A program made the translations under genes and the position numbers. From Pelagibius marinus (lineage in GTDB: Bacteria; Pseudomonadota; Alphaproteobacteria; Kiloniellales; Kiloniellaceae), in contig NZ_JACSDK010000010.1 in the NCBI RefSeq assembly GCF_014925385.1, forward strand, positions 1 to 64,000: a stretch of 64,000 bases of DNA. Reading direction: 5' to 3'. The notes under the pieces were generated by a model, which worked only from the letters and a program-made list of their open reading frames with translations, was not told where the DNA came from and did no database searches. Of the stretch, positions 1 to 64,000 are shown piece by piece. Numbering within the stretch: the first letter of the stretch is position 1; each line of letters starts with the position of its first letter.

Positions 1-62
<62 letters not shown>

Positions 63-68
63 CAAAAC

Positions 69-91
69 AGGCCCCCAAATCGGGGGCCTTT
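69..91 (+). terminator. Intrinsic terminator of tRNA-fMet
   Basis: A 7-bp GC stem (GGCCCCC / GGGGGCC, 70-76 and 82-88) with a 5-base loop is followed by a short T run. The same hairpin with a much better eight-T tract recurs at 10457-10484. Confidence 0.8.
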
Positions 92-481
92 GTCGTTGGT
101 GGGGGCAGAAATCCAAATCCCCGCCCTCCCGTGACTGGGAAAACCCTCATACAGTTCCAATGAACGATTTCCCGGCCCACTGGGAGTACGGTCGAACTGT
201 TTCGACGCGCAGAATTTGGTCTGGTCCCAGCTCATCGCGAGCGAATTGAACTGCCCGGACTGGCATCTGCTTTCGACCCGAAGCGGACCGGGAATTGCGC
301 AGTCATAGAGAAAGCAGTTCCGCTATGGCCCTCGGCTGCGCCGCACCCTGAGCGCGACAAGCCGCTTGTCAAAGGAGAGCATTACAGAAGGCTTGGAATG
401 ACCTCCGGAAGAAAAGGTGGGCTGTTGTGCGGAAGTGAAGGCGGTGCTGTGGCAGCTTCGCGATGATGGAAGTCGGGAGCA
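92..481. other. Intergenic gap after tRNA-fMet
   Basis: I see no convincing gene in these 390 bases. Positions 96-129 loosely resemble the reverse complement of a tRNA 3' half, and similar sequence follows the other tRNA fragments at 10483 and 22323. The rest should hold the promoter of the regulator at 482, but no clear -35/-10 pair or sigma-54 site was found. Confidence 0.5.
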
Positions 482-2017
<1,536 letters not shown>

Positions 2018-2046
2018 TTCAAAGCCTTACCCGAAATCTGCGATGT

Positions 2047-2070
2047 GACTGTCCGATAAGCCGGACAGTC
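2047..2070. promoter_or_regulatory. Inverted repeat, candidate activator-binding site (UAS)
   Basis: GACTGTCCG-N6-CGGACAGTC is a perfect 9-bp dyad centred about 90 bp upstream of the -24 element at 2146. That is a usual distance for an enhancer of a sigma-54 promoter. It probably binds the Fis-type HTH of the adjacent activator. Confidence 0.65.
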
Positions 2071-2145
2071 CGCCGGCGGTGGCGCGTCTCCAGCCTTTCC
2101 CACTAATGCCTATTTAATCAACGACTTGGCCGCCAGGCTGGCGTC

Positions 2146-2161
2146 TGGCACGGGGCTTGCT
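2146..2161 (+). promoter_or_regulatory. Sigma-54 (-24/-12) promoter of the TRAP operon
   Basis: TGGCACGGGGCTTGCT matches the RpoN consensus TGGCACG-N4-TTGCW exactly, with the invariant GG and GC. The predicted start near 2172 leaves about a 270-nt leader before the DctP start. No other gene lies in 2018-2441. Confidence 0.9.
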
Positions 2162-2441
2162 CTTCTGAGGGTAAGGCTCGCCGTCCCTATGAGCGAGCTG
2201 CAGACCCGCCAAGCGGGGAGGGAGGAGTCAAATGCCCCCATTTGGGCCGCCGTCTCGCACAGTCGGCGTCACCTATGGTGCCGATCGTCCGGAGTGCCGC
2301 CATTGCGCGGCGCGTCCCGGCGAGGCCTTCCCCTTTCCCGCCGCTCACCACAAGCAATTCGGAAGACCGCCTGTCCCGGTGGCGCCCTCCATGGCGCGCC
2401 ATCGGCCGACTTGCGGGGAGACCAGAAAGGAACTCAGCAAG

Positions 2442-3530
<1,089 letters not shown>

Positions 3531-3596
3531 CCCTTGGCCCCCAACTCAGGTGTGCGGCAGCCTTTCGGCCTCAATGCGATGGAGAAGCAGGGAACC

Positions 3597-4235
3597 ATGA
3601 CCGACGATATCAGAACAGCCTCCCCGGCTGAGGTGGATCATCCAGACGATCATGACCGCCTGCATGAGTTGCTCCATCATGCCGAGCTGCCGCACACCGC
3701 CTTTTCTTCCAACCTTGACCGCCAGGTGCGCCGCTTGGGCTCCTGGGCCTCCTGGATCTGGCTGGCCCTGGTCGGTGTCATCGTTCTCAACGTCACGCTG
3801 CGTTACGTGCTGGGCGAGGGGCGGATCGAGTTCGAGGAGATCCAGTGGCATATCTACGCATTCGGCTTCCTCCTTGGGCTCGCCTATTGCATGGAGGCCG
3901 ACGACCACGTGCGCGTCGATGTCGTCTATGAGCACTTCAGTCTGCCCACGAAGGCCTGGATCGAGCTCTTCGGCATCTTCTTCTTTCTCGTTCCCTTCGC
4001 GGTTCTGGTTCTCTGGTACGCGGTTCCCTTCGTCATCTACTCCATTTCGATCAACGAGGTTTCCGAATCGCCAGGCGGGCTGCCGGCCCGCTGGGTCATC
4101 AAGGCGGTGCTTCCGTTCGGCTTCTTCCTGCTGCTGGTGGCCACGCTCTCGCGGCTCAGCCGGGTGACAGCTCTGCTCTTCGGCTGGCCGGCGGTGCGGC
4201 CCCGGCCCGGCAAGAACACAGTGGCAAAGGGGTAA
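3597..4235 (+). CDS. dctQ: TRAP transporter small permease (DctQ family)
   Basis: This is the small membrane subunit of the TRAP importer. After a polar, Asp/His-rich N-terminus there are four hydrophobic segments, with the family signature around EIQWHIYAFGFLLGLAY. The start at 3597 (MTDDIRT) is preferred; in-frame starts at 3579 and 3534 are possible and would lengthen a non-conserved tail. It lies between DctP and DctM and ends 5 bp before DctM, so co-translation is likely. Confidence 0.88.
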   Translation: MTDDIRTASPAEVDHPDDHDRLHELLHHAELPHTAFSSNLDRQVRRLGSWASWIWLALVGVIVLNVTLRYVLGEGRIEFEEIQWHIYAFGFLLGLAYCMEADDHVRVDVVYEHFSLPTKAWIELFGIFFFLVPFAVLVLWYAVPFVIYSISINEVSESPGGLPARWVIKAVLPFGFFLLLVATLSRLSRVTALLFGWPAVRPRPGKNTVAKG

Positions 4236-4240
4236 CGGCC

Positions 4241-5608
4241 GTGGAATTCAGCGAAATCCTCTGCGTGCTCATGTTCATGAGCTTCATCCTGCTGCTCTTC
4301 ACGGGCTTCCCCGTGGCCTGGGTCCTGGGCGGTGTGGCCGTGATCTTCACTCTGATCGGCTGGCTCGTCGCCGAGCATACCGACCTCTTGGCCGACTCCT
4401 TCTACACCATCGACTGGGCCTACACCTCCGCCGTGGTGGACCGCATCTGGGACGTGATGAAGAACTGGGTGCTGGTGGCCCTGCCGATGTTCATATTCAT
4501 GGGGCTGATGCTGGACCGCTCCGGCATCGCCGCCCAGCTGATGAACAACTTCGTACGGCTCTTCGGGCGCGTGCGCGGCGGCATGGCGGTGACCGTCGCC
4601 CTCATCGGCATCCTGCTTGCGGCCTCCACCGGTATCATCGGCGCCTCGGTCGTGCTGCTGTCGCTGCTGGGCCTGCCGGTCATGCTGGAGAACGGCTATC
4701 GCCCCAGCTTCGCGGCTGGCGCGGTCTGCTCCGTGGGCACGCTGGGAATCCTGATCCCGCCGAGCATCATGCTGGTCCTCATGGCCGACCGCCTGGCCAT
4801 GTCGGTAGGCGACCTCTTCCTGGGGGCGCTGATCCCCGGCGTGCTGCTGGGCGTGATCTACATCACCTACATGCTTACTTATGCTTGGCTTGTGCCGGAT
4901 GGTGCGCCGGCGCCCGAGCACGTGGAGCCCATTACCAGCAAGGCGATCCTGGAGATGTTCTGGGCGGTACTGCCGCCGGCCGGGCTGATCCTGGCGGTGC
5001 TCGGCACCATCTTCCTGGGCCTGGCCACGCCAACGGAGGCCTCCGGTGTCGGCGCTTTCGGCGCACTGCTGCTGGCCTGGGCCAACAGGAAGCTGAACCT
5101 CACGGTGTTCCGGGAGGTCTGCGAGCAGACCACCAAGACCACCGCCTTCATCTTCGCCATCTTCCTGGGCGCGACTGCCTTCTCCCTGGTATTCCGGGGG
5201 TTGGGCGGGGACGAGCTGATCGAGGCTTTCTTGACGGGCCTGCCACTTGGGCCAAACGGCATCGTCATCGCGGTGCTCCTTTGCACCTTCATCCTCGGTT
5301 TCTTTCTCGACTGGATCGAGATCACGCTCATCATCCTGCCCCTGGTCGGCCCGGTGATCGCGAACCTTGGCTTCGACCTGGTCTGGTTCACGGTGCTCTT
5401 CGCGGTCTGCCTGCAGACCTCTTTTCTGACGCCGCCGGTCGGTTTCGCGCTGTTCTATCTGAAGGGCGTGGCGCCGACGGGCGTCACCGTGGCGCACATC
5501 TACAAGGGCGTGATTCCCTTCATCCTCCTGCAGCTTGCCGGCCTGGTGCTGGTCTTCATCTGGAAAGACCTGGTCACCTGGCTGCCGAGCGTCGCTTACG
5601 GCAACTAG
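4241..5608 (+). CDS. dctM: TRAP transporter large permease (DctM family)
   Basis: This is the transport subunit of the TRAP importer, 455 aa with about a dozen hydrophobic segments. Recognisable family stretches are the N-terminal MSFILLLFTGFPVAWVLG, the internal SVGTLGILIPPSIMLVL and the repeat-related SFLTPPVGFALFYLKG. These two PP motifs belong to the discontinuous helices that bind Na+ and substrate in the ion-transporter superfamily. It starts with GTG. It couples solute uptake to an ion gradient, with DctP delivering the ligand. Confidence 0.93.
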   Translation: MEFSEILCVLMFMSFILLLFTGFPVAWVLGGVAVIFTLIGWLVAEHTDLLADSFYTIDWAYTSAVVDRIWDVMKNWVLVALPMFIFMGLMLDRSGIAAQLMNNFVRLFGRVRGGMAVTVALIGILLAASTGIIGASVVLLSLLGLPVMLENGYRPSFAAGAVCSVGTLGILIPPSIMLVLMADRLAMSVGDLFLGALIPGVLLGVIYITYMLTYAWLVPDGAPAPEHVEPITSKAILEMFWAVLPPAGLILAVLGTIFLGLATPTEASGVGAFGALLLAWANRKLNLTVFREVCEQTTKTTAFIFAIFLGATAFSLVFRGLGGDELIEAFLTGLPLGPNGIVIAVLLCTFILGFFLDWIEITLIILPLVGPVIANLGFDLVWFTVLFAVCLQTSFLTPPVGFALFYLKGVAPTGVTVAHIYKGVIPFILLQLAGLVLVFIWKDLVTWLPSVAYGN

Positions 5609-5622
5609 AAAGGGGGCTTCCC

Positions 5623-6117
5623 ATGGTGCTGCCGACAATGCGCCGAATCCTCTACGCTACCGACCTGGGCGACAGCGCACCCCGGGTCTTTGCCCAGGCG
5701 GTAGCCATGGCACGGCAGTTCGATGCAGGCATCGTCTTCCTGCATGCGATCGAGCCCCTGGGACCCACAGCGCAGACCCTGGTGCATAACATGCTGCCGC
5801 AGGAACAACTGCAGCAGCTGCACTCTGAAGGCTTGGCCAAGCTGCGCAGCGACATCAAGCAGCGCATCGACCGCTTCTGTCTGGCGGAGCTCGGCGGCGC
5901 GGCGGAGGAGGGCGTCGAAGACATCCGCATCGTCGATGGCCACCCGGCAGAGGTGATTGTTGAGCAGGCCCGCGAGCTGGCGCCCGACCTCATCGTCATG
6001 GGGACGCACAGCCACCCCGGCCTCTATCGCACGCTCCTGGGGTCGGTGGCGCGGAAGGTCGTAAGCCGGGTGGAGCGCCCGGTCCTGTTGGTGCCGATCC
6101 CCGAAGACGTGAAGTGA
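5623..6117 (+). CDS. Universal stress protein UspA-family
   Basis: This is a cytoplasmic Usp-fold protein of 164 aa. The C-terminal nucleotide-binding pattern G-x2-G-x9-G(S) is visible as GTHSHPGLYRTLLGSVA, so ATP binding is likely. It follows DctM by 14 bp. Usp proteins beside TRAP operons are known, for example TeaD with the ectoine importer TeaABC, where the protein modulates transport. The same role is inferred here. Confidence 0.88.
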   Translation: MVLPTMRRILYATDLGDSAPRVFAQAVAMARQFDAGIVFLHAIEPLGPTAQTLVHNMLPQEQLQQLHSEGLAKLRSDIKQRIDRFCLAELGGAAEEGVEDIRIVDGHPAEVIVEQARELAPDLIVMGTHSHPGLYRTLLGSVARKVVSRVERPVLLVPIPEDVK

Positions 6118-6142
6118 TTTCTCTTCGTCCCGCTTGAGGAAG

Positions 6143-6583
6143 ATGAAAGTGCCGAAACTGGTCCTGAAATCCGACGTCGCGCTGCCGCCCGAGCAACTCT
6201 GGCGCATCATCAGCGACTTTGCTGCGCCCAACCGCTGGAATCCCCTGGCGCAGATCCTGGCCTGCGACGGCGATCGGGTGGGCAGTATCCGTAGGGTCCA
6301 GCTGGCGGGCGCCGGCGTTTTCGTCGAGCGCTTGGACAGGCGCGATGACGGGCAGCGGATCTACAGCTACGCCATCGTGGAAAGCCCGCTGCCGATCTCC
6401 AACGCTTCCGTCGAGGTCAGGGTGACCGACAACGACGACGAGACGGCGACCATCGAGTGGACCGGCACCTTCGACTCGGAGGTGCTTAACGAATTCCTGG
6501 CTGTCAGGTCCTTTCAGCAGGTCTATCAGGGCGTGCTCGACAACCTAGTCTGGTCCGTCGGCAAGCGGAAGCAGGATCCCTGA
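6143..6583 (+). CDS. SRPBCC (START/Bet v1-like) family protein
   Basis: This 146-aa protein has the hydrophobic-cavity fold typical of polyketide-cyclase-like and ligand-carrier proteins. The N-terminal helix [20 protein letters not shown] and the terminal amphipathic helix [12 protein letters not shown] fit the family. ATG at 6143 was chosen; a TTG nine bases earlier is possible. Position between UspA and the CoA-transferase suggests handling of the imported compound or its product, but the sequence does not show the ligand. Confidence 0.75.
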
Positions 6584-6599
6584 GCGGGAGGGCGGCGGA

Positions 6600-8531
6600 A
6601 TGAGAAACAAGGTCGTTTCGCTGGAGGACGCCATCGCGGTGATCCAGGACGGCGATACGCTCTGTACCTCGGGTTTCGTCGGGATCGGCACGCCGGACGA
6701 GTTGCTGTGCGGGCTGGAAGCGCGTTTCCTCGACAGCGGCCGGCCCAGGGACCTGACTCTTGTCTTCGCGGCCGGCCAGGGTGACGGCGGCGAGCGCGGC
6801 CTCAACCGGCTGGGCCACGACGGCCTGCTCAAGCGGGTGGTCGGCGGGCACTGGGGCCTGATCCCCAAGATCGGCCGCCTCGCCCTGGAAGGACGTATCG
6901 AAGCCTACAACCTGCCGCAGGGCTGCATCTCCCACCTCTATCGGGACATCGCCGCCGGCAAGCCGGGAACCGTTTCGCGGGTGGGGCTCGGCACTTTCGT
7001 CGATCCGCGCCTGGACGGTGGCAAGATCAACGCCGCCACGCCCGAGGACCTCGTGGAGGTGATTGAGCTCGGCGGTCAGGAGGCCCTGTTCTACAAGGCC
7101 TTCCCCATCCAGGTGGCCTTTCTGCGCGGCACGACCGCCGATCCTTCGGGCAACATCACCATGGAGCGCGAGGCGCTGGTGCTGGACAACCTGGCCATGG
7201 CCATGGCGGTGAAGAACAGCAACGGACTGGTGATCGCCCAGGTCGAGCGCATCGCCCGCCAGGGCTCCCTCGATCCGCGTCAGGTGGTGGTGCCGGGGGC
7301 CCTGGTCGACTGCGTGGTGCTGTCGCAGCCGGAAAATCACCGGCAGACCTATGCGACTTCCTATTCGCCGTCCTATTCCGCCGAGATTCAGGTTCCGCTC
7401 GAAAGCCTCGAGCCTTTGCCGTACGACCTGCGCAAGGTGATCGCCCGTCGGATCGCATTCGAGCTGCCGCCCAACGGCGTGGTCAACCTGGGAATCGGCA
7501 TGCCCGAAGGCGTTGCCGCGGTTGCGGCCGAGGAGAACCTGCTGGACGACATAACCTTGACGGCCGAACCCGGCGTCATCGGCGGCGTGCCGGCGAAGGG
7601 GCTGGATTTCGGGGCGGCGGTCAATACCGATGCCGTCATTCACCAGAACCAGCAGTTCGACTTCTACGACGGCGGCGGTCTGGATCTCGCCTGCCTGGGC
7701 ATGGCTGAATGCGACCACCAGGGAAACGTCAACGTCAGCCGCTTCGGCTCGAAGCTGGCCGGCGCGGGCGGCTTCATCAACATCAGCCAGAACGCGCGGC
7801 GCCTGGTCTTCGCCGGCACCTTCACCGTGGGCGGGCTGGTCGCGGGGCCGGAGGAGGGGAGGCTCGCCCTCTCCCAGGAGGGCCGTTCGCGGAAATTCAT
7901 CGCGGCGGTCCAGCAGGTGACCTTCAGCGGCGCCCTCGCGGCGGCGCGGCGCCAGCCCGTGCTCTACGTCACCGAACGCTGCGTCTTCCGGCTCGACGAA
8001 GAGGGCCTGGAACTGACCGAGGTGGCACCTGGGGTCGACCTCGAACGGGACATCCTGGCGCAGATGGACTTCGTGCCGCGGGTCAACTCACCGAAGGAGA
8101 TGGACCCGCGGATCTTCCTGCCGGAAGCGATGGGGCTGAGGGACCTGCTGCTCGACATGAAGCTGGAGGACCGCATCTCCTACGATCCGGCCCGCAGCAC
8201 GCTGTTCCTCAATTTTGAGAATCTTCACATCCGGCGCAAGGCGGACATCGCGGCGATTCGTGACGCTGTCGAAGCGCATTGCCGCAAAGCCGGCCGGCTC
8301 GTCGACGTGATCGTGAACTACGGCTCCTTCCGCATCGACGAAGAGCTGACATCCGACTACGGAGAGCTGGTCCGTTATCTGGAGGACAGTTACTACAATC
8401 GTATCTCACGTTACGCCACCAGCGCCTTCCTGCGCATGAAGCTGGGCCGGATGCTGACCCGCCAGGTGGCGCCCCACATCTTCGAGACCCAGGACGAGGC
8501 GAAGGCCTTCCTGCAGAACGCCGGCCCATGA
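6600..8531 (+). CDS. Acyl-CoA:acetate/3-ketoacid CoA-transferase, fused alpha-beta, extended C-terminus
   Basis: This is a family I CoA-transferase with alpha and beta halves fused in one 643-aa chain, like propionate CoA-transferase. It would activate a carboxylic acid by moving CoA from an acyl-CoA donor. The catalytic glutamate is E323 in TAEPGVIGG, and the beta half begins near residue 275. Usual fused enzymes end near 520-530 residues; here about 110 extra residues form an additional alpha/beta C-terminal domain. It follows the TRAP importer, so it probably activates the imported organic acid. Confidence 0.88.
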
Positions 8532-8644
8532 GCGACCCGTGCAACCACGGGCAGCGCGCCCGCCCACATAAGGTCACTTCGGTTGTGCCGTCTATTGGCT
8601 CATCTTGCAGAAACCTACAAGAGGGAACCCCAAGGAGGAAAAGC

Positions 8645-9823
8645 ATGCTGAGAAGAACCGCTTTCCTGGCCGGCGCGATCTTTTTCGCCGCTGTCCCGGC
8701 TCAGGCCTATGAGCCGCTGGTGGAGAAGCAGAGCTTCACGATCCCGGAATTCATCACCCAGGGCGGGGCGCCGATCAAGAACATGACGCTCGGCTGGGAG
8801 GCCTACGGGACGCTGAACGAGGCCAAGGACAACGTCATTCTCGTCACGCACTATTTCTCCGGAAGCTCCCACGCGGCCGGCCGCTACACCGCCGACGACA
8901 AGGCGCCCGGCTACTGGGATCCGATCATCGGCGCCGGCAAGCCGATCGACACGGACAAGTACTACGTCATCTCGGTGGACACGCCGGTCAACCTGGGTGC
9001 CCACAATCCCAAGGTCATCACCACCGGACCGGCAAGCATCAACCCGGAAACCGGTAAGCCTTACGGCATGAGCTTTCCGATCCTCACCATCCGCGACTTC
9101 GTCGAGACCCAGAAGGCCCTGCTCGACCAGTTGGGCATTGAAAAGCTGCACGCCGTCATGGGCGCCTCCATGGGCTCTCTGCAGGCCTACGAGTGGGCCG
9201 CCACCCATCCGGAAATGGTGGAGCGCGTCGTTCCCGTAATCGGCGCTGGCTGGACCAGCGGCGACCTCATCGCCTGGCTGAACATCTGGGCCGCGCCGAT
9301 CAAGCTGGATCCCAACTGGAACGGCGGCGACTACTATGGCGCGGAGCCGCCGCTGAAGGGCCTGGCCGAGGCCTTGAAGATCGTTACCCTGCATGCCCAG
9401 AGCCCTGAGTGGTCCAACGGCGTCTTCGGGCGTGCCTGGGCTGACGAGGCCAAGGATCCGGCGGACTCCTTCGATAACGTCTACAAGATCGAAGCGGTTC
9501 TGGACGGGGCGGGCACCGCGCGCGCCAAGACCTCCGACGCCAACCACTTTCTCTATCTGGTGAAGGCCAATCAGCTGTTCTACGCCGGCCACGGCAGGTC
9601 CCTCTACGAAGGCCTGCTGGCCATCGACTGTCCGGTGCTGATCATCCACACCGACGAAGACCAGGTTTTCCCCGGCAATGCGGTGCGGGAGACGGCAACG
9701 CTCATCAAGTCGGACGGCACGCCGGTCGAGGTCGTGGAACTGGAGGGCACCCGCGGCCACCTAGACGGCGTGCTTTCGATCGCGCAGGCCGGCCCGCAGA
9801 TAGCAGCCTTCCTGGGCAAGTGA
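8645..9823 (+). CDS. Exported MetX-like alpha/beta hydrolase
   Basis: This 392-aa protein resembles homoserine O-acetyltransferase but begins with a clear Sec signal peptide cleaved after AQA (about residue 20). The nucleophile elbow is GASMGS, the acid lies in DEDQVFP and the catalytic histidine in GTRGHLDG. A strong AAGGAGG precedes the ATG. Cytosolic MetX enzymes use acetyl-CoA, which is absent from the periplasm, so a hydrolase or esterase role is more plausible. It may release an acid for the TRAP receptor in the same operon (inference). Confidence 0.85.
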   Translation: MLRRTAFLAGAIFFAAVPAQAYEPLVEKQSFTIPEFITQGGAPIKNMTLGWEAYGTLNEAKDNVILVTHYFSGSSHAAGRYTADDKAPGYWDPIIGAGKPIDTDKYYVISVDTPVNLGAHNPKVITTGPASINPETGKPYGMSFPILTIRDFVETQKALLDQLGIEKLHAVMGASMGSLQAYEWAATHPEMVERVVPVIGAGWTSGDLIAWLNIWAAPIKLDPNWNGGDYYGAEPPLKGLAEALKIVTLHAQSPEWSNGVFGRAWADEAKDPADSFDNVYKIEAVLDGAGTARAKTSDANHFLYLVKANQLFYAGHGRSLYEGLLAIDCPVLIIHTDEDQVFPGNAVRETATLIKSDGTPVEVVELEGTRGHLDGVLSIAQAGPQIAAFLGK

Positions 9824-10435
9824 GGCGCCGTCACGCGCCAGTCGGCGATACGGCAGCTGGCCGCTGCAGCAGAAGGTCGTGCGGTGGCGCGGCCGCTGAT
9901 GCTGCTCCCTCAGATGGCCGCTTATACGGCCCGGTCGCTGCGCGCTTGGCGAGTGGGATTCACATTTGCAGCCCCCAACCGTCACTTCCAGGTCCCTGTG
10001 ACCAGCTTCGCTACGACGGACTCGCCTACCGGTATACACTGTCTTTGGTGTCGCACTCCTTGAAATCATCCGGAAACCGCTTCGGTCAGCGGTATACGTA
10101 GAAGGGGAACTGCTCGAACAGCAGCGGCAAGACATCAGCTTCGTTATACAAGGGAACAACAAAACTAAAGCAAATGTCCGAAGTCACCATAGTCGACCTC
10201 CACCAATCGGCACGCGGCGATTGTCGCTTTACATATGCCATGGGCCCTGTCTGTGTTGCGCCATCATGGACGCTAAATTCAGCTTCGGATGAATATTCTC
10301 ATAAAGTTAACGATTTCTGACGACCTGATTCGACTTTATCGTAGCGCCGGCCTCGCGCCGTCCGACATATCCCCTTGCCCACCAGCGTCTGGTTCAAATT
10401 GGACCGCGTCTGGGGTTTCGGCACAGTTGATAGCG
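9824..10435. other. Non-coding stretch at the end of cassette 1
   Basis: No gene is supported here. Composition drifts to lower GC between about 10120 and 10340. GGTATAC occurs twice (about 10031 and 10092) in similar context. A GGTTCAAAT word near 10391 resembles the tRNA T-loop. This fits the decayed edge of an integrated element. Confidence 0.45.
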
Positions 10436-10479
10436 TGCCCCCGCAACCAACAAAACAGGCCCCCAAATCGGGGGCCTTT
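10436..10479 (+). repeat. 44-bp exact repeat of tRNA-fMet 3' end plus terminator
   Basis: These 44 bases are identical to 48-91. They cover the acceptor 3' strand with CCA, the short spacer and the terminator stem. There is no tRNA body upstream. This is what a second attachment site after integration at the tRNA would look like, with cassette 1 between the copies. Confidence 0.85.
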
Positions 10480-10484
10480 TTTTT
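10457..10484 (+). terminator. Intrinsic terminator copy with eight-T tract
   Basis: The stem GGCCCCC / GGGGGCC (10458-10464 and 10470-10476) is followed by TTTTTTTT. It is the better-preserved version of the terminator at 69-91. Confidence 0.85.
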
Positions 10485-10534
10485 GGCTCCAGGCGGTGGG
10501 GCCGGAACCCGCGACCTCCTGTGGTTCTGAACCT
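10483..10534 (-). repeat. Degenerate inverted tRNA-like 3' half
   Basis: Read on the minus strand, this ends in a CCA-like acceptor and contains GGTCGCGGGTTC, recalling a tRNA T-arm. Similar sequence follows the other tRNA fragments (96-129, 22323-22356). It is too degraded to be a functional tRNA. Confidence 0.35.
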
Positions 10535-10535
10535 C

Positions 10536-10656
10536 CTCATAACTTGAAGGCTTGCGAGCGACCGTGGCCCCAGTGGGGCCGCGTAAGCGCCAGCAAGGTC
10601 GAAGCGCGCCTTAGCGCGCGCAGACTGCGCAGCTTCAAATCCCGCCCCCGCAACCA
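10536..10656 (+). pseudogene. Split tRNA-fMet fragment with an 83-bp insert
   Basis: CTCATAACTTGAAGG (10536-10550) matches the anticodon loop and stem of tRNA-fMet with one mismatch. The T-loop and acceptor with CCA (10634-10656) match 22 of 23 bases. Between them lie 83 bases where the intact tRNA has 7. The insert has two compact hairpins, GGCCCC-AGT-GGGGCC (10566-10580) and GCGCGC-CTTA-GCGCGC (10604-10619). Confidence 0.7.
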
Positions 10657-10970
10657 ACGATCACCTGACCGTAGCCGTAGAGCCAGCGGCTTGTTCCCTG
10701 ATGGATGTTGCGCACCGAATGCACTGCACGGGCCGGGATGAAGACCTCGTCGCCCGGTTCCATGATCGCGACTTTGCCGTCGATCTCCATCTCCAGGCGT
10801 CCCTCGACCACAGCGACTAGTTCGTCGGTCGCATGAGAGAAGTCTTCCCAGCGCTGGCCCGGCGGGTCGACGAAGAGGTCGCAGGAGAATCCGCGCGCTT
10901 CCCACTCGGCGGCGACGGCCGCGCGGTCGACGGGCGGGGTGAACTTATGCGTTTTCAGTAGTTCTTTCAT
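10635..10970 (-). CDS. Cupin-domain protein, 3' end overwritten by tRNA fragment
   Basis: This is a small single-domain cupin of 111 aa. DELVAVVEGRLEMEIDGK and the later PARAVHSVRNI form the two beta-barrel motifs, although the metal-binding histidines are only partly kept. The last residues, after YGYGQVI, are encoded by the reverse complement of the tRNA-fMet 3' end and give GCGGGI before the stop. The original C-terminus has probably been replaced at the island junction. It overlaps the upstream SDR by ATGA, so they are co-transcribed. Confidence 0.75.
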   Translation of the reverse strand: MKELLKTHKFTPPVDRAAVAAEWEARGFSCDLFVDPPGQRWEDFSHATDELVAVVEGRLEMEIDGKVAIMEPGDEVFIPARAVHSVRNIHQGTSRWLYGYGQVIVGCGGGI

Positions 10971-11779
10971 CGGTTGGCTGAAATGCCTCCGTCCACATAA
11001 AGGACCTGGCCGGTCACGAAGTCGGCGGCCGGGGAACAGAGAAAGACCGTCGGCCCCGCGACATCGACCGGCTCGGCAATGCGGCCGGCGGGGATGCTGG
11101 CGCGCAGTTCCTCGGCGAGCTTGGGGTCCGCCATCTTCTCGCGGATCATCTCCGTCATCACGTAGGTCGGCGCTACCCCGTTCACGCAGATGCCGTGCTG
11201 CGCCAGTTCCAATGCGTGCTGGCGCACCAGCATCACCAGGGCGCCCTTGCTGGTGCAGTAGGCAGAGTAGCCGCGCCCGAAGAAGCCGCGGTGCGAGCTG
11301 ACCGAGAGCATATGCACCTGCTTGCCGCCGCACCCGGCGGCGATCTGGCGCCGCGCTACTGCCTGACCCAGGAACATGGCCGACTTAACGTTGGCGGTAT
11401 AGACCTCATCGAAGGAAGTCTCGGTGACGTCGACCATGGCTTCCTCGATGTTGATGCCGACACAGTTCACCAGAATATCCGGGCCGCCGAAACGTTCGGC
11501 CACGCGGTCGACAGCGCCCCGGATTTCCGCGGTCTGCGTCGCGTCAAGAACCTCGGCGCCGGCGTCATGCCCCGCGGCCTTCAGCTTCTCCGCCAGCGCC
11601 TCGCCCCTGTCGCGATGGCGGCCGGCGACCACGACCCGCGCGCCCCGCAGCGCGAGCCCCCAGGCAATGGCCTCGCCCAGGCCACCATAGCCGCCGGGGA
11701 TGAAGGCAGTCTTGCCGGTGAGGTCGAAGTCCGGCCCGAGGGCGGCAGTGAAATCGACCGTGGGCGTCATCTGGTCCAT
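10967..11779 (-). CDS. SDR-family NAD(P)-dependent oxidoreductase
   Basis: This is a classical short-chain dehydrogenase of 270 aa. The cofactor loop is the unusual PGGYGGLG where TGxxxGIG is typical. The catalytic Ser lies in SVSSHRG and YxxxK is YCTSK. The C-terminal DFVTGQVLYVDGG is typical. ATG at 11779 (MDQMTPT) was chosen over an upstream in-frame start. It is one of two SDRs in this transporter operon, probably acting on the imported polyol, sugar acid or hydroxy acid. Confidence 0.88.
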   Translation of the reverse strand: MDQMTPTVDFTAALGPDFDLTGKTAFIPGGYGGLGEAIAWGLALRGARVVVAGRHRDRGEALAEKLKAAGHDAGAEVLDATQTAEIRGAVDRVAERFGGPDILVNCVGINIEEAMVDVTETSFDEVYTANVKSAMFLGQAVARRQIAAGCGGKQVHMLSVSSHRGFFGRGYSAYCTSKGALVMLVRQHALELAQHGICVNGVAPTYVMTEMIREKMADPKLAEELRASIPAGRIAEPVDVAGPTVFLCSPAADFVTGQVLYVDGGISANR

Positions 11780-11813
11780 GAGGGCGGCTCCATCCCTTGC
11801 AGGCTGTGATCGC

Positions 11814-12569
11814 TCAATCCAGAAGCAGACCGCCGTTGATGTCAACGATCTCGCCGGTCACGAAACCGGCAAGCGGCGAAATGAGATAGCAGACCAGGAA
11901 GGCAATTTCCTCGGGCTCGCAGAAACGCCCGACCGGGATCTCCTGCAAAAGCCGTTCGCGTGCTGCCTCATCCAGCTGTTCGGTCACCATGGGCGTCCTG
12001 ATATAGGCCGGCGCTATGCCGTTGACGGTAACGCCGTCGCACGCGCTTTCGCGGGCCAGCGAGAAGGTGAGGGCCGCCATGCCGCCCTTGGAGGCGGTAT
12101 AGGCCGTGCCCGCCGTCAGGCCACCGGTTTTCATGGCCAGGGAACAGATATTGACGATGCGGCCCCAGCGCCGCCGCCTCATCCCCGGCAGCCATTCGCG
12201 CGCCAGGAAGAAGGCGCCGTCCAGGTTCACGGACATCAGCCGGCGCCACTCCTGCGGTGTGGTCTCCGCCGCCTTGTTGTTGGACAGAACGCCCGCGTTG
12301 TTGATCAGGATATCGACCTCGCCGAAGTCGCCGCGAATGCCGGAACAGGCAACCGCGACCTGGTCGGGATCGCCGACATCGAGAGGGATGGGGATCGCGG
12401 CAGCGCCGAGCGGTTCACAGACTTCGTCGAGACGCCGGGCGTTGATGTCGGCGAGCAGCACATGCAGGCCGTGCTCAAGCAGGGCCCGGGCGATGGCCAG
12501 GCCCGTCGGCCCGGCGGCGCCGGTGACCATGGCGAGCTTGCCGTCGAGTTCCGCTGTGCCGCCGTACAT
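11814..12569 (-). CDS. SDR-family NAD(P)-dependent oxidoreductase
   Basis: This is a classical SDR of 251 aa. The cofactor loop is TGAAGPTG near residue 16, NNAG is in INNAGV, and the active-site Tyr-Lys pair is in YTASK. The ending GEIVDINGGLLLD is typical. It lies 6 bp from the ABC ATPase gene, and its product may convert a substrate in sequence with the second SDR at 10967. The substrate is unknown. Confidence 0.9.
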   Translation of the reverse strand: MYGGTAELDGKLAMVTGAAGPTGLAIARALLEHGLHVLLADINARRLDEVCEPLGAAAIPIPLDVGDPDQVAVACSGIRGDFGEVDILINNAGVLSNNKAAETTPQEWRRLMSVNLDGAFFLAREWLPGMRRRRWGRIVNICSLAMKTGGLTAGTAYTASKGGMAALTFSLARESACDGVTVNGIAPAYIRTPMVTEQLDEAARERLLQEIPVGRFCEPEEIAFLVCYLISPLAGFVTGEIVDINGGLLLD

Positions 12570-12575
12570 CGCCCG

Positions 12576-13199
12576 TCACGCCGCCCGCGGGGCGAGGCGT
12601 CCCAGGTAGGTCCTGACATCGGGGCGGGCCACCAGGGTGTCGAAATCCGGCGCTTCGCTGACCTGGCCCTTCTGCACGAAGATGAAGCGTTCGCAGATTT
12701 CCCGAAGAATGTCGAGGTGGAAGGGCTCGTTGGGGTGCAGGCATACAATGACCAGGCGGCCCTCCCGCCGCAGCTTCTGGAAGAATTCCAGCATGAAGCC
12801 GATATAACCGTCCTGTGTGTTGAACTGCGGCTCGTCGAAGAGGTGTACCATGGGATAGTCGCTGCCGGCGTGTTCGAGCAGGAAGTTCGGCAGGCTGCGC
12901 TTGAAGTGGCGCACCTGATAGGACTGGTGATAATGAATGGCGAGGCGGTCGCGTTCTCGGTAGCGGATGCGGTGAATGTCGCGGCCGTGCACCCTGACAT
13001 GACCCGAGGTCGGGCTGTTGGACCCTGTGATCAGTTCGAAGAGCGTGGTCTTGCCCGAGCCGTTGGGCCCCATGACGCCGATGATGCTGGGCTCTCGTAC
13101 CGTAAAGTCCGCTTCCAGGCGGAAGGTTTCCTGCCGTGCCAGGAGACCGCGCTGGTAGACCTTGGTCAGCCGGTCGACGTGAAGAAAGGCATCGTTCAT
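12576..13199 (-). CDS. Atypical ABC ATPase lacking a recognisable signature motif
   Basis: This 207-aa protein has Walker A (GPNGSGKT, residues 44-51), Walker B (MVHLFDEP, 117-124) and an H-loop histidine (H155). Only about 66 residues separate the Walker motifs, against about 110 in normal transport ATPases. No LSGGQ sequence is seen. The helical subdomain therefore looks reduced. It is a third ATPase beside LivF and LivG, 3 bp downstream of LivF. It may be a degenerate or regulatory subunit. The frame reads cleanly, so a sequencing frameshift is unlikely. Confidence 0.75.
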   Translation of the reverse strand: MNDAFLHVDRLTKVYQRGLLARQETFRLEADFTVREPSIIGVMGPNGSGKTTLFELITGSNSPTSGHVRVHGRDIHRIRYRERDRLAIHYHQSYQVRHFKRSLPNFLLEHAGSDYPMVHLFDEPQFNTQDGYIGFMLEFFQKLRREGRLVIVCLHPNEPFHLDILREICERFIFVQKGQVSEAPDFDTLVARPDVRTYLGRLAPRAA

Positions 13200-13202
13200 G
13201 CT

Positions 13203-13901
13203 TCAGACTCCCAGCAGGGAAATGCGCTTGTCGTCGTCGACCAGGAGCTCCGGCGCCGGGCCGTCGTAGACGATGCGCCCGAGGTCCATGACATAAACCC
13301 GGTCGGAAACCTCCAGGGCGCTGCGGGCATTCTGCTCGACGACCAGCACCGAGACTCCTTCGGCCTTCAGGCGGGAGATGGTCTTCATGACGTCCTGAAC
13401 CACCTTGGGCGCCAGGCCCTGGCTGGGTTCGTCGAAGAGCACCAGGCCCGGCGCGCCAAGCAGCGCCCGCGAGATCGCAACCATCTGCATCTCGCCGCCG
13501 GAGAGATTCTCGCATTCCCGCGGCATGAGGTATTCAAGCGCCGAGAAGATCTCGAAGCAGTCCTTCAGCTCCCAGGGGCGGAAGCGCGTCTTCTTCCGGC
13601 CGATGGAGAGGTTTCGGGCCACGGTCAGGGTCGGAAAGACACGCCGGTCGTCCGGGACCCATCCGATGCCGCGCTGGGCGATCTCGTGTGTCTGCTCGTG
13701 CGTGATGTCGGCCCCGTCAAAGCGCACCTGGCCCGCCGCGGCTGGTGTCAGCCCGAGGATCGAGCGAATGGTTGTGGTCTTGCCGGCACCGTTGGCCCCC
13801 AGCAGGCTCACCACCTCGCCCTCCCCGACATTGAGCGAAACCTCGAACAGCGCCTGGGTCTCGCCGTAGAAGGTATCGATGTGGTCAACTTCCAGGATCA
13901 T
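13203..13901 (-). CDS. livF: Branched-chain amino acid-type ABC ATPase (LivF-like)
   Basis: This is a 232-aa ATPase of the HAAT family. Walker A is GANGAGKT, the signature LSGGEMQ, and Walker B LVLFDEP, followed by SQGLAPK, which marks LivF. The start at 13901 overlaps the LivG stop by ATGA. With LivG it would power the LivHM permease. The ligand need not be an amino acid, since the surrounding enzymes suggest a polyol or hydroxy acid. Confidence 0.9.
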   Translation of the reverse strand: MILEVDHIDTFYGETQALFEVSLNVGEGEVVSLLGANGAGKTTTIRSILGLTPAAAGQVRFDGADITHEQTHEIAQRGIGWVPDDRRVFPTLTVARNLSIGRKKTRFRPWELKDCFEIFSALEYLMPRECENLSGGEMQMVAISRALLGAPGLVLFDEPSQGLAPKVVQDVMKTISRLKAEGVSVLVVEQNARSALEVSDRVYVMDLGRIVYDGPAPELLVDDDKRISLLGV

Positions 13902-14641
13902 GCCAGCTTTCCCAGGTTGGAGGCCTGGACCCACTTGTTGGCCCGCAACTCGTCCGGCGTGCCCTGGGCGATGACCTGGCCCCAATGAATGACCGAAATT
14001 CGATCCGCCAGGCCGAAGAGAAATGCCATGTCGTGTTCGATGGCGACGATGGTGTAGCTCTCCTTCAACTCAGCGATCAGATCGAAGAGCCGGGCGGTAC
14101 CTTCGGCGCCGAGACCGGAGGTGGGCTCGTCAAGAAACAGCAGGCGCGGTTCGGCGGCCAGGGCGACAGCGATCTCCAAGGCGCGCCTTTCTCCGTAAGA
14201 GAGGGCAGCGGCATTCTCCTGCTCCCGGCCGGCGAGGCCGACTTTGCGCAGCACCTCGGCGGCCTTGTCCATGGCGCTGCTGCCGCCGTTGAGTTGCTGC
14301 ACCATGTTGAAGCCCTTCTCGCGCACTTCCGGCACCGCGATGAGGACGTTCTCGATGGCGCTGTAGTCGTCGAAGAGGTTCATGATCTGGAAGGAACGTG
14401 CGATGCCCCTGCGCGCGATCTCGCGGGGCTTGAGGCCGGTAATGTCGGCGCCGGCGAAGCTGACGCTGCCGCGCTCTGGCGAGAAGCGCCCCGTAAGGAC
14501 GTTGAAGCACGTGGTCTTTCCAGCGCCGTTGGGCCCCATGATGCCGTTCATGGTGCCTTCCTGGAAGGCGAGGCTGATGTCTTCGAGGACAACCTGGTCG
14601 CCGAAGCGCTTGTGGATGTGGCGGGCTTCGAAAAGAGCCAT
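13898..14641 (-). CDS. livG: Branched-chain amino acid-type ABC ATPase (LivG-like)
   Basis: This is a 247-aa ATPase. Walker A is GPNGAGKTT and Walker B LLFLDEPTSGL. The signature region is ALSYGERR, the LivG variant of LSGGQ. It lies 4 bp from the LivM stop and overlaps LivF, as in a standard HAAT operon. Confidence 0.9.
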   Translation of the reverse strand: MALFEARHIHKRFGDQVVLEDISLAFQEGTMNGIMGPNGAGKTTCFNVLTGRFSPERGSVSFAGADITGLKPREIARRGIARSFQIMNLFDDYSAIENVLIAVPEVREKGFNMVQQLNGGSSAMDKAAEVLRKVGLAGREQENAAALSYGERRALEIAVALAAEPRLLFLDEPTSGLGAEGTARLFDLIAELKESYTIVAIEHDMAFLFGLADRISVIHWGQVIAQGTPDELRANKWVQASNLGKLA

Positions 14642-14645
14642 CGGT

Positions 14646-15677
14646 CTACCTCTTCAGCTGAGCAGCCAAAGCGGCGCCGGCATGGCCGCCGCGCTCACGT
14701 CCGGAGCTGCGGCGCTTCACCATATCCTGCCAGGCGCCGGCGATGCCCTCCGGCTTGAACACCACGACGGCCATGAACATGAGGCCGTACCACAGCAGCC
14801 AGGTTTCGGTCATGCTGCCCAGCAGGTCCCGTGCCAGGAAGAAGACGGCGGCGCCGATGACCGGTCCCCAGAAACTGACGAAACCGCCGCCGATCAGGGT
14901 CATCATGACTACGAAGCCGGAGGCGTGCAGGCTCATGACGTCCGGATAGGCGCTCTCCTGGGCCATGGCGAAGAGCCCGCCGGCGAGACCGGCAACGGCG
15001 GCCGAAATGGTGAAGGCCGACCACTTGAAGAGCCAGACATTGTAGCCGACGAAGGCGGTGCGCATTTCGTTCTGCTTGACCGCCTGGATCACCTTGCCGA
15101 AGGGCGAGTGGACAAGGCGCCAGAGGCCGATGATCACAACGGCCAGGACTGCGAGGACGAAGTAGAAGAGGGCGGTGTTGTTGTCGAGCGCCAAGTGCCC
15201 AACGCCGAAATCGAAAGCGGGACGCGGAATGTTGAGCAACCCGTCCTCGCCGCCGGTTACCGCATGCCATTTAATGGCGACAAACCAGAAGACCTGGCCG
15301 AAGGCGATCGACATTAGAGCGAAGTAGATGCCCCGACGATGCGACAGAAAGCAGGCGACGAGTCCGCCACCCGCCGCCGCCAGAGCGACAGCGCCCAGCA
15401 GCCCGAGCCAGAGGCTGACGGCCAACTCATGCTGGACGAGGCCAAAGGCATAGGCTCCCAGGCCGAAGAAGGCGCCATGGCCGAAGGACGGCAGGCCGGT
15501 GTAGCCGAGCAGTAGATTGAATCCGAGGGCGAAGATCATCCAGATGACGATCTCAACGCCGAGGTACTGATAGAGCCCCACGGACTCGGCCCAGAGCGGC
15601 ATGGTGCCGAGCACGGCGAAGAGCACCAGCATCTGGCGGGTGATCCAGAACGTCGGCTGCGCCTTGGTCTGCTGCAT
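14646..15677 (-). CDS. livM: Branched-chain amino acid-type ABC permease (LivM-like)
   Basis: This is an integral membrane permease of 343 aa with about nine to ten hydrophobic segments. The family stretch GYTGLPSFGHGAFFGLGAYA is near residue 55. The C-terminal tail is short and basic. It pairs with the LivH gene 4 bp upstream to form the transmembrane channel. Confidence 0.9.
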   Translation of the reverse strand: MQQTKAQPTFWITRQMLVLFAVLGTMPLWAESVGLYQYLGVEIVIWMIFALGFNLLLGYTGLPSFGHGAFFGLGAYAFGLVQHELAVSLWLGLLGAVALAAAGGGLVACFLSHRRGIYFALMSIAFGQVFWFVAIKWHAVTGGEDGLLNIPRPAFDFGVGHLALDNNTALFYFVLAVLAVVIIGLWRLVHSPFGKVIQAVKQNEMRTAFVGYNVWLFKWSAFTISAAVAGLAGGLFAMAQESAYPDVMSLHASGFVVMMTLIGGGFVSFWGPVIGAAVFFLARDLLGSMTETWLLWYGLMFMAVVVFKPEGIAGAWQDMVKRRSSGRERGGHAGAALAAQLKR

Positions 15678-15681
15678 CGCA

Positions 15682-16611
15682 CTAGGCCTCCAGCATGCTC
15701 TTCTTGCCGAAGAGGCCGCGGGCGCGGAAGGTCACCACGGCGATCAGCAGCAGATACATGGACAGCAGCGACCACTCCGAGGCATAGGCGCCGGTCAGCC
15801 CGACCACCAGCCCGACCAGAACGCCGGCGATGACGGCGCCCCAGAAGCTGCCGACGCCACCCAGGACGATGATCAGGAAGGCCGGCACCACCGCATCGAC
15901 GCCGACATGAGGGCGCAGCCCCCAGATGGGTGTCATGACGATGCCGGCGATGGCGGCGAGGGACGCGCCGAAGCCGAAGACGTAGAGACGCAGCCGCGTC
16001 AGGTTGATGCCCAGGGCGCGGACCATTTCGCTGTCGTGGGCGCCGGCCTTGATGATGGCACCATAGGGGGTGCGCTCGAGGAACAGCCAGACCAGCAGAA
16101 TGACGGCCACCGCAAAGCCGGCGGCAAAAAAGCGGTAGCGCGAGTAAATCAGGTCGCCGAACAGGAAGGCGCCGCTGACGGCCTGGGGGACCGGCATGAC
16201 CTGTTCACCGGAACCCCAAAACAGGCGGATGGACTCTTCCAGCACCATGGCCGCGCCGAAAGTCAGGAGCAGGCCGTAGAGCGGGTCCTTGCCGTAGGTG
16301 CGCCGCATGCAGAACTCGAGGCCGAAACCGACGATAGCGACCAGCGCCGGGGCGAGGGCGATCCCCACAATGTAACGCAACGTCAGCGGCAGGCCGAGGT
16401 ACCACTGCCCCAGAGGGCCGAACCAGGCGGGATCGGGCGAGATGATCAGCATCGCCGCATAGGCGCCCAGCGCGAAGAGCGAGCCATGCGCCAGGTTGAT
16501 CAGTTCCATCACCCCCACGATCAGCATGAAGCCGAGTGCGATCAGCGCGAAGAGGAGGCCGAGGCTGATGCCGTTGATGATGTGCGGCAGCAGGTTGAGC
16601 AGTGCGTCCAT
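15682..16611 (-). CDS. livH: Branched-chain amino acid-type ABC permease (LivH-like)
   Basis: This is a 309-aa permease. The N-terminal NGISLGLLFALIALG and LINLAHGSLFALGAYAA are the hallmark LivH sequences, and GGVGSFWGAVIAGVLVG is the late loop. It is transcribed between the receptor gene and LivM. Confidence 0.92.
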   Translation of the reverse strand: MDALLNLLPHIINGISLGLLFALIALGFMLIVGVMELINLAHGSLFALGAYAAMLIISPDPAWFGPLGQWYLGLPLTLRYIVGIALAPALVAIVGFGLEFCMRRTYGKDPLYGLLLTFGAAMVLEESIRLFWGSGEQVMPVPQAVSGAFLFGDLIYSRYRFFAAGFAVAVILLVWLFLERTPYGAIIKAGAHDSEMVRALGINLTRLRLYVFGFGASLAAIAGIVMTPIWGLRPHVGVDAVVPAFLIIVLGGVGSFWGAVIAGVLVGLVVGLTGAYASEWSLLSMYLLLIAVVTFRARGLFGKKSMLEA

Positions 16612-16717
16612 CAGTCCGGACCCGCCTGGGTTGGTAAGTGAGCCTGCGTCATGTCATCGCCTTCGAGAATACCCGCCGGTCGCGGCCCGGAGGCCGGGCC
16701 GGCGGGGCCGGGAGGAC

Positions 16718-18013
16718 TCAGGCCTCGTAGCTCGGTGTGGCCTCGTAGGGTTCCAGATTCGCGGCGGCGTCTGCCGTCTTGTCCTGAACCGCTTCGGGGC
16801 TGGAGTTGGAGAGAATCTTGAACATGTCGTCCTTGTCCTCGGCGCCATGGTTGGCCGTGGCCAGATAGATTGTCTGCTGCATCTGATGCGTGTTGGGGTT
16901 CATCCAGGCATCGTGATGCTGCATGCGATCCTCGGCCGAGACCTTGAGCTGCTCCAGCTCCTTAATCACCTTGATGTTGTTCGTCGAGCCGGCGCGCTCG
17001 CAAGCGCTCAGCAGTTCGCGCGTTGCCATGTAGCCGTTGTAGAAGACATTCCCCGGCACCTGCATGGCGGTTTCGGGATACATTGCCTGATAGCGCGCGA
17101 CGAATTCGCTGACGCCCGGCAGACCCAGCTTATAGTACCAGGTGGTGCCGAAGACACCGAAGAGGTTTTCCAGCGGCAGGCCGTAGACGTCGGGCCAGTC
17201 CTGCTGGTTGTTGATCCAGGCCATGTTCTCTCCCAGACCGAGCTGAGCGACCTGCTGGCGCATGGCCTTCTGGTCGTCGCCGCCGACAGCTGCCGCCACG
17301 ACGGAGGGCTTGGCCTGCTGGACCTTGAGCAGGATCGACGAGAAGTCGCGCGTGCCCTGGGGCACCAGGATTTCGTCGACGATCGAGCCACCGTATTTGT
17401 CGACCAGCTTGCGTGTGGCAGCGGAGGTATTGTGTCCCCAGACGTAGTCGTTGGTCAGCAACAGCCAGTCCTTGCCGTAGGCGGTCATGGCGTTGTTTAC
17501 CGCCGCCTGGGCGAAGTTGTTGCCGTTGCCGTCCCAGACGAACTTCACCCGGTGGGCGTTCTCGCCGGATTCCGTCGGCGACGAGGAGTTCGTATTGAGA
17601 TAGACGCAGCCGTACTTCTGGGCAACCTGGCTGATCGCGTTGGCGACGCCGGAGCTGACCGCGCCGATCAGGAAGCCGCACTCCTCACGGGAGATGAGGC
17701 GCTCTGCCGCGCGCGAACCGGTCGCGGGCGTCGTCTCGGTGTCGATGTGGATGGTTTCGATCTTGCGGCCGTTGATTCCGCCCTTGGCGTTGAACTCCTC
17801 GATCGCCATGTGCATGCCGCGGCGATCGGAGGCGCCGGAATTGGCGTATTGGCCCGAGGCGTCGGAGGTGATGCCGATCTTCAGCGGCTTGTCGCTGGCC
17901 GCGGCATAGACACGGTTGTGCTTCCAGGGGCCGTAGAACGCGGCTCCGCCCAAGGACACGCCACCGAGCGCTTTCAGCGCGGAGCGGCGCGTAACTGACG
18001 TCTTTTTGGACAT
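16718..18013 (-). CDS. livK: HAAT-family ABC transporter substrate-binding protein
   Basis: This is a periplasmic receptor of 431 aa with the type I fold of the LivK/amide-binding class (LKIGITSDASGQYANSG...AIEEFNAKGGINGRKIE). The N-terminus has TRRSALK before a hydrophobic stretch, so Tat export is possible. The start at 18013 has a good GAGG-type Shine-Dalgarno. It is the first gene of the importer operon and sets its specificity, which the sequence alone does not reveal. Confidence 0.9.
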   Translation of the reverse strand: MSKKTSVTRRSALKALGGVSLGGAAFYGPWKHNRVYAAASDKPLKIGITSDASGQYANSGASDRRGMHMAIEEFNAKGGINGRKIETIHIDTETTPATGSRAAERLISREECGFLIGAVSSGVANAISQVAQKYGCVYLNTNSSSPTESGENAHRVKFVWDGNGNNFAQAAVNNAMTAYGKDWLLLTNDYVWGHNTSAATRKLVDKYGGSIVDEILVPQGTRDFSSILLKVQQAKPSVVAAAVGGDDQKAMRQQVAQLGLGENMAWINNQQDWPDVYGLPLENLFGVFGTTWYYKLGLPGVSEFVARYQAMYPETAMQVPGNVFYNGYMATRELLSACERAGSTNNIKVIKELEQLKVSAEDRMQHHDAWMNPNTHQMQQTIYLATANHGAEDKDDMFKILSNSSPEAVQDKTADAAANLEPYEATPSYEA

Positions 18014-18111
18014 GAGATTCCTCCTCGTGTTGTGGCGCTCTTGCGCGCCCACGGCCGTTGTCGGCCTTGTTAGATCTCCGCCGCGCCTCCTTTTCGATGG
18101 GCGGCGGCCGG

Positions 18112-19014
18112 TCAGGTCTTGAAAATCTCCACTCCATTGAGGCGCGACTGCGCCGTCATCAGGGCGCCGACGTAGTCGTCGCCCAGACCCATGTTCTTAG
18201 CCTGCAAAAAGGCGTGCTGGACCGCGTTGCCCAGATTCCCGGTGAGCGGAAAGTCTTCGGTCATGCGGGTGTAGTAGGTGAGGTCCTTGGCGGCATTGGC
18301 CACGGAAAACATCAGGCCGTCGTAGTCGCCGCTTTCCATGGCGCGCGTGATGATGCGCTGGAAAATCCCGCAGTTCGCGCCGCCGGCGGAAATGATGTCG
18401 TAGAAGCGCTGCTTGTCGATCCCGGCCGCCGCCACGGCGCACATGGTCTCGGCGATCAGCCCGACGATGCCCATGGCCAGGAAGTTGTAGATCAGCTTGA
18501 CCTTGATCGCCGAGCCGGTCGGGCCTGTATGGACAATGTTCTGGCAGAAGCACTCGAAGATCGGCTTCACCATGGCGAAGACCTCGTCCGAGGCGCCGAT
18601 CATGCAGTTGAGCTTGCCTTCTTCGGCTTCCTTGGGCGTGAGGGCCAGGGGGCCGTCGACCAGCGTGACACCGTGCGCGGCGAAGTCCGCCGCCAGGCGC
18701 TCGGTCATCGCCGGCAGGTTGGTGGTGCAGTCGATGACGGTCTGCCCGTCGCGCAATCCCTGCAGCAGGCCGTTCTCGCCATAGACGATCGCTTCCACCT
18801 GGGGCGCGCCGGTGACGCAGATCATCACCACGTCGGCGGCTTCGGCGATGGCCTTGGGCGTGGCGGCCTCCTGTGCCCCGCGCGCCAGCAGGTCCTCCAG
18901 CGGCGCGCGGTTGCGGTGCGCCATGGCGGTCACGGGATAGCCCTTCTCCAGAAGGTTCTTGGCGATGCCATGTCCCATCAGACCGACGCCGATGAAGCCG
19001 ATTTTGGTGGACAT
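18112..19014 (-). CDS. NAD(P)-dependent beta-hydroxyacid dehydrogenase (3-hydroxyisobutyrate dehydrogenase family)
   Basis: This 300-aa enzyme oxidises a beta-hydroxy acid such as 3-hydroxyisobutyrate, tartronate semialdehyde or a sugar acid. The Rossmann motif GFIGVGLMGHGIA is at residue 6. The substrate loop is DGPLALTPKEAEEGKL, and the catalytic lysine is in KVKLIYNF. It is divergent from the RpiR regulator across an AT-rich region with two palindromes, so it is probably under that control. Confidence 0.88.
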   Translation of the reverse strand: MSTKIGFIGVGLMGHGIAKNLLEKGYPVTAMAHRNRAPLEDLLARGAQEAATPKAIAEAADVVMICVTGAPQVEAIVYGENGLLQGLRDGQTVIDCTTNLPAMTERLAADFAAHGVTLVDGPLALTPKEAEEGKLNCMIGASDEVFAMVKPIFECFCQNIVHTGPTGSAIKVKLIYNFLAMGIVGLIAETMCAVAAAGIDKQRFYDIISAGGANCGIFQRIITRAMESGDYDGLMFSVANAAKDLTYYTRMTEDFPLTGNLGNAVQHAFLQAKNMGLGDDYVGALMTAQSRLNGVEIFKT

Positions 19015-19070
19015 GAAGGCACCCCCCCTGAACGATGCTTTGAATTTTTATTCGATGAACTATGCTGAAA

Positions 19071-19120
19071 AGAATATTCTATCTAGTCAACAAAAAAAAT
19101 TTATGTTCTTTATAGAGAAC
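19071..19120. promoter_or_regulatory. Palindromes in the divergent promoter region, candidate RpiR operator
   Basis: The perfect palindrome AGAATATTCT (19071-19080) and the dyad GTTCT-N6-AGAAC (19105-19120) lie in an unusually AT-rich 190-bp intergenic region. That region separates the dehydrogenase and regulator genes. RpiR-family proteins commonly bind short TTC/GAA-type dyads. Confidence 0.5.
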
Positions 19121-19206
19121 GCTTTATAGGCTGCGTCGGCGCAGGCGCTCCCTTCCCGGCGTCGGTCGTCACGGAGATTCAGGAATTCAGGTGAGGTAGG
19201 CTGACA

Positions 19207-20079
19207 ATGAGCGATAAAGCGACGTTGACGGAGAAACTGGTCGAAGCCCCGGCGGACTATGAGGAGCTGAAATCGGCCATTGCCGGGCGCTACGCCTCGC
19301 TCAGCCGCCAACTGCAGTCGATCGCCCGCTTCGCCCTGGAAAATCCGAACGACATCGCCCTGGAAACCGTCGCCACCATTGCCAAGCGCGCGGGCGTACA
19401 GCCGTCCAGCATGGTGCGCTTTGCCCAGACCATGGGCTACGATGGCTTCACCACCATGCAGCAGGTGTTCCGCTCGCGCCTCATGGCCGGCGCGGTGAGC
19501 TACCGCGATCGCATCCGCTCCATGGCGAAAGACCGCGGCGAAGGCCCGGAGTCGCTGCTCGACGATTTCGTCGATGAGGGCATGGCCTCGCTGCAGGCGC
19601 TGCGCGACTCCATCGACCGGCCGACGATCGCCGCCGCTGCCGACCGGCTGGTTGCCGCCGAAGAGGTCTTCCTGCTGGCCCAGCGCCGCGCCTTTCCGGT
19701 GGCCTTTTACCTGGCCTATGCCCTGGGGCGCCTGGAAAAGCGCTATCGCCTGTTGGACGGCACCGGGGGGCTGATGCACCAGCAGGCCGCCCAGGCGCGG
19801 CCCAGCGACACCATCCTCGCCATCAGCTTCACGCCCTACAGCCAGGACGTGATCGATATCGCCCGTGAGAGAAGCGAGGCGGGCGTACCCATCGTCGGCA
19901 TCACCGACAGCCCGCTCAGCCCCCTGGCGATGGCGGCCAGCGTCTCCTTTGAGGTGCCGGACCAGGGCGACCAGCCGTTCCGCTCGCTCGTCGCGCCGTT
20001 GTGTCTGGCCCAGACGCTCATGGTGACCGTCGGCCAGAAGATGGCAGAGCGGGAAAACAACCGGGGAGACTCGCCATGA
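19207..20079 (+). CDS. RpiR/MurR-family transcriptional regulator
   Basis: This is a 290-aa regulator with an N-terminal RpiR helix-turn-helix (ALETVATIAKRAGVQPSSMVRFAQTMGYDGF, about residues 55-85) and a C-terminal SIS domain for phosphosugar binding (residues 145-270). Its stop overlaps the iolC start as ATGA. RpiR-type IolR proteins regulate inositol genes in alphaproteobacteria, so an iol or sugar-phosphate ligand is likely. Confidence 0.9.
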   Translation: MSDKATLTEKLVEAPADYEELKSAIAGRYASLSRQLQSIARFALENPNDIALETVATIAKRAGVQPSSMVRFAQTMGYDGFTTMQQVFRSRLMAGAVSYRDRIRSMAKDRGEGPESLLDDFVDEGMASLQALRDSIDRPTIAAAADRLVAAEEVFLLAQRRAFPVAFYLAYALGRLEKRYRLLDGTGGLMHQQAAQARPSDTILAISFTPYSQDVIDIARERSEAGVPIVGITDSPLSPLAMAASVSFEVPDQGDQPFRSLVAPLCLAQTLMVTVGQKMAERENNRGDSP

Positions 20080-21977
20080 CGAAACGCAGCCTCGACGTCA
20101 TCTGCCTGGGCCGCTCCTGCGTCGACCTCTATGGTGAGCAGATCGGCACCCGCCTGGAGGACGTGCAGACCTTTGCCAAGTACGTCGGCGGCTGTGCGGC
20201 CAATATCGCCATAGGCACCTCGCGACTGGGCCTGAAGTCGGCCCTGATCACACGGGTCGGCGACGAACAGCTCGGCCGCTATGTCGTAGAGACCCTCGGC
20301 CGCGAAGGCGTTGACACGTCGCAGATCACCGTTGATCCGGAACGGCTCACCGCCCTGGTCTTCCTGGCCATCCGCGATCGCCAGAACTTCCCGCACATCT
20401 TCTATCGCGACAACTGCGCCGACATGGCGCTGCGCGAGCAGCATATCGATCCGGCCTTCATCGCCTCGGCCAGGGCGCTGGTCGTCACCGGCACCCACTT
20501 TTCCCAGCCGGGTGTCGACTTGGCGAGCCGCGCCGCCATCAGAGCAGCGAAGGAGGCCGGTACCCGGGTGGTCTTCGACATCGACTACCGCCCCGTGATC
20601 TGGGGGCTGGTCGGCCACGCGGAGGGCGAGGGGCGCTTCGTCGCCTCCGCCGAGGTGACGCAGCATCTGCAGAGTATCCTGCCGGACTGTGACCTCGTCA
20701 TCGGTACGGAAGAGGAGATCCACATCGCCGGTGGTATCACCGACACGCTGTCGGCCGTGAAAAACATTCGGGAATTGACCGCGGCGACCATCGTGGTCAA
20801 GCGCGGCGCGCTCGGCTGCGTCGTCTTCCCCGAGGCGATACCCGACGACCTCGACGCCGGTGTCTCGGTGCCGGGTGTCGAAGTCGAGGTGTTCAACACC
20901 CTGGGCGCCGGCGACGGCTTCATGAGCGGCTTCCTGCGCGGCTGGCTGCGCGACGAGGATTGGCAGGTCTGCTGTCGGCTTGCCAATGCCACCGGCGCAC
21001 TCGTCGTTTCCCGCCACGGCTGTTCCCCGGCGATCCCGACCTGGGCGGAACTGAGTACCTTCCTTTCAGACCCTGAGGGGGTGACGCCGATCCGCGAGAA
21101 CGCCCGGCTGAACCACCTGCACCAGGCCACGACCCGCCGCCAGCAGTGGCAGGAAGTCAGGTCGCTGGCCTTCGATCATCGTGCGCAACTGGAGGACCTG
21201 GCGGAGAAGACGGGCGGCGACCGAAATCGGCTGACCACGCTGAAGCAACTCATTGCCCGAGGAGCCGCCCAGGCCGCCAACGGAGACGCCGGTCGCGGCG
21301 TCATCGTCGACGACCGCTATGGGGAGGCGGTACTCAACGGCATGTCCGGCAACGGCTGGTGGGTTGCCCGCCCCGTGGAAAAGCCGGGCTCGATCCCGCT
21401 CGAATTCGAAGCGGGGGACAACCTCGGCCTGGCACTCAGAACCTGGCCGGTCGACCATGTCGCCAAGTGCTTGGTTTTCTACCACCCGGACGACGACGAA
21501 GGCCTTCGGCGATTGCAGGAGGACCGGCTGGCCATGCTGCACGAGGCCTGCCGGGATACCGGACATGAGCTGTTGATCGAGGTGATCCCGCCGGCCGGAC
21601 GGCCCAGCGACGATACGACCCTGGCCCGGGCGCTGGCGAACATCTACGCCCGCGACATCTTCCCCGACTGGTGGAAGCTGCCGCCGCCCAGTCCGGCCGC
21701 CTGGCGCGCGATCGATAGCGTGATCCAGGCCCATGACCCCTATTGTGCGGGCGTGCTGTTGCTCGGCCTCAATGCGCCGATCGAGACGCTGAAATCGGGG
21801 TTCGACGCGGCGGCAGGACAACCGCTGTGCAAAGGTTTTGCTGTCGGACGCAGCATATTCCAGGCGCCGGCGGAAGCCTGGCTGGCGGGGACGGCGAGCG
21901 ACGAACTGACTGTCGAGGCCATCGCCGCAAACTACCGCAAGATGCTGGACCTCTGGCAGCGGCGCGGCCGCGACTAG
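20076..21977 (+). CDS. iolC: 5-dehydro-2-deoxygluconokinase fused to DUF2090 domain (IolC)
   Basis: This is a bifunctional 633-aa myo-inositol catabolic enzyme. The N-terminal PfkB kinase (about residues 5-330) starts with ICLGRSCVDLYGEQIG and has the catalytic GAGD at 277-280. The C-terminal half is DUF2090, an aldolase-like TIM-barrel often fused to IolC in proteobacteria. It would phosphorylate 5-dehydro-2-deoxygluconate and perhaps cleave the product. Other iol genes (iolB, iolD, iolE, iolG) are absent nearby, and the gene lies about 260 bp from the tRNA-fragment boundary. Confidence 0.92.
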   Translation: MTKRSLDVICLGRSCVDLYGEQIGTRLEDVQTFAKYVGGCAANIAIGTSRLGLKSALITRVGDEQLGRYVVETLGREGVDTSQITVDPERLTALVFLAIRDRQNFPHIFYRDNCADMALREQHIDPAFIASARALVVTGTHFSQPGVDLASRAAIRAAKEAGTRVVFDIDYRPVIWGLVGHAEGEGRFVASAEVTQHLQSILPDCDLVIGTEEEIHIAGGITDTLSAVKNIRELTAATIVVKRGALGCVVFPEAIPDDLDAGVSVPGVEVEVFNTLGAGDGFMSGFLRGWLRDEDWQVCCRLANATGALVVSRHGCSPAIPTWAELSTFLSDPEGVTPIRENARLNHLHQATTRRQQWQEVRSLAFDHRAQLEDLAEKTGGDRNRLTTLKQLIARGAAQAANGDAGRGVIVDDRYGEAVLNGMSGNGWWVARPVEKPGSIPLEFEAGDNLGLALRTWPVDHVAKCLVFYHPDDDEGLRRLQEDRLAMLHEACRDTGHELLIEVIPPAGRPSDDTTLARALANIYARDIFPDWWKLPPPSPAAWRAIDSVIQAHDPYCAGVLLLGLNAPIETLKSGFDAAAGQPLCKGFAVGRSIFQAPAEAWLAGTASDELTVEAIAANYRKMLDLWQRRGRD

Positions 21978-22237
21978 CGCATTGTTGCCGCCCGCGCCTT
22001 CGTCTGCATCGGAATGTCCGGCTCTTGATCAGTTGCTTGTGGAACTCGCGCCGGCAAGCAGAGCTAGATGATCACGAATGCACTCAAGCTGGCACGCAAG
22101 GGAATGTCGGTCCCGGTGCTCGCGTGCGGGCCTCATGGGTGAGGGAGTCCTGTGGCGCGCCGTGGCACAGGAGTGGCACATGGCTATCACCCGTCTTAGG
22201 AAGTTCGTTGAATTTCAATGCTATATTGGACATGTCC
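21978..22237. other. Island-edge non-coding segment
   Basis: No gene is supported between iolC and the tRNA fragment at 22238. Together with that fragment and the leader of the next gene, gene-free sequence extends to 22441. Three GTGGC(G/A)C words at 22152, 22162 and 22173 lie close to the tRNA fragment. Confidence 0.45.
22152..22179 (+). repeat. Three tandem GTGGCRC heptamers
   Basis: GTGGCGC (22152-22158), GTGGCAC (22162-22168) and GTGGCAC (22173-22179) are spaced 10 and 11 bp, about one helical turn. Short repeats of this kind beside a tRNA attachment core are reminiscent of arm-type integrase sites. No integrase gene remains. Confidence 0.45.
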
Positions 22238-22290
22238 CGTCAGGCTCATAACCTGAAGGTCGCAGGTTCAAATCCTGCCCCCGGCAACCA
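22238..22290 (+). pseudogene. tRNA-fMet 3' fragment (5' half missing)
   Basis: From 22238 the sequence repeats positions 10-61 of the window, covering the anticodon arm with CAT, variable loop, T-arm and acceptor with CCA. The first 45 bases are identical, then one extra G is inserted in the acceptor strand. The bases before 22238 do not fit a D-arm or 5' acceptor, so this is an attachment-site remnant and not a working tRNA. Confidence 0.85.
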
Positions 22291-22326
22291 ATAAAGCCCC
22301 CTGGAAAAACCAGGGGGCTTTATTGG
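22291..22326 (+). terminator. Intrinsic terminator after the tRNA fragment
   Basis: A near-perfect hairpin, AATAAAGCCCCCTGG / CCAGGGGGCTTTATT with a five-A loop, ends in a short T-containing tract. It differs from the terminator shared by 69-91 and 10457-10484, so this boundary has a separate history. Confidence 0.8.
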
Positions 22327-22441
22327 TTCCTGAGCACGGGATCCGGCCTGCGACCCATTGCGCCTTGGTCGCCGGCCGCGAAAGGCGGCATTATGCGGGA
22401 CCTATCAACCGGCCCTGCGGCGCAGCCCTATTGAGAGCCCC

Positions 22442-22828
22442 ATGATCGAAGAGCACGAAGAGCTTCCGCGTCCGCCGCTGGGCGCTGCCATGTGGCGGGG
22501 CTTGCGCGGCCTCTGCCCGTCCTGCGGCGAAGCCGGGCTTTTTGCCCGCTACCTGCGACAGGTGGAGAGCTGCCCGGCCTGCGGGGAAGATCTGGGGCAC
22601 ATCCGCTCCGATGACGCCGCGCCCTGGCTGACCATCCTGGTGGTGGGGCACATCGTCGTGCCCTTGATGTTCTCGGTCGAGCGTTTCAGCACGTGGCCGG
22701 ACTGGGTCTCCATGGTCGTCTGGCCGCTGGTCGCCCTGGCCCTGGTCCTGGTGGTGCTGCCCCGGGCCAAGGGCCTGCTGCTCAGCATCATCTGGGCGAC
22801 CAAGGCGCCGGGCTCGGAGCGCGACTGA
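22442..22828 (+). CDS. DUF983 family membrane protein
   Basis: This 128-aa protein has an N-terminal zinc-ribbon-like pair, CPSCG near residue 24 and CPACG near residue 45. Two transmembrane helices follow (LTILVVGHIVVPLMF and MVVWPLVALALVLVVLP). DUF983 proteins are common in alphaproteobacteria and often sit near cytochrome-oxidase assembly genes. Their function is not established. It stands alone after the tRNA boundary, so it likely belongs to the ancestral chromosome. Confidence 0.85.
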   Translation: MIEEHEELPRPPLGAAMWRGLRGLCPSCGEAGLFARYLRQVESCPACGEDLGHIRSDDAAPWLTILVVGHIVVPLMFSVERFSTWPDWVSMVVWPLVALALVLVVLPRAKGLLLSIIWATKAPGSERD

Positions 22829-22840
22829 GCGCTTCCAGCC

Positions 22841-23605
22841 TTACGGCAGCTTGAGGCCCTTCACGCCGGTCAGCACGGCGCTGTCGAAAACGGCGCCGGT
22901 GGTGTTGGCGCCGGTGAAGTCGGCTCCGGTCAACTCGGCCCCGGCAAAGTCGGCGTGGGGCAGGTCGGCTCCCCGGAAGTTGACCCCCTTCAGCTTGGCG
23001 AACTTGAAGTCGACGCGGCCCAGTTCGGCACCCTCGAAGGTCGCGCCGGTCAGATCGGCGCTGGCGAATTCCGTGCGGATCAGGCCCATGGACTGGTTGC
23101 GCATGTCCGCCGAGGCATGGAGCTTGGACAGGTCGGCGCCGCGCAGGTCGGCGAAGTGAAAGCGCGCCGTCATCTTGGCGCCGGAGAGATTGGCGCCGGT
23201 GAGTTTCACCGCTTCGGCCGGCTGGATATCCATGCCCTGCGAAACGACCAGGGTTTCCAGAACGGCCCCCGACAGATCGGCGCGGGAGAAATCCGCGGCC
23301 ATGATCCAGGCCAGGTTCAGCCGCGCGCCTGACAGGTTGGCCTCGACCAGCTTCGCTCCCGCCAGCTTGGCGCGGCGCAGGTCGCAGTCCGAGAGGTCAG
23401 CGCCGCTGAGGTCGGCGCCGGAGAAATCCAGGCCGCTCAGGTCCAGGCCTGCCAGGGAACGCCCGGCCAGCGCAGGCGCGCGACCCTCCTTCTGTGCGGC
23501 GGCCAGTTCCGCCGCCACCCCGGCGCGGTTCAGCTCCGCCGCATCGGCGCCGGCGGCCAGCAGCGGCAGAATGAGCAGCCAGAGGAACCTCCAGGGCGCA
23601 GGCAT
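22841..23605 (-). CDS. Exported pentapeptide-repeat protein
   Basis: A signal peptide (MPAPWRFLWLLILPLLAAGADA) is followed by about 35 tandem A(D/N/K)LSG-type pentapeptides. These predict a right-handed quadrilateral beta-helix. The protein is 254 aa and convergent with the DUF983 gene. Pentapeptide proteins act in varied roles, and there is no evidence for a quinolone-resistance function here. Confidence 0.88.
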   Translation of the reverse strand: MPAPWRFLWLLILPLLAAGADAAELNRAGVAAELAAAQKEGRAPALAGRSLAGLDLSGLDFSGADLSGADLSDCDLRRAKLAGAKLVEANLSGARLNLAWIMAADFSRADLSGAVLETLVVSQGMDIQPAEAVKLTGANLSGAKMTARFHFADLRGADLSKLHASADMRNQSMGLIRTEFASADLTGATFEGAELGRVDFKFAKLKGVNFRGADLPHADFAGAELTGADFTGANTTGAVFDSAVLTGVKGLKLP

Positions 23606-23775
23606 CGTCTCCTCCCGTCCTATGTTTTGCCATCAGGATAGAGGGCGCGGGCGCGCGCCCCTATCCGACCAAGGACTAGGTTTCGTTCACTTTTTCGGGA
23701 TCGGGCGGCCTCGACAAGGTGCGCCCGCCCGGCGCATAGTGCCGCCGCGCCGGAATGTTCGTGAAGGCAGGGAAA

Positions 23776-24552
23776 ATGACCAGGGAAGAACAGAAGCTGC
23801 GCCAGGCCATCATCGATGCCTGCCTGGCCATGAACGCCCAGGGGATCAACCAGGGCACCTCGGGCAACGTCTCGGCGCGCCACGGCAAATCCATGCTGAT
23901 CACGCCGTCGGGCATTCCCTACGAGGAACTGAAGCCGGCCGACATCGTCGCCATGCCGTTGGACAGCGGCGGCGGGGCCTATGGGGGCAAGCTGGCGCCC
24001 TCTTCGGAGTGGCGCTTCCACCTGGACATCATGGCCGCGCGGCCCGAGGTCGGGGCCGTCGTCCACACCCACAGCACCTACGCTACCGCCATGGCGATCT
24101 GCGGGCTGGAGATCCCGGCGGTGCACTACATGGTCGCCGCGGCCGGCGGGCCGACAGTCCGGGTGGCGCCCTACGCCACCTACGGCACCGAGGAATTGTC
24201 GCGCAACGCGCTGGCGGCGCTGGAAGGCCGCAGTGCCTGCCTGCTCGCCAACCACGGCGTCATCGCCACCGGCCCGACCCTGCAGCGCGCGCTTTGGCTG
24301 GCGGGGGAGGTGGAAACCCTGGCCAAGCAGTTTGTCCTGGCGCGCGCCCTTGGAAATCCGACGGTGCTGCCGGACGACGAGATCGCCGTGGTGGTGGAGA
24401 AGTTCAAGAGCTACGGCCCACGTGCCAAGGCCGCGCAAAAACCCGCAAAGCCGGCGCCGCGGCGCAAGCGCGCCGCCGCCGGCAAGACCGCCGCCCGCAA
24501 GCGCAGCGGCCCCGGCAAAGGGGCGCCGGGTCGCGGCGGCAAGAAGCGCTGA
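23776..24552 (+). CDS. Class II aldolase/adducin-family protein with basic C-terminal tail
   Basis: This protein is like L-fuculose-phosphate aldolase. GINQGTSGNVSAR and TPSGIPYEEL bind the phosphate and substrate. The zinc ligands are in VVHTHSTYA and LLANHGVI. The catalytic core ends near residue 208. The last 50 or so residues are rich in Lys, Arg, Ala and Pro with KPAKPAPRRKR-type repeats, resembling a histone H1-like tail. The start at 23776 was preferred; an ATG at 23755 is possible. Substrate unknown. Confidence 0.85.
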   Translation: MTREEQKLRQAIIDACLAMNAQGINQGTSGNVSARHGKSMLITPSGIPYEELKPADIVAMPLDSGGGAYGGKLAPSSEWRFHLDIMAARPEVGAVVHTHSTYATAMAICGLEIPAVHYMVAAAGGPTVRVAPYATYGTEELSRNALAALEGRSACLLANHGVIATGPTLQRALWLAGEVETLAKQFVLARALGNPTVLPDDEIAVVVEKFKSYGPRAKAAQKPAKPAPRRKRAAAGKTAARKRSGPGKGAPGRGGKKR

Positions 24553-24618
24553 GCGCTCTCTGATAAACTGCCTGCAATTTGGGCGGCGACCGGCTCTTGC
24601 TCAAAATTTAGACATTCG

Positions 24619-24646
24619 CGAACGGTCGTTTTAAGGCGAACGTTCG
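24619..24646. promoter_or_regulatory. Paired CGAACGNTCG elements, candidate enhancer site
   Basis: CGAACGGTCG (24619-24628) and the perfect palindrome CGAACGTTCG (24637-24646) are direct repeats 18 bp apart. They sit about 70-95 bp upstream of the -24 element. They do not match the usual NtrC consensus, so the activator could be another enhancer-binding protein. Confidence 0.45.
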
Positions 24647-24712
24647 TCTACGTATTTTCCGGCATCTCAGGATTCCCGCTGTTTTTCGGCGGCCGGGCGA
24701 CAGCGCGGCGTC

Positions 24713-24728
24713 TGGCACGGCCCTTGCT
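24713..24728 (+). promoter_or_regulatory. Sigma-54 (-24/-12) promoter of the guanidine operon
   Basis: TGGCACGGCCCTTGCT fits the RpoN consensus exactly. Transcription should begin about 10-12 bases past the -12 GC, at about 24738. That is the first base of the riboswitch P1 helix. Nitrogen control is therefore likely to be layered on guanidine sensing. Confidence 0.9.
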
Positions 24729-24737
24729 CTTATCCGC

Positions 24738-24857
24738 AGTGCAGGGCGTCTAGGGTTCCGGCTGCCACGTTGTGGCGGTGACTGGTCCGAGAGATGCACT
24801 CCGGGGCCGACAATCGTTCCGGACACACGGCGGGCCAAAATCCCGGGAGATCACTGC
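24738..24857 (+). ncRNA. Guanidine-I riboswitch (ykkC class, subtype 1)
   Basis: The ykkC aptamer landmarks appear in order. TCTAGGGTTCCG (24749-24760) forms the 5' conserved loop. CTGGTCCGAGAG (24782-24793) is the 3' partner. ACGGCGGGCCAAAATCCC with the terminal CCCGGGAGA (24827-24850) makes the P3 region. P1 is closed by AGTGCA / TGCACT (24738-24743 and 24795-24800), and a GCCAC / GTGGC hairpin caps P1. This aptamer class binds free guanidinium and turns genes on. It precedes an importer and a guanidine hydrolase-type enzyme. Confidence 0.95.
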
Positions 24858-24859
24858 AA

Positions 24860-24951
24860 GAGGTCTGAGGCCAGCTTCAGGAGTCCCTCTTCAGGTGTTT
24901 CTGGGTCCGGCCCAAGACCTCCGATCGATAAGAACGAGATCGAACAGGAGG
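24860..24951 (+). promoter_or_regulatory. Candidate riboswitch expression platform (Shine-Dalgarno sequestration)
   Basis: AGACCTCC (24915-24922) can pair with the Shine-Dalgarno AGGAGG (24946-24951), hiding it. It can instead pair with GAGGTCT (24860-24866), just 3' of the aptamer. These pairings exclude each other, which suggests a translational switch. No terminator with a U tract was found between aptamer and start codon. Confidence 0.55.
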
Positions 24952-24957
24952 TTTGGG

Positions 24958-26052
24958 ATGCTGCGTTACGTTTCCTCGAAGATTTTTGCGAAGGGGCTGC
25001 TTTGCGCCCTGGTGGCGATGCTGGCTCTGGTGTCGTTGCCCGGGCAGCCGGCGCTGGCGGCCAAGAAGGAGAGCTTCCGCGTTGCCTGGTCCATCTACGT
25101 GGGCTGGATGCCTTGGGCCTACGCGGCCGAGAAGGGCATCGTCGACAAGTGGGCCAAGAAGTACGGCATCGAGATCGAGGTCGTGCAGATCAACGACTAT
25201 ATCGAGTCCATCAACCAGTACACCGCCGGGGCCTTCGACGGCTGCGTCATGACCAACATGGACGCGCTGTCCATTCCGGCCGGCGGCGGGCTCGATTCCA
25301 CCGCTCTCATCCTCGGCGACTTCTCCAACGGCAACGACGGCCTGGTGGTGAAGGGCGACCTTGGCATCGCCGACCTGACGGGCAAGAACGTGAACCTGGT
25401 CGAGCTCTCGGTCTCGCACTACCTGCTGGCCCGGGCGCTGGATTCCGCCGGCATCGCCGAGCGCGATCTGACGGTGGTCAATACCTCCGACGCCGACATG
25501 GTCGCCGCCTTCAAGACCGCCGAGGTCGAGGCGGTGGTGACCTGGAACCCGCTGTTGAGCGAGATCGCCGCCGAGCCGGGCGCCAAGGTGCTCTACACCT
25601 CGGAAGACATCCCCGGCGAGATCATCGACATGATGGTGGTGAACACCGAGACCCTGGCCGACAACCCGGACTTCGGCAAGGCACTGGTCGGCGCCTGGTA
25701 CGAGACCATGTCGATCATGATGAAGGACGACGCCGAGGGTAAGGCGGCGCGCAGCTTCATGGGCGAGAAGTCGGGCACCGACCTGGCCGGCTACGACGCC
25801 CAACTCGCCACCACCAAGATGTTCTACGAGCCCGCCGAGGCGGTCGACTTCGCCAAGAGCGAGAAGCTGGCCGAGACCATGGACGTGGTGCGCAACTTCC
25901 TCTTCGACCACGGCATCCTGGGCGAGGGCGCACCGAGCCCCGACTACGTCGGCATGACCTTCCCGGGCGGCGGCACGCTGGGCGACAGCGGCAATACGAA
26001 GCTGCGCTTCGACGTCGACTACATGGGCATGGCGGCCGCGGGCGCGCTGTAA
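24958..26052 (+). CDS. ABC transporter substrate-binding protein, guanidine/urea-carboxylase-region type
   Basis: This is a 364-aa periplasmic receptor of the nitrate/sulfonate/taurine class. Its signal peptide is cleaved near ALA (residue 34). The mature start FRVAWSIYVGWMPWAYAAEKG is typical of receptors found beside urea-carboxylase and guanidine-degradation genes. It has a strong AGGAGG Shine-Dalgarno under the guanidine-I riboswitch. Guanidine is the inferred ligand, based on the riboswitch and on the downstream hydrolase. Confidence 0.85.
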   Translation: MLRYVSSKIFAKGLLCALVAMLALVSLPGQPALAAKKESFRVAWSIYVGWMPWAYAAEKGIVDKWAKKYGIEIEVVQINDYIESINQYTAGAFDGCVMTNMDALSIPAGGGLDSTALILGDFSNGNDGLVVKGDLGIADLTGKNVNLVELSVSHYLLARALDSAGIAERDLTVVNTSDADMVAAFKTAEVEAVVTWNPLLSEIAAEPGAKVLYTSEDIPGEIIDMMVVNTETLADNPDFGKALVGAWYETMSIMMKDDAEGKAARSFMGEKSGTDLAGYDAQLATTKMFYEPAEAVDFAKSEKLAETMDVVRNFLFDHGILGEGAPSPDYVGMTFPGGGTLGDSGNTKLRFDVDYMGMAAAGAL

Positions 26053-26076
26053 GGACGGCCGGGTGTCGGCGGCCTC

Positions 26077-26898
26077 ATGGGTAGGTTGATCAATCGGCGG
26101 CCGGGACGGGCAGGGCAGGTCCTGCTCGGCGCTTTGCCCTTCATTCTCCTGGCCGCCGCCTACCTCATGGCCTCCGACGCGCGCCTGGCGGTGAACCCGA
26201 ACGACAAGCTGCTGCCCTCGGTGCAGAGCTTCGTCGACGCGATCAACCGCCTCGCCTTCCAGCCGGACCCGCGCAAGGGGACCTACATCCTATGGGACGA
26301 CACGCTCGCAAGCCTGCTGCGACTGGGCATCGGCCTCTCGGTGGCGACCGGCTTCGGCTTGGTCGCCGGGGTGGCAATCGGCCTGCTGCCGCTCGCGCGC
26401 TCGGCCTTCGCGCCGGTCGTGGCCGTGCTGTCCATGGTGCCACCGCTGGCGATCCTGCCGATCCTCTTCATCGTTTTCGGGCTGGGCGAGGTCGCCAAGG
26501 TGATGCTGATCGTCATCGGCGTGACGCCCTTCATGGTCCGCGACCTCTCGATGTCGGTCGCCACCCTGCCGCGCGAGCAACTGGTGAAGGCGCAAACGCT
26601 GGGCGCCTCCACCTGGCAGATCGTCACTCGCGTGGTCCTGCCGCAGACCCTGCCGCGTCTGGTCAGCGCCCTGCGCCTGTCGCTGGGCCCGGCCTGGCTG
26701 TTCCTCATCTCCAGCGAGGCAATCGCCGCGACCGAGGGGCTCGGCTACCGCATCTTCCTGGTGCGCCGCTACCTGGCGATGGACGTGATCCTGCCCTATG
26801 TCGCCTGGATTACGCTGCTGGCCTTCATGATCGACTGGGCGCTGCGCCACCTGTCGGACCGCGCCTTCGACTGGCAGCCGGGGGAGCGCGGGCTATGA
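26077..26898 (+). CDS. ABC transporter permease of the guanidine-type importer
   Basis: This 273-aa membrane protein has about six helices and the binding-protein-dependent permease (EAA) loop LVKAQTLGASTWQIVTRVVLPQ. It belongs to the SsuC/TauC-like family. It overlaps the ATPase gene by ATGA and follows the receptor by 24 bp. Confidence 0.88.
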   Translation: MGRLINRRPGRAGQVLLGALPFILLAAAYLMASDARLAVNPNDKLLPSVQSFVDAINRLAFQPDPRKGTYILWDDTLASLLRLGIGLSVATGFGLVAGVAIGLLPLARSAFAPVVAVLSMVPPLAILPILFIVFGLGEVAKVMLIVIGVTPFMVRDLSMSVATLPREQLVKAQTLGASTWQIVTRVVLPQTLPRLVSALRLSLGPAWLFLISSEAIAATEGLGYRIFLVRRYLAMDVILPYVAWITLLAFMIDWALRHLSDRAFDWQPGERGL

Positions 26899-27704
26899 GC
26901 CTCATCTCCGTTCGCAACCTGTCGGTCCGCTACGGCGACTTCACGGTGCTTGAGCGGGTGAACCTGGAGGTCGCGCAGCAGGAGTTCTGTTCCATTGTCG
27001 GCGCCAGCGGTTGCGGCAAGTCGACCTTCCTGCGCCTGCTGCTGAGCGAGGAGCAGCCCAGCGGCGGCGAGATCCGCATCGACGGCGCTCCCATCGCCAA
27101 GGAGCCGCAGGCCGATCGCGGCGTGGTGTTCCAGCGCTACTCCGTCTTTCCGCACCTGTCGGTAATCGAGAACGTGATCCTGCCGATGGAACTGGAGGCC
27201 TCCGCCTTCTGCGGCCGCTTCTTCGGCGCGCGGCGCCGTCGTGCCAAGGAAGAGGCGGCCCACCTGCTGGAGCGTGTCGGACTGTCGCACGTGCGCGACG
27301 CCTATCCCAAGACCCTGTCCGGCGGCATGCAGCAGCGCCTCGCCATCGCCCAGGCGCTCATCCCCAAGCCCAAGGTGCTGCTGCTCGACGAGCCCTTCGG
27401 CGCGCTGGACCCCGGCACCCGGCAGACCATGCACGAAATCATCCTTTCTCTCTGGGAGGAGGAGAAGATGACCATCTTCATGGTCACCCACGACCTGAAG
27501 GAAGGCTTCAAGCTGGGTACCCGGCTGCTGGTCTTTGACAAGCTGCGCTGGGACCCGCAAGCGCCCGAGGCCTACGGCGCCACCATCACCTACGACCTGC
27601 CGATCGACCGCCGCGACGTGCTGCCGCCGGAATTGGAAGCCAAGGCCGAGGCTTTGAACAAAGAACCCTCAAGGAACGAAGGACCCCTCAATGCTCTCCC
27701 GTGA
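26895..27704 (+). CDS. ABC transporter ATPase of the guanidine-type importer
   Basis: This 269-aa ATPase has Walker A GASGCGKST, signature LSGGMQQR and Walker B VLLLDEPFGALD. It has a C-terminal extension of about 55 residues after the core. The gene overlaps both neighbours, by 4 bp with the permease and 14 bp with the hydrolase, so tight co-translation is expected. Confidence 0.88.
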   Translation: MSLISVRNLSVRYGDFTVLERVNLEVAQQEFCSIVGASGCGKSTFLRLLLSEEQPSGGEIRIDGAPIAKEPQADRGVVFQRYSVFPHLSVIENVILPMELEASAFCGRFFGARRRRAKEEAAHLLERVGLSHVRDAYPKTLSGGMQQRLAIAQALIPKPKVLLLDEPFGALDPGTRQTMHEIILSLWEEEKMTIFMVTHDLKEGFKLGTRLLVFDKLRWDPQAPEAYGATITYDLPIDRRDVLPPELEAKAEALNKEPSRNEGPLNALP

Positions 27705-28923
27705 CATCAGCCGCCGCACCAGCCGCATCGCCGGTGGCGAGGCCGCCCCGCTGGAACGCCGCCGCCATCACCACCCGGACTTCGACAAGATGCAGCTGCA
27801 GGGCTGGCGTTCTGCGCTGAAGGAAGCGGATCTGCCGGAGGACGGCTGGCGCAAGGAGCGCCAGTGGGCCTTGCGCGTCGGCCTGGCCGCCGCCGACAGT
27901 ATCGAGGACCGCGGGATCTCCACTTTCGCCCGGGGCGAGCTGCCGCACTACGCCGGCATCAACACCTTCCTGAAGGCGCCCTATACCGAAGACGTGGCGG
28001 AGGTCGGGAACTACGACGCGGCGGTCATGGGCGTGCCCTTCGACGGCGGCACCACCTATCGTCCGGGCACGCGCTTCGGACCGCAGGGTATCCGCCGCAT
28101 CTCGGCGCTCTACACGCCTTACAACTACGATATGGGCGTCGACCTGCGCGAGCAGATGACGCTCTGCGATGTGGGTGACGTCTTCACCATCCCGGCCAAC
28201 ATCGAGAAGACCTTCGACCAGATCTCGCGGGCCGTGGGGCATGTCTTCTCCTCCGGTGCCCTGCCGATGATCATGGGCGGCGACCACTCCATCGGATTTG
28301 CGACCGTGCGCGGCATCGCTCAGTGCACCTCCAAGAAGATCGGCATCATTCACTTCGACCGCCATGCCGACATCCAGGAAAAGGACCTGGACGAGCGCAT
28401 GCACACCACGCCGTGGTTCCACGCCACCAACCTGGACAACGTGCCGGCCAAGAACCTGGTGCAGATCGGCATCGGCGGCTGGCAGGTCCCCCGCGAGGCG
28501 GTGGTCGAGGCGAGGAAGCGCGACACCACTATCATTTCCATGTCTGACGTAGAGCGCCTGGGCATCGACAAGGTGGCCGAGATCGCGCTGGAGACCGCCT
28601 GGGACGGCGTCGACGCGGTCTACCTCAGCTTCGACATCGATTCCGTCGACTGCGGCTTCGTGCCCGGCACCGGCTGGCCGGAGCCCGGCGGCTTCCTGCC
28701 GCGCGAGGCACTGAGCCTGGTCAGCAAGGTGGCCGCCGAGGGTATCTGCGGCATGGAGGTGGTGGAAGTCTCGCCACCCTACGACACTTCCGACATCACC
28801 TCGCTCTTCGCCACCCGCGTCATGGTCGACGTGCTGGGCACCCTGGTGGCGCACAACAAGCTGGGCGCACACAAGTCGATCATCGACAAGCCGGTGGACT
28901 TCACCGCGGGAGGCGCGGCATGA
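27691..28923 (+). CDS. gdmH: Guanidine hydrolase (agmatinase/arginase superfamily)
   Basis: This ureohydrolase-fold enzyme of 410 aa is best read as the nickel-dependent guanidine hydrolase, which splits guanidine to urea and ammonia. Metal ligands are visible in GGDHSIGF, HFDRHADIQ and SFDIDSVDCGFVPGTG. The first Asp-His pair has Arg where agmatinases have Ala. An N-terminal extension of about 110 residues and the HTTPWFHATN segment after the metal loop distinguish it from agmatinase (inference). The guanidine-I riboswitch, the importer next door and downstream urease genes support the role. The order importer-then-hydrolase parallels the Synechocystis sll1082-sll1077 region, recalled from memory. 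Confidence 0.82.
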   Translation: MLSRDISRRTSRIAGGEAAPLERRRHHHPDFDKMQLQGWRSALKEADLPEDGWRKERQWALRVGLAAADSIEDRGISTFARGELPHYAGINTFLKAPYTEDVAEVGNYDAAVMGVPFDGGTTYRPGTRFGPQGIRRISALYTPYNYDMGVDLREQMTLCDVGDVFTIPANIEKTFDQISRAVGHVFSSGALPMIMGGDHSIGFATVRGIAQCTSKKIGIIHFDRHADIQEKDLDERMHTTPWFHATNLDNVPAKNLVQIGIGGWQVPREAVVEARKRDTTIISMSDVERLGIDKVAEIALETAWDGVDAVYLSFDIDSVDCGFVPGTGWPEPGGFLPREALSLVSKVAAEGICGMEVVEVSPPYDTSDITSLFATRVMVDVLGTLVAHNKLGAHKSIIDKPVDFTAGGAA

Positions 28924-29390
28924 GCGCCCGCCACTCCCATGATCACGGGCATGGCCATGCGCAGGGGCACAACCATCCGCCCGAGCACCAGCACCTGCAC
29001 TCGCACCCCCACGCCGACCCCCACGCGGCGGCGCCGGGGCAGACGCGCGACGACGACAGCCTGCTGGCCGACGCGCTGATGGAAGGTTTCGAGGCCGCCG
29101 AGGATAAGCCGAGTTTCCTGCGCATGGCGCGCATCCCCTCGCATCTGCATGGGTCCGAGGGGGAGGTGCTGCGCCTGGTCGATGTGGAGCTGCGCTACGC
29201 CTACCAGGTCGGCACCGCCTCGCCGGCCTTCAACGCTGAGGAGCTCGTCTACCTGCCGTTCCCGGCCAACATGGTCCGAGAGCGTGCCGACATGATCTTT
29301 GTCTACGTCTCGCTGCGCAGCCGGCGCGACGTAGGCCTCAAGGAAATGGTCGAGATTTTGAGGGAAAGGGAAGCAGGGGGAGAACACTAG
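28920..29390 (+). CDS. Histidine-rich protein in the guanidine operon, function unknown
   Basis: This 156-aa protein starts with a metal-binding tail that has 13 histidines in the first 35 residues, with HDHGHGHAQGHNH-type spacing. A folded domain of about 100 residues follows (ARIPSHLHGSEGEVLRLVDVELRY...). I do not recognise it. It has no CxxC pair or P-loop, so it is not HypA or HypB. It overlaps the hydrolase gene by ATGA. A role in storing or delivering nickel to the hydrolase is inferred from the His tail and location. Confidence 0.75.
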   Translation: MSARHSHDHGHGHAQGHNHPPEHQHLHSHPHADPHAAAPGQTRDDDSLLADALMEGFEAAEDKPSFLRMARIPSHLHGSEGEVLRLVDVELRYAYQVGTASPAFNAEELVYLPFPANMVRERADMIFVYVSLRSRRDVGLKEMVEILREREAGGEH

Positions 29391-29420
29391 GGATCGCCGG
29401 GGAAGCCTTGAGGCTGAAGC

Positions 29421-29447
29421 CCCCGGGTGCGCGCAGGCACCCAGGGG
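29421..29447 (+). terminator. GC-rich hairpin after the guanidine operon
   Basis: CCCCGGGTGC and GCACCC-A-GGGG form a 10-bp stem with one bulge and a 6-base loop. There is no T tract, so it may stabilise the 3' end of the mRNA or assist Rho-dependent termination. Confidence 0.45.
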
Positions 29448-29462
29448 CCCGAGGCGTCAGGT

Positions 29463-29485
29463 GTGCAACATCAGCCTCTAGCGGA
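29463..29485 (+). repeat. 23-bp repeat, copy A
   Basis: GTGCAACATCAGCCTCTAGC plus GGA matches copy B at 29742-29764 in 21 of 23 bases. Copy B ends 9 bp before the urtA start codon. Confidence 0.6.
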
Positions 29486-29741
29486 CTGACCAGCAGCCCG
29501 CTCCTCGGCAATACGCGGCGTCGGCAAGTGCGTCAACGCGCTTGATGCCGCAGTCGGTCCAGGCGACTGGGCTTTATTTAGAGCCGCTTGGCTTGATCGA
29601 GAACGCGCAAGTAATACTAAGCTTGCGCGGGGCTTGCCTATTTCCAGAAAGCAAGTGAGAACAAGAACAATTTATGACTCTGTGGCATTTTTATTTGAAT
29701 AAGACTTGACAGTTTGCGGTCAATTTCTTCACACTTTTGCG

Positions 29742-29764
29742 GTGCAACATCAACGTCTAGCGGA
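29742..29764 (+). repeat. 23-bp repeat, copy B, in the urtA leader
   Basis: The match to copy A at 29463 has two mismatches. It covers the urtA leader just before its ribosome-binding region. Confidence 0.6.
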
Positions 29765-29773
29765 GATTAGACA

Positions 29774-31057
29774 ATGAAATCCGTTCTCAGGGGGGCGATG
29801 AGCGCCGCGGCTTTTGCTGCTGCTCTCGCCGGCGTCTCGGCGGCTCAGGCGGCCGAGACCATCAAGGTAGGGGTGCTCCACTCGCTGTCGGGCACCATGG
29901 CGATTTCCGAGACCACGCTGAAGGACACCGTCCTGATGATGGTCGACGATCTCAACAAGAAGGGCGGCCTGCTGGGCAAGCAGGTTGAAGCCGTGGTCGT
30001 GGACCCGGCCTCCGACTGGCCGCTGTTCGCCGAAAAGGCGCGTGAGCTGATCGAGAAGGAAGAGGTCGCGGTGGTCTTCGGCTGCTGGACCTCGGTTTCG
30101 CGCAAGTCCGTGCTGCCGGTCTTCGAGGAGCTGAACGGCCTGCTCTTCTACCCGGTGCAGTACGAGGGCGAGGAAAGCTCGCGCAATGTCTTCTACACCG
30201 GCGCGGCGCCGAATCAGCAGGCGATCCCGGCGGTCGAGTATCTGATGAGCGAAGACGGCGGCGGCGCCGAGCGTTTCGTGCTGCTGGGCACCGACTACGT
30301 CTATCCGCGCACCACCAACAAGATCCTGCGTGCTTTCCTGAACGCCAAGGGTATCTCCGATGACGACATCATGGAGAACTACACGCCCTTCGGTCACTCC
30401 GACTGGCAGACCATCGTGGCCGAGGTGAAGGAATTCGCTTCCCAGGGTAAGAAGACCGCGGTGGTCTCCACCATCAACGGCGATGCCAACGTTCCCTTCT
30501 ACAAGGAACTGGGCAACCAGGGCATCAAGGCCGAGGACATCCCGGTGGTGGCTTTCTCCGTGGGTGAGGAAGAGCTTGCGGGCCTCGACACCGGCCCGCT
30601 GGTCGGCCACCTGGCCGCCTGGAACTACTTCATGAGCGTCGAGGCCGACGTGAATGACGAGTTCATCACGGCCTGGCATGCCTTCATCGGCGACGAGAAG
30701 CGCGTGACCAACGATCCCATGGAGGCCACCTACATCGGCTTCAAGATGTGGACCCAGGCGGTTGAACAGGCCGGCACCACCGAGGTCGACGCGGTGCGCC
30801 AGGCGATGTACGGCCAGACCGTGCCGAACCTGACCGGTGGTACGGCGGTGATGAACACCAACCATCACCTCTCCAAGCCGGTGCTGATCGGTGAGATCCA
30901 GGACGACGGCATGATCGAGACCGTGTGGTCGACCGACAAGGAAGTCGTGGGCGACGCCTGGAGCGACTTCATCCCGGAAAGCGCCAAGCTGACCGCCGAC
31001 TGGACCTTTCCCTGGGTCTGCGGCAACTGCGAAGAACCGAAGTACGTGAAGCAGTAA
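29774..31057 (+). CDS. urtA: Urea ABC transporter substrate-binding protein UrtA
   Basis: This is a periplasmic urea receptor of 427 aa. The signal peptide is cleaved after AAQA (near residue 26). The family segments IKVGVLHSLSGTMAISE, VVFGCWTSVSRKSVLPVFE and LLFYPVQYEGEESS are diagnostic of UrtA. It heads the five-gene urt operon, which is followed directly by urease genes. The protein delivers urea at low concentration to UrtBC. Confidence 0.97.
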   Translation: MKSVLRGAMSAAAFAAALAGVSAAQAAETIKVGVLHSLSGTMAISETTLKDTVLMMVDDLNKKGGLLGKQVEAVVVDPASDWPLFAEKARELIEKEEVAVVFGCWTSVSRKSVLPVFEELNGLLFYPVQYEGEESSRNVFYTGAAPNQQAIPAVEYLMSEDGGGAERFVLLGTDYVYPRTTNKILRAFLNAKGISDDDIMENYTPFGHSDWQTIVAEVKEFASQGKKTAVVSTINGDANVPFYKELGNQGIKAEDIPVVAFSVGEEELAGLDTGPLVGHLAAWNYFMSVEADVNDEFITAWHAFIGDEKRVTNDPMEATYIGFKMWTQAVEQAGTTEVDAVRQAMYGQTVPNLTGGTAVMNTNHHLSKPVLIGEIQDDGMIETVWSTDKEVVGDAWSDFIPESAKLTADWTFPWVCGNCEEPKYVKQ

Positions 31058-31135
31058 CCCCGGTGGCGGGGGCGGGCTCTGGCGGCCCGCCCCCGATGCC
31101 TCTTTGACCAAGCCCGTTACCGAATAGAGAATCCG

Positions 31136-32779
31136 ATGTTTCCCACCCGCATGGTCCGTGCACTGCGTTGCCTGGTTCTCGCCCTGGGCCTCCTGCTGCC
31201 GACGGCGGCCCTGGCCGATCTGGAGGGCGACCTCGACGGCCTGCGGGAGAAATCCTACAACGCCAAGGGTGAAGCGGTGGAGCGCATTGTCGCCGGGGGC
31301 GACGAGCGCGCCGTGCCGATCCTGGAGGCTTTCCTGGAGGGTAACCTCTTTATCGCCGACCAAGACGACCGCATCGTGATCGGCGAGGATTCCGATGGTG
31401 GCTACCGAATTATCGACGCGCTGACCGGCGAGGCCTTGGGGGAAGTCGGCAAGCGCGACGTCTCCAAGATCAAGATCAACAACAAGCTGCGCCAACTGGT
31501 GAAGGGCAGCCTGGGCGCCCTGACGCTGGGCAGCAAGGATCCGGCAGCGCGTATCCGCGCGGCCGACGCCGTCTTCCGCAGCACCCAGGTCGAAATGATA
31601 CCGGCTCTGGAAGCGGCCATCGCCAAGGAAACGGACGCCACGGTGAAGGCGCGCCTGCGTCGCGCCCTGGCCGCCACCCAGTTGGCCGAATCCGAGGATA
31701 CGGAGACCCGCGTCGCCGCCCTGCAGGTGCTGGGCGAATTCACCGACCCGGAAGTGCGCACCCTGGCCGCCGGTGTCCTGGTGACCGACGGCGACGGCAA
31801 CCCCACGGAGGCCGATGCCGCCGTGCGCGCCGCCGCCGAGGCGGCGCTGAAGTCGATCGAAGAAGGGTTGGCGGTCGCCAGCCTCATCGCCAACATCTTC
31901 CAGGGAATCAGCCTGGGCTCGGTGCTGCTGCTGGCCGCCATCGGGCTCGCCATCACCTTCGGCGTCATGGGGGTCATCAACATGGCCCACGGCGAGATGG
32001 TGATGCTGGGCGCCTACACCACCTTCGTGGTCCAGGAGTTGTTCCGTGCTTCCTTCCCCGGGGCTTTCGACTATTCGCTGCTGGTGGCGGTGCCCATCGC
32101 CTTCGTGGTGACCGGCGTCATCGGCATCGGGATCGAGCGCGGTATCATCCGCTGGCTCTACGGTCGCCCGCTGGAAACCCTGCTGGCGACCTGGGGACTC
32201 AGCCTCATTCTGCAGCAGGCGGTGCGTACGATCTTCGGTCCGACCAACCGCGAGGTCGGCAACCCGAGTTGGATGAGTGGCGCCTGGGAGGTCACCGGCG
32301 GCCTGGTCCTCACCTACAACCGCATCTGGATCATTCTCTTCGCGCTGCTGGTCTTCGCCGCGCTGATGGCGCTGATCCGGCGCTCGAGCTACGGCCTGCA
32401 GATGCGCGCGGTGACTCAGAACCGCCCCATGGCGTCGTCGATGGGCATCCGCACCGGCTGGGTCGACGCCATGACCTTCGGCCTGGGCTCGGGCATCGCC
32501 GGCATGGCCGGGGTGGCGCTCAGCCAGATCGACAACGTCAGTCCCAACCTGGGCCAGGGCTACATCATCGACAGCTTCATGGTGGTGGTCTTCGGCGGGG
32601 TGGGGAACCTCTGGGGCACGCTGGTCGGCGCCTTCTCGCTGGGACTGGTGAACAAGTTCCTGGAACCCTATGCCGGGGCGGTGCTGGCCAAGATCTTCAT
32701 CCTGGTCGCCATCATCCTTTTCATCCAGAAGCGCCCGCGCGGCCTCTTCGCCCTGCGCGGCCGGGCCCTGGAGTCCTGA
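31136..32779 (+). CDS. urtB: Urea ABC transporter permease UrtB
   Basis: This is the LivH-type membrane subunit, 547 aa. A signal peptide and a periplasmic extension of about 240 residues, with HEAT-like alpha repeats, precede the permease core. That architecture is usual for proteobacterial UrtB. The core begins at NIFQGISLGSVLLLAAIGLA and includes INMAHGEMVMLGAYT and GGVGNLWGTLVG. Confidence 0.96.
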   Translation: MFPTRMVRALRCLVLALGLLLPTAALADLEGDLDGLREKSYNAKGEAVERIVAGGDERAVPILEAFLEGNLFIADQDDRIVIGEDSDGGYRIIDALTGEALGEVGKRDVSKIKINNKLRQLVKGSLGALTLGSKDPAARIRAADAVFRSTQVEMIPALEAAIAKETDATVKARLRRALAATQLAESEDTETRVAALQVLGEFTDPEVRTLAAGVLVTDGDGNPTEADAAVRAAAEAALKSIEEGLAVASLIANIFQGISLGSVLLLAAIGLAITFGVMGVINMAHGEMVMLGAYTTFVVQELFRASFPGAFDYSLLVAVPIAFVVTGVIGIGIERGIIRWLYGRPLETLLATWGLSLILQQAVRTIFGPTNREVGNPSWMSGAWEVTGGLVLTYNRIWIILFALLVFAALMALIRRSSYGLQMRAVTQNRPMASSMGIRTGWVDAMTFGLGSGIAGMAGVALSQIDNVSPNLGQGYIIDSFMVVVFGGVGNLWGTLVGAFSLGLVNKFLEPYAGAVLAKIFILVAIILFIQKRPRGLFALRGRALES

Positions 32780-32782
32780 CGT

Positions 32783-33934
32783 ATGATCTTGTCGAATGAC
32801 CGCAACCACCTGCTCTCGCCGCTGGGCGCCAAGATCACCCTGGCGGTGCTGCTGCTGGTCGCGGTGCTGGTGCCCCTGCTGAACCTCTCGGTGCCGCCGG
32901 GTTCGGCCTTCCACGTGCCGACCTACGTGGTCAGCTTGCTCGGCAAGTACCTCTGCTTTGCCATGCTGGCGCTCAGTGTCGACCTCATCTGGGGCTTCTG
33001 CGGCATTCTCTCGCTCGGCCACGGCGCCTTCTTCGCGCTGGGCGGCTACGCCATGGGCATGTACCTCATGCGCCAGATCGGCGACCGCGGCGTCTACGGC
33101 AACCCGATTCTGCCGGACTTCATGGTCTTCCTGAACTGGAAGGAACTGCCCTGGTACTGGTACGGCTTCGACGCCTTTCCCTTCGCCCTGCTGATGGTGC
33201 TGCTGGTGCCGGGTCTCCTGGCGCTGGTCTTCGGCTGGTTCGCCTTCCGCTCGCGGGTGACGGGCGTCTACCTCTCGATCATCACTCAGGCCATGACCTT
33301 CGCGTTGCTGCTGGCCTTCTTCCGCAACGACATGGGCTTCGGCGGCAACAACGGCCTGACCGACTTCAAGGACCTGCTGGGCTTCGACCTGCAGGACGAC
33401 GGCACGCGCGCCGCGCTCTTCGTCGCCACGGCGGTGATGCTGGTCCTCGCCTACCTGCTGTGCCGCTGGATCATCGGCTCCAAGGTCGGGCGCGTGCTGA
33501 TCGCCATCCGTGACGCCGAGAGCCGCACCCGCTTCCTCGGCTACCGGGTCGAGTACTACAAGCTCTTCGTCTTCACGGTCTCGGCCATGCTGGCGGGCAT
33601 CGCCGGGGCGCTCTATGTCCCGCAGGTCGGCATCATCAACCCCAGCGAGTTCTCCCCGGCCAACTCCATCGAAATCGTCATCTGGGTGGCGGTCGGCGGG
33701 CGCGGCTACCTGCACGGCGCCATCCTGGGCGCCATCCTGGTGAACTACGCCAAGACCTATCTGACCGGTGCGGCGCCGGACATCTGGCTGTTCTTCCTGG
33801 GCGGCCTCTTCATCGCCGTCACGGTGCTGCTGCCCAAGGGTATCGTCGGCTCGCTGGATCAGCTGCGCGGGCGGCTCCCGGGGGGCTTCAAGCCGAAAGC
33901 TCAAGCGAAGGTGCAGGAGATGCCCGGTGAGTGA
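32783..33934 (+). CDS. urtC: Urea ABC transporter permease UrtC
   Basis: This is the LivM-type membrane subunit, 383 aa. It has the UrtC hallmark ILSLGHGAFFALGGYAMGMYLM near residue 75 and the EAA-like loop in the C-terminal half. It starts 3 bp after urtB and its last codons overlap the preferred GTG start of urtD. Confidence 0.96.
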   Translation: MILSNDRNHLLSPLGAKITLAVLLLVAVLVPLLNLSVPPGSAFHVPTYVVSLLGKYLCFAMLALSVDLIWGFCGILSLGHGAFFALGGYAMGMYLMRQIGDRGVYGNPILPDFMVFLNWKELPWYWYGFDAFPFALLMVLLVPGLLALVFGWFAFRSRVTGVYLSIITQAMTFALLLAFFRNDMGFGGNNGLTDFKDLLGFDLQDDGTRAALFVATAVMLVLAYLLCRWIIGSKVGRVLIAIRDAESRTRFLGYRVEYYKLFVFTVSAMLAGIAGALYVPQVGIINPSEFSPANSIEIVIWVAVGGRGYLHGAILGAILVNYAKTYLTGAAPDIWLFFLGGLFIAVTVLLPKGIVGSLDQLRGRLPGGFKPKAQAKVQEMPGE

Positions 33935-34745
33935 AGCCCCGGTGCGAGAAGTTATGATCCAGTCCGAGGCCGAACCGCTGGAGCCGGCGGCCGCGCCCCA
34001 TCCCGCGGCAGACACCATCCTCTACATGGACGGCGTCACCGTCAGCTTCGACGGCTTCAAGGCGCTGAACAACCTCAGCCTCTATGTGAAGGAGGGGGAG
34101 CTGCGGGCCATCATCGGGCCCAACGGCGCGGGCAAGACCACCATGATGGACGTCATCACCGGCAAGACGCGCCCCGACAGCGGCGAGGTCTTCTTCGACG
34201 GCGGCATCGACCTGACCAAGCTGGACGAGGCGGCCATCGCCAACCTGGGCATCGGGCGCAAGTTCCAGAAGCCGACGGTCTTCGAGAGCCAGAGCGTCTT
34301 CAACAACCTGGAGCTGGCGCAGAAGGGCAGGCGGGACGTCTTCACCGGCCTCTTCGCCCGGCTGAGCGGCGAGCAGCGCGACCACATCGGCCGGGTGCTG
34401 GAGCGCATCGCGCTGACGGATCACGTCGGCCGGCTGGCCGGAAACCTGTCCCACGGCCAGAAGCAGTGGCTGGAGATCGGCATGCTGCTGATGCAGGACC
34501 CGGAACTGCTGCTGGTCGACGAGCCGGCCGCCGGCATGACCGACGCCGAGACCGCCAAGACGGCGGAGATGCTGCAGGAGATCGCCCGCGACCACTCCGT
34601 CGTGGTCGTCGAGCACGACATGGAATTCATCAAGGCGCTGAACTGCCACGTCACGGTGCTGCACGAGGGCTCGGTCCTGGCCGAAGGCTCGTTGGAGAGC
34701 GTGCAGAACAACCAGCACGTCATCGAAGTTTATCTCGGGCGCTAG
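33927..34745 (+). CDS. urtD: Urea ABC transporter ATPase UrtD
   Basis: This is a LivG-type ATPase of 272 aa. Walker A is GPNGAGKTT, the signature variant LSHGQKQW and Walker B LLLVDEPAAGMT. A GTG at 33927 with AGGAG seven bases upstream is preferred; ATG at 33954 is an alternative. The core is preceded by a short acidic, Pro/Ala-rich leader. Confidence 0.94.
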   Translation: MSEAPVREVMIQSEAEPLEPAAAPHPAADTILYMDGVTVSFDGFKALNNLSLYVKEGELRAIIGPNGAGKTTMMDVITGKTRPDSGEVFFDGGIDLTKLDEAAIANLGIGRKFQKPTVFESQSVFNNLELAQKGRRDVFTGLFARLSGEQRDHIGRVLERIALTDHVGRLAGNLSHGQKQWLEIGMLLMQDPELLLVDEPAAGMTDAETAKTAEMLQEIARDHSVVVVEHDMEFIKALNCHVTVLHEGSVLAEGSLESVQNNQHVIEVYLGR

Positions 34746-34763
34746 GTAGGGGGCGCTGAACCT

Positions 34764-35459
34764 ATGCTGCAGGTGCAGAACATCGATCTTTTCTACGGCG
34801 CCAGCCAGGCCCTGCGCGGCGTCTCGCTGAACGCGGCCAAGGGCGAGGTGACCTGCGTCATGGGCCGCAACGGCGTCGGCAAGACCAGCCTGCTGCGCGC
34901 GATCTGCGGCCAGCAGCCGGTGAAGAGCGGCGCGATCGTCTGGGAGGAGGAGACGCTGGGCAGCCTGGCGCCCCATCAGCGCGCGCGCCGGGGCATAGCT
35001 TTCGTGCCCCAGGGCCGCGAGATCTTTCCGCTGCTGACGGTGGAGGAGAACCTGCGCACCGGCTATGCCGCCATCCCGCGCGACCGGCGCCATGTGGAGG
35101 CGGAGATCTACGAGCTCTTCCCGGTGCTGAAGGACATGCTGAAGCGCCGCGGCGGCGACCTCTCCGGCGGCCAGCAGCAGCAGCTCGCCATCGCCCGGGC
35201 GCTGGTCATGCGCCCGCGCCTGCTGGTGCTGGACGAGCCCACCGAAGGCATCCAGCCCTCGATCATCAAGGACATCGAGCGGGTGATCCGGCTGCTCGCC
35301 CGGCGCGGCGACATGGCCATCCTGCTGGTGGAGCAGTATTTCGAGTTCGCCCGCGACCTGGCGGACAGCTATGCTGTGATGGACCGCGGCGAGATCGTGC
35401 TCGCGGGCCGCGGCGAGGAAATGGTTGAAGCGGATGTCCGTCGCTACATCGCTGTCTGA
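34764..35459 (+). CDS. urtE: Urea ABC transporter ATPase UrtE
   Basis: This is a LivF-type ATPase of 231 aa. Walker A is GRNGVGKTS, the signature LSGGQQQQ and Walker B LLVLDEPTEGIQPS, where TEGIQPS is typical of UrtE. Its 3' end overlaps the start of ureD, tying uptake to urease synthesis. Confidence 0.96.
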   Translation: MLQVQNIDLFYGASQALRGVSLNAAKGEVTCVMGRNGVGKTSLLRAICGQQPVKSGAIVWEEETLGSLAPHQRARRGIAFVPQGREIFPLLTVEENLRTGYAAIPRDRRHVEAEIYELFPVLKDMLKRRGGDLSGGQQQQLAIARALVMRPRLLVLDEPTEGIQPSIIKDIERVIRLLARRGDMAILLVEQYFEFARDLADSYAVMDRGEIVLAGRGEEMVEADVRRYIAV

Positions 35460-36324
35460 AGCGCCGCTGCCTGCCTCCGGGGCGGAAGTGATCGCCCTGC
35501 GCCGCACCGCCGTCGCGGGGGAGGCGGCCCTGGGCGTGCGCGCGGACAACGGTATCACCCGGCTGGTCGAGTTGCACCAGCGCGACCCCTTGAGCCTGCG
35601 ACTGCCGCAGCCGGGGCGCGGCGACATCTTCGAGGCGAGCCTTATCACGACGTCCGGCGGCGTGGTCGGCGGCGACAGCCTGCGGATCGAGATCACCGCC
35701 GGCGCGGGCAGCGCCCTGCGCGTCTACCCCCAGGCGGCGGAGAAGATCTACCGCTCGTTGGGCGCGGACAGCCGTATCACCGTGGGGCTGAGCGCGTCGG
35801 CGGGGGCCTGGCTGGAATGGCTGCCCCAGGAAACCATCCTCTTCGACGGCGCCCGCCTGCGCCGTGACACCAACATCGAACTCGCCCCCGGCGCCCGCGT
35901 GCTGGCCGGTGAGTTCCTGGTCTTCGGGCGCCGCGCCTCGGGCGAACGTTTGAGCCGCGGACTCATTCACGACGGCTGGCGCCTCCGCCGCGGCGGCAAG
36001 CTGGTCTGGGCCGATGCGCTGCATGCGGATGGCGACCTGGCCGCGCCGCTGGCCTCGCCCGCCTGCCTGGGCGGCGTCACCGCCTTCGCCAGCCTCATCT
36101 ATGCCGCCGAGGACGCGGCGGCGCAGCTGGAGGCGCTGCGCGAGCTGCTGCCGGAAGAGCCGGCGGGGGCGCAGCACGCCCTGACGGCGGTCAACGGCCT
36201 CGTTGTCGGGCGCTTCCTGGGCGAGGCCCTGGCGGTGCGGCGCAGCTACGGCGCCTTCTGGGCGGCGGCGCGGGCGCGGCTGGCGGGGCTGCCGGCGGCG
36301 CTGCCGCGGCTCTGGCATGTGTAG
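35434..36324 (+). CDS. ureD: Urease accessory protein UreD
   Basis: This is an assembly factor that forms the UreDFG chaperone complex for nickel insertion into urease, 296 aa. The family segments are LITTSGGVVGGD, PQAAEKIYRS and EWLPQETILFDGA. The ATG at 35434 was chosen, overlapping urtE by 26 bp. It begins the ureDABCEFG order typical of alphaproteobacteria. Confidence 0.95.
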   Translation: MSVATSLSEAPLPASGAEVIALRRTAVAGEAALGVRADNGITRLVELHQRDPLSLRLPQPGRGDIFEASLITTSGGVVGGDSLRIEITAGAGSALRVYPQAAEKIYRSLGADSRITVGLSASAGAWLEWLPQETILFDGARLRRDTNIELAPGARVLAGEFLVFGRRASGERLSRGLIHDGWRLRRGGKLVWADALHADGDLAAPLASPACLGGVTAFASLIYAAEDAAAQLEALRELLPEEPAGAQHALTAVNGLVVGRFLGEALAVRRSYGAFWAAARARLAGLPAALPRLWHV

Positions 36325-36358
36325 AGTGAAAAGACGAGTGTGTAAGGGAGGTTAAGGC

Positions 36359-36661
36359 GTGAACCTGACACCGCGCGAGAAGGACAAGCTGCTGGTGGCC
36401 ATGGCCGCGATGGTGGCGCGCAACCGCCTGGAACGGGGCTGCAAATTGAACTATCCGGAGGCCATTGCCCTCATCTCCGACTACGTGGTCGAGGGCGCGC
36501 GCGACGGCCGCTCGGTGGCCGACCTCATGCGCGACGGCGGCACGGTGCTGGCGCGCGACCAGGTCATGGAGGGCGTCGCCGAGATGATCCACGAGATCCA
36601 GGTCGAGGCGACCTTCCCCGACGGCACCAAGCTGGTGACCGTGCACCAGCCCATTCGCTAG
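36359..36661 (+). CDS. ureA: Urease gamma subunit UreA
   Basis: This is the 100-aa gamma subunit of the urease heterotrimer. It shows [20 protein letters not shown] at the N-terminus and [14 protein letters not shown]. Translation starts at GTG, preceded by AAGGGAGG. It is followed 11 bp later by ureB. Confidence 0.97.
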
Positions 36662-36672
36662 GAGGCGAGACA

Positions 36673-36984
36673 ATGATTCCCGGAGAGATCATGGTCGCCG
36701 CCGGCGACATCGAGCTGAACGCGGGGCGCGAGACCGTGACCCTGCTGGTGGAGAACACCGGCGACCGCCCGGTGCAGGTCGGCTCCCACTATCATTTCTT
36801 TGAGACCAACGGGGCGCTCAGCTTCGATCGCGACAAGGCGCGCGGCTGTCGCCTGGACATTCCCGCCGGCACGGCGGTGCGCTTCGAGCCGGGCCAGAGC
36901 CGCGAGGTGACGCTGATCCCCTATGCCGGCGGCCGCGAAGTCTACGGCTTCAACGCCGAGATCAACGGCAAGCTGGAGGGCTAG
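36673..36984 (+). CDS. ureB: Urease beta subunit UreB
   Basis: This is the 103-aa beta subunit. It shows [20 protein letters not shown], the conserved [11 protein letters not shown] and [26 protein letters not shown] Shine-Dalgarno precedes it, and ureC follows after 4 bp. Confidence 0.97.
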
Positions 36985-36988
36985 GGAC

Positions 36989-38698
<1,710 letters not shown>

Positions 38699-38711
38699 GG
38701 AGGCCTTGGGG

Positions 38712-39200
38712 ATGCTGCGCGCCACCGAAGTCATACCGGCGGGGAGCTACGAGCCCTGGTCGGCGCGCGATTGCGTGGTGCTGGACTTCGATGCCCGCCA
38801 CCGCCGGCGTATCGTCATGCAGGGTGAGGCGGGCCTCGACTTCCTGCTCGACCTGCCCGAAGCTGTGGCGCTGGCCGACGGCGACGGGCTGCTGCTGGAA
38901 GATGGCGGCTTCGTTACGGTGAAGGCGGCGCCCGAGCGCCTCATCGAAGTGCGCGCCGGCGACGACCTGCCCCTGGTCCGCATCGCCTGGCACCTGGGCA
39001 ACCGGCACCTGCCGACGCAGATCCTGAACGACGCCCTGCGCATCCGCGAGGACCACGTCATCCTGGACATGCTGCAGAAGATGGGCGCGCGCACGCAGAT
39101 CATCGAAGCGCCCTTCGATCCGGAGGGCGGCGCCTACGGCCAGGGCCGCACGCACTCACATGACCACGGTCATGGTCATGGGGGGCACGGCCATGACTGA
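38712..39200 (+). CDS. ureE: Urease nickel metallochaperone UreE
   Basis: This is a 162-aa nickel carrier with the UreE N- and C-terminal domains ([14 protein letters not shown] and [12 protein letters not shown]). A His-rich tail, [16 protein letters not shown], is at the C-terminus. The ATG at 38712 has AGGAGG upstream; a TTG at 38706 is less likely. It overlaps ureF by 8 bp. Confidence 0.95.
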
Positions 39201-39875
39201 GACGCTGGACCACGCCGGGCTCTACCGCCTGATGACCTGGCTGTCGCCGGGCTACCCGGTCGGCGCCTTCAGCTACTCCCACGGCCTGGAGTACGCGGTG
39301 GAGGAGGGGACCGTCACCGACGCCGCCGCGCTGGAGATCTGGCTGGCGGACCTGCTGCGCTACGGCTCCGGGCGCAACGACGCCATTCTCTTCCACTACG
39401 CTCACAGGCTGGCGGAACGCCCGGCGGCACTGGCGGAGGTCGCCGCCCTGGGCGCCGCCTTCACGGCCTCCGCCGAACGGCATCTGGAGACCACGGCGCA
39501 GGGCCGCGCCTTCACCGAGGCCACCCTGGACGCCTGGCCCTGCGCGGCGCTGGAGCGCTTCCTGGAGGCCTGGGACGGCCCGCTGGCCTACCCGGTGGTG
39601 GTGGCGGTGGCGGCGGCCGGGCATGGCCTTGGCCTGGAGCCCAGCCTGCACGCCTATCTGCACGCTTTCACCGGCAACCTGGTCTCCGCCGGGGTGCGCC
39701 TCATTCCGCTCGGCCAGCGTGCCGGCCAGCAGGCGATCGCCGCCCTGGAGCCGGCCGTGGCCGAGACCGCCGCCATGGCGCTGACCACGCCGCTCGCCGA
39801 CCTGGGGGGCGCGGGGCTGCTGGCCGATCTCGCCGCGATGAAACACGAAACCCAGTACACGAGGTTGTTCCGCTC

Positions 39876-39879
<4 letters not shown>
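39193..39879 (+). CDS. ureF: Urease accessory protein UreF
   Basis: This is an all-alpha assembly factor of 228 aa that bridges UreD and UreG. The conserved start [24 protein letters not shown] is clear. The start at 39193 lies inside the end of ureE, and its stop overlaps the ureG start as ATGA. Confidence 0.95.
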
Positions 39880-40532
<653 letters not shown>

Positions 40533-40538
40533 GGGCCG

Positions 40539-41057
40539 TCAGAACGCCAGGTCGGCGGTCACGGCCTCGATGCCGTCACGGGCGCAGGCGTCATCTATGT
40601 CGCCGCCCGGTGCGCCGGAGACGCCGACGCCGCCGACGATGCTGCCGGCCGCCTCGACCGGCACGCCGCCGCCCAGCATCAGCGCTTCGGTGATGAAATT
40701 GGCGCCGTAGGCCTCGGCGCCGGGCTTGGCGATCTCGCTGAGCGCCAGAGTGTCGTTGCGGAAGCTGACGGCGGTCCAGGCCTTGCGGCGGGCGGTTTCG
40801 GGCGTGTGGGCGCCGGCGAAGCGGTCGCGCAGCATCATCTGCAGATTGCCGAAGCGGTCGACCACGGCGACGGCGACCTGGGCGCCCTTGCCGCGGCAGC
40901 TTTCCATGGCGGCCTGGGCCAGCTTCACGGCGATCTCAGGCTTCATCACGGAAAAGGAGACCAGGGCTTCGTCCTGGGCGCTGGCGGCGGTGCTGCCGGC
41001 GGTGAGGAGACCCAGGGCGACGGCCCCGGAGGCGGCAAGCTGTCGGATACTTTTCAC
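40539..41057 (-). CDS. Exported GlcG/HbpS-family (DUF336) protein
   Basis: This 172-aa protein has a signal peptide ending near ASA (residue 27). The HbpS fold is marked by VAVVDRFGNLQMMLRDRFAG and GGGVPVEAAGSIVGGVGVSGA. Family members bind haem or cobalamin, or accompany glycolate genes. It is convergent with ureG by 6 bp and its own role is unassigned. Confidence 0.85.
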   Translation of the reverse strand: MKSIRQLAASGAVALGLLTAGSTAASAQDEALVSFSVMKPEIAVKLAQAAMESCRGKGAQVAVAVVDRFGNLQMMLRDRFAGAHTPETARRKAWTAVSFRNDTLALSEIAKPGAEAYGANFITEALMLGGGVPVEAAGSIVGGVGVSGAPGGDIDDACARDGIEAVTADLAF

Positions 41058-41174
41058 GATCGTTGTTCCTCTCTCTTTGCTGGGGCGGCTGAGCGGCCGC
41101 CGCTTCTTATGGTGGTGATCCCTCTCCGCGGACCGCCCCAGCGCAGTCCGCTCCCATGAAGGCTGTTGGTGGCG

Positions 41175-42263
41175 CTACTCCGCCGACTCGTGATGCGTGA
41201 TGCGGAAGACGCTCCAGATCGAGCCTTCCAGCAGATAGGCGAGGCCGAGGCGCGCGCCGATGGCGATGGAGAGCATTACGACCGGGGCGGAAATCGCCAG
41301 GGCCGAAACCGCGGTAACGCCCTGGCCGATGGTACAGCCCATGGCGAAGACGCCGCCCGTGCCCATCAGGAAGGCGCCGACGATGTGGCGGCCCAGTTCG
41401 CGGGCGTCGTCGCAGGCCTCCCAGCGCACGTCCTTCTTGCGCCAGGCGACCAGCGCCGCGCCCAGCCCGACGCCCACCACCAGACCGACACCGTAGTCCG
41501 GCAGCACGCCGGTGAAGGCGATGAACTGGATGAGGGTGTCGCCCACCGGTACGACGAAGGAGCCGGCCTCTATCTGCACCGGTTCGAAGGCGCGCTGCGC
41601 GACCCAGGTCGTGGCCAGCCAGCCGAAGGCGACGCCCAGGCCGATGATGCCGCCGGTGATGATGTTGCCGAGGCGATGGCGGTAGTCGGCGGAAGAGAAG
41701 ATCCACAGCAGCAGCAGGCCGGCGACGACGAAGGCCACGGCCAGACGTGCGTCGAAGCCGAGCAGGGCCGAGGCGATGCTGCCCAGCGACTGGTCGCCGG
41801 CGAAGCTGAGGTCGGCGGCCAGGTTGTCGACGACCGCGACGCGGGCCTGGGCGATGAGTCCGCGCTGGGCGGCCAGGGCCGAGAGGCCCAGCACCAGCAG
41901 CACAACGAGGGACCGCAGGCTGCCGCCGCCCAGGCGCACCAGGGCGCCGAAGCCACAGGTGCCCACCAGGGCCATGCCGAAGCCGAAGGCGAGGCCGCCC
42001 AGGATGGCGCCGGTCCAGCCGAAGTTCGAGGAGAGATAGAAGCTGCGCTGCAGGTCGATGAGGCCGGTCAGCGCCATGGCCTGGGTGGCGATCAGCGCCA
42101 CTGTCGCGGCCAGGATCCAGGTCCTGAGGCCGCTGCTGTCGTTGGCGTACCAGAAGCGCTCCAGCGCCGCCAGCGTGCAGAAGCGGTCGCGCCGGGCGGC
42201 GGCGCCGATGACGATCCCGGCAAGTCCTCCGGCGATTGGTAACAGCCAGCCGACGTCCTGCAT
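41175..42263 (-). CDS. YeeE/YedE-family sulfur transporter (TsuA-like)
   Basis: This is a membrane protein of 362 aa with about ten helices. The conserved cysteine loops are RDRFCTLAALERFW, LVGTCGFGALVRLGGGS and MGCTIGQGV. In this family such cysteines pass thiosulfate or persulfide across the membrane. Linked to sox genes, it probably moves reduced sulfur. The ATG at 42263 was chosen over an upstream in-frame start. Confidence 0.88.
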   Translation of the reverse strand: MQDVGWLLPIAGGLAGIVIGAAARRDRFCTLAALERFWYANDSSGLRTWILAATVALIATQAMALTGLIDLQRSFYLSSNFGWTGAILGGLAFGFGMALVGTCGFGALVRLGGGSLRSLVVLLVLGLSALAAQRGLIAQARVAVVDNLAADLSFAGDQSLGSIASALLGFDARLAVAFVVAGLLLLWIFSSADYRHRLGNIITGGIIGLGVAFGWLATTWVAQRAFEPVQIEAGSFVVPVGDTLIQFIAFTGVLPDYGVGLVVGVGLGAALVAWRKKDVRWEACDDARELGRHIVGAFLMGTGGVFAMGCTIGQGVTAVSALAISAPVVMLSIAIGARLGLAYLLEGSIWSVFRITHHESAE

Positions 42264-42359
42264 CGACTCCTCCCCTTGGTTTCGACCCTTCCGCGCGCTT
42301 CGCGCCAGAGGGGTCACTGTTTGACGCCGGCCAGGGTTCTGGCGCCGGCGTCGGGCCGC

Positions 42360-42710
42360 TTACTTTTCGCGGCTTTGTTCCTGCGCCGGCTTGCAGAAGA
42401 ACTCGTAGAGCAGTTCCACAAGGCGGGCGACTTCGTCGTCGGCGATCGAGTAGTAGACCATGCGCCCCTCGCGGCGCGTCTTCACCAGCCGGTCGAAGCG
42501 CAGGCGGGCGAGCTGCTGCGAAACCGCCGCCTGCGGCATGTTCATGATTTCCTCGAGCTCGGAAACCGACCTCTCGCCGCCGACCAGAATGCAGAGAATC
42601 AGCAGGCGGCTTTCGTGGGACAGCGCCTTGAGAAGGTCGCCGGCCTTGCGCGCCTGGTCCATGAGGACATCGATGTCCATGGTGGCGGCATTGGAGGTTA
42701 GGTCGACCAT
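42360..42710 (-). CDS. ArsR-family persulfide-responsive repressor (SqrR/BigR-like)
   Basis: This winged-helix repressor of 116 aa has two cysteines, C40 (LLILCIL) and C106 (EFFCKP), 66 residues apart. That spacing fits the SqrR pair C41/C107, which forms a tetrasulfide bridge on persulfide and releases DNA. The recognition helix is MPQAAVSQQLARLRF. The ATG at 42710 gives this numbering; a TTG start at 42737 is possible. It probably represses soxV and soxX through the shared operator. Confidence 0.88.
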   Translation of the reverse strand: MVDLTSNAATMDIDVLMDQARKAGDLLKALSHESRLLILCILVGGERSVSELEEIMNMPQAAVSQQLARLRFDRLVKTRREGRMVYYSIADDEVARLVELLYEFFCKPAQEQSREK

Positions 42711-42818
42711 CTGTAATTCCGTCGCACTGTCCAGCAAGCACTGCTGACCCGAAAACCCTTGTGGCAGCCGTCGCGGCGTCTCTGCCGCGACCGGTGCCGA
42801 CTATACACGAGCCGTACC

Positions 42819-43241
42819 CTAGCTGCTATCCGCCCGCGCGGGCGCGACCTCGGCCTCGGGCGGCAGCTTGCCCAGCATTTCGCCGAGCAGCGGCCAGAAG
42901 AAATTGTCGCCCGGATAGCCGCGCAGCCGCGCGACCTCCGCGCCGTTCTCCACCACGATGAAGGTGGGGGTATAGAAGTCGCCTGCGATGTCCCCCAGGT
43001 CCGCCGGCCAGGGCTGGGTCACGTCGACCCGGCGCAGCGGCGCGCGGCGGCCCTCTTCGGTCAGCGGATAGATGGGGGCGATCTCGCGGTTCCAGCGGGC
43101 GCACCAGGCACAGCCCGGGCGCTCCAGCATGACCAGCTCGGCGGCCCCCGCCGTGGAGACGGCGGCGGGCAGCCCGAAGGCTCCCGCGGCCAGGGCGGCG
43201 GCCAGGATCAGCGGGGCGAGGCAGAACCGAAAGGCAGTCAT
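42819..43241 (-). CDS. soxS: SoxS-like periplasmic thioredoxin
   Basis: This exported protein of 140 aa has a signal peptide and a thioredoxin-fold CxxC, GCAWCARW. The later FYTPTFIVVENG is the cis-Pro loop. SoxS reduces the sulfur carrier SoxY to keep the pathway active. It is divergent from soxV, and the shared region holds an AT-rich operator. Confidence 0.87.
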   Translation of the reverse strand: MTAFRFCLAPLILAAALAAGAFGLPAAVSTAGAAELVMLERPGCAWCARWNREIAPIYPLTEEGRRAPLRRVDVTQPWPADLGDIAGDFYTPTFIVVENGAEVARLRGYPGDNFFWPLLGEMLGKLPPEAEVAPARADSS

Positions 43242-43287
43242 TTGTCGCAACGGCGTGGAATCCCGATTGAATAGTTATAATATATAT

Positions 43288-43308
43288 GAATTAATGCATG
43301 TATTGCAA
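43288..43308 (-). promoter_or_regulatory. Candidate SqrR-type operator before soxV/soxS
   Basis: Read on the minus strand, TTGCAATACATGCATTAATT closely matches 44834-44854 before soxX. It lies in a very AT-rich 136-bp divergent promoter region, in contrast to the GC-rich genes. Confidence 0.6.
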
Positions 43309-43377
43309 ACCCGGCGGTCAGACCGGGGAAGAGGGGAGTTTCGACAGACTATGGCAGCTTTCCAAGAGTTTCGCTGA

Positions 43378-44112
43378 ATGTTTGACGTCACCTACGGCGG
43401 CGCCTTTCTGGCCGGTCTGATTTCCTTCGTCTCCCCTTGCGTTCTGCCGATCGTGCCGCCTTACCTGGCCTATCTGGCGGGCCTGACCTTCGACGAGCTT
43501 GAGAACGAGGCGCGCGGGGCCGACTCGACCCGCCGGCTGATCCTGGCCGCCGTCGGCTTCGTCCTGGGTTTCACCACGGTCTTCGTTGCCCTGGGCGCCA
43601 CGGCCAGCGTCATCGGCCAGTCGATCGCCCACTACTTCGACGTCCTGTCGATCATCGCCGGCGCCATCATCATCATCATGGGGCTGCACTTCCTGGGCGT
43701 TTTCCGCATCGCGCTGTTCTATCGCGAGGCGCGCGTCCAGGTGAACCGCAAGCCCACCGGCGTCGTCAGCGCCTACGTCATGGGCCTGGCCTTCGCCTTC
43801 GGCTGGACGCCTTGCGTCGGGCCGGTGCTGGCGGCCATCCTCTTCGTCGCGGGGGCGGAGGCGACGGCCGGCCGCGGGGCGGTGCTGCTGGCCGTCTATT
43901 CCTTGGGCATCGGGCTGCCCTTCCTTCTGGCGGCGGTCTTCGCCACCCATTTTCTCGGCTGGGCGGCGCGCGTCAAACGGCACATGCACAAGATTGAAAT
44001 GGCGATGGGGGGCATTCTGGTGCTGACCGGTATTCTCTTCATGACCGGCCAGATGGTGGAGATCGCCAACTGGCTGCTGAATACGTTCCCCGCTTTTCAG
44101 AACATCGGATGA
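43378..44112 (+). CDS. soxV: SoxV/CcdA-family thiol-disulfide transmembrane protein
   Basis: This 244-aa membrane protein has six helices. The paired redox cysteines lie in FVSPCVLPIVPPYLAYL and FGWTPCVGPVLAAIL. It passes electrons from the cytosol to SoxW or SoxS in the periplasm. It heads the sox operon and its stop overlaps the upstream-most possible start of soxW. Confidence 0.93.
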   Translation: MFDVTYGGAFLAGLISFVSPCVLPIVPPYLAYLAGLTFDELENEARGADSTRRLILAAVGFVLGFTTVFVALGATASVIGQSIAHYFDVLSIIAGAIIIIMGLHFLGVFRIALFYREARVQVNRKPTGVVSAYVMGLAFAFGWTPCVGPVLAAILFVAGAEATAGRGAVLLAVYSLGIGLPFLLAAVFATHFLGWAARVKRHMHKIEMAMGGILVLTGILFMTGQMVEIANWLLNTFPAFQNIG

Positions 44113-44123
44113 GGAGGAGTGAA

Positions 44124-44708
44124 ATGCTGAAACGCCTGCTTCTGGTTCTCGCGTTCTGTCTGCCCGCCTCGGCGGCCGGGGCGGTCACTCTCGGCGACGA
44201 CGGCCTGCACAAGCCGGAGTGGTTTTCCCTGACTTTCAAGGACATCCAGGAGGATCTCGCCTCGGCAAAGGAAGAGGGGAAGCGGCTGGCGATCATCATC
44301 GAGCAGCGCGGCTGTATCTATTGCCGCAAGGTTCATGAGGAGATCCTCACCGATCCCCAGGTGCGCGACTACATCAAGGCCAACTTCATGATGGTCCAGT
44401 ACGACCTGCACGGAGACCAGGAGATCACCGACCTGGACGGCGAGGTGCTGCGGGAGAAGGACGCGGTGCGCAAGTGGGGGGTCCTCTTCACCCCGACGGT
44501 CCTGTTCCTGCCGGAGCAGGCAGACGGCAGCAAGGGCGCGGCCCAGGCCGCCGTCGCGATGATGCCGGGAGCCTTCCACAAGGGCACTTTCCTCGACATG
44601 TTCACCTGGGTGCGCGAGAAGCGCTACGAGACCGAGGAGGACTTCCAGCGCTACCACGCCCGGCGGATTCGCGAGCGCGCGGCGGCGGGGATCGAGAACA
44701 CAGACTAG
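44124..44708 (+). CDS. soxW: SoxW-like periplasmic thioredoxin
   Basis: This 194-aa exported thioredoxin-fold protein has CIYC in QRGCIYCRKVHEE and the later FTPTVLFLPEQ loop. The ATG at 44124 has GAGGAG just upstream. It takes electrons from SoxV. Confidence 0.88.
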   Translation: MLKRLLLVLAFCLPASAAGAVTLGDDGLHKPEWFSLTFKDIQEDLASAKEEGKRLAIIIEQRGCIYCRKVHEEILTDPQVRDYIKANFMMVQYDLHGDQEITDLDGEVLREKDAVRKWGVLFTPTVLFLPEQADGSKGAAQAAVAMMPGAFHKGTFLDMFTWVREKRYETEEDFQRYHARRIRERAAAGIENTD

Positions 44709-44724
44709 AGGCGGGGGCCCCTGG

Positions 44725-44746
44725 GCCGAGGTATATGATCCTCGGC
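44725..44746 (+). terminator. Hairpin downstream of soxW
   Basis: GCCGAGG-TATATGAT-CCTCGGC is a perfect 7-bp stem without a T tract. It lies between the soxVW and soxXYZABCD groups and may attenuate or stabilise the transcript. Confidence 0.4.
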
Positions 44747-44833
44747 AAATCCGGGCGGACGCGCGGCCCGCGGGCGCTGCCAAAGGAAGGTTTTCCGCGG
44801 GTTTGAGGGGCGGGGCGACGACATATTCAAGAA

Positions 44834-44854
44834 TTGCAATTTATGCATTGAATG
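44834..44854 (+). promoter_or_regulatory. Candidate SqrR-type operator before soxX
   Basis: TTGCAATTTATGCATTGAAT shares TTGCAAT and ATGCATT with the inverted copy at 43288-43308. Another ATTCAA lies just 5', giving an ATTCAA...TTGAAT dyad. It is about 80 bp before the soxX start. Confidence 0.6.
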
Positions 44855-44934
44855 CTTGCCGCTCGGTCGTTAGAGTTACACAAAACAACCGCCGCACCTA
44901 ACGCGGCGGACGAGAAAACAGAGGAACGACGCCC

Positions 44935-45393
44935 ATGATTGCAGCACGAATTTCCCTTGCCGCCGCCGCGCTCTTCGCCGGCATCACGACGGCCGCGGCC
45001 ATGGACACGGCCCCGAACGACGTGATGGTCGTCGATGGGGTGGTCGCCAAGTCGTTGACGGGCGCGCCCGGCGACGTTGCCGAGGGCCGCAAGGCCTTTG
45101 CGAACCGCAAGCTGGGCAATTGCCTGGCCTGCCATGCCAATTCCGACATGAGCGAACAGCTTTTCCACGGTGAAGTGGGCCCGTCGCTGGACGGCGTCGC
45201 GAGCCGCTGGTCGGAGGAGGAATTGCGCGCGATCGTGGTCAATTCCAAGGCGGTCTTCGGCGAACAGACGGTGATGCCCGGCTTCTATTCGCTGGAGGTC
45301 GGCCAGAACGTCCGCGAGGACCTCGTCGGCAAGACGATCCTGACCGCCGAACAGGTCGAGTCGATTGTTGCCTATCTCGGCACGCTGAAGTGA
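44935..45393 (+). CDS. soxX: Sulfur-oxidation c-type cytochrome SoxX
   Basis: This 152-aa periplasmic cytochrome has a signal peptide, one haem site (NCLACHAN) and the methionine ligand in VMPGFYS. With SoxA it forms the SoxAX complex, which attaches thiosulfate to SoxY. It starts the soxXYZABCD run. Confidence 0.95.
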   Translation: MIAARISLAAAALFAGITTAAAMDTAPNDVMVVDGVVAKSLTGAPGDVAEGRKAFANRKLGNCLACHANSDMSEQLFHGEVGPSLDGVASRWSEEELRAIVVNSKAVFGEQTVMPGFYSLEVGQNVREDLVGKTILTAEQVESIVAYLGTLK

Positions 45394-45419
45394 CCGACAA
45401 GCCCAACTGGAGAACACCA

Positions 45420-45863
45420 ATGCAAGTGACACGACGCCAGGCGCTCGGACTGTCTGCGGGGGCCGCCGCCTTCATGGCGTTCGCGCCGGCATTCGCCGAC
45501 GAGGCCGCCACCGAGAAGATGCTCAAGGAATTCACCGGTGGCAAATCGCCGGGCAGCGGCAAGATCAGCCTGAAGGCGCCTGAGATCGCCGAGAACGGCA
45601 ACACCGTGCCGATCACGGTTTCGGTGGAGAGCGATATGACCGAAAGCTCCTACGTCGAATCGGTCACCCTGCTGGCCGACGGCAACCCGAACCCGGGTGT
45701 CGCCACCTTCCACTTCTCGCCGATGAGCGGCGAAGCGAGTGCGACGACGCGCATGCGTCTGGCCGGCACCCAGAACGTGATCGCGGTCGCCAAGATGAAC
45801 GACGGCTCGGTCTTCATGGACAAAAAGCAGGTCAAGGTCACGATCGGCGGCTGCGGCGGCTGA
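45420..45863 (+). CDS. soxY: Thiosulfate carrier SoxY
   Basis: This sulfur carrier has 147 aa with a Tat-like VTRRQALGL leader. The mature C-terminus is the swinging arm GGCGG, whose cysteine holds thiosulfate. The ATG at 45420 with GGAG upstream was chosen over GTG at 45390. Confidence 0.96.
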   Translation: MQVTRRQALGLSAGAAAFMAFAPAFADEAATEKMLKEFTGGKSPGSGKISLKAPEIAENGNTVPITVSVESDMTESSYVESVTLLADGNPNPGVATFHFSPMSGEASATTRMRLAGTQNVIAVAKMNDGSVFMDKKQVKVTIGGCGG

Positions 45864-45885
45864 TCGAGAAGCGAGGAATACGAAA

Positions 45886-46212
45886 ATGGCAGCGCCCAAA
45901 CCCCGCGTGAAAGTTCCGAAGTCGGCCTCTGCCGGCGAAGTGATCACCATCAAGACGTTGATCAGCCACAAGATGGAATCCGGCCAGCGCAAAGACAAGC
46001 AAGGCAACGTGATTCCGCGGAAGATCATCAACAAGTTCACCTGCGAGTTCGAAGGAAAGCCCGTCTTCTCCTGCGACCTCGAACCGGCGATCTCGGCCAA
46101 TCCTTATTTCGAGTTCAATGCCAAGGTGATGGAGAGCGGCACCTTTAAGTTCACCTGGGTGGACGACAGCGGTGACGTCTACACCCACGAGCAGGGCATC
46201 GAGGTTAAGTAG
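45886..46212 (+). CDS. soxZ: Thiosulfate carrier partner SoxZ
   Basis: This 108-aa immunoglobulin-like partner of SoxY lacks a signal peptide, and it is carried out as a complex with SoxY. Family segments are VPKSASAGEVITIKTLISHKM and VWVDDSGD-like FTWVDDSGDVYTH. Confidence 0.95.
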   Translation: MAAPKPRVKVPKSASAGEVITIKTLISHKMESGQRKDKQGNVIPRKIINKFTCEFEGKPVFSCDLEPAISANPYFEFNAKVMESGTFKFTWVDDSGDVYTHEQGIEVK

Positions 46213-46293
46213 GCCCCGAAGCTATGGATGGCCGGAGCCGCAACAGCAGAACAACGGACCGGCCGGATGGGTGAGGCACAAACGGGAGGGAAT

Positions 46294-47157
46294 GTGTTGA
46301 AAAATAGAATAATCCTGGCGGCTGCCGCCGCCGTAGCTGCCTCCGGAATGGCCATTTCGGTGGTCAGTGCCGAGCCGGCCGACGACGAACTCGTCATCGA
46401 CGGCGAGATGACGATGGTGACGCGGACCGCGGCGCCTAAGGATCATCCGCTCGACGAGGTGATGTCCGGCTGGTTGTTCCGCACGCCGGAGACGCGCGCT
46501 CTGGAGGCCGACTCCTTCCAGAATCCCGGCATGCTCTACGTCGAGCGTGGCGAGGAGATCTGGAACACCGTGGAAGGCGAGGCCGGCAAGTCCTGCGCCT
46601 CCTGCCACGGCGACGCCTCGGAGACAATGGCAGGGGTCGGGACGGCCTATCCCAAGTGGGATGCCGACGCGAAGCGCCCGATCAACCTCGAGCTGCAGAT
46701 CAACAAGTGCCGTGAGAACAACTTGAAGGCAGAGGCCTACAAGTTCGACGCGGCGGAGCAGAAGGCGCTGACGACCTACATCAAGCATCAGTCGCTGGGC
46801 AAGCCGGTCCAGATGGACCTCAGCCAGGGCGATCTGCAGAGCTGGTGGAAGAAGGGCGAGGAGCTTTACTACACCCGTACGGGTCAGTTGAACCTCTCTT
46901 GCGCTTCCTGCCACGAGGAAAACAACGGGAAGTACATCCGCGCTGACCACCTGAGCCAGGGCAACGTCAACGGCTTCCCGACCTACCGGCTCAAGCAGGC
47001 CAACATGGTCTCGCTGCACAACCGTTTCCGCGGTTGCATTCGTGATACCCGCGCGGAATACCCGGCGGCCTTTTCGGACGAGCTGATGGCGCTGGAGGTC
47101 TACGTGACCTGGCGCGGCACCGGCCTCTCGGTCGAGACCCCGGCCGTCCGGCAGTAA
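46294..47157 (+). CDS. soxA: Sulfur-oxidation dihaem cytochrome SoxA
   Basis: This dihaem subunit of SoxAX has 287 aa from the GTG start. Two haem sites are CASCHG and CASCHE, and the conserved thiolate ligand cysteine is in FRGCIRDTRAEYP. A signal peptide ends near VSA. GTG at 46294 follows GGGAGGG; ATG at 46267 is an alternative. Confidence 0.94.
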   Translation: MLKNRIILAAAAAVAASGMAISVVSAEPADDELVIDGEMTMVTRTAAPKDHPLDEVMSGWLFRTPETRALEADSFQNPGMLYVERGEEIWNTVEGEAGKSCASCHGDASETMAGVGTAYPKWDADAKRPINLELQINKCRENNLKAEAYKFDAAEQKALTTYIKHQSLGKPVQMDLSQGDLQSWWKKGEELYYTRTGQLNLSCASCHEENNGKYIRADHLSQGNVNGFPTYRLKQANMVSLHNRFRGCIRDTRAEYPAAFSDELMALEVYVTWRGTGLSVETPAVRQ

Positions 47158-47169
47158 GTGGTAACGGAC

Positions 47170-47258
47170 CGGCGGCGGTAGAAACGCCGCCGCCGGATCC
47201 GGACATTCTCGATTTGCTATTTGACGGTCCTGTCCGTCGGCGTGATTGCGCGGACAGG
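47170..47258 (+). other. Two RNA hairpins between soxA and soxB
   Basis: The first is GGCGGCG / CGCCGCC (47171-47177 and 47185-47191). The second is CCTGTCCG / CGGACAGG (47229-47236 and 47251-47258). Neither has a T tract. They could set relative expression of soxA and soxB or protect the mRNA. Confidence 0.45.
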
Positions 47259-47272
47259 GAGAGAGGGATTTT

Positions 47273-48967
47273 ATGTTCTCGAGACGCGATTTCCTCACGG
47301 CGTCGGTAGCCCTGGCGACCATTTTTGGGCCGGGGATGCATGGTCGCTGGAGCCAGGCCGCAGCCCAGCAGGCGATTACCGAGGAAGATCTGCTGGCGGC
47401 GGAGGACTTCGGCAACGTCACGCTGCTGCATGTGACCGACATCCATGCCCAGGTGAAGCCGCTTTATTTCCGCGAGCCGTCTATCAACCTGGGTGTCGGC
47501 GAGGTGGAAGGTCTGCCGCCGCATGTGACCGGCCAAGACTTCCTGAAGATGTTCAATCTGAAGCCCGGCAGCCCGGAAGCCTACGCGCTGACCTCGGTGG
47601 ACTACGTCTCCCTGGCTAAGACCTACGGCAAAATGGGCGGCCTGGACCGCGTCGCCACCATCGTCAAGCGGGTACGCGCCGAGCGCGGCGAGGACAAGAC
47701 CCTGTTCCTGGACGGCGGCGACACCTGGCAGGGCAGTTACACGGCGAACGAGACCGCCGGCCAGGACATGGTCGACATCATGCACGCGCTCGGCACCGAC
47801 GCCATGACCGCGCACTGGGAATTCACCTACGGCACCGACCGGGTGAACGAAATCGTCGAGCAACTGCAATTCCCGCTGCTGGCCGGCAACATCTTCGATG
47901 ACGAGTGGATGGAGCCCGCCTTCAAGGCCTACGAGATCTTCGAGCGCGGCGGCGTCAAGATCGCCGTCCTGGGCCAAGCCTTCCCCTATACTCCCATCGC
48001 CAACCCGCGCTGGATGATCCCGAACTGGAGCTTCGGCATCCGCGAGGAAGAGGTGGTGAAGAACATCGCGGCGGCGAAGGAGGAGGGTGCCGAGGTCATC
48101 GTGCTGCTCTCCCACAACGGCTTCGATGTCGACCGCAAGCTGGCCAGCCGCGTCGAAGGCATCGACGTGCTGTTGTCCGGCCACACTCACGATGCCCTGC
48201 CGGAGCCGGTGATGGTCGGCAAGACGATGTTGATCGCCTCCGGATCCAACGGCAAGTTCGTCTCGCGGGTCGACCTCAACGTCGCCGACGGCGCGGTGAA
48301 GGGTTACCGTTACCGCCTGATCCCGGTGTTCTCCGACGTCATCACGCCGGACCCGGAGATGGCGGCCCTGATCGACAAGCTGCGCGCGCCCTACGAGGCC
48401 GAACTGCAGCGCGAGCTGGGACGCACGGACTCGCTGCTGTACCGCCGCGGCAATTTCAACGGCACCTTCGACGACCTGATCTGCCAGGCGCTGCTTGCCG
48501 AGCGCGACGCCGAGATCGCCCTCTCGCCGGGCTTCCGCTGGGGTACTTCGCTGCTGCCGGGCCAGGCGATCACCGTCGAGGATGTCCACAACGCCTGCTC
48601 CATGACCTACCCGGAGGCTTACCGCTCGACCATGAGCGGCCAGCTGGTCAAGGATATCCTGGAAGACGTGGCCGACAACCTCTTCAACCCCGACCCCTAC
48701 TACCAGCAGGGCGGCGACATGGTGCGCGTCGGCGGTATGGGGTATCGCATCGATCCGGCGAAGGAAATCGGCTCGCGCATCTCGGACATGACGCTGCTCG
48801 CCAGCGGCGAGAAGATCGACCCGGCGCGCGACTACGTGGTCGCCGGCTGGGCCTCGGTCAACGAGGGCACCGAGGGCCCGCCGATCTGGGATGTGGTCGA
48901 GGCCCATCTGCAGAAGAACCCCAACGTTCATGTGGAAGAGAACCAGTCGGTCCAGGTGGTCGGCTAG
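47273..48967 (+). CDS. soxB: Thiosulfohydrolase SoxB
   Basis: This 564-aa di-manganese hydrolase removes sulfate from SoxY-bound thiosulfate. A twin-arginine SRRDFLTA leader is present. Metal ligands lie in TDIHAQ, GGDTWQGSYT, and the HNGFDVD and SGHTHD motifs. The ATG at 47273 follows GAGAGGG. Confidence 0.96.
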   Translation: MFSRRDFLTASVALATIFGPGMHGRWSQAAAQQAITEEDLLAAEDFGNVTLLHVTDIHAQVKPLYFREPSINLGVGEVEGLPPHVTGQDFLKMFNLKPGSPEAYALTSVDYVSLAKTYGKMGGLDRVATIVKRVRAERGEDKTLFLDGGDTWQGSYTANETAGQDMVDIMHALGTDAMTAHWEFTYGTDRVNEIVEQLQFPLLAGNIFDDEWMEPAFKAYEIFERGGVKIAVLGQAFPYTPIANPRWMIPNWSFGIREEEVVKNIAAAKEEGAEVIVLLSHNGFDVDRKLASRVEGIDVLLSGHTHDALPEPVMVGKTMLIASGSNGKFVSRVDLNVADGAVKGYRYRLIPVFSDVITPDPEMAALIDKLRAPYEAELQRELGRTDSLLYRRGNFNGTFDDLICQALLAERDAEIALSPGFRWGTSLLPGQAITVEDVHNACSMTYPEAYRSTMSGQLVKDILEDVADNLFNPDPYYQQGGDMVRVGGMGYRIDPAKEIGSRISDMTLLASGEKIDPARDYVVAGWASVNEGTEGPPIWDVVEAHLQKNPNVHVEENQSVQVVG

Positions 48968-49017
48968 AGATTCGGTTAAGCGGCGCAGCTTGCGCCATGA
49001 GATTTCGGAGCGAATGA

Positions 49018-50340
49018 ATGTCGAGCCTATCCGGCAGGAAGAAGTCAATTCCGCAGCTGGCGGAGCGGACGAGCGGCGTGGCGAACCCCTCGCGGCGCCA
49101 ATTGCTGACCACCGGCCTTGCCGTCGGCGCGGGGGCGGCCATGGCCGGCCTGCAGGCCCGGCCCGCGGCGGCGGCCGGCGACCCGGCGATCACCGAGGTC
49201 CAGGACTGGAACCGCTACCTGGGCGACGGCGTCGATGCGCGCCCCTACGGCACGCCTTCGCAGTACGAAGAGCATGTGGTGCGCCGCAATGTGGCCTGGC
49301 TGACGGCGGACCCGGTTTCCTCGGTGAACTTCACGCCGCTGCACGAGCTTGACGGCATCATCACGCCCAACGGCCTCTGCTTCGAGCGTCATCACGCCGG
49401 CATCGCCGATGTCGATCCGGCCAAGCACCGCCTGATGATCGACGGGCTGGTCGACACACCGCTGGTCTTTACCATGGAGGACCTGAAGCGCTTCCCACGT
49501 GAGAACAAGGTCTACTTCCTTGAGTGCGCCGCCAACTCCGGCATGGAGTGGCGCGGCGCCCAGTTGAACGGCTGCCAGTTCACTCACGGCATGGTCCACT
49601 GCGTCGTCTACACCGGCGTCAAGCTGCGCACCATCCTGGAGGAAGCAGGCGTCAAGACCAGTGGTAAGTGGCTGCTGGCCGAGGGCGCCGACGCTTCCGC
49701 CATGAGCCGCTCGATCCCCATGGAAAAGGCGCTCGACGACTGCATGGTCGCTTTCAAGATGAACGGCGAGGCGCTGCGCCCGGAGCAGGGCTATCCCCTG
49801 CGCCTCGTGGTGCCGGGCTGGGAAGGCAACATGTGGGTGAAATGGCTGCGCCGCCTGGAAGTGGGCGACAAGCCCTGGCATCATCGCGAGGAGACTTCGA
49901 AGTACACGGACCTGCTGGCCAACGGCAAGGCCCGGCGCTTCACCTGGGTCATGGACGTGAAGTCCGTCATCACCAACCCCAGCCCGCAGGCGCCGGTCAC
50001 TCACGGCCGCGGGCCGCTGGTGATCTCCGGCCTCGCCTGGTCGGGCAACGGCACCGTCAAGCGGGTCGACGTCAGCATCGATGGCGGGCGCAACTGGAAG
50101 ACCGCGCGCATCGACGGGCCGAGCCTGGACAAGGCGCTGCACCGCTTCTACCTGGACATCGATTGGGATGGCTCGGAGTTGCTGCTGCAGTCGCGTGCCA
50201 TGGACGAGCACGGCTATGTGCAGCCGACCAAGAACGAGTTGCGCCTCGCTCGCGGCGAGAACTCGATCTATCACAACAACGGAATTCAAACCTGGTACGT
50301 GAAAGCGGATGGGGTGGTCGAGAATGTCGAAGTTTCTTAA
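49018..50340 (+). CDS. soxC: Sulfane dehydrogenase molybdenum subunit SoxC
   Basis: This is a sulfite-oxidase-family Mo enzyme of 440 aa with a Tat leader (PSRRQLLTTG). The Mo-ligand cysteine is C170 in FLECAANSG. It oxidises SoxY-bound sulfane sulfur together with SoxD, sparing sulfur globule formation. It overlaps soxD. Confidence 0.95.
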   Translation: MSSLSGRKKSIPQLAERTSGVANPSRRQLLTTGLAVGAGAAMAGLQARPAAAAGDPAITEVQDWNRYLGDGVDARPYGTPSQYEEHVVRRNVAWLTADPVSSVNFTPLHELDGIITPNGLCFERHHAGIADVDPAKHRLMIDGLVDTPLVFTMEDLKRFPRENKVYFLECAANSGMEWRGAQLNGCQFTHGMVHCVVYTGVKLRTILEEAGVKTSGKWLLAEGADASAMSRSIPMEKALDDCMVAFKMNGEALRPEQGYPLRLVVPGWEGNMWVKWLRRLEVGDKPWHHREETSKYTDLLANGKARRFTWVMDVKSVITNPSPQAPVTHGRGPLVISGLAWSGNGTVKRVDVSIDGGRNWKTARIDGPSLDKALHRFYLDIDWDGSELLLQSRAMDEHGYVQPTKNELRLARGENSIYHNNGIQTWYVKADGVVENVEVS

Positions 50341-51427
50341 GGTCGCAACCGCGGCAACCCTGGCGCTGCTGATTCCCGTGGCCTCGGCCTCCGCCGAGGG
50401 CGACGCGGCCAAGGGCGAGAAAGTCTTCAGGAAGTGCAAGGCCTGCCACGCGGTGGGCGAGGGCGCCAAGAACAAGGTTGGCCCGCACCTGAACGACATC
50501 ATGGGGCGCACCGCCGGCTCCGCCGAGGGGTTCAAGTACTCCAAGGCCATGGTCGCGGCGGGCGAGGAAGGCATCGTGTGGGACGAGGAGTCCCTCGCGG
50601 CCTATCTCGAAAAGCCCAAGGACTACATCAAGGGCAATCGCATGAGCTTCGCCGGCCTGCGCAAGGAAGACGACCGGGCCGACGTCATTGCCTATCTGAA
50701 AACCTTCTCTGAAGGTACTGAATCGGCGGCCGCAGCCGAGCCGGCGGCTGGGCCTTCCCAGCAGGCCGCAGCTGTCTCGGCGCCCGCCGATACCAACATG
50801 GCCGACGCCCCGCGGCCGACCCACGGGGTCTTCCACCTTGGCCGCCAGGCCACGGCGGAGGAGATTGCGGCCTGGGATATCGACATCCGGCCCGACGGCA
50901 CGGGGCTGCCCAAGGGCAAGGGTACGGTCACTCAGGGTGAGGAAATCTTCGCCGAGGCCTGCGCCGTCTGCCACGGCGACTTCGGTGAAGGCCGCGACCG
51001 CTGGCCGGTGCTCGCGGGCGGGCAGGACACCCTCAAGGCGGAGCGTCCGGTGAAGACCATCGGCTCCTACTGGCCCTATCTCTCGACGGTTTATGACTAC
51101 GTGCGCCGGGCCATGCCCTTCGGCGACGCCCGCTCGCTCAGCGACGACGACGTCTATGCGGTCACGGCCTATCTGCTGTATCTCAACGACGTGGTCAGCG
51201 ACGAGGACTTCGAGCTGTCGAGCGAGAACTTCACCGAGATTCATCTGCCGAACGAAGGCAACTTCTTCATGGATGATCGCGAGGAAGAAGCGCATTACGC
51301 CAAGAAGGACGAGCCCTGCATGACTGACTGCAAGCCGGGCCCGGCCGAAATCACCATGCGGGCGCGGGTGCTGGACGTGACGCCCGAGGGCGGCGACGAC
51401 GAGCAGGGTGGCGGCGCGGTCGACTGA
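50324..51427 (+). CDS. soxD: Sulfane dehydrogenase cytochrome subunit SoxD
   Basis: This dihaem cytochrome of 367 aa has haem sites CKACH near residue 38 and CAVCH in the second domain. A low-complexity Ala/Glu/Pro linker joins them. It transfers electrons from SoxC to the respiratory chain. It overlaps soxC by 17 bp. Confidence 0.94.
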   Translation: MSKFLKVATAATLALLIPVASASAEGDAAKGEKVFRKCKACHAVGEGAKNKVGPHLNDIMGRTAGSAEGFKYSKAMVAAGEEGIVWDEESLAAYLEKPKDYIKGNRMSFAGLRKEDDRADVIAYLKTFSEGTESAAAAEPAAGPSQQAAAVSAPADTNMADAPRPTHGVFHLGRQATAEEIAAWDIDIRPDGTGLPKGKGTVTQGEEIFAEACAVCHGDFGEGRDRWPVLAGGQDTLKAERPVKTIGSYWPYLSTVYDYVRRAMPFGDARSLSDDDVYAVTAYLLYLNDVVSDEDFELSSENFTEIHLPNEGNFFMDDREEEAHYAKKDEPCMTDCKPGPAEITMRARVLDVTPEGGDDEQGGGAVD

Positions 51428-51507
51428 CCGCGCCCCTCCGGCTCCTTCCTTCACCCAGATGTGAGGCGCTTCGCATTTTACCGTGCGCTGTCCTGTCGTA
51501 GTATCCT

Positions 51508-51540
51508 CGCCCGGGTTCCAAGAATCCGGGCGTTTTTCTT
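51508..51540 (+). terminator. Intrinsic terminator downstream of soxD
   Basis: The stem CGCCCGG / CCGGGCG (51508-51514, 51526-51532) is followed by TTTTTCTT. It closes the sox operon before the DsrE-family gene. Confidence 0.85.
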
Positions 51541-51558
51541 GGGCGAGGAGGGCCACTT

Positions 51559-52026
51559 ATGCTGCGCATTCTGAGGTCGATGGTTCTTGGCACGCTTCTC
51601 GGTGCTGCCGTGGCGGCCGGCGGGGCCACGTCCCAGGCGGCGGCCCAGGGCACCGACGGCTATCATCGCTTGGCCCTCTATATCACCGAGGCCGAGATGG
51701 ACAAGATGAACAGCGTCCTCGATGTGGCCGCCAACGTGTCGCGCCACTACAGCGCCATCGGCGAAGAGGTCGAAATCCAGATCGTCGCCTACAACGCTGG
51801 TCTCCACATGCTGCGCGCCGACACCTCGCCGGTGCGCAAGCGCCTGGAAAACTTCATGCTCTCCATGGTGAACGTCTCCTTCCAAGCCTGCGGCAACACC
51901 TTGGATTCCATGACCCGCAATGAAGGCGTGAAGCCGGAGCTGATCGAGGGTACGGAGATCGTACAGACCGGTGTGGCCCATCTCTTGGCCCTGGACGAGG
52001 AGGGCTGGACCCTGGTCCGCCCCTAG
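51559..52026 (+). CDS. Exported DsrE-family protein
   Basis: This 155-aa protein has a signal peptide and a DsrE/F-like fold (EVEIQIVAYNAGLHMLR). A single cysteine is in SFQACGNT, near where DsrE-type proteins carry sulfur. It follows the sox terminator, so it may have its own promoter. Sulfur trafficking is inferred. Confidence 0.8.
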   Translation: MLRILRSMVLGTLLGAAVAAGGATSQAAAQGTDGYHRLALYITEAEMDKMNSVLDVAANVSRHYSAIGEEVEIQIVAYNAGLHMLRADTSPVRKRLENFMLSMVNVSFQACGNTLDSMTRNEGVKPELIEGTEIVQTGVAHLLALDEEGWTLVRP

Positions 52027-52117
52027 CGACCTCTTGCCGGACCTTCCGGGCAGATGATCCAGGTCTGACTCGGGCGCGTATAGAGAACTCGATCGGCGCA
52101 TTCAGGGGGAGTTCTCC

Positions 52118-52882
52118 GTGACAGAGGTTGTCTGGATCACCGGTGCCAGTTCGGGCCTGGGGGCCGCGCTGGCACGTCGCGTGGCGCAGGACGGGCAGGT
52201 TGTGGCCGCCTCGGCCCGGCGGCGCGACAAGCTGGCGGCACTGGCGGCGGAAGCCGGTGGCGGCCTGATTCGGCCTTTTCCCCTGGACGTGGAAGATCCG
52301 GAGGCGCTGCGCGCCGCTGTGGCGCAGATCGAGCGCGAGGCCGGCCCCATCGGCCAGGCGGTGCTGAACGCCGGTATCCATCAGCCTGTCGACCCCCGGG
52401 ATTTGAAGGTGGAGGATTTCCGCCGCCTTGTAGAGCTCAACCTCATGGGCACGGTTTATAGCCTCGCTGCGGTGCTGCCGGGCATGATCGCACGTCGCCG
52501 CGGCCGAATCGCTATCGTCGCCTCGGTGGCGGGCTATCGCGGCCTGCCGACGGCTGCGGCCTACGGCATGACCAAGGCCGGGCTCATCAACATGGCCGAG
52601 GCCCTGCGCGTGGAACTGGCGCCGCTGGGGATTATCGTGCAGATCGTCAATCCTGGCTTCGTGCGCACGCCTTTGACCGACCGCAACGCCTTTCCCATGC
52701 CCTTCCTTATGGCGCCGGAAGATGCGGCGGAGGCCTTCTACCGCGGTCTGCAAAGCGACCGCTTCGAGATATCCTTCCCCAAGCGCCTGGTCTGGATCAT
52801 GAAGCTGCTGCGCTGCCTGCCGGCGCCGCTGGGCTTCGCCGTGACCCGGCGCTTGTTGCCGAAGGAGCGACAGCCGTCATGA
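52118..52882 (+). CDS. SDR-family oxidoreductase
   Basis: This classical SDR of 254 aa starts with GTG. TGASSGLGAAL is the cofactor loop and YGMTK is the YxxxK. The hydrophobic C-terminal region is longer than usual. It overlaps the SnoaL gene by ATGA. SDR, SnoaL, FAD-protein, DUF1365 and CFA synthase genes often cluster, so a role in lipid modification is inferred. Confidence 0.88.
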   Translation: MTEVVWITGASSGLGAALARRVAQDGQVVAASARRRDKLAALAAEAGGGLIRPFPLDVEDPEALRAAVAQIEREAGPIGQAVLNAGIHQPVDPRDLKVEDFRRLVELNLMGTVYSLAAVLPGMIARRRGRIAIVASVAGYRGLPTAAAYGMTKAGLINMAEALRVELAPLGIIVQIVNPGFVRTPLTDRNAFPMPFLMAPEDAAEAFYRGLQSDRFEISFPKRLVWIMKLLRCLPAPLGFAVTRRLLPKERQPS

Positions 52883-53304
52883 CCCCGGCGGCGGCGGCTG
52901 AACGCTACATCGCTTTCTGCGAAGGCATGACCCCGGTGGATTTGGACCGTCTCGCGGACTTCTGCGCTCCCGAGGTCCACTTCCGCGATCCCTTCAACGA
53001 GGTGTCCGGCCTTGCCGCTTACCGCCGGGTTCTGGAGAAGATGTTCCGCGATATCGGCCAGCCGGCTTTCCAGGTCACGGGCCATGCTCTGGCCGGGGAG
53101 GTGTGTTACCTGCGCTGGCGTTTCGCCTTCCGCCGCGCAAAGGGAGAGACGATGCGCATTCTGGGCATGAGCGAAGTGCATTTTGACGCCGAGGGGCGCG
53201 TCACAGCGCAGATCGATTACTGGGACGCCGGGCAGGTCTACGAGACAGTGCCGTTGCTGCGCGGGCTGGCGAGGTTGGTCAAGCGCCGGCTGTCGGTCGG
53301 CTAG
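52879..53304 (+). CDS. SnoaL/NTF2-like family protein
   Basis: This 141-aa protein has the cone-shaped NTF2-like fold (DLDRLADFCAPEVHFRDPFNEVSG). It ends with EVHFDAEGRVTAQIDYWDAGQ. It is convergent with the DUF3833 gene, overlapping by 26 bp. Function is unassigned. Confidence 0.82.
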   Translation: MTPAAAAERYIAFCEGMTPVDLDRLADFCAPEVHFRDPFNEVSGLAAYRRVLEKMFRDIGQPAFQVTGHALAGEVCYLRWRFAFRRAKGETMRILGMSEVHFDAEGRVTAQIDYWDAGQVYETVPLLRGLARLVKRRLSVG

Positions 53305-53821
53305 GGCGCTGCGCTTTCGCGGGGAAAGGGCAATAGCCCGCGGGTTCTGCGGCGGGTACCTTGGTGAAGGCGATGGTGACCTCTCCCAGCTTGATGCCGA
53401 ATTTCGTGACCTTCGCCCGGTTGATCATGACGCCGTCGCCCTGCAGGAACATCCAGTCGTCGAAGTGAACGGTCCAGGTGTTATTGCCGACCTTCAGGGC
53501 GAAGCGATAGCGCCAGTTCAGCATGCTGCCGCGGAGCCGGCCTTCGGCGCTGCCGACGACGCCGTCCGCCGTGCCGTCGTAGCGTTGGGCGCCGGTCTTG
53601 CGGATAAGCCAGGTGCGCCGCTCGCGTTGACCGTCGTCGTAGAGGAAGTCCTCCGCCAGGGTGAGTGTCTCACCGTCCCACCGGCCGTCGATGTCGACCA
53701 CGAACTGGCGGCGCAGCTTGCCGAAGCGGTCCTGGAAGATGCCCCAGGCCCGGGTCTTTCCGGCAAAATATTCCTCGATGAGGAAGCAAGGGATTGGGCC
53801 CGCGCTATCCCCGCCCGTCAT
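53279..53821 (-). CDS. DUF3833 family protein
   Basis: This 180-aa protein has the DUF3833 core IEEYFAGKTRAWGIFQDRFGKL, then FVVDIDGRWDGETLTL and HFDDWMFLQGDGVMINRA. It follows the CFA synthase gene by ATGA overlap. Members of this group associate with CFA-synthase clusters. Molecular role unknown. Confidence 0.85.
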   Translation of the reverse strand: MTGGDSAGPIPCFLIEEYFAGKTRAWGIFQDRFGKLRRQFVVDIDGRWDGETLTLAEDFLYDDGQRERRTWLIRKTGAQRYDGTADGVVGSAEGRLRGSMLNWRYRFALKVGNNTWTVHFDDWMFLQGDGVMINRAKVTKFGIKLGEVTIAFTKVPAAEPAGYCPFPAKAQRPSRPTAGA

Positions 53822-55050
53822 GTGTCCCCGCCGCGCTGCAAACCCAGGTGCAGCAGGTCGATGCGGCCGGCCTGGAATCCGGCTTCACAGTAGGCCAGGT
53901 AGTAGCGCCACAGGCGACGGAAGCGGGCATCGAAGCCGCCGCCGCTTTGCTCTGCGATCTGCGGCCAGGCGCTTTCGAAGCTGCGGCGCCACAGGGCGAG
54001 GGTGCGGGCGTAGTCGTCGCCGTGACGCTCGACGCGGGAAAGGTCGAACCGCGCTGTCGCCGTCAGCGTCGCGAGCTTTCCGGGTGACGGCAGCATGCCG
54101 CCGGGGAAGATGTAGCGCTGGATGAAGTCGATGTGGCGGCGGTAGCGCTCGAAGCGCTCGTCGGCGACGGTGATGACCTGCAGAGCCGCTTTCCCGCCGG
54201 GCTTGAGCCGGTCGTGCAGCTGCCCGAAATAGGTCGGCCAGTAGGCCTCGCCGACGGCTTCCAGCATCTCGATGGAGACGACGGCGTCAAAGGTCTCCGT
54301 CAGGTCGCGGTAATCCTGCAGGCGCAGCTCGACCCTGTCTTCCAGGCCTTCCTTGCGCAGGCGCGCCTGGGTGAAGTCATACTGCTCGCGCGAAATGGTG
54401 ATCGCGGTCACCCGGCAGCCGATCTCGCGCGCCGCCCAGGTGCAGAAGCCGCCCCAGCCGCAGCCGATCTCCAGCACGTGATGCGCCGGGACAATGCCCG
54501 CCAGCTCGGCCATGCGGCGGTACTTGCGATCCTGCGCGGCCGCCAGGTCGTCGTCGGCGGGTGAGTCGAAGAGAGCGGCGGAGTAGGTCATGCCGGGGTC
54601 CAGCCAGGCGGCATAGAAGTCGTTGCCCAGGTCGTAGTGGGCGGCGATGTTGCGCCGCGAGCCGCGCCTCGAATTGGGGCGGAAGGCGTGAAAGAGTCGG
54701 CTGAGCAGCCGCGCCCAGGCATTGCCGGCCAGCGTGCGGCCGAGAATTTCTTCATTGGCGGCGCCCAGGGCAATGAGGGCGGTCAGGTCCGGAGACTCCC
54801 ACTCGCCGTCGATGTAGGACTCGGCCAGGGCGATGTCGCCGCCGGCGAGCAGACGCCGGAAGACCCGGGGGTGGCGCAGGCTCATTTCGCCTTGCGGGCC
54901 GGCTTCTTCACCCGTGAACAGGCGGGTGCGGCCATCCGGCAGATGCAGAATGAGGGAGCCGCGCCGCAGGCGCGCGGCCAGGGCGAGGACCACTCTTTCC
55001 GCAAGGCTGCCGTAGTGTTCGTCTTGCTCGATAACCGTTCTTGCGTGCAT
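53818..55050 (-). CDS. Cyclopropane-fatty-acyl-phospholipid synthase-like methyltransferase
   Basis: This 410-aa SAM-dependent enzyme has the SAM motif VLEIGCGWGGF and the downstream INTERNAL CFAS segments GMTYSAALF and SIEMLEAVGE. It modifies double bonds of membrane lipids. In Rhodobacter a homologue within the RpoE-ChrR regulon takes part in furan fatty acid formation, so the product here may not be a plain cyclopropane acid. Confidence 0.9.
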   Translation of the reverse strand: MHARTVIEQDEHYGSLAERVVLALAARLRRGSLILHLPDGRTRLFTGEEAGPQGEMSLRHPRVFRRLLAGGDIALAESYIDGEWESPDLTALIALGAANEEILGRTLAGNAWARLLSRLFHAFRPNSRRGSRRNIAAHYDLGNDFYAAWLDPGMTYSAALFDSPADDDLAAAQDRKYRRMAELAGIVPAHHVLEIGCGWGGFCTWAAREIGCRVTAITISREQYDFTQARLRKEGLEDRVELRLQDYRDLTETFDAVVSIEMLEAVGEAYWPTYFGQLHDRLKPGGKAALQVITVADERFERYRRHIDFIQRYIFPGGMLPSPGKLATLTATARFDLSRVERHGDDYARTLALWRRSFESAWPQIAEQSGGGFDARFRRLWRYYLAYCEAGFQAGRIDLLHLGLQRGGDT

Positions 55051-55091
55051 CGGCTGTCGCTGTCGTTTCCGTCGTTTGAATGGAAGGGAGG

Positions 55092-55913
55092 TTATTCGGC
55101 GGCCGCTGGCGTGGCGGGCCCGACCAGGGTCACCTGCTGCTGCGGCGCCTGCGGCCGCGGTTCGACCCGTGCCCCCTTACGCCACAGCCGCAGGGCCTCC
55201 CAATGGATGGCGGCGATTATCTTCACGGTCATGAGCGGGTAGGCGAAGAAGGCCCGCAGCAGGTTGCGGTCGCTGAGGTCGCGGCGCCGGCCGCTTTGCC
55301 GCGCCAGCAGCTGGCCGCCCTCGGGCACCTCCTGGCGGATGGCCACGGCCAGCTTGTCGCCCGGCACCGTCAGACGGAAATCGTAGCGCGAGGCCATGCC
55401 GATGAAGGGAGAGACGTAGAAGCGCTTTTCGGCGCTCTGGAGAACGGGGCCGCCACCGCGCTGCGCCGCCTCGACCGGCAGCAGGTAGCTGTGGCTCTCC
55501 CCGAAGGTGTTGCTGACTTCGTACAGCAGGGCGCGCAGGCTGCCGTCGGCGTGGTGGCAGAACCAGATCGACAGGGGATTGAAGACGTAGCCGAGCAAGC
55601 GCGGATAGCACAGCAGGCGCACAGGGCCGCCGGCCAGGTCGATCCCGGCCTCTTCCAGGCGGGCGTCGATCCAGGGCCTCAGGGGCTGGCCGTCGCGCGG
55701 CCCGTGATCGCGGTCGTGGAAGCTGAAGAGGTTCCAGCGGTTGTGGGAGAGGCAACGCAGCCGGCGGCCGCAGGCCGCCAGGTCGTCGAGGTCCAGGTAA
55801 AGCGAGAAGACACGGTAGCTGAAGACATGCTCGAAGGGCCGCAGGCGCTTGTGCACGACCTTGCCGAAATAGAGCGCGGAGTTGGCGGGGAGGGGCGATC
55901 GCGACGCCTGCAA
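55092..55913 (-). CDS. DUF1365 family protein
   Basis: This 273-aa protein has the family start ALYFGKVVHKRLRPFEHVF and conserved PRLLGYVFNPLSIWFCH. It usually neighbours CFA synthase and a FAD protein. A role in modified fatty acid synthesis is inferred. It sits 3 bp from the FAD gene. Confidence 0.9.
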   Translation of the reverse strand: MQASRSPLPANSALYFGKVVHKRLRPFEHVFSYRVFSLYLDLDDLAACGRRLRCLSHNRWNLFSFHDRDHGPRDGQPLRPWIDARLEEAGIDLAGGPVRLLCYPRLLGYVFNPLSIWFCHHADGSLRALLYEVSNTFGESHSYLLPVEAAQRGGGPVLQSAEKRFYVSPFIGMASRYDFRLTVPGDKLAVAIRQEVPEGGQLLARQSGRRRDLSDRNLLRAFFAYPLMTVKIIAAIHWEALRLWRKGARVEPRPQAPQQQVTLVGPATPAAAE

Positions 55914-55916
55914 GGG

Positions 55917-57257
55917 TCACTCCGCGGCTTGCAGCGGTTCGAGGGGCTGTACGGTCGCGGCCGCCGGGCTGGCCGGCTCGACCTCGTCGGCCCAGGGGGC
56001 GGCGGCGCCGAGGGCCCGGGCGACGGCGAGGCCGGCCTGCAGGCCGTCCTCGTGGAACCCGTGGCCGCAATAGCTGCCGCAAAACCAGGTGCGCTGCTCG
56101 CCCTGGATCACAGGCAGGTTCCGCTGGGCCCGCAGCGCCGAGGCATCGAACTGCGGGTGGTCGTAGGTGAACTCGCCAAAAACCTTGTCGGCGGCCGGTT
56201 CGTGCAGCGGATTCAGGGTGACGATGATCGGTTGGGTCCCGGGCAGGTTCTGCAGGCGGTTCATCCAGTAGCTGACACAGGTCGCCGCGTCGCCGCCGCG
56301 CGTCCGCGATGCCGTCTCGGCCAGGTAGTTCCAGCTCGACCAGACGCTGCGCCGGCGCGGCATAAGGCTGATGTCGCTGTGCAGCACGGCGCGGTTTTCC
56401 TGGTAGCGGAAGGCGCCCAGGATCTCCCGTTCGCGCTGGCCGGCATCGTCGCCCAGGATCTGCAGCGTCTGGTCCGCGTGGGTGGCCAGGACGACATGGT
56501 CGAAGTGCTCCTCCCCGCCGTAGGGACTGCGCAGCAGGACGCCGGCGGCGGTGCGGCGCAGGCCGGTGACCGGCGACTTCAGCCGGACGCGGTTGCGGAA
56601 GCCGGCGCTCAGGCGGCGGACGTATTCCTGGCTGCCGCCGGTGACCGTGCGCCACTGCGGACGCTCGCCGAGCAGCAGCAGCCCATGGTTGACGAAGAAG
56701 CGCACGAAGCTGCGGGCCGGGAAGTTGCGCATGTCCGCCAGGGTCGAAGACCAGATGGCCGCGCCCATCGGCAGGATGTGCTCCTCGGCGAAGGCACGGC
56801 TATAGCCGCCTTCCTCCAGCATCTCGCCCAGGGTCTTCTCACACCCGGAGGCGTCTTCGAGTATCGCCGGCGCCGAGCGGTAGAAGCGCGCCACGTCGTA
56901 CAGCATGCCCAGGTGGCGCGGCCGCAGCAGGTTGGAAGGCTGCGCCAGCAGGCCCGGCAGCGAGCCCGCGTACTCCCTGCGGCCCCTGTCCAGCGATACC
57001 GAGAAGGACATGTCGCTGGCCTGGGTCTCCACGCCGATATGGGCGAAAAGCTTGGTGAGCTGTGGGTAGTTGATCTCGTTGTAGACGATGAAGCCGGTGT
57101 CGACCGGGCAGCGGCGGCCGTCAAGGCAGAGGTTGCGCGTGTTGGCGTGACCTCCCAGACGGTCGGCGGCTTCGAAGACGGTTACCCTATGTTTCTGCGA
57201 AAGCGCCCAGGCCGCTCCGAGGCCGGCGATCCCGGCGCCCACAACCGCAACTTTCAT
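55917..57257 (-). CDS. FAD-dependent amine oxidase/desaturase-like protein
   Basis: This 446-aa flavoprotein has the Rossmann dinucleotide motif VAVVGAGIAGLGAAWAL at residue 3 and a YVRRLSAGF-type substrate domain. It is similar to proteins that cluster with CFA synthase and DUF1365. Probable oxidation step on a lipid. It is first in the minus-strand operon and is divergent from the ECF sigma gene. Confidence 0.87.
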   Translation of the reverse strand: MKVAVVGAGIAGLGAAWALSQKHRVTVFEAADRLGGHANTRNLCLDGRRCPVDTGFIVYNEINYPQLTKLFAHIGVETQASDMSFSVSLDRGRREYAGSLPGLLAQPSNLLRPRHLGMLYDVARFYRSAPAILEDASGCEKTLGEMLEEGGYSRAFAEEHILPMGAAIWSSTLADMRNFPARSFVRFFVNHGLLLLGERPQWRTVTGGSQEYVRRLSAGFRNRVRLKSPVTGLRRTAAGVLLRSPYGGEEHFDHVVLATHADQTLQILGDDAGQREREILGAFRYQENRAVLHSDISLMPRRRSVWSSWNYLAETASRTRGGDAATCVSYWMNRLQNLPGTQPIIVTLNPLHEPAADKVFGEFTYDHPQFDASALRAQRNLPVIQGEQRTWFCGSYCGHGFHEDGLQAGLAVARALGAAAPWADEVEPASPAAATVQPLEPLQAAE

Positions 57258-57332
57258 TGCCTCTAGTGTCCTTCTCCAACGTCCCAGAAGCCCAGTCCGG
57301 CAAAGGCGCGGACGTCGATCGGCTCATGCAGG

Positions 57333-57362
57333 GGATTACGTCGAGGAGGGGGCGCTGGATCA
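57333..57362 (-). promoter_or_regulatory. RpoE-type promoter for the CFA operon
   Basis: On the minus strand, TGATCC (57357-57362), an 18-bp spacer and TAATCC (57333-57338) fit the RpoE pattern known from Rhodobacter (TGATCC-N18-TA...). It lies about 75 bp before the FAD gene start. Confidence 0.6.
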
Positions 57363-57428
57363 CAAAAAAGCGCATTCCGCAGTGGGTTTTAGCAGAATTC
57401 TAGGAGGAGAAAATGCCGCCCGGCGGAG

Positions 57429-57458
57429 TGATCCAGCCGGGGCGGGGCCGCGTATCAT
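57429..57458 (+). promoter_or_regulatory. RpoE-type promoter for rpoE-chrR
   Basis: TGATCC (57429-57434), an 18-bp spacer and TATCAT (57453-57458) precede the sigma gene by 26 bp. The same -35 and spacing as the divergent site suggest autoregulation. Confidence 0.6.
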
Positions 57459-57484
57459 ACGCAGGTAGGAAGGGATTACCCGGT

Positions 57485-58159
57485 ATGGACCTGGAGCAAA
57501 GCCTCGCCCGCGAGGCCCCTGGATGCGAGGACCGTCCGCCCGTCGCCCTGGCCCCTGGTCACAACGGGGTTTGCCGGGCGGAAGCGGCAGGGACGGCGGG
57601 AGCCGCCGTCGCGGCGGATCCGGATCCGGCGGCACTTCTCGCGGCCATCGCCACGCGCCGGGATCGGGAGGCCTTCAAGCAGCTCTTCGCGCAGTTTGCG
57701 CCCAGGGTGAAGGCCTTCGCGCGGCGCAGCGGCGCCGATGGTCAGGTGGCGGAGGACCTGGCCCAGGACGTCATGCTGACGGTCTGGCGCCGGGCCGGGC
57801 AGTACGACCGCGACAAGGCGGCCGCCAGCACCTGGATCTTCACCATCGCGCGGAACCGGCGCATCGACATGCTGCGGCGGGAAGCGCGGCCGGACTTCGA
57901 TCCGCAAGATCCGAGCCTGAAGGCGGAAGAGGGGCCGCCCGCCGACGAGCGGCTGCACGGCCGCCGCCAGGCGCGCGCCCTGCGCCGGGCCGTGGACCGC
58001 CTGCCGGAAGAACAGGCCGAGCTCATGCGGCTCGCCTACTTTGAGGATAAATCGCACGGCGTTATCGCCGAGGAATTGGACTTGCCTTTGGGGACGGTGA
58101 AATCCCGCCTCCGACTGGCGATGCGCAAGCTGCGCGACATGATGAAGGATAGAGACTGA
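57485..58159 (+). CDS. rpoE: ECF sigma factor, RpoE of the RpoE-ChrR system
   Basis: This is a sigma-70 family ECF sigma factor of 224 aa. Region 2 is AEDLAQDVMLTVWRRAGQYD and region 4 includes HGVIAEELDLPLGTVKSRL. It ends directly at the start of the ChrR-type anti-sigma gene. By analogy to Rhodobacter it responds to singlet oxygen. An N-terminal Ala/Pro-rich extension of about 50 residues precedes region 2. Confidence 0.9.
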   Translation: MDLEQSLAREAPGCEDRPPVALAPGHNGVCRAEAAGTAGAAVAADPDPAALLAAIATRRDREAFKQLFAQFAPRVKAFARRSGADGQVAEDLAQDVMLTVWRRAGQYDRDKAAASTWIFTIARNRRIDMLRREARPDFDPQDPSLKAEEGPPADERLHGRRQARALRRAVDRLPEEQAELMRLAYFEDKSHGVIAEELDLPLGTVKSRLRLAMRKLRDMMKDRD

Positions 58160-58815
58160 TGCCCGCATATCATCCGGAGTCCGAACTCCTGATGGACTAT
58201 GCCTCCGGCGCCCTGCCGGAGCCGGTGGCCCTGCTGGTGGCGAGCCACGTGTCGTTGTGCCGCGACTGCCAGGCGGAAGTAGCACGCCTGGAGGCGCTGG
58301 GCGGCGCTCTCTTCGATGGACTTGAGGGCGAGGCTATGGCGCCCGGGGCCATGGACCACGCCCTGGCGCGCCTGGAGGTGACCGACAACCTGGAGGCTGC
58401 GTCCGCCACCACATCGCCGCCGTCGCGGGCCGGGCGTCTGGTGCCGCGTCCGCTGCGCGACTACCTGGGCGACGATCTGGAAGCGCTGTCCTGGAAGACC
58501 CGCGCCGGCGTGTCGGAGGCCGCCTTGCTGACCTCTTTCCCTGGCTTCAGGACGCGTCTTCTGCGCATCAAGGCCGGCACCACCCTGCCGCAGCACACCC
58601 ACGAGGGGAGCGAGTATACGCTGCTGCTGGCCGGCGGGTTTACCGACGCCTCGGGGCACTACCTGCGCGGCGACGTCGCGGTGGCCGACCCCAGTGTCGA
58701 CCATCGCCCCGTGGCCGACGACGGGGAGGATTGCCTTTGCCTCGCCGTGACCGATGCGCCGCTGCGTCTGACCGGCCCGGTCGGCCGCTACCTGAACTTT
58801 CTTGCGCGCCTCTAG
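58159..58815 (+). CDS. chrR: ChrR-type zinc anti-sigma factor
   Basis: This 218-aa anti-sigma has the ASD zinc ligands H5, H30, C34 and C37 (HVSLCRDC). The C-terminal cupin carries LPQHTHEGSEY with H146, H148, E152 and a later H182. The match to the R. sphaeroides ChrR ligands (H141, H143, E147, H177) is consistent in spacing. It releases RpoE under singlet oxygen. It shares one base with rpoE. Confidence 0.93.
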   Translation: MPAYHPESELLMDYASGALPEPVALLVASHVSLCRDCQAEVARLEALGGALFDGLEGEAMAPGAMDHALARLEVTDNLEAASATTSPPSRAGRLVPRPLRDYLGDDLEALSWKTRAGVSEAALLTSFPGFRTRLLRIKAGTTLPQHTHEGSEYTLLLAGGFTDASGHYLRGDVAVADPSVDHRPVADDGEDCLCLAVTDAPLRLTGPVGRYLNFLARL

Positions 58816-58961
58816 CGGGGGGATTGCCGCCGCCGACCGCAGGACTACGAACGTTCTTGCGCTCATTGCCACAAATTCACATGCTTATTGTTGACTAATG
58901 TGGGTTTTTCGGCAGAGTTTCCAGGCTGGGTTTTTCACTCGGGTTGTCTGGGGGCTAGGAC

Positions 58962-61382
58962 GTGTCGGGCGCGACTCACTGCAGGTTTCTGATCATCGGC
59001 GGCGGCATCATCGGCTGCTCCATCGCCTACCATCTGGCGAAAGCCGGCGAAAAAGACATCGTTCTGCTGGAAAAGGCGTCCCTCACCGAAGGGGCGACCT
59101 GGCATGCGGCGGGGTTGGTCGGCCAGCTGCGTTCCTCGCGCAATACCACCCGCATGTTGCAGCGCTCAGTCGAGCTCTACGATCGGTTGGAATCGGAGAC
59201 CGGACAGGCCATCGACTGGAAGAAGGTCGGCAGCCTGCGCCTGGCCTGCTCGCCCGACCGCATGATGGAGGTGAAGCGCCTGGCGACCATGGCGCGCAGC
59301 TTCGGCCTGGAGATGCAGGTCATCACCGCCCAGGAAGCCTATGACCTCTTCCCGCTGATCGATCCCAAGGGCGTGCTGGGGGCGGCTTTCATCCCGACCG
59401 ATGGCCAGGTCGACCCGGCCAGCCTCTGCCAGGCCATCGCCGCCGGCGCGCGCCGCCAGGGCGTGACCATCGTCCAGGGCAAGAAGGTGCTGGATGCCAC
59501 GGTGACCAATGGCCGCATCACCGAGGTGCAGACCGACGACGGTGACTACAGCGCCGAGACCGTGGTGCTGGCCGCCGGCATGTGGAGCCGCGAGCTGGGC
59601 AAGAAGCTGGGCGTCAACGTGCCGGCCTGCGCGGTGGAGCATCAGTATCTGGTGACCGAGCCGATCCCCGACATGCCCAAGGGCCTGCCGACCCTGCGCG
59701 ATCCCGACCGCCTGGTCTACTACAAGCCCGATGCCGGCGGGCGGCTGGTCATCGGCGGCTACGAGGACGACACCGTTCCCTTCGGCGATCACGGCATTCC
59801 CGGTGAATTCGCGCGCCAGCTGCTGCCGGAGAACTTCGACCGTTTCGAGCCGCTGGCGACCTATGCGGGGCAGGTGACTCCGGTGGTGAACACGGTGGGC
59901 GTGCGCCAGCTCATCAACGGGCCGATCCCTTATTCGGCCGACGGCGATTTCGTCATGGGCAAGGCGCCGGAGCTGGACAACCTCTTCGTCGCCACGGGCT
60001 TTCTCTACGGCATCGCCGCCGGCGGCGGGGCCGGGGCCATCATGGCCGAGTGGATCCTGGAGGGCCGGCCGAGCCTGGACCTCTGGCCGCTGGACATCCG
60101 CCGCTTCAGCTACCACCACGGCACCCGCGCCTTTATGTACCCGCGCGCGGTGGAGCACTACGCCCATCACTACAAGATGCGTTATCCCGGCCAGGAGAGC
60201 GAGGTGGCGCGCGGCATCCGGCGCTCCCCACTCTACGAGATCCTGAAGGCCCGCGGCGCGGTCTACGGCTCCAAGAACGGCTGGGAACGGCCCAACTGGT
60301 TCGCCCCGGAAGGGGTGGAGCCGGTGGACAAACCCGGCTTCGCCGAACAGAACTGGAAGCCCTACGTGGCCGAGGAGCACCGGTCAGTGCGCGAGGGAGT
60401 GGCCCTCATCGACCAGTCGAGCTTTTCGAAGTTCGAGCTGCGCGGTCCCGGCGCGCTGGACGCCCTGCAGCGCCTCGCGGTCTCCAACATGGACAAGCCG
60501 GTGGGGTCGGTCATCTACACCCAGCTCTGCAACGAGCGCGGCGGGGTCGAGGCCGACCTCACCGTGACGCGCCTGGGGGAAAATCACTTCTACATCGTTA
60601 CCGGCTCGGGCTTCGGCGTGCATGACGCCCACTGGATTGAAAGCCACCTTCCAGCGGACGGCTCGGTTTTCCTCATCGAGGTCACCTCCGGCAAGGCGGT
60701 GGTGAACCTCTGCGGCCCCAAGGCGCGCGAGGTGCTGGCCCAGGCCGCCGAGGAAGACGTCTCCAACGAGGCTTTCCCCTTCGCCACGGCGCGGCGGATC
60801 ACCATCGCCGCGGCGCCGGTGCTGGCCATCCGCATCGGCTACGTCGGCGAGCTGTGCTGGGAATTGCACATTCCCACCGAGTACGGGGCGCACGTCTACG
60901 AGACGCTGCAGGCGGCAGGCGCACCGCTCGGCATCCGTGACGTCGGATACCGCGCCATCGAGAGCCTGCGCCTGGAAAAGGGCTACGTCTACTGGAGCGC
61001 CGACGTGACGCCGGACTACAGCCCCTACGAGGCGGGGCTCGGCTTCCGCGTCCACCTGAAGTCCAAGGGCGACTTCATTGGCCGCGCGGCGCTGGAGCGG
61101 CAGAAGGCCGAGGGAGTGGCGCGCAAGCTCTGCACCTTCACGGTGGACGACGCCCTGCCGGTCTTCGGCGGCGAGACCATTCTGAAAGACGGCCGGACGG
61201 TGGGCCTGGTCTCCAGCGCCGGCTTCGGCACGACGCTGGGCAAGACGGTGCTCTACGGCTATCTGCCGAGCGGCTTGTCGGAAGAGGAAGACTTCGATAT
61301 CGAAGCCTTCGGCGAACACTACAAGGCTCGGCGCGCAGCCGGGCCATTGTATGATCCGCAGAACGAGAGGCTGAAAGCCTGA
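58962..61382 (+). CDS. FAD-dependent dehydrogenase with GcvT domain (sarcosine/dimethylglycine dehydrogenase-type)
   Basis: This 806-aa protein has an N-terminal FAD domain (IIGGGIIGCSIAYHLAKAG) with H48 in TWHAAGLV, the usual covalent-FAD position. From about residue 430 a GcvT-like aminomethyltransferase domain follows. It probably demethylates an N-methyl amine using folate. It starts with GTG and has a poor Shine-Dalgarno. The choline-kinase-like gene follows. Confidence 0.88.
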   Translation: MSGATHCRFLIIGGGIIGCSIAYHLAKAGEKDIVLLEKASLTEGATWHAAGLVGQLRSSRNTTRMLQRSVELYDRLESETGQAIDWKKVGSLRLACSPDRMMEVKRLATMARSFGLEMQVITAQEAYDLFPLIDPKGVLGAAFIPTDGQVDPASLCQAIAAGARRQGVTIVQGKKVLDATVTNGRITEVQTDDGDYSAETVVLAAGMWSRELGKKLGVNVPACAVEHQYLVTEPIPDMPKGLPTLRDPDRLVYYKPDAGGRLVIGGYEDDTVPFGDHGIPGEFARQLLPENFDRFEPLATYAGQVTPVVNTVGVRQLINGPIPYSADGDFVMGKAPELDNLFVATGFLYGIAAGGGAGAIMAEWILEGRPSLDLWPLDIRRFSYHHGTRAFMYPRAVEHYAHHYKMRYPGQESEVARGIRRSPLYEILKARGAVYGSKNGWERPNWFAPEGVEPVDKPGFAEQNWKPYVAEEHRSVREGVALIDQSSFSKFELRGPGALDALQRLAVSNMDKPVGSVIYTQLCNERGGVEADLTVTRLGENHFYIVTGSGFGVHDAHWIESHLPADGSVFLIEVTSGKAVVNLCGPKAREVLAQAAEEDVSNEAFPFATARRITIAAAPVLAIRIGYVGELCWELHIPTEYGAHVYETLQAAGAPLGIRDVGYRAIESLRLEKGYVYWSADVTPDYSPYEAGLGFRVHLKSKGDFIGRAALERQKAEGVARKLCTFTVDDALPVFGGETILKDGRTVGLVSSAGFGTTLGKTVLYGYLPSGLSEEEDFDIEAFGEHYKARRAAGPLYDPQNERLKA

Positions 61383-61407
61383 GGGAAGAGCAGAAAAGGG
61401 GGCAGGC

Positions 61408-62367
61408 ATGACCGATGGGGGTGTCATGACGGAGGCGAGTGACGGCAAGCAGGTGGCGCTGGAGACGCTGCGGAAGATTCCCGGCTTCGAGGCCACGCGC
61501 GCGGAGGACTTCACCCTGGAGCGTCAGGGCGGGATGACCAATTTGGTCTACAAGCTGGATTTCGGCGGAGACCGCCGCTTTATCCTGCGCATTCCCGGCA
61601 AGGGCACCGAGGACTACATCGACCGTGAGGTGGAGCTGCACAACGCGCGGGTGGCGGCGGAAGCCGGGGTCTCCGCCGAGGTGATCCACGGCGATGCCAA
61701 GACCGGCGTCATGATGACCCGCTTCATAGACGGCATCGTCACCATGTCGCCGGAGCAGTTCCGCGCGCGTCCGGGCTCTCCCGCCCGCGCGGCCCGCGCC
61801 TTGAAGCAGATGCACGGCTGCGGCAAGGAATTCCGTTTTCGCTTCGAGCTCTTCGCCATGATCGACGACTACCTGGGCATCCTCGACAAGCAGAAGGCCG
61901 AACTGCCGGAGGGCTACCACGCGGTGGTCGAGGCGGCGCAGCCGGTGCGCGCGGCGCTGGACGCCAATCCGGCGGCGTTGGCGCCCTGCCACTGCGATCC
62001 GCTGTGCGAGAACTTCCTCGACGACGGCGAGCAGATGTGGGTCGTCGACTGGGAGTATTCCGGCATGAACGATCCCCTCTGGGACCTCGGCGACCTCTCC
62101 GTCGAGGCCGGCTTCGACGCGACCCAGGATGCCGAGATGATGGAAGCCTACTGCGGCGGCGCGCCTTCAGCCGCGCAGATGGGGCGCATGGTCATCTACA
62201 AGGCCATGTGCGACCTGCTGTGGACCCTCTGGGGCCTCATCCAGCATTCCAACGGCAACCCCGCCGAGGACTTCTGGGCCTACTCCGTCGGCCGCTTCGA
62301 ACGCTGCCAGAAGCTGATGAACGATCCGGCCTTTGCCGGGCACGTGGCAGCGGTGAAGGCGGGATGA
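61408..62367 (+). CDS. Choline/ethanolamine kinase-like phosphotransferase
   Basis: This 319-aa APH/ChoK-fold protein has the catalytic loop APCHCDPLCENFL and the metal motif VVDWEYSGMNDPLWDL. Like choline kinase it would phosphorylate a small hydroxyl or amino alcohol. Its position after a methylamine-type dehydrogenase fits choline or betaine metabolism. Confidence 0.85.
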   Translation: MTDGGVMTEASDGKQVALETLRKIPGFEATRAEDFTLERQGGMTNLVYKLDFGGDRRFILRIPGKGTEDYIDREVELHNARVAAEAGVSAEVIHGDAKTGVMMTRFIDGIVTMSPEQFRARPGSPARAARALKQMHGCGKEFRFRFELFAMIDDYLGILDKQKAELPEGYHAVVEAAQPVRAALDANPAALAPCHCDPLCENFLDDGEQMWVVDWEYSGMNDPLWDLGDLSVEAGFDATQDAEMMEAYCGGAPSAAQMGRMVIYKAMCDLLWTLWGLIQHSNGNPAEDFWAYSVGRFERCQKLMNDPAFAGHVAAVKAG

Positions 62368-62484
62368 CGGCAGGGCTTTCCAGCCGCGGGTCGGTTCTTG
62401 GCTGACGCGACAAGCGCGCTGTGCGAACCTGGGCCGGGGTCAATGAACAGCAGTCGTCTCTTTGCAGGGCAAGGGGGGTGACAC

Positions 62485-62925
62485 ATGCCAATGCCAAGCA
62501 ATCCGCTGGTCGGGACCTGGCAGTTGATCCACTGGTACAACGTTACAGACGAGGGCGAAAAGACCTTCCCGCTGGGCGAGGGGGCGACGGGCTATATCAG
62601 CTATTCCGGCGACGGTTTCGTCTTCGTCCATCTCTCGGCCGCGAACCGCCGGCTCTACGCGGCAAACGATCCCTTCGGCGGCACGCCGGAGGAAGATACG
62701 GCGGCGATGAAGTCGCAAATCTCCTACGCCGGCCCCTACGACTATCGGGGAGACGTGGTCGTCCATAAGGTGACGCAGGCCTCCTGCCCCAACTGGGTCG
62801 GGAGCGAGCAGATACGCCGGGTGCGCTTCGACGGCGACCGGCTGGAGCTGAGCGCGACCGGTGCCACCTTCCACGGGCACCCGGGCACCGCCTATGTTCT
62901 CTGGGAGCGCGCGGCCCCTGCCTGA
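62485..62925 (+). CDS. Lipocalin-like domain protein
   Basis: This 146-aa protein starts with NPLVGTWQLIHWYNVTD and GYISYSGDGFVFVHLSA, as in lipocalin-like proteins. There is no signal peptide. The function is unassigned. Confidence 0.78.
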   Translation: MPMPSNPLVGTWQLIHWYNVTDEGEKTFPLGEGATGYISYSGDGFVFVHLSAANRRLYAANDPFGGTPEEDTAAMKSQISYAGPYDYRGDVVVHKVTQASCPNWVGSEQIRRVRFDGDRLELSATGATFHGHPGTAYVLWERAAPA

Positions 62926-63013
62926 TCTGCGAGCGGCCACGAAGTGGTCAGGGATGGAAGTTGATGAAATTCCGGCCATTCGATCACGGTACTCACGAAG
63001 GGATGACGGTTGG

Positions 63014-63703
63014 CTAGGGGTTGATGCGGGCGTTAGGCTGACAGTTCTCAGACGCGATATCGGCTTGGCATGCCCTGATTGCGGAGATGTATTTCCGCAG
63101 ATACTCCGGCGCGCCGGGGGCCTGTTCAGCGAGCTTCAACCTCTCCTTCGACTCTTCTATCCGCCCCACGTATGCCAAGGCATAGGCGAGTACGGAGTTT
63201 ATATATGGCTTTGTGTTCTCGGGCGCTCGCTTCAGCTCAAACTCGGCTTCGTGAAGCAGTTGATCCAGCGCGATCCGGCTCTCAAAGAAAGAAGCCGTTT
63301 CATACCACATCGAATTCTGCAGCAGCCAGAATGCTTCCTCCGTTTCCGATTGGCCGAGATGAACGGCGAGGGCATACGCCCTTTGCCACGGTGGAAGCGC
63401 CTTGATTTCCTTAAATTCGGAGGATTTCAGGAACGATGTTAGCTCGGCAATCTGGTCCTCGGTAAATTCATCAAATATCGGAAGCCCGTTCGACGGGCAG
63501 ACGGGAAGTCTGGTGATGAAATCGCAGGAAGTTTGTGGCCGAAATGACATGGTCCGGCCCATGGTGGTGCAGCTTGCCGTGCCTGTAATTGTGAATTCCT
63601 CGCCACCGACAGGGCAGGTTACGGACTTGTCGATAGGTATGCCCGCCCAGGCCGAGCTTCCTGATAGTAGGAAAAGGAGGCAGAAGCGCAGCGTTCTCAG
63701 CAT
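63014..63703 (-). CDS. Hypothetical secreted protein, lower GC
   Basis: This 229-aa protein has a signal peptide (MLRTLRFCLLFLLSGSSAWA) and a cysteine-containing N-terminal part (VTCPVGGEEF...TASCTT). The C-terminal half is helical with TPR-like character (NSVLAYALAYVGRIEESKERLKLAEQ). I do not recognise a family. Base composition is visibly lower in GC than its neighbours, which suggests recent acquisition. Confidence 0.7.
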   Translation of the reverse strand: MLRTLRFCLLFLLSGSSAWAGIPIDKSVTCPVGGEEFTITGTASCTTMGRTMSFRPQTSCDFITRLPVCPSNGLPIFDEFTEDQIAELTSFLKSSEFKEIKALPPWQRAYALAVHLGQSETEEAFWLLQNSMWYETASFFESRIALDQLLHEAEFELKRAPENTKPYINSVLAYALAYVGRIEESKERLKLAEQAPGAPEYLRKYISAIRACQADIASENCQPNARINP

Positions 63704-63791
63704 CTCAGAATCACTCCAACAGGAACCGGAGGGTTGTGAGTTGAGAGGTCGATTGCGGCGATTGTTTGTTCAGCCGCAGGTAACAATAAGA

Positions 63792-64000
63792 TTACGAAAG
63801 CGAGCCAGCGACGGTCCGTAGCAACGCCTCGTGAATCTCCGCGCTGGCCGCCGCGACCACGCGGCCATCGGACTGCAGCGTCAGCGGCCGGCCTTCCCAG
63901 TCGGTGATGACGCCGCCGGCGGCTTCGACCACCGGGACCACCGGCAGGTAGTCATAGGGCTGCAGGTTGTAGTCCACCACGGCGTCGATCTGCCCGCCGG
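63792..64000 (-). CDS. Inositol monophosphatase family protein, partial
   Basis: The C-terminal part shows IDAVVDYNLQPYDYLPVVPVVEAAGGVITDWEG, the typical IMPase metal/substrate segment, and ends in LLRTVAGSLS. The 5' part lies outside the window. It could be a histidinol-phosphatase (HisN)-type enzyme or IMPase. Confidence 0.88.
   Translation of the reverse strand, partial: GGQIDAVVDYNLQPYDYLPVVPVVEAAGGVITDWEGRPLTLQSDGRVVAAASAEIHEALLRTVAGSLS

What the first reader, a model, noticed from the sequence alone, without database searches (positions are those of the whole stretch)
24713..24957. Sigma-54 promoter placed directly at the start of a guanidine-I riboswitch
A consensus -24/-12 site would start transcription at about 24738, the first base of P1 of a ykkC-class aptamer. 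Nitrogen status and free guanidine would then both be needed for expression. The aptamer landmarks are all present. The combination of RpoN with this riboswitch is an unusual dual-input design.
Basis: partly seen in the sequence, partly recalled or inferred. Interest (0 to 1): 0.85.

Follow-up and report, generated by a model that had tools for sequence, protein, structure and literature searches.

The report
Nitrogen-starvation promoter fused to guanidine riboswitch
In this bacterium the genes for eating guanidine sit behind a nitrogen-starvation type promoter predicted to start the message right where a guanidine-sensing RNA begins, and the same pairing turns out to be common in related bacteria, so these cells probably make the genes only when they are short of nitrogen and guanidine is present.

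Summary
Rfam finds a Guanidine-I riboswitch at 24739-24851 (77.3 bits, cut-off 63). A perfect sigma-54 site, TGGCAC-N5-TTGC, lies at 24713-24727 and predicts a start near 24739. It is not chance: 38 of 61 alphaproteobacterial and 39 of 45 other proteobacterial Guanidine-I loci have a site of at least 9/10 in the 110 bases upstream, against 0.7% of background intervals and 0 of 60 TPP or glycine riboswitches. In alphas it sits at the aptamer's edge, elsewhere 35-85 bases upstream.

Upstream of the window's promoter lie the two best matches in 64 kb to an NtrC-type motif learned without this locus or its near relatives. The same motif precedes P-II genes in these genomes. The operon encodes a guanidine-type importer, a GdmH-like hydrolase, urea transport and urease. 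A published start in Magnetospirillum fits the promoter, though in ammonium-fed cells; a Burkholderia ntrC mutant loses expression of like-named genes.

So this is probably an AND gate: nitrogen shortage plus guanidine. No paper in the search rows I saw links sigma-54 to a guanidine riboswitch. EamA-transporter loci lack a strong site (0 of 7).

The parts
24569..24585 (.). NtrC-type enhancer site 2, TGCCTGCAATTTGGGCG, centre -162
   Evidence: second-best match in the 64 kb window to a motif trained on other loci, also when near relatives are left out of the training; matches at about the same place in L002-L008
24598..24614 (.). NtrC-type enhancer site 1, TGCTCAAAATTTAGACA, centre -133
   Evidence: best match in the 64 kb window to the same motif; shuffle p 0.001; 29 bp from site 2
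24636..24647 (.). palindrome GCGAACGTTCGT, centre -97, role unknown (further enhancer or other regulator site)
   Evidence: aligned palindrome at -97/-99 in four genus members and at -97 in L300
24713..24727 (+). sigma-54 -24/-12 promoter TGGCACGGCCCTTGC
   Evidence: 10 of 10 key positions; a site of at least 9/10 in 38 of 61 alpha loci
24739..24739 (+). predicted transcription start
   Evidence: 12 bases past the -12 C; the published start in Magnetospirillum lies 14 bases past its -12 C
24739..24851 (+). Guanidine-I (ykkC) riboswitch aptamer
   Evidence: RF00442, 77.3 bits, E 5.2e-12
24860..24921 (+). putative ON helix: GAGGTCT (24860-24866) with AGACCTC (24915-24921), incompatible with the OFF helix
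   Evidence: constrained folds: 3.4-4.1 kcal/mol less stable than the OFF helix in the 3' part up to 24965/24975, 0.3 more stable in longer fragments, 7.2-7.7 less stable in the whole leader without ligand
24915..24954 (+). putative OFF helix: AGACCTCC (24915-24922) with GGAGGTTT (24947-24954), hides the Shine-Dalgarno
   Evidence: part of the minimum-energy folds; not seen as a common structure in relatives
24946..24952 (+). Shine-Dalgarno AGGAGGT
   Evidence: read from sequence
24958..26052 (+). guanidine-type ABC importer, substrate-binding protein (family named 'putative urea ABC transporter')
   Evidence: TIGR03427, 545 bits, cut-off 334
26077..26898 (+). ABC importer permease
   Evidence: PF00528
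26895..27704 (+). ABC importer ATPase (start codon chosen by eye)
   Evidence: PF00005
27691..28923 (+). GdmH-like guanidine hydrolase (arginase family)
   Evidence: best solved relatives 7esr/7oi1 (E 2e-165) and 9fek (7e-159), next 2e-51; their identity as guanidine hydrolases is recalled, the list calls them agmatinase 2
28920..29390 (+). histidine-rich small protein, possibly a nickel chaperone (guess)
   Evidence: sequence only; no family hit in NCBIfam or Pfam
29774..35459 (+). urea ABC transporter genes (UrtA by family, the rest read from sequence)
   Evidence: TIGR03407 for UrtA; ORFs
35425..40532 (+). urease structural and accessory genes (read from sequence, no family scan)
   Evidence: ORFs

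Best explanation
The region is a two-signal (AND) control element for guanidine assimilation. Under nitrogen shortage phosphorylated NtrC binds two sites about 30 bp apart at -133 and -162 and activates sigma-54 RNA polymerase at 24713-24727. Transcription starts at about 24739, so the Guanidine-I aptamer is the first structure on the RNA. If guanidine is bound, the leader adopts a fold that leaves the Shine-Dalgarno sequence free and the operon (importer, GdmH-like hydrolase, perhaps on into urea uptake and urease) is expressed; if not, AGACCTCC pairs with the Shine-Dalgarno. Shown here by computation: aptamer, promoter, their conservation at a narrow range of distances in alphas, the NtrC-type motif and its presence before P-II genes, rpoN in the genome, operon content. 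Inferred: use of the promoter in this organism, NtrC as the activator, translational rather than transcriptional read-out, co-transcription into urt and ure.
For: Aptamer. Sigma-54 sites of at least 9/10 in 38 of 61 alpha and 39 of 45 non-alpha loci against 12/1600 and 9/1203 background intervals and 0 of 60 control riboswitches. TGC-N11-GCA upstream in 64 of 142 sigma-54 plus aptamer loci against 15.9 (sd 3.6, maximum 25 in 100 shuffles), other spacings 8-19. Window sites rank 1 and 2 of 64 kb, also with near relatives left out of the training. Same motif before 18 of 22 P-II genes, 0 of 22 downstream, 0 of 60 control riboswitches, and with a sigma-54 site at P-II locus L303 of this genome. 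rpoN present. Five of 18 genomes checked lack rpoN and none of their five Guanidine-I loci has the promoter. In the same-genus genome G005, without an aptamer hit, the identical promoter and a like palindrome lie before urtA. Mapped start in M. gryphiswaldense 14 bases past the -12 C. In a B. cenocepacia ntrC mutant genes with the same names fall sharply; two Caballeronia operons with this gene order carry the aptamer and a sigma-54-like site, 9/10 and 8/10.
Against: The Magnetospirillum start was seen in oxic cultures with ammonium as the nitrogen source and not in the anoxic nitrate cultures, so in that species the promoter is not silent in ammonium. Each window NtrC-type site misses one of the six TGC/GCA positions. 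The ntrC gene was not looked for in this genome. The motif score is at least 11 in 27 of 40 alpha loci with a sigma-54 site and 6 of 23 without, but in only 3 of 45 non-alpha loci, and there TGC-N11-GCA is found in 12 of 39 against 2-8 at other spacings. So NtrC control outside the alphas rests on little sequence evidence. Sixteen of 54 alpha loci outside the EamA context lack a site of at least 9/10, nine of them in genomes with a strong rpoN hit (G304, G283, G267, G215, G432, G096, G174, G569, G573). The leader switch is weak: the full leader is not unusually stable against shuffles (z -1.26), ligand energy was not modelled, the ON helix is 7.2-7.7 kcal/mol less stable than the OFF helix in the whole leader, and relatives do not share one structure.
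Confidence: 0.8

Rival explanations
1. Sigma-54 is right but the activator is not NtrC: the palindrome at -97 (GCGAACGTTCGT) binds a dedicated enhancer-binding protein, and the TGC-N11-GCA sites are secondary.
For: The palindrome is kept at -97/-99 in four genus members and at -97 in G005 before urtA. It lies in the usual enhancer range (recalled).
Against: The TGC-N11-GCA motif is found in many more loci, as a pair at about the same places in order-level relatives, and before P-II genes; the palindrome was not found in the 600 bases before the 22 P-II genes examined.
Confidence: 0.12
2. The promoter is used, but mainly as a basal or growth-phase promoter; guanidine alone sets expression and nitrogen status matters little.
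For: The one mapped start that I found for this arrangement comes from ammonium-fed Magnetospirillum.
Against: The ntrC mutant of B. cenocepacia had no reads for two genes and log2 -6.0 for a third of a like-named operon; sigma-54 promoters need an activator (established knowledge); TSS sequencing can detect weak starts (inference).
Confidence: 0.1
3. Read-out is by transcription termination, intrinsic or Rho-dependent, not by Shine-Dalgarno sequestration.
For: Guanidine-I is described as regulating transcription (PMC12186494, passages); the R. johnstonii 3841 leader has a hairpin followed by T's after its aptamer, by eye.
Against: No terminator-like site in the window's leader after the aptamer by a consensus scan; an anti-Shine-Dalgarno helix is in the minimum-energy folds.
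Confidence: 0.33
4. The sigma-54 match is a chance match in GC-rich DNA next to a riboswitch that uses another promoter.
For: Matches of at least 8/10 occur in 76 of 1600 background intervals of the alpha loci.
Against: 10/10 match, narrow spacing, conserved where flanks have diverged, paired enhancer-type sites, absence in the five rpoN-less genomes.
Confidence: 0.02

Closest known systems
Guanidine-I (ykkC, RF00442) riboswitch controlling guanidine uptake and degradation
   Same: Aptamer family, downstream importer and GdmH-like hydrolase.
   Different: The review that I saw in passages (PMC12186494) has no occurrence of sigma or NtrC in its main text; here the switch lies behind a sigma-54 promoter with NtrC-type sites, predicted to start at its first base.
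NtrC/sigma-54 nitrogen regulon, e.g. the 'urea carboxylase' operon of Burkholderia cenocepacia H111 (PMC5491218, passages)
   Same: Genes with the same names (importer, UAAP-type aminomethyltransferase, carboxylase) strongly down in an ntrC mutant under nitrogen limitation; the paper says 95% of the top 150 genes are also sigma-54 regulated.
   Different: Reported as urea utilisation, with 0 occurrences of guanidine or riboswitch in the main text; it is the carboxylase pathway, not GdmH. I did not inspect the H111 sequence itself.
Predicted sigma-54 regulon, COG3665 (PMC12316311, passages)
   Different: No occurrence of guanidin- in the main text and the one riboswitch occurrence is in a reference; riboswitch not connected.
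gifB of Synechocystis: NtcA plus glutamine riboswitch (PMC6316151, passages)
   Same: A global nitrogen regulator and a riboswitch for a nitrogen compound act on one gene.
   Different: NtcA represses and the product accumulates in nitrogen excess; different regulator and ligand, no sigma-54 in the passages seen.

Membership tests
Guanidine-I riboswitch | Covariance model score over the curated cut-off | tested here: met
   77.3 against 63 bits, full model
Guanidine-I riboswitch | Upstream of guanidine transport or degradation genes | tested here: met
   TIGR03427 importer and GdmH-like hydrolase downstream
Guanidine-I riboswitch | Binds guanidine | not testable with these tools
   needs in-line probing
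Guanidine-I riboswitch | Ligand-dependent expression platform | tested here: inconclusive
   two exclusive helices in the window, no common structure in relatives, no terminator
Sigma-54 promoter | TGGCAC-N5-TTGC with GG/GC at -24/-12 | tested here: met
   10 of 10
Sigma-54 promoter | Conserved at a narrow distance in relatives | tested here: met
   38 of 61 alpha loci have a strong site, all 38 with the -12 base 6-15 bases before the aptamer model
Sigma-54 promoter | rpoN in the genome | tested here: met
   PF04552, E 1.5e-69
Sigma-54 promoter | Start site mapped and rpoN dependence | not testable with these tools
   only a published start in a relative
NtrC regulon | Upstream TGC-N11-GCA type sites | tested here: met
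   two sites, ranks 1 and 2 in 64 kb by the motif, each with one deviation in the six TGC/GCA positions
NtrC regulon | Same motif at known NtrC-type targets in these genomes | tested here: met
   18 of 22 P-II genes examined, of 30 places listed
NtrC regulon | ntrC gene in this genome; binding and activation | not tested

The most novel reading that the evidence does not exclude
Across Pseudomonadota, Guanidine-I riboswitches that serve guanidine as a nutrient are as a rule built into sigma-54 promoters under nitrogen control, while those in front of EamA-type transporters are not, so the promoter type tells whether a cell treats guanidine as food or as a burden. In Alphaproteobacteria promoter and aptamer are fused at a nearly fixed distance into one cassette that starts the RNA at the aptamer's first bases.
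Probability: 0.6. Interest if true: 0.72.

Novelty: new variant of a known kind. Interest (0 to 1): 0.62.

Why it matters
The physiological meaning of guanidine for bacteria, nutrient or stressor, is described as an open matter in the review seen in passages (PMC12186494). If the switch is gated by nitrogen starvation, the cell itself classifies guanidine as a nitrogen source. The promoter then becomes a sequence mark that may sort assimilation switches from others genome by genome. It may also explain why like-named genes appeared as a 'urea' operon in an NtrC regulon, and gives a simple natural AND gate to test.

Tried and rejected
Early reading that only alphas have the promoter: with an upstream interval of 45 bases non-alpha loci looked nearly empty; widening to 110 bases gave 39 of 45, so that reading was dropped. 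L010 and L011 were left out of the final count because the model hit is misplaced by about 120 bases (long insertion in the aptamer); both do have the promoter. One place (G287, contig start) had no upstream DNA. L040 is identical to L008, so 38 of 61 alpha loci is 37 of 60 distinct. A closing stem UGCAG/CUGCA around the aptamer was considered: nearly invariant in the eight near relatives aligned, so no covariation test was made. The NtrC score first tried with TGCAC half-sites gave 41 against 11.75 expected. A first statement that the two leader folds differ by 0.6 kcal/mol was wrong, since that figure compared something else; one search gives the direct comparison. The motif had near relatives in its training set; one search repeats it without them with the same two top sites. 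At the laxer cut-off of 8/10 one EamA locus (L265) has a site, at an odd distance, and the contrast is 1 of 7 against 39 of 54 in alphas (Fisher 0.005).

Literature: 10 of 10 searches used. No row shown names a link between a guanidine riboswitch and sigma-54 or NtrC, but searches listed only part of what they found (20 of 1,818, 30 of 74, 15 of 84, 25 of 471, 6 of 34), most rows were seen only as title and start of abstract, and subscription papers are mostly not held. Papers PMC3616915, PMC4842269, PMC12508155 and PMC12421884 were seen in passages and gave no such link.

Full report
Observation. A covariance scan of the window finds Guanidine-I at 24739-24851 (+), whole model, 77.3 bits against a cut-off of 63, the only one in the 5.44 Mb assembly. 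Just upstream, 24713-24727 reads TGGCACGGCCCTTGC, 10 of 10 key positions of a sigma-54 site; one other 10/10 site exists in 64 kb. The model's first six positions are unpaired, so P1 proper begins about 24745. A consensus scan finds no sigma-70-type promoter between 24560 and 24980.

Is it chance? Eleven of 13 aptamer loci in near and order-level relatives keep TGGCAC-N5-TTGC 22-23 bases before CTAGGG while flanks differ. In an even sample of 386 genomes of the class, 35 places carry the aptamer. One lacks upstream DNA; of 34, 25 have a site of at least 8/10 and 24 of at least 9/10 within 31 start positions, against 3 and 2 of 782 background intervals, 1 and 0 of 30 TPP and 0 of 30 glycine riboswitches. 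A phylum sample of 397 genomes added 63 further places. In the 110 bases upstream, 38 of 61 alpha loci (37 of 60 without one duplicate; L010 and L011 left out because of misplaced hits) and 39 of 45 non-alpha loci have a site of at least 9/10, against 12 of 1600 and 9 of 1203 background intervals and 0 of 60 control riboswitches. Where such a site exists, its -12 base lies 6-15 bases before the aptamer model in alphas and 35-85 before it elsewhere: two separate geometries.

Which activator? In 142 non-redundant sigma-54 plus aptamer loci, TGC-N11-GCA occurs upstream in 64, against 15.9 (sd 3.6, maximum 25) in 100 shuffles; other spacings from 5 to 17 give 8-19. Of 77 sites 60 lie between -70 and -140. 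That spacing is that of NtrC sites (TGCACC-N5-GGTGCA; recalled). A motif from 61 sites without the window locus has the consensus TGCCCAAAATTTGGGCA. In the window its two best matches in 64 kb are 24598-24614 (-133) and 24569-24585 (-162), 29 bp apart, as in L002-L005 and L008 (-124 to -134 and -154 to -164); L006 and L007 have weaker matches there. Retrained on 56 sites from 134 loci without near relatives, the same two sites rank first and second. Each misses one of the six TGC/GCA positions. The motif was then looked for before P-II genes, classical NtrC targets (recalled): at least 11 bits in 18 of 22 (22 of 30 listed places were examined), 0 of 22 downstream, 0 of 60 control riboswitches. 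One P-II locus of this genome (L303) has a 9/10 sigma-54 site with the motif centred 84 bases before it. Another (L313) has two motif sites 29 bp apart, one ending in GACA like the window's, but no sigma-54 site of 8/10; a third (L323) has neither. Against a general NtrC claim: the motif reaches 11 in only 3 of 45 non-alpha loci and TGC-N11-GCA in 12 of 39 against 2-8 at other spacings. I did not search for ntrC itself.

Natural experiments. Among 18 genomes checked, the window's own and 17 chosen because a locus lacks a clear promoter, five have no rpoN hit, all of one family. Their five Guanidine-I loci lack the promoter, and two of the three importer loci keep an NtrC-type score over 11. 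The window's genome has rpoN. Twelve of the 17 others have rpoN as well, so lack of the site is not explained by rpoN alone. In G573 the importer aptamer has the promoter (9/10), while the EamA aptamer and a UAAP aptamer (7/10) do not. Over all loci 0 of 7 EamA contexts have a site of at least 9/10, against 77 of 99 others (Fisher 6e-5; loci are not independent). Three of the seven EamA proteins were confirmed by Pfam, the rest joined by similarity; that they export guanidine is an assumption. In G005, same genus, 91% complete and without an aptamer hit, the identical promoter and a like palindrome lie directly before urtA, followed by TGCAGGGCG as at the aptamer's start.

Operon. 24958-26052 is TIGR03427 (545 bits, cut-off 334), then permease and ATPase. 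27691-28923 is an arginase-family protein whose best solved relatives are 7esr/7oi1 and 9fek, E 2e-165 and 7e-159, against 2e-51 for the next; the list calls them agmatinase 2, and I recall them as the guanidine hydrolases of Synechocystis and Nitrospira. Urea transport and urease follow, by UrtA's family and by reading the ORFs. The set would turn guanidine into urea and ammonia and then urea into ammonia.

Published data. M. gryphiswaldense Cappable-seq (PMC9549626, passages) lists Guanidine-I at 119,571-119,680 (-) with a start at 119,678. Genome G460 shows the same hits displaced by 12,777 (Guanidine-I) and 12,776 (TPP) bases, so I take it to be that species. Its locus has TGGCACGGGCTTTGC, an NtrC-type site at -97, and the published start falls 14 bases past the -12 C, within a base or two. 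RpoN has 0 occurrences in the paper's main text. Against strict nitrogen control: that start was seen in oxic cultures fed ammonium and not in anoxic nitrate cultures. In B. cenocepacia H111 an ntrC mutant under nitrogen limitation has no reads for a 'urea carboxylase-related' importer protein and aminomethyltransferase and log2 -6.0 for the carboxylase (PMC5491218, passages); the paper calls it urea use and has 0 occurrences of guanidine or riboswitch. Two Caballeronia plasmids with this gene order carry Guanidine-I behind a sigma-54-like site of 9/10 and 8/10. The H111 sequence itself was not read. A sigma-54 regulon prediction lists 102 COG3665 genes, 59% 'urea carboxylase' (PMC12316311, passages).

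Read-out. The leader holds two exclusive helices sharing 24915-24921: with 24860-24866 (ON) or with 24947-24954 (OFF, Shine-Dalgarno hidden). In constrained folds OFF is better by 3.4-4.1 kcal/mol in the 3' part up to 24965 or 24975, the two are within 0.3 in longer fragments, and OFF is better by 7.2-7.7 in the whole leader without ligand. In the longer 3' fragments the ON fold still pairs part of the Shine-Dalgarno with other bases. Relatives keep the letters GACCTC but not one fold, and the whole leader is not clearly more stable than shuffles (z -1.26). An OFF state without guanidine fits, but translational control remains my best guess, not a result; the R. johnstonii 3841 leader seems to have a terminator (by eye).

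Verdict. The parts are real and the two-input idea is well supported in alphas, but the design is common among proteobacterial guanidine-assimilation operons rather than an oddity. What appears new, within the rows shown by ten searches of the held library, is the link between the riboswitch and sigma-54/NtrC and its apparent sorting by function.

Noticed in passing
L300 1505-1690 (G005) compared with window 24636-24750 and 29740-29790: A same-genus genome without a Guanidine-I hit has the sigma-54 promoter and palindrome directly before urtA with a remnant TGCAGGGCG, as if the aptamer and guanidine genes were lost (or not yet gained) between them; by eye the remnant can pair with a 12-base inverted copy about 32 bases downstream.
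   Followed up: partly
window 482-2017 and 2146-2160: What reads, by eye, as a sigma-54 activator gene (AAA+) is followed by a perfect sigma-54 site directly upstream of TRAP-like transporter genes: a likely activator-target pair of its own. No family scan was run.
   Followed up: no
L025, L028, L033, L194 (upstream of the aptamer): Four alpha loci share TGGCAC/T-GCTTCTTGA: the -24 element is intact but the -12 GC reads GA at the same place, with NtrC-type scores of 10.1-12.2. Possibly a variant -12 element.
   Followed up: no
L020, L026: Guanidine-I behind a sigma-54 promoter in front of a TonB-dependent receptor (L026 by Pfam, L020 by similarity), not an ABC importer: perhaps outer-membrane uptake of a guanidine compound.
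   Followed up: partly
L010 1382-1595, L011: Aptamer with, by eye, an insertion of roughly 115 bases in the P2 arm; the Rfam model scores about 41 bits and places the start about 120 bases too far downstream.
   Followed up: partly
L273 (G848), L287 (G691): Genomes without an rpoN hit keep an NtrC-type site (12.7 and 13.2) before the guanidine importer but no sigma-54 promoter, as expected if NtrC works with another sigma factor there.
   Followed up: partly
L040, L008, L122: The same Pelagibius-type locus, identical over 600 bases, appears in genomes filed under other groups, including a Phaeomarinobacter MAG: likely a contaminating contig.
   Followed up: partly
window 37142-37429 (-): 5_ureB_sRNA model match (120.7 bits) antisense to the ureC-like frame; such a match may simply reflect coding conservation.
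   Followed up: no
L333 8590-8637, L334 8607-8653: In both Caballeronia operons a Guanidine-II riboswitch lies before the carboxylase gene, inside an operon headed by Guanidine-I.
   Followed up: no
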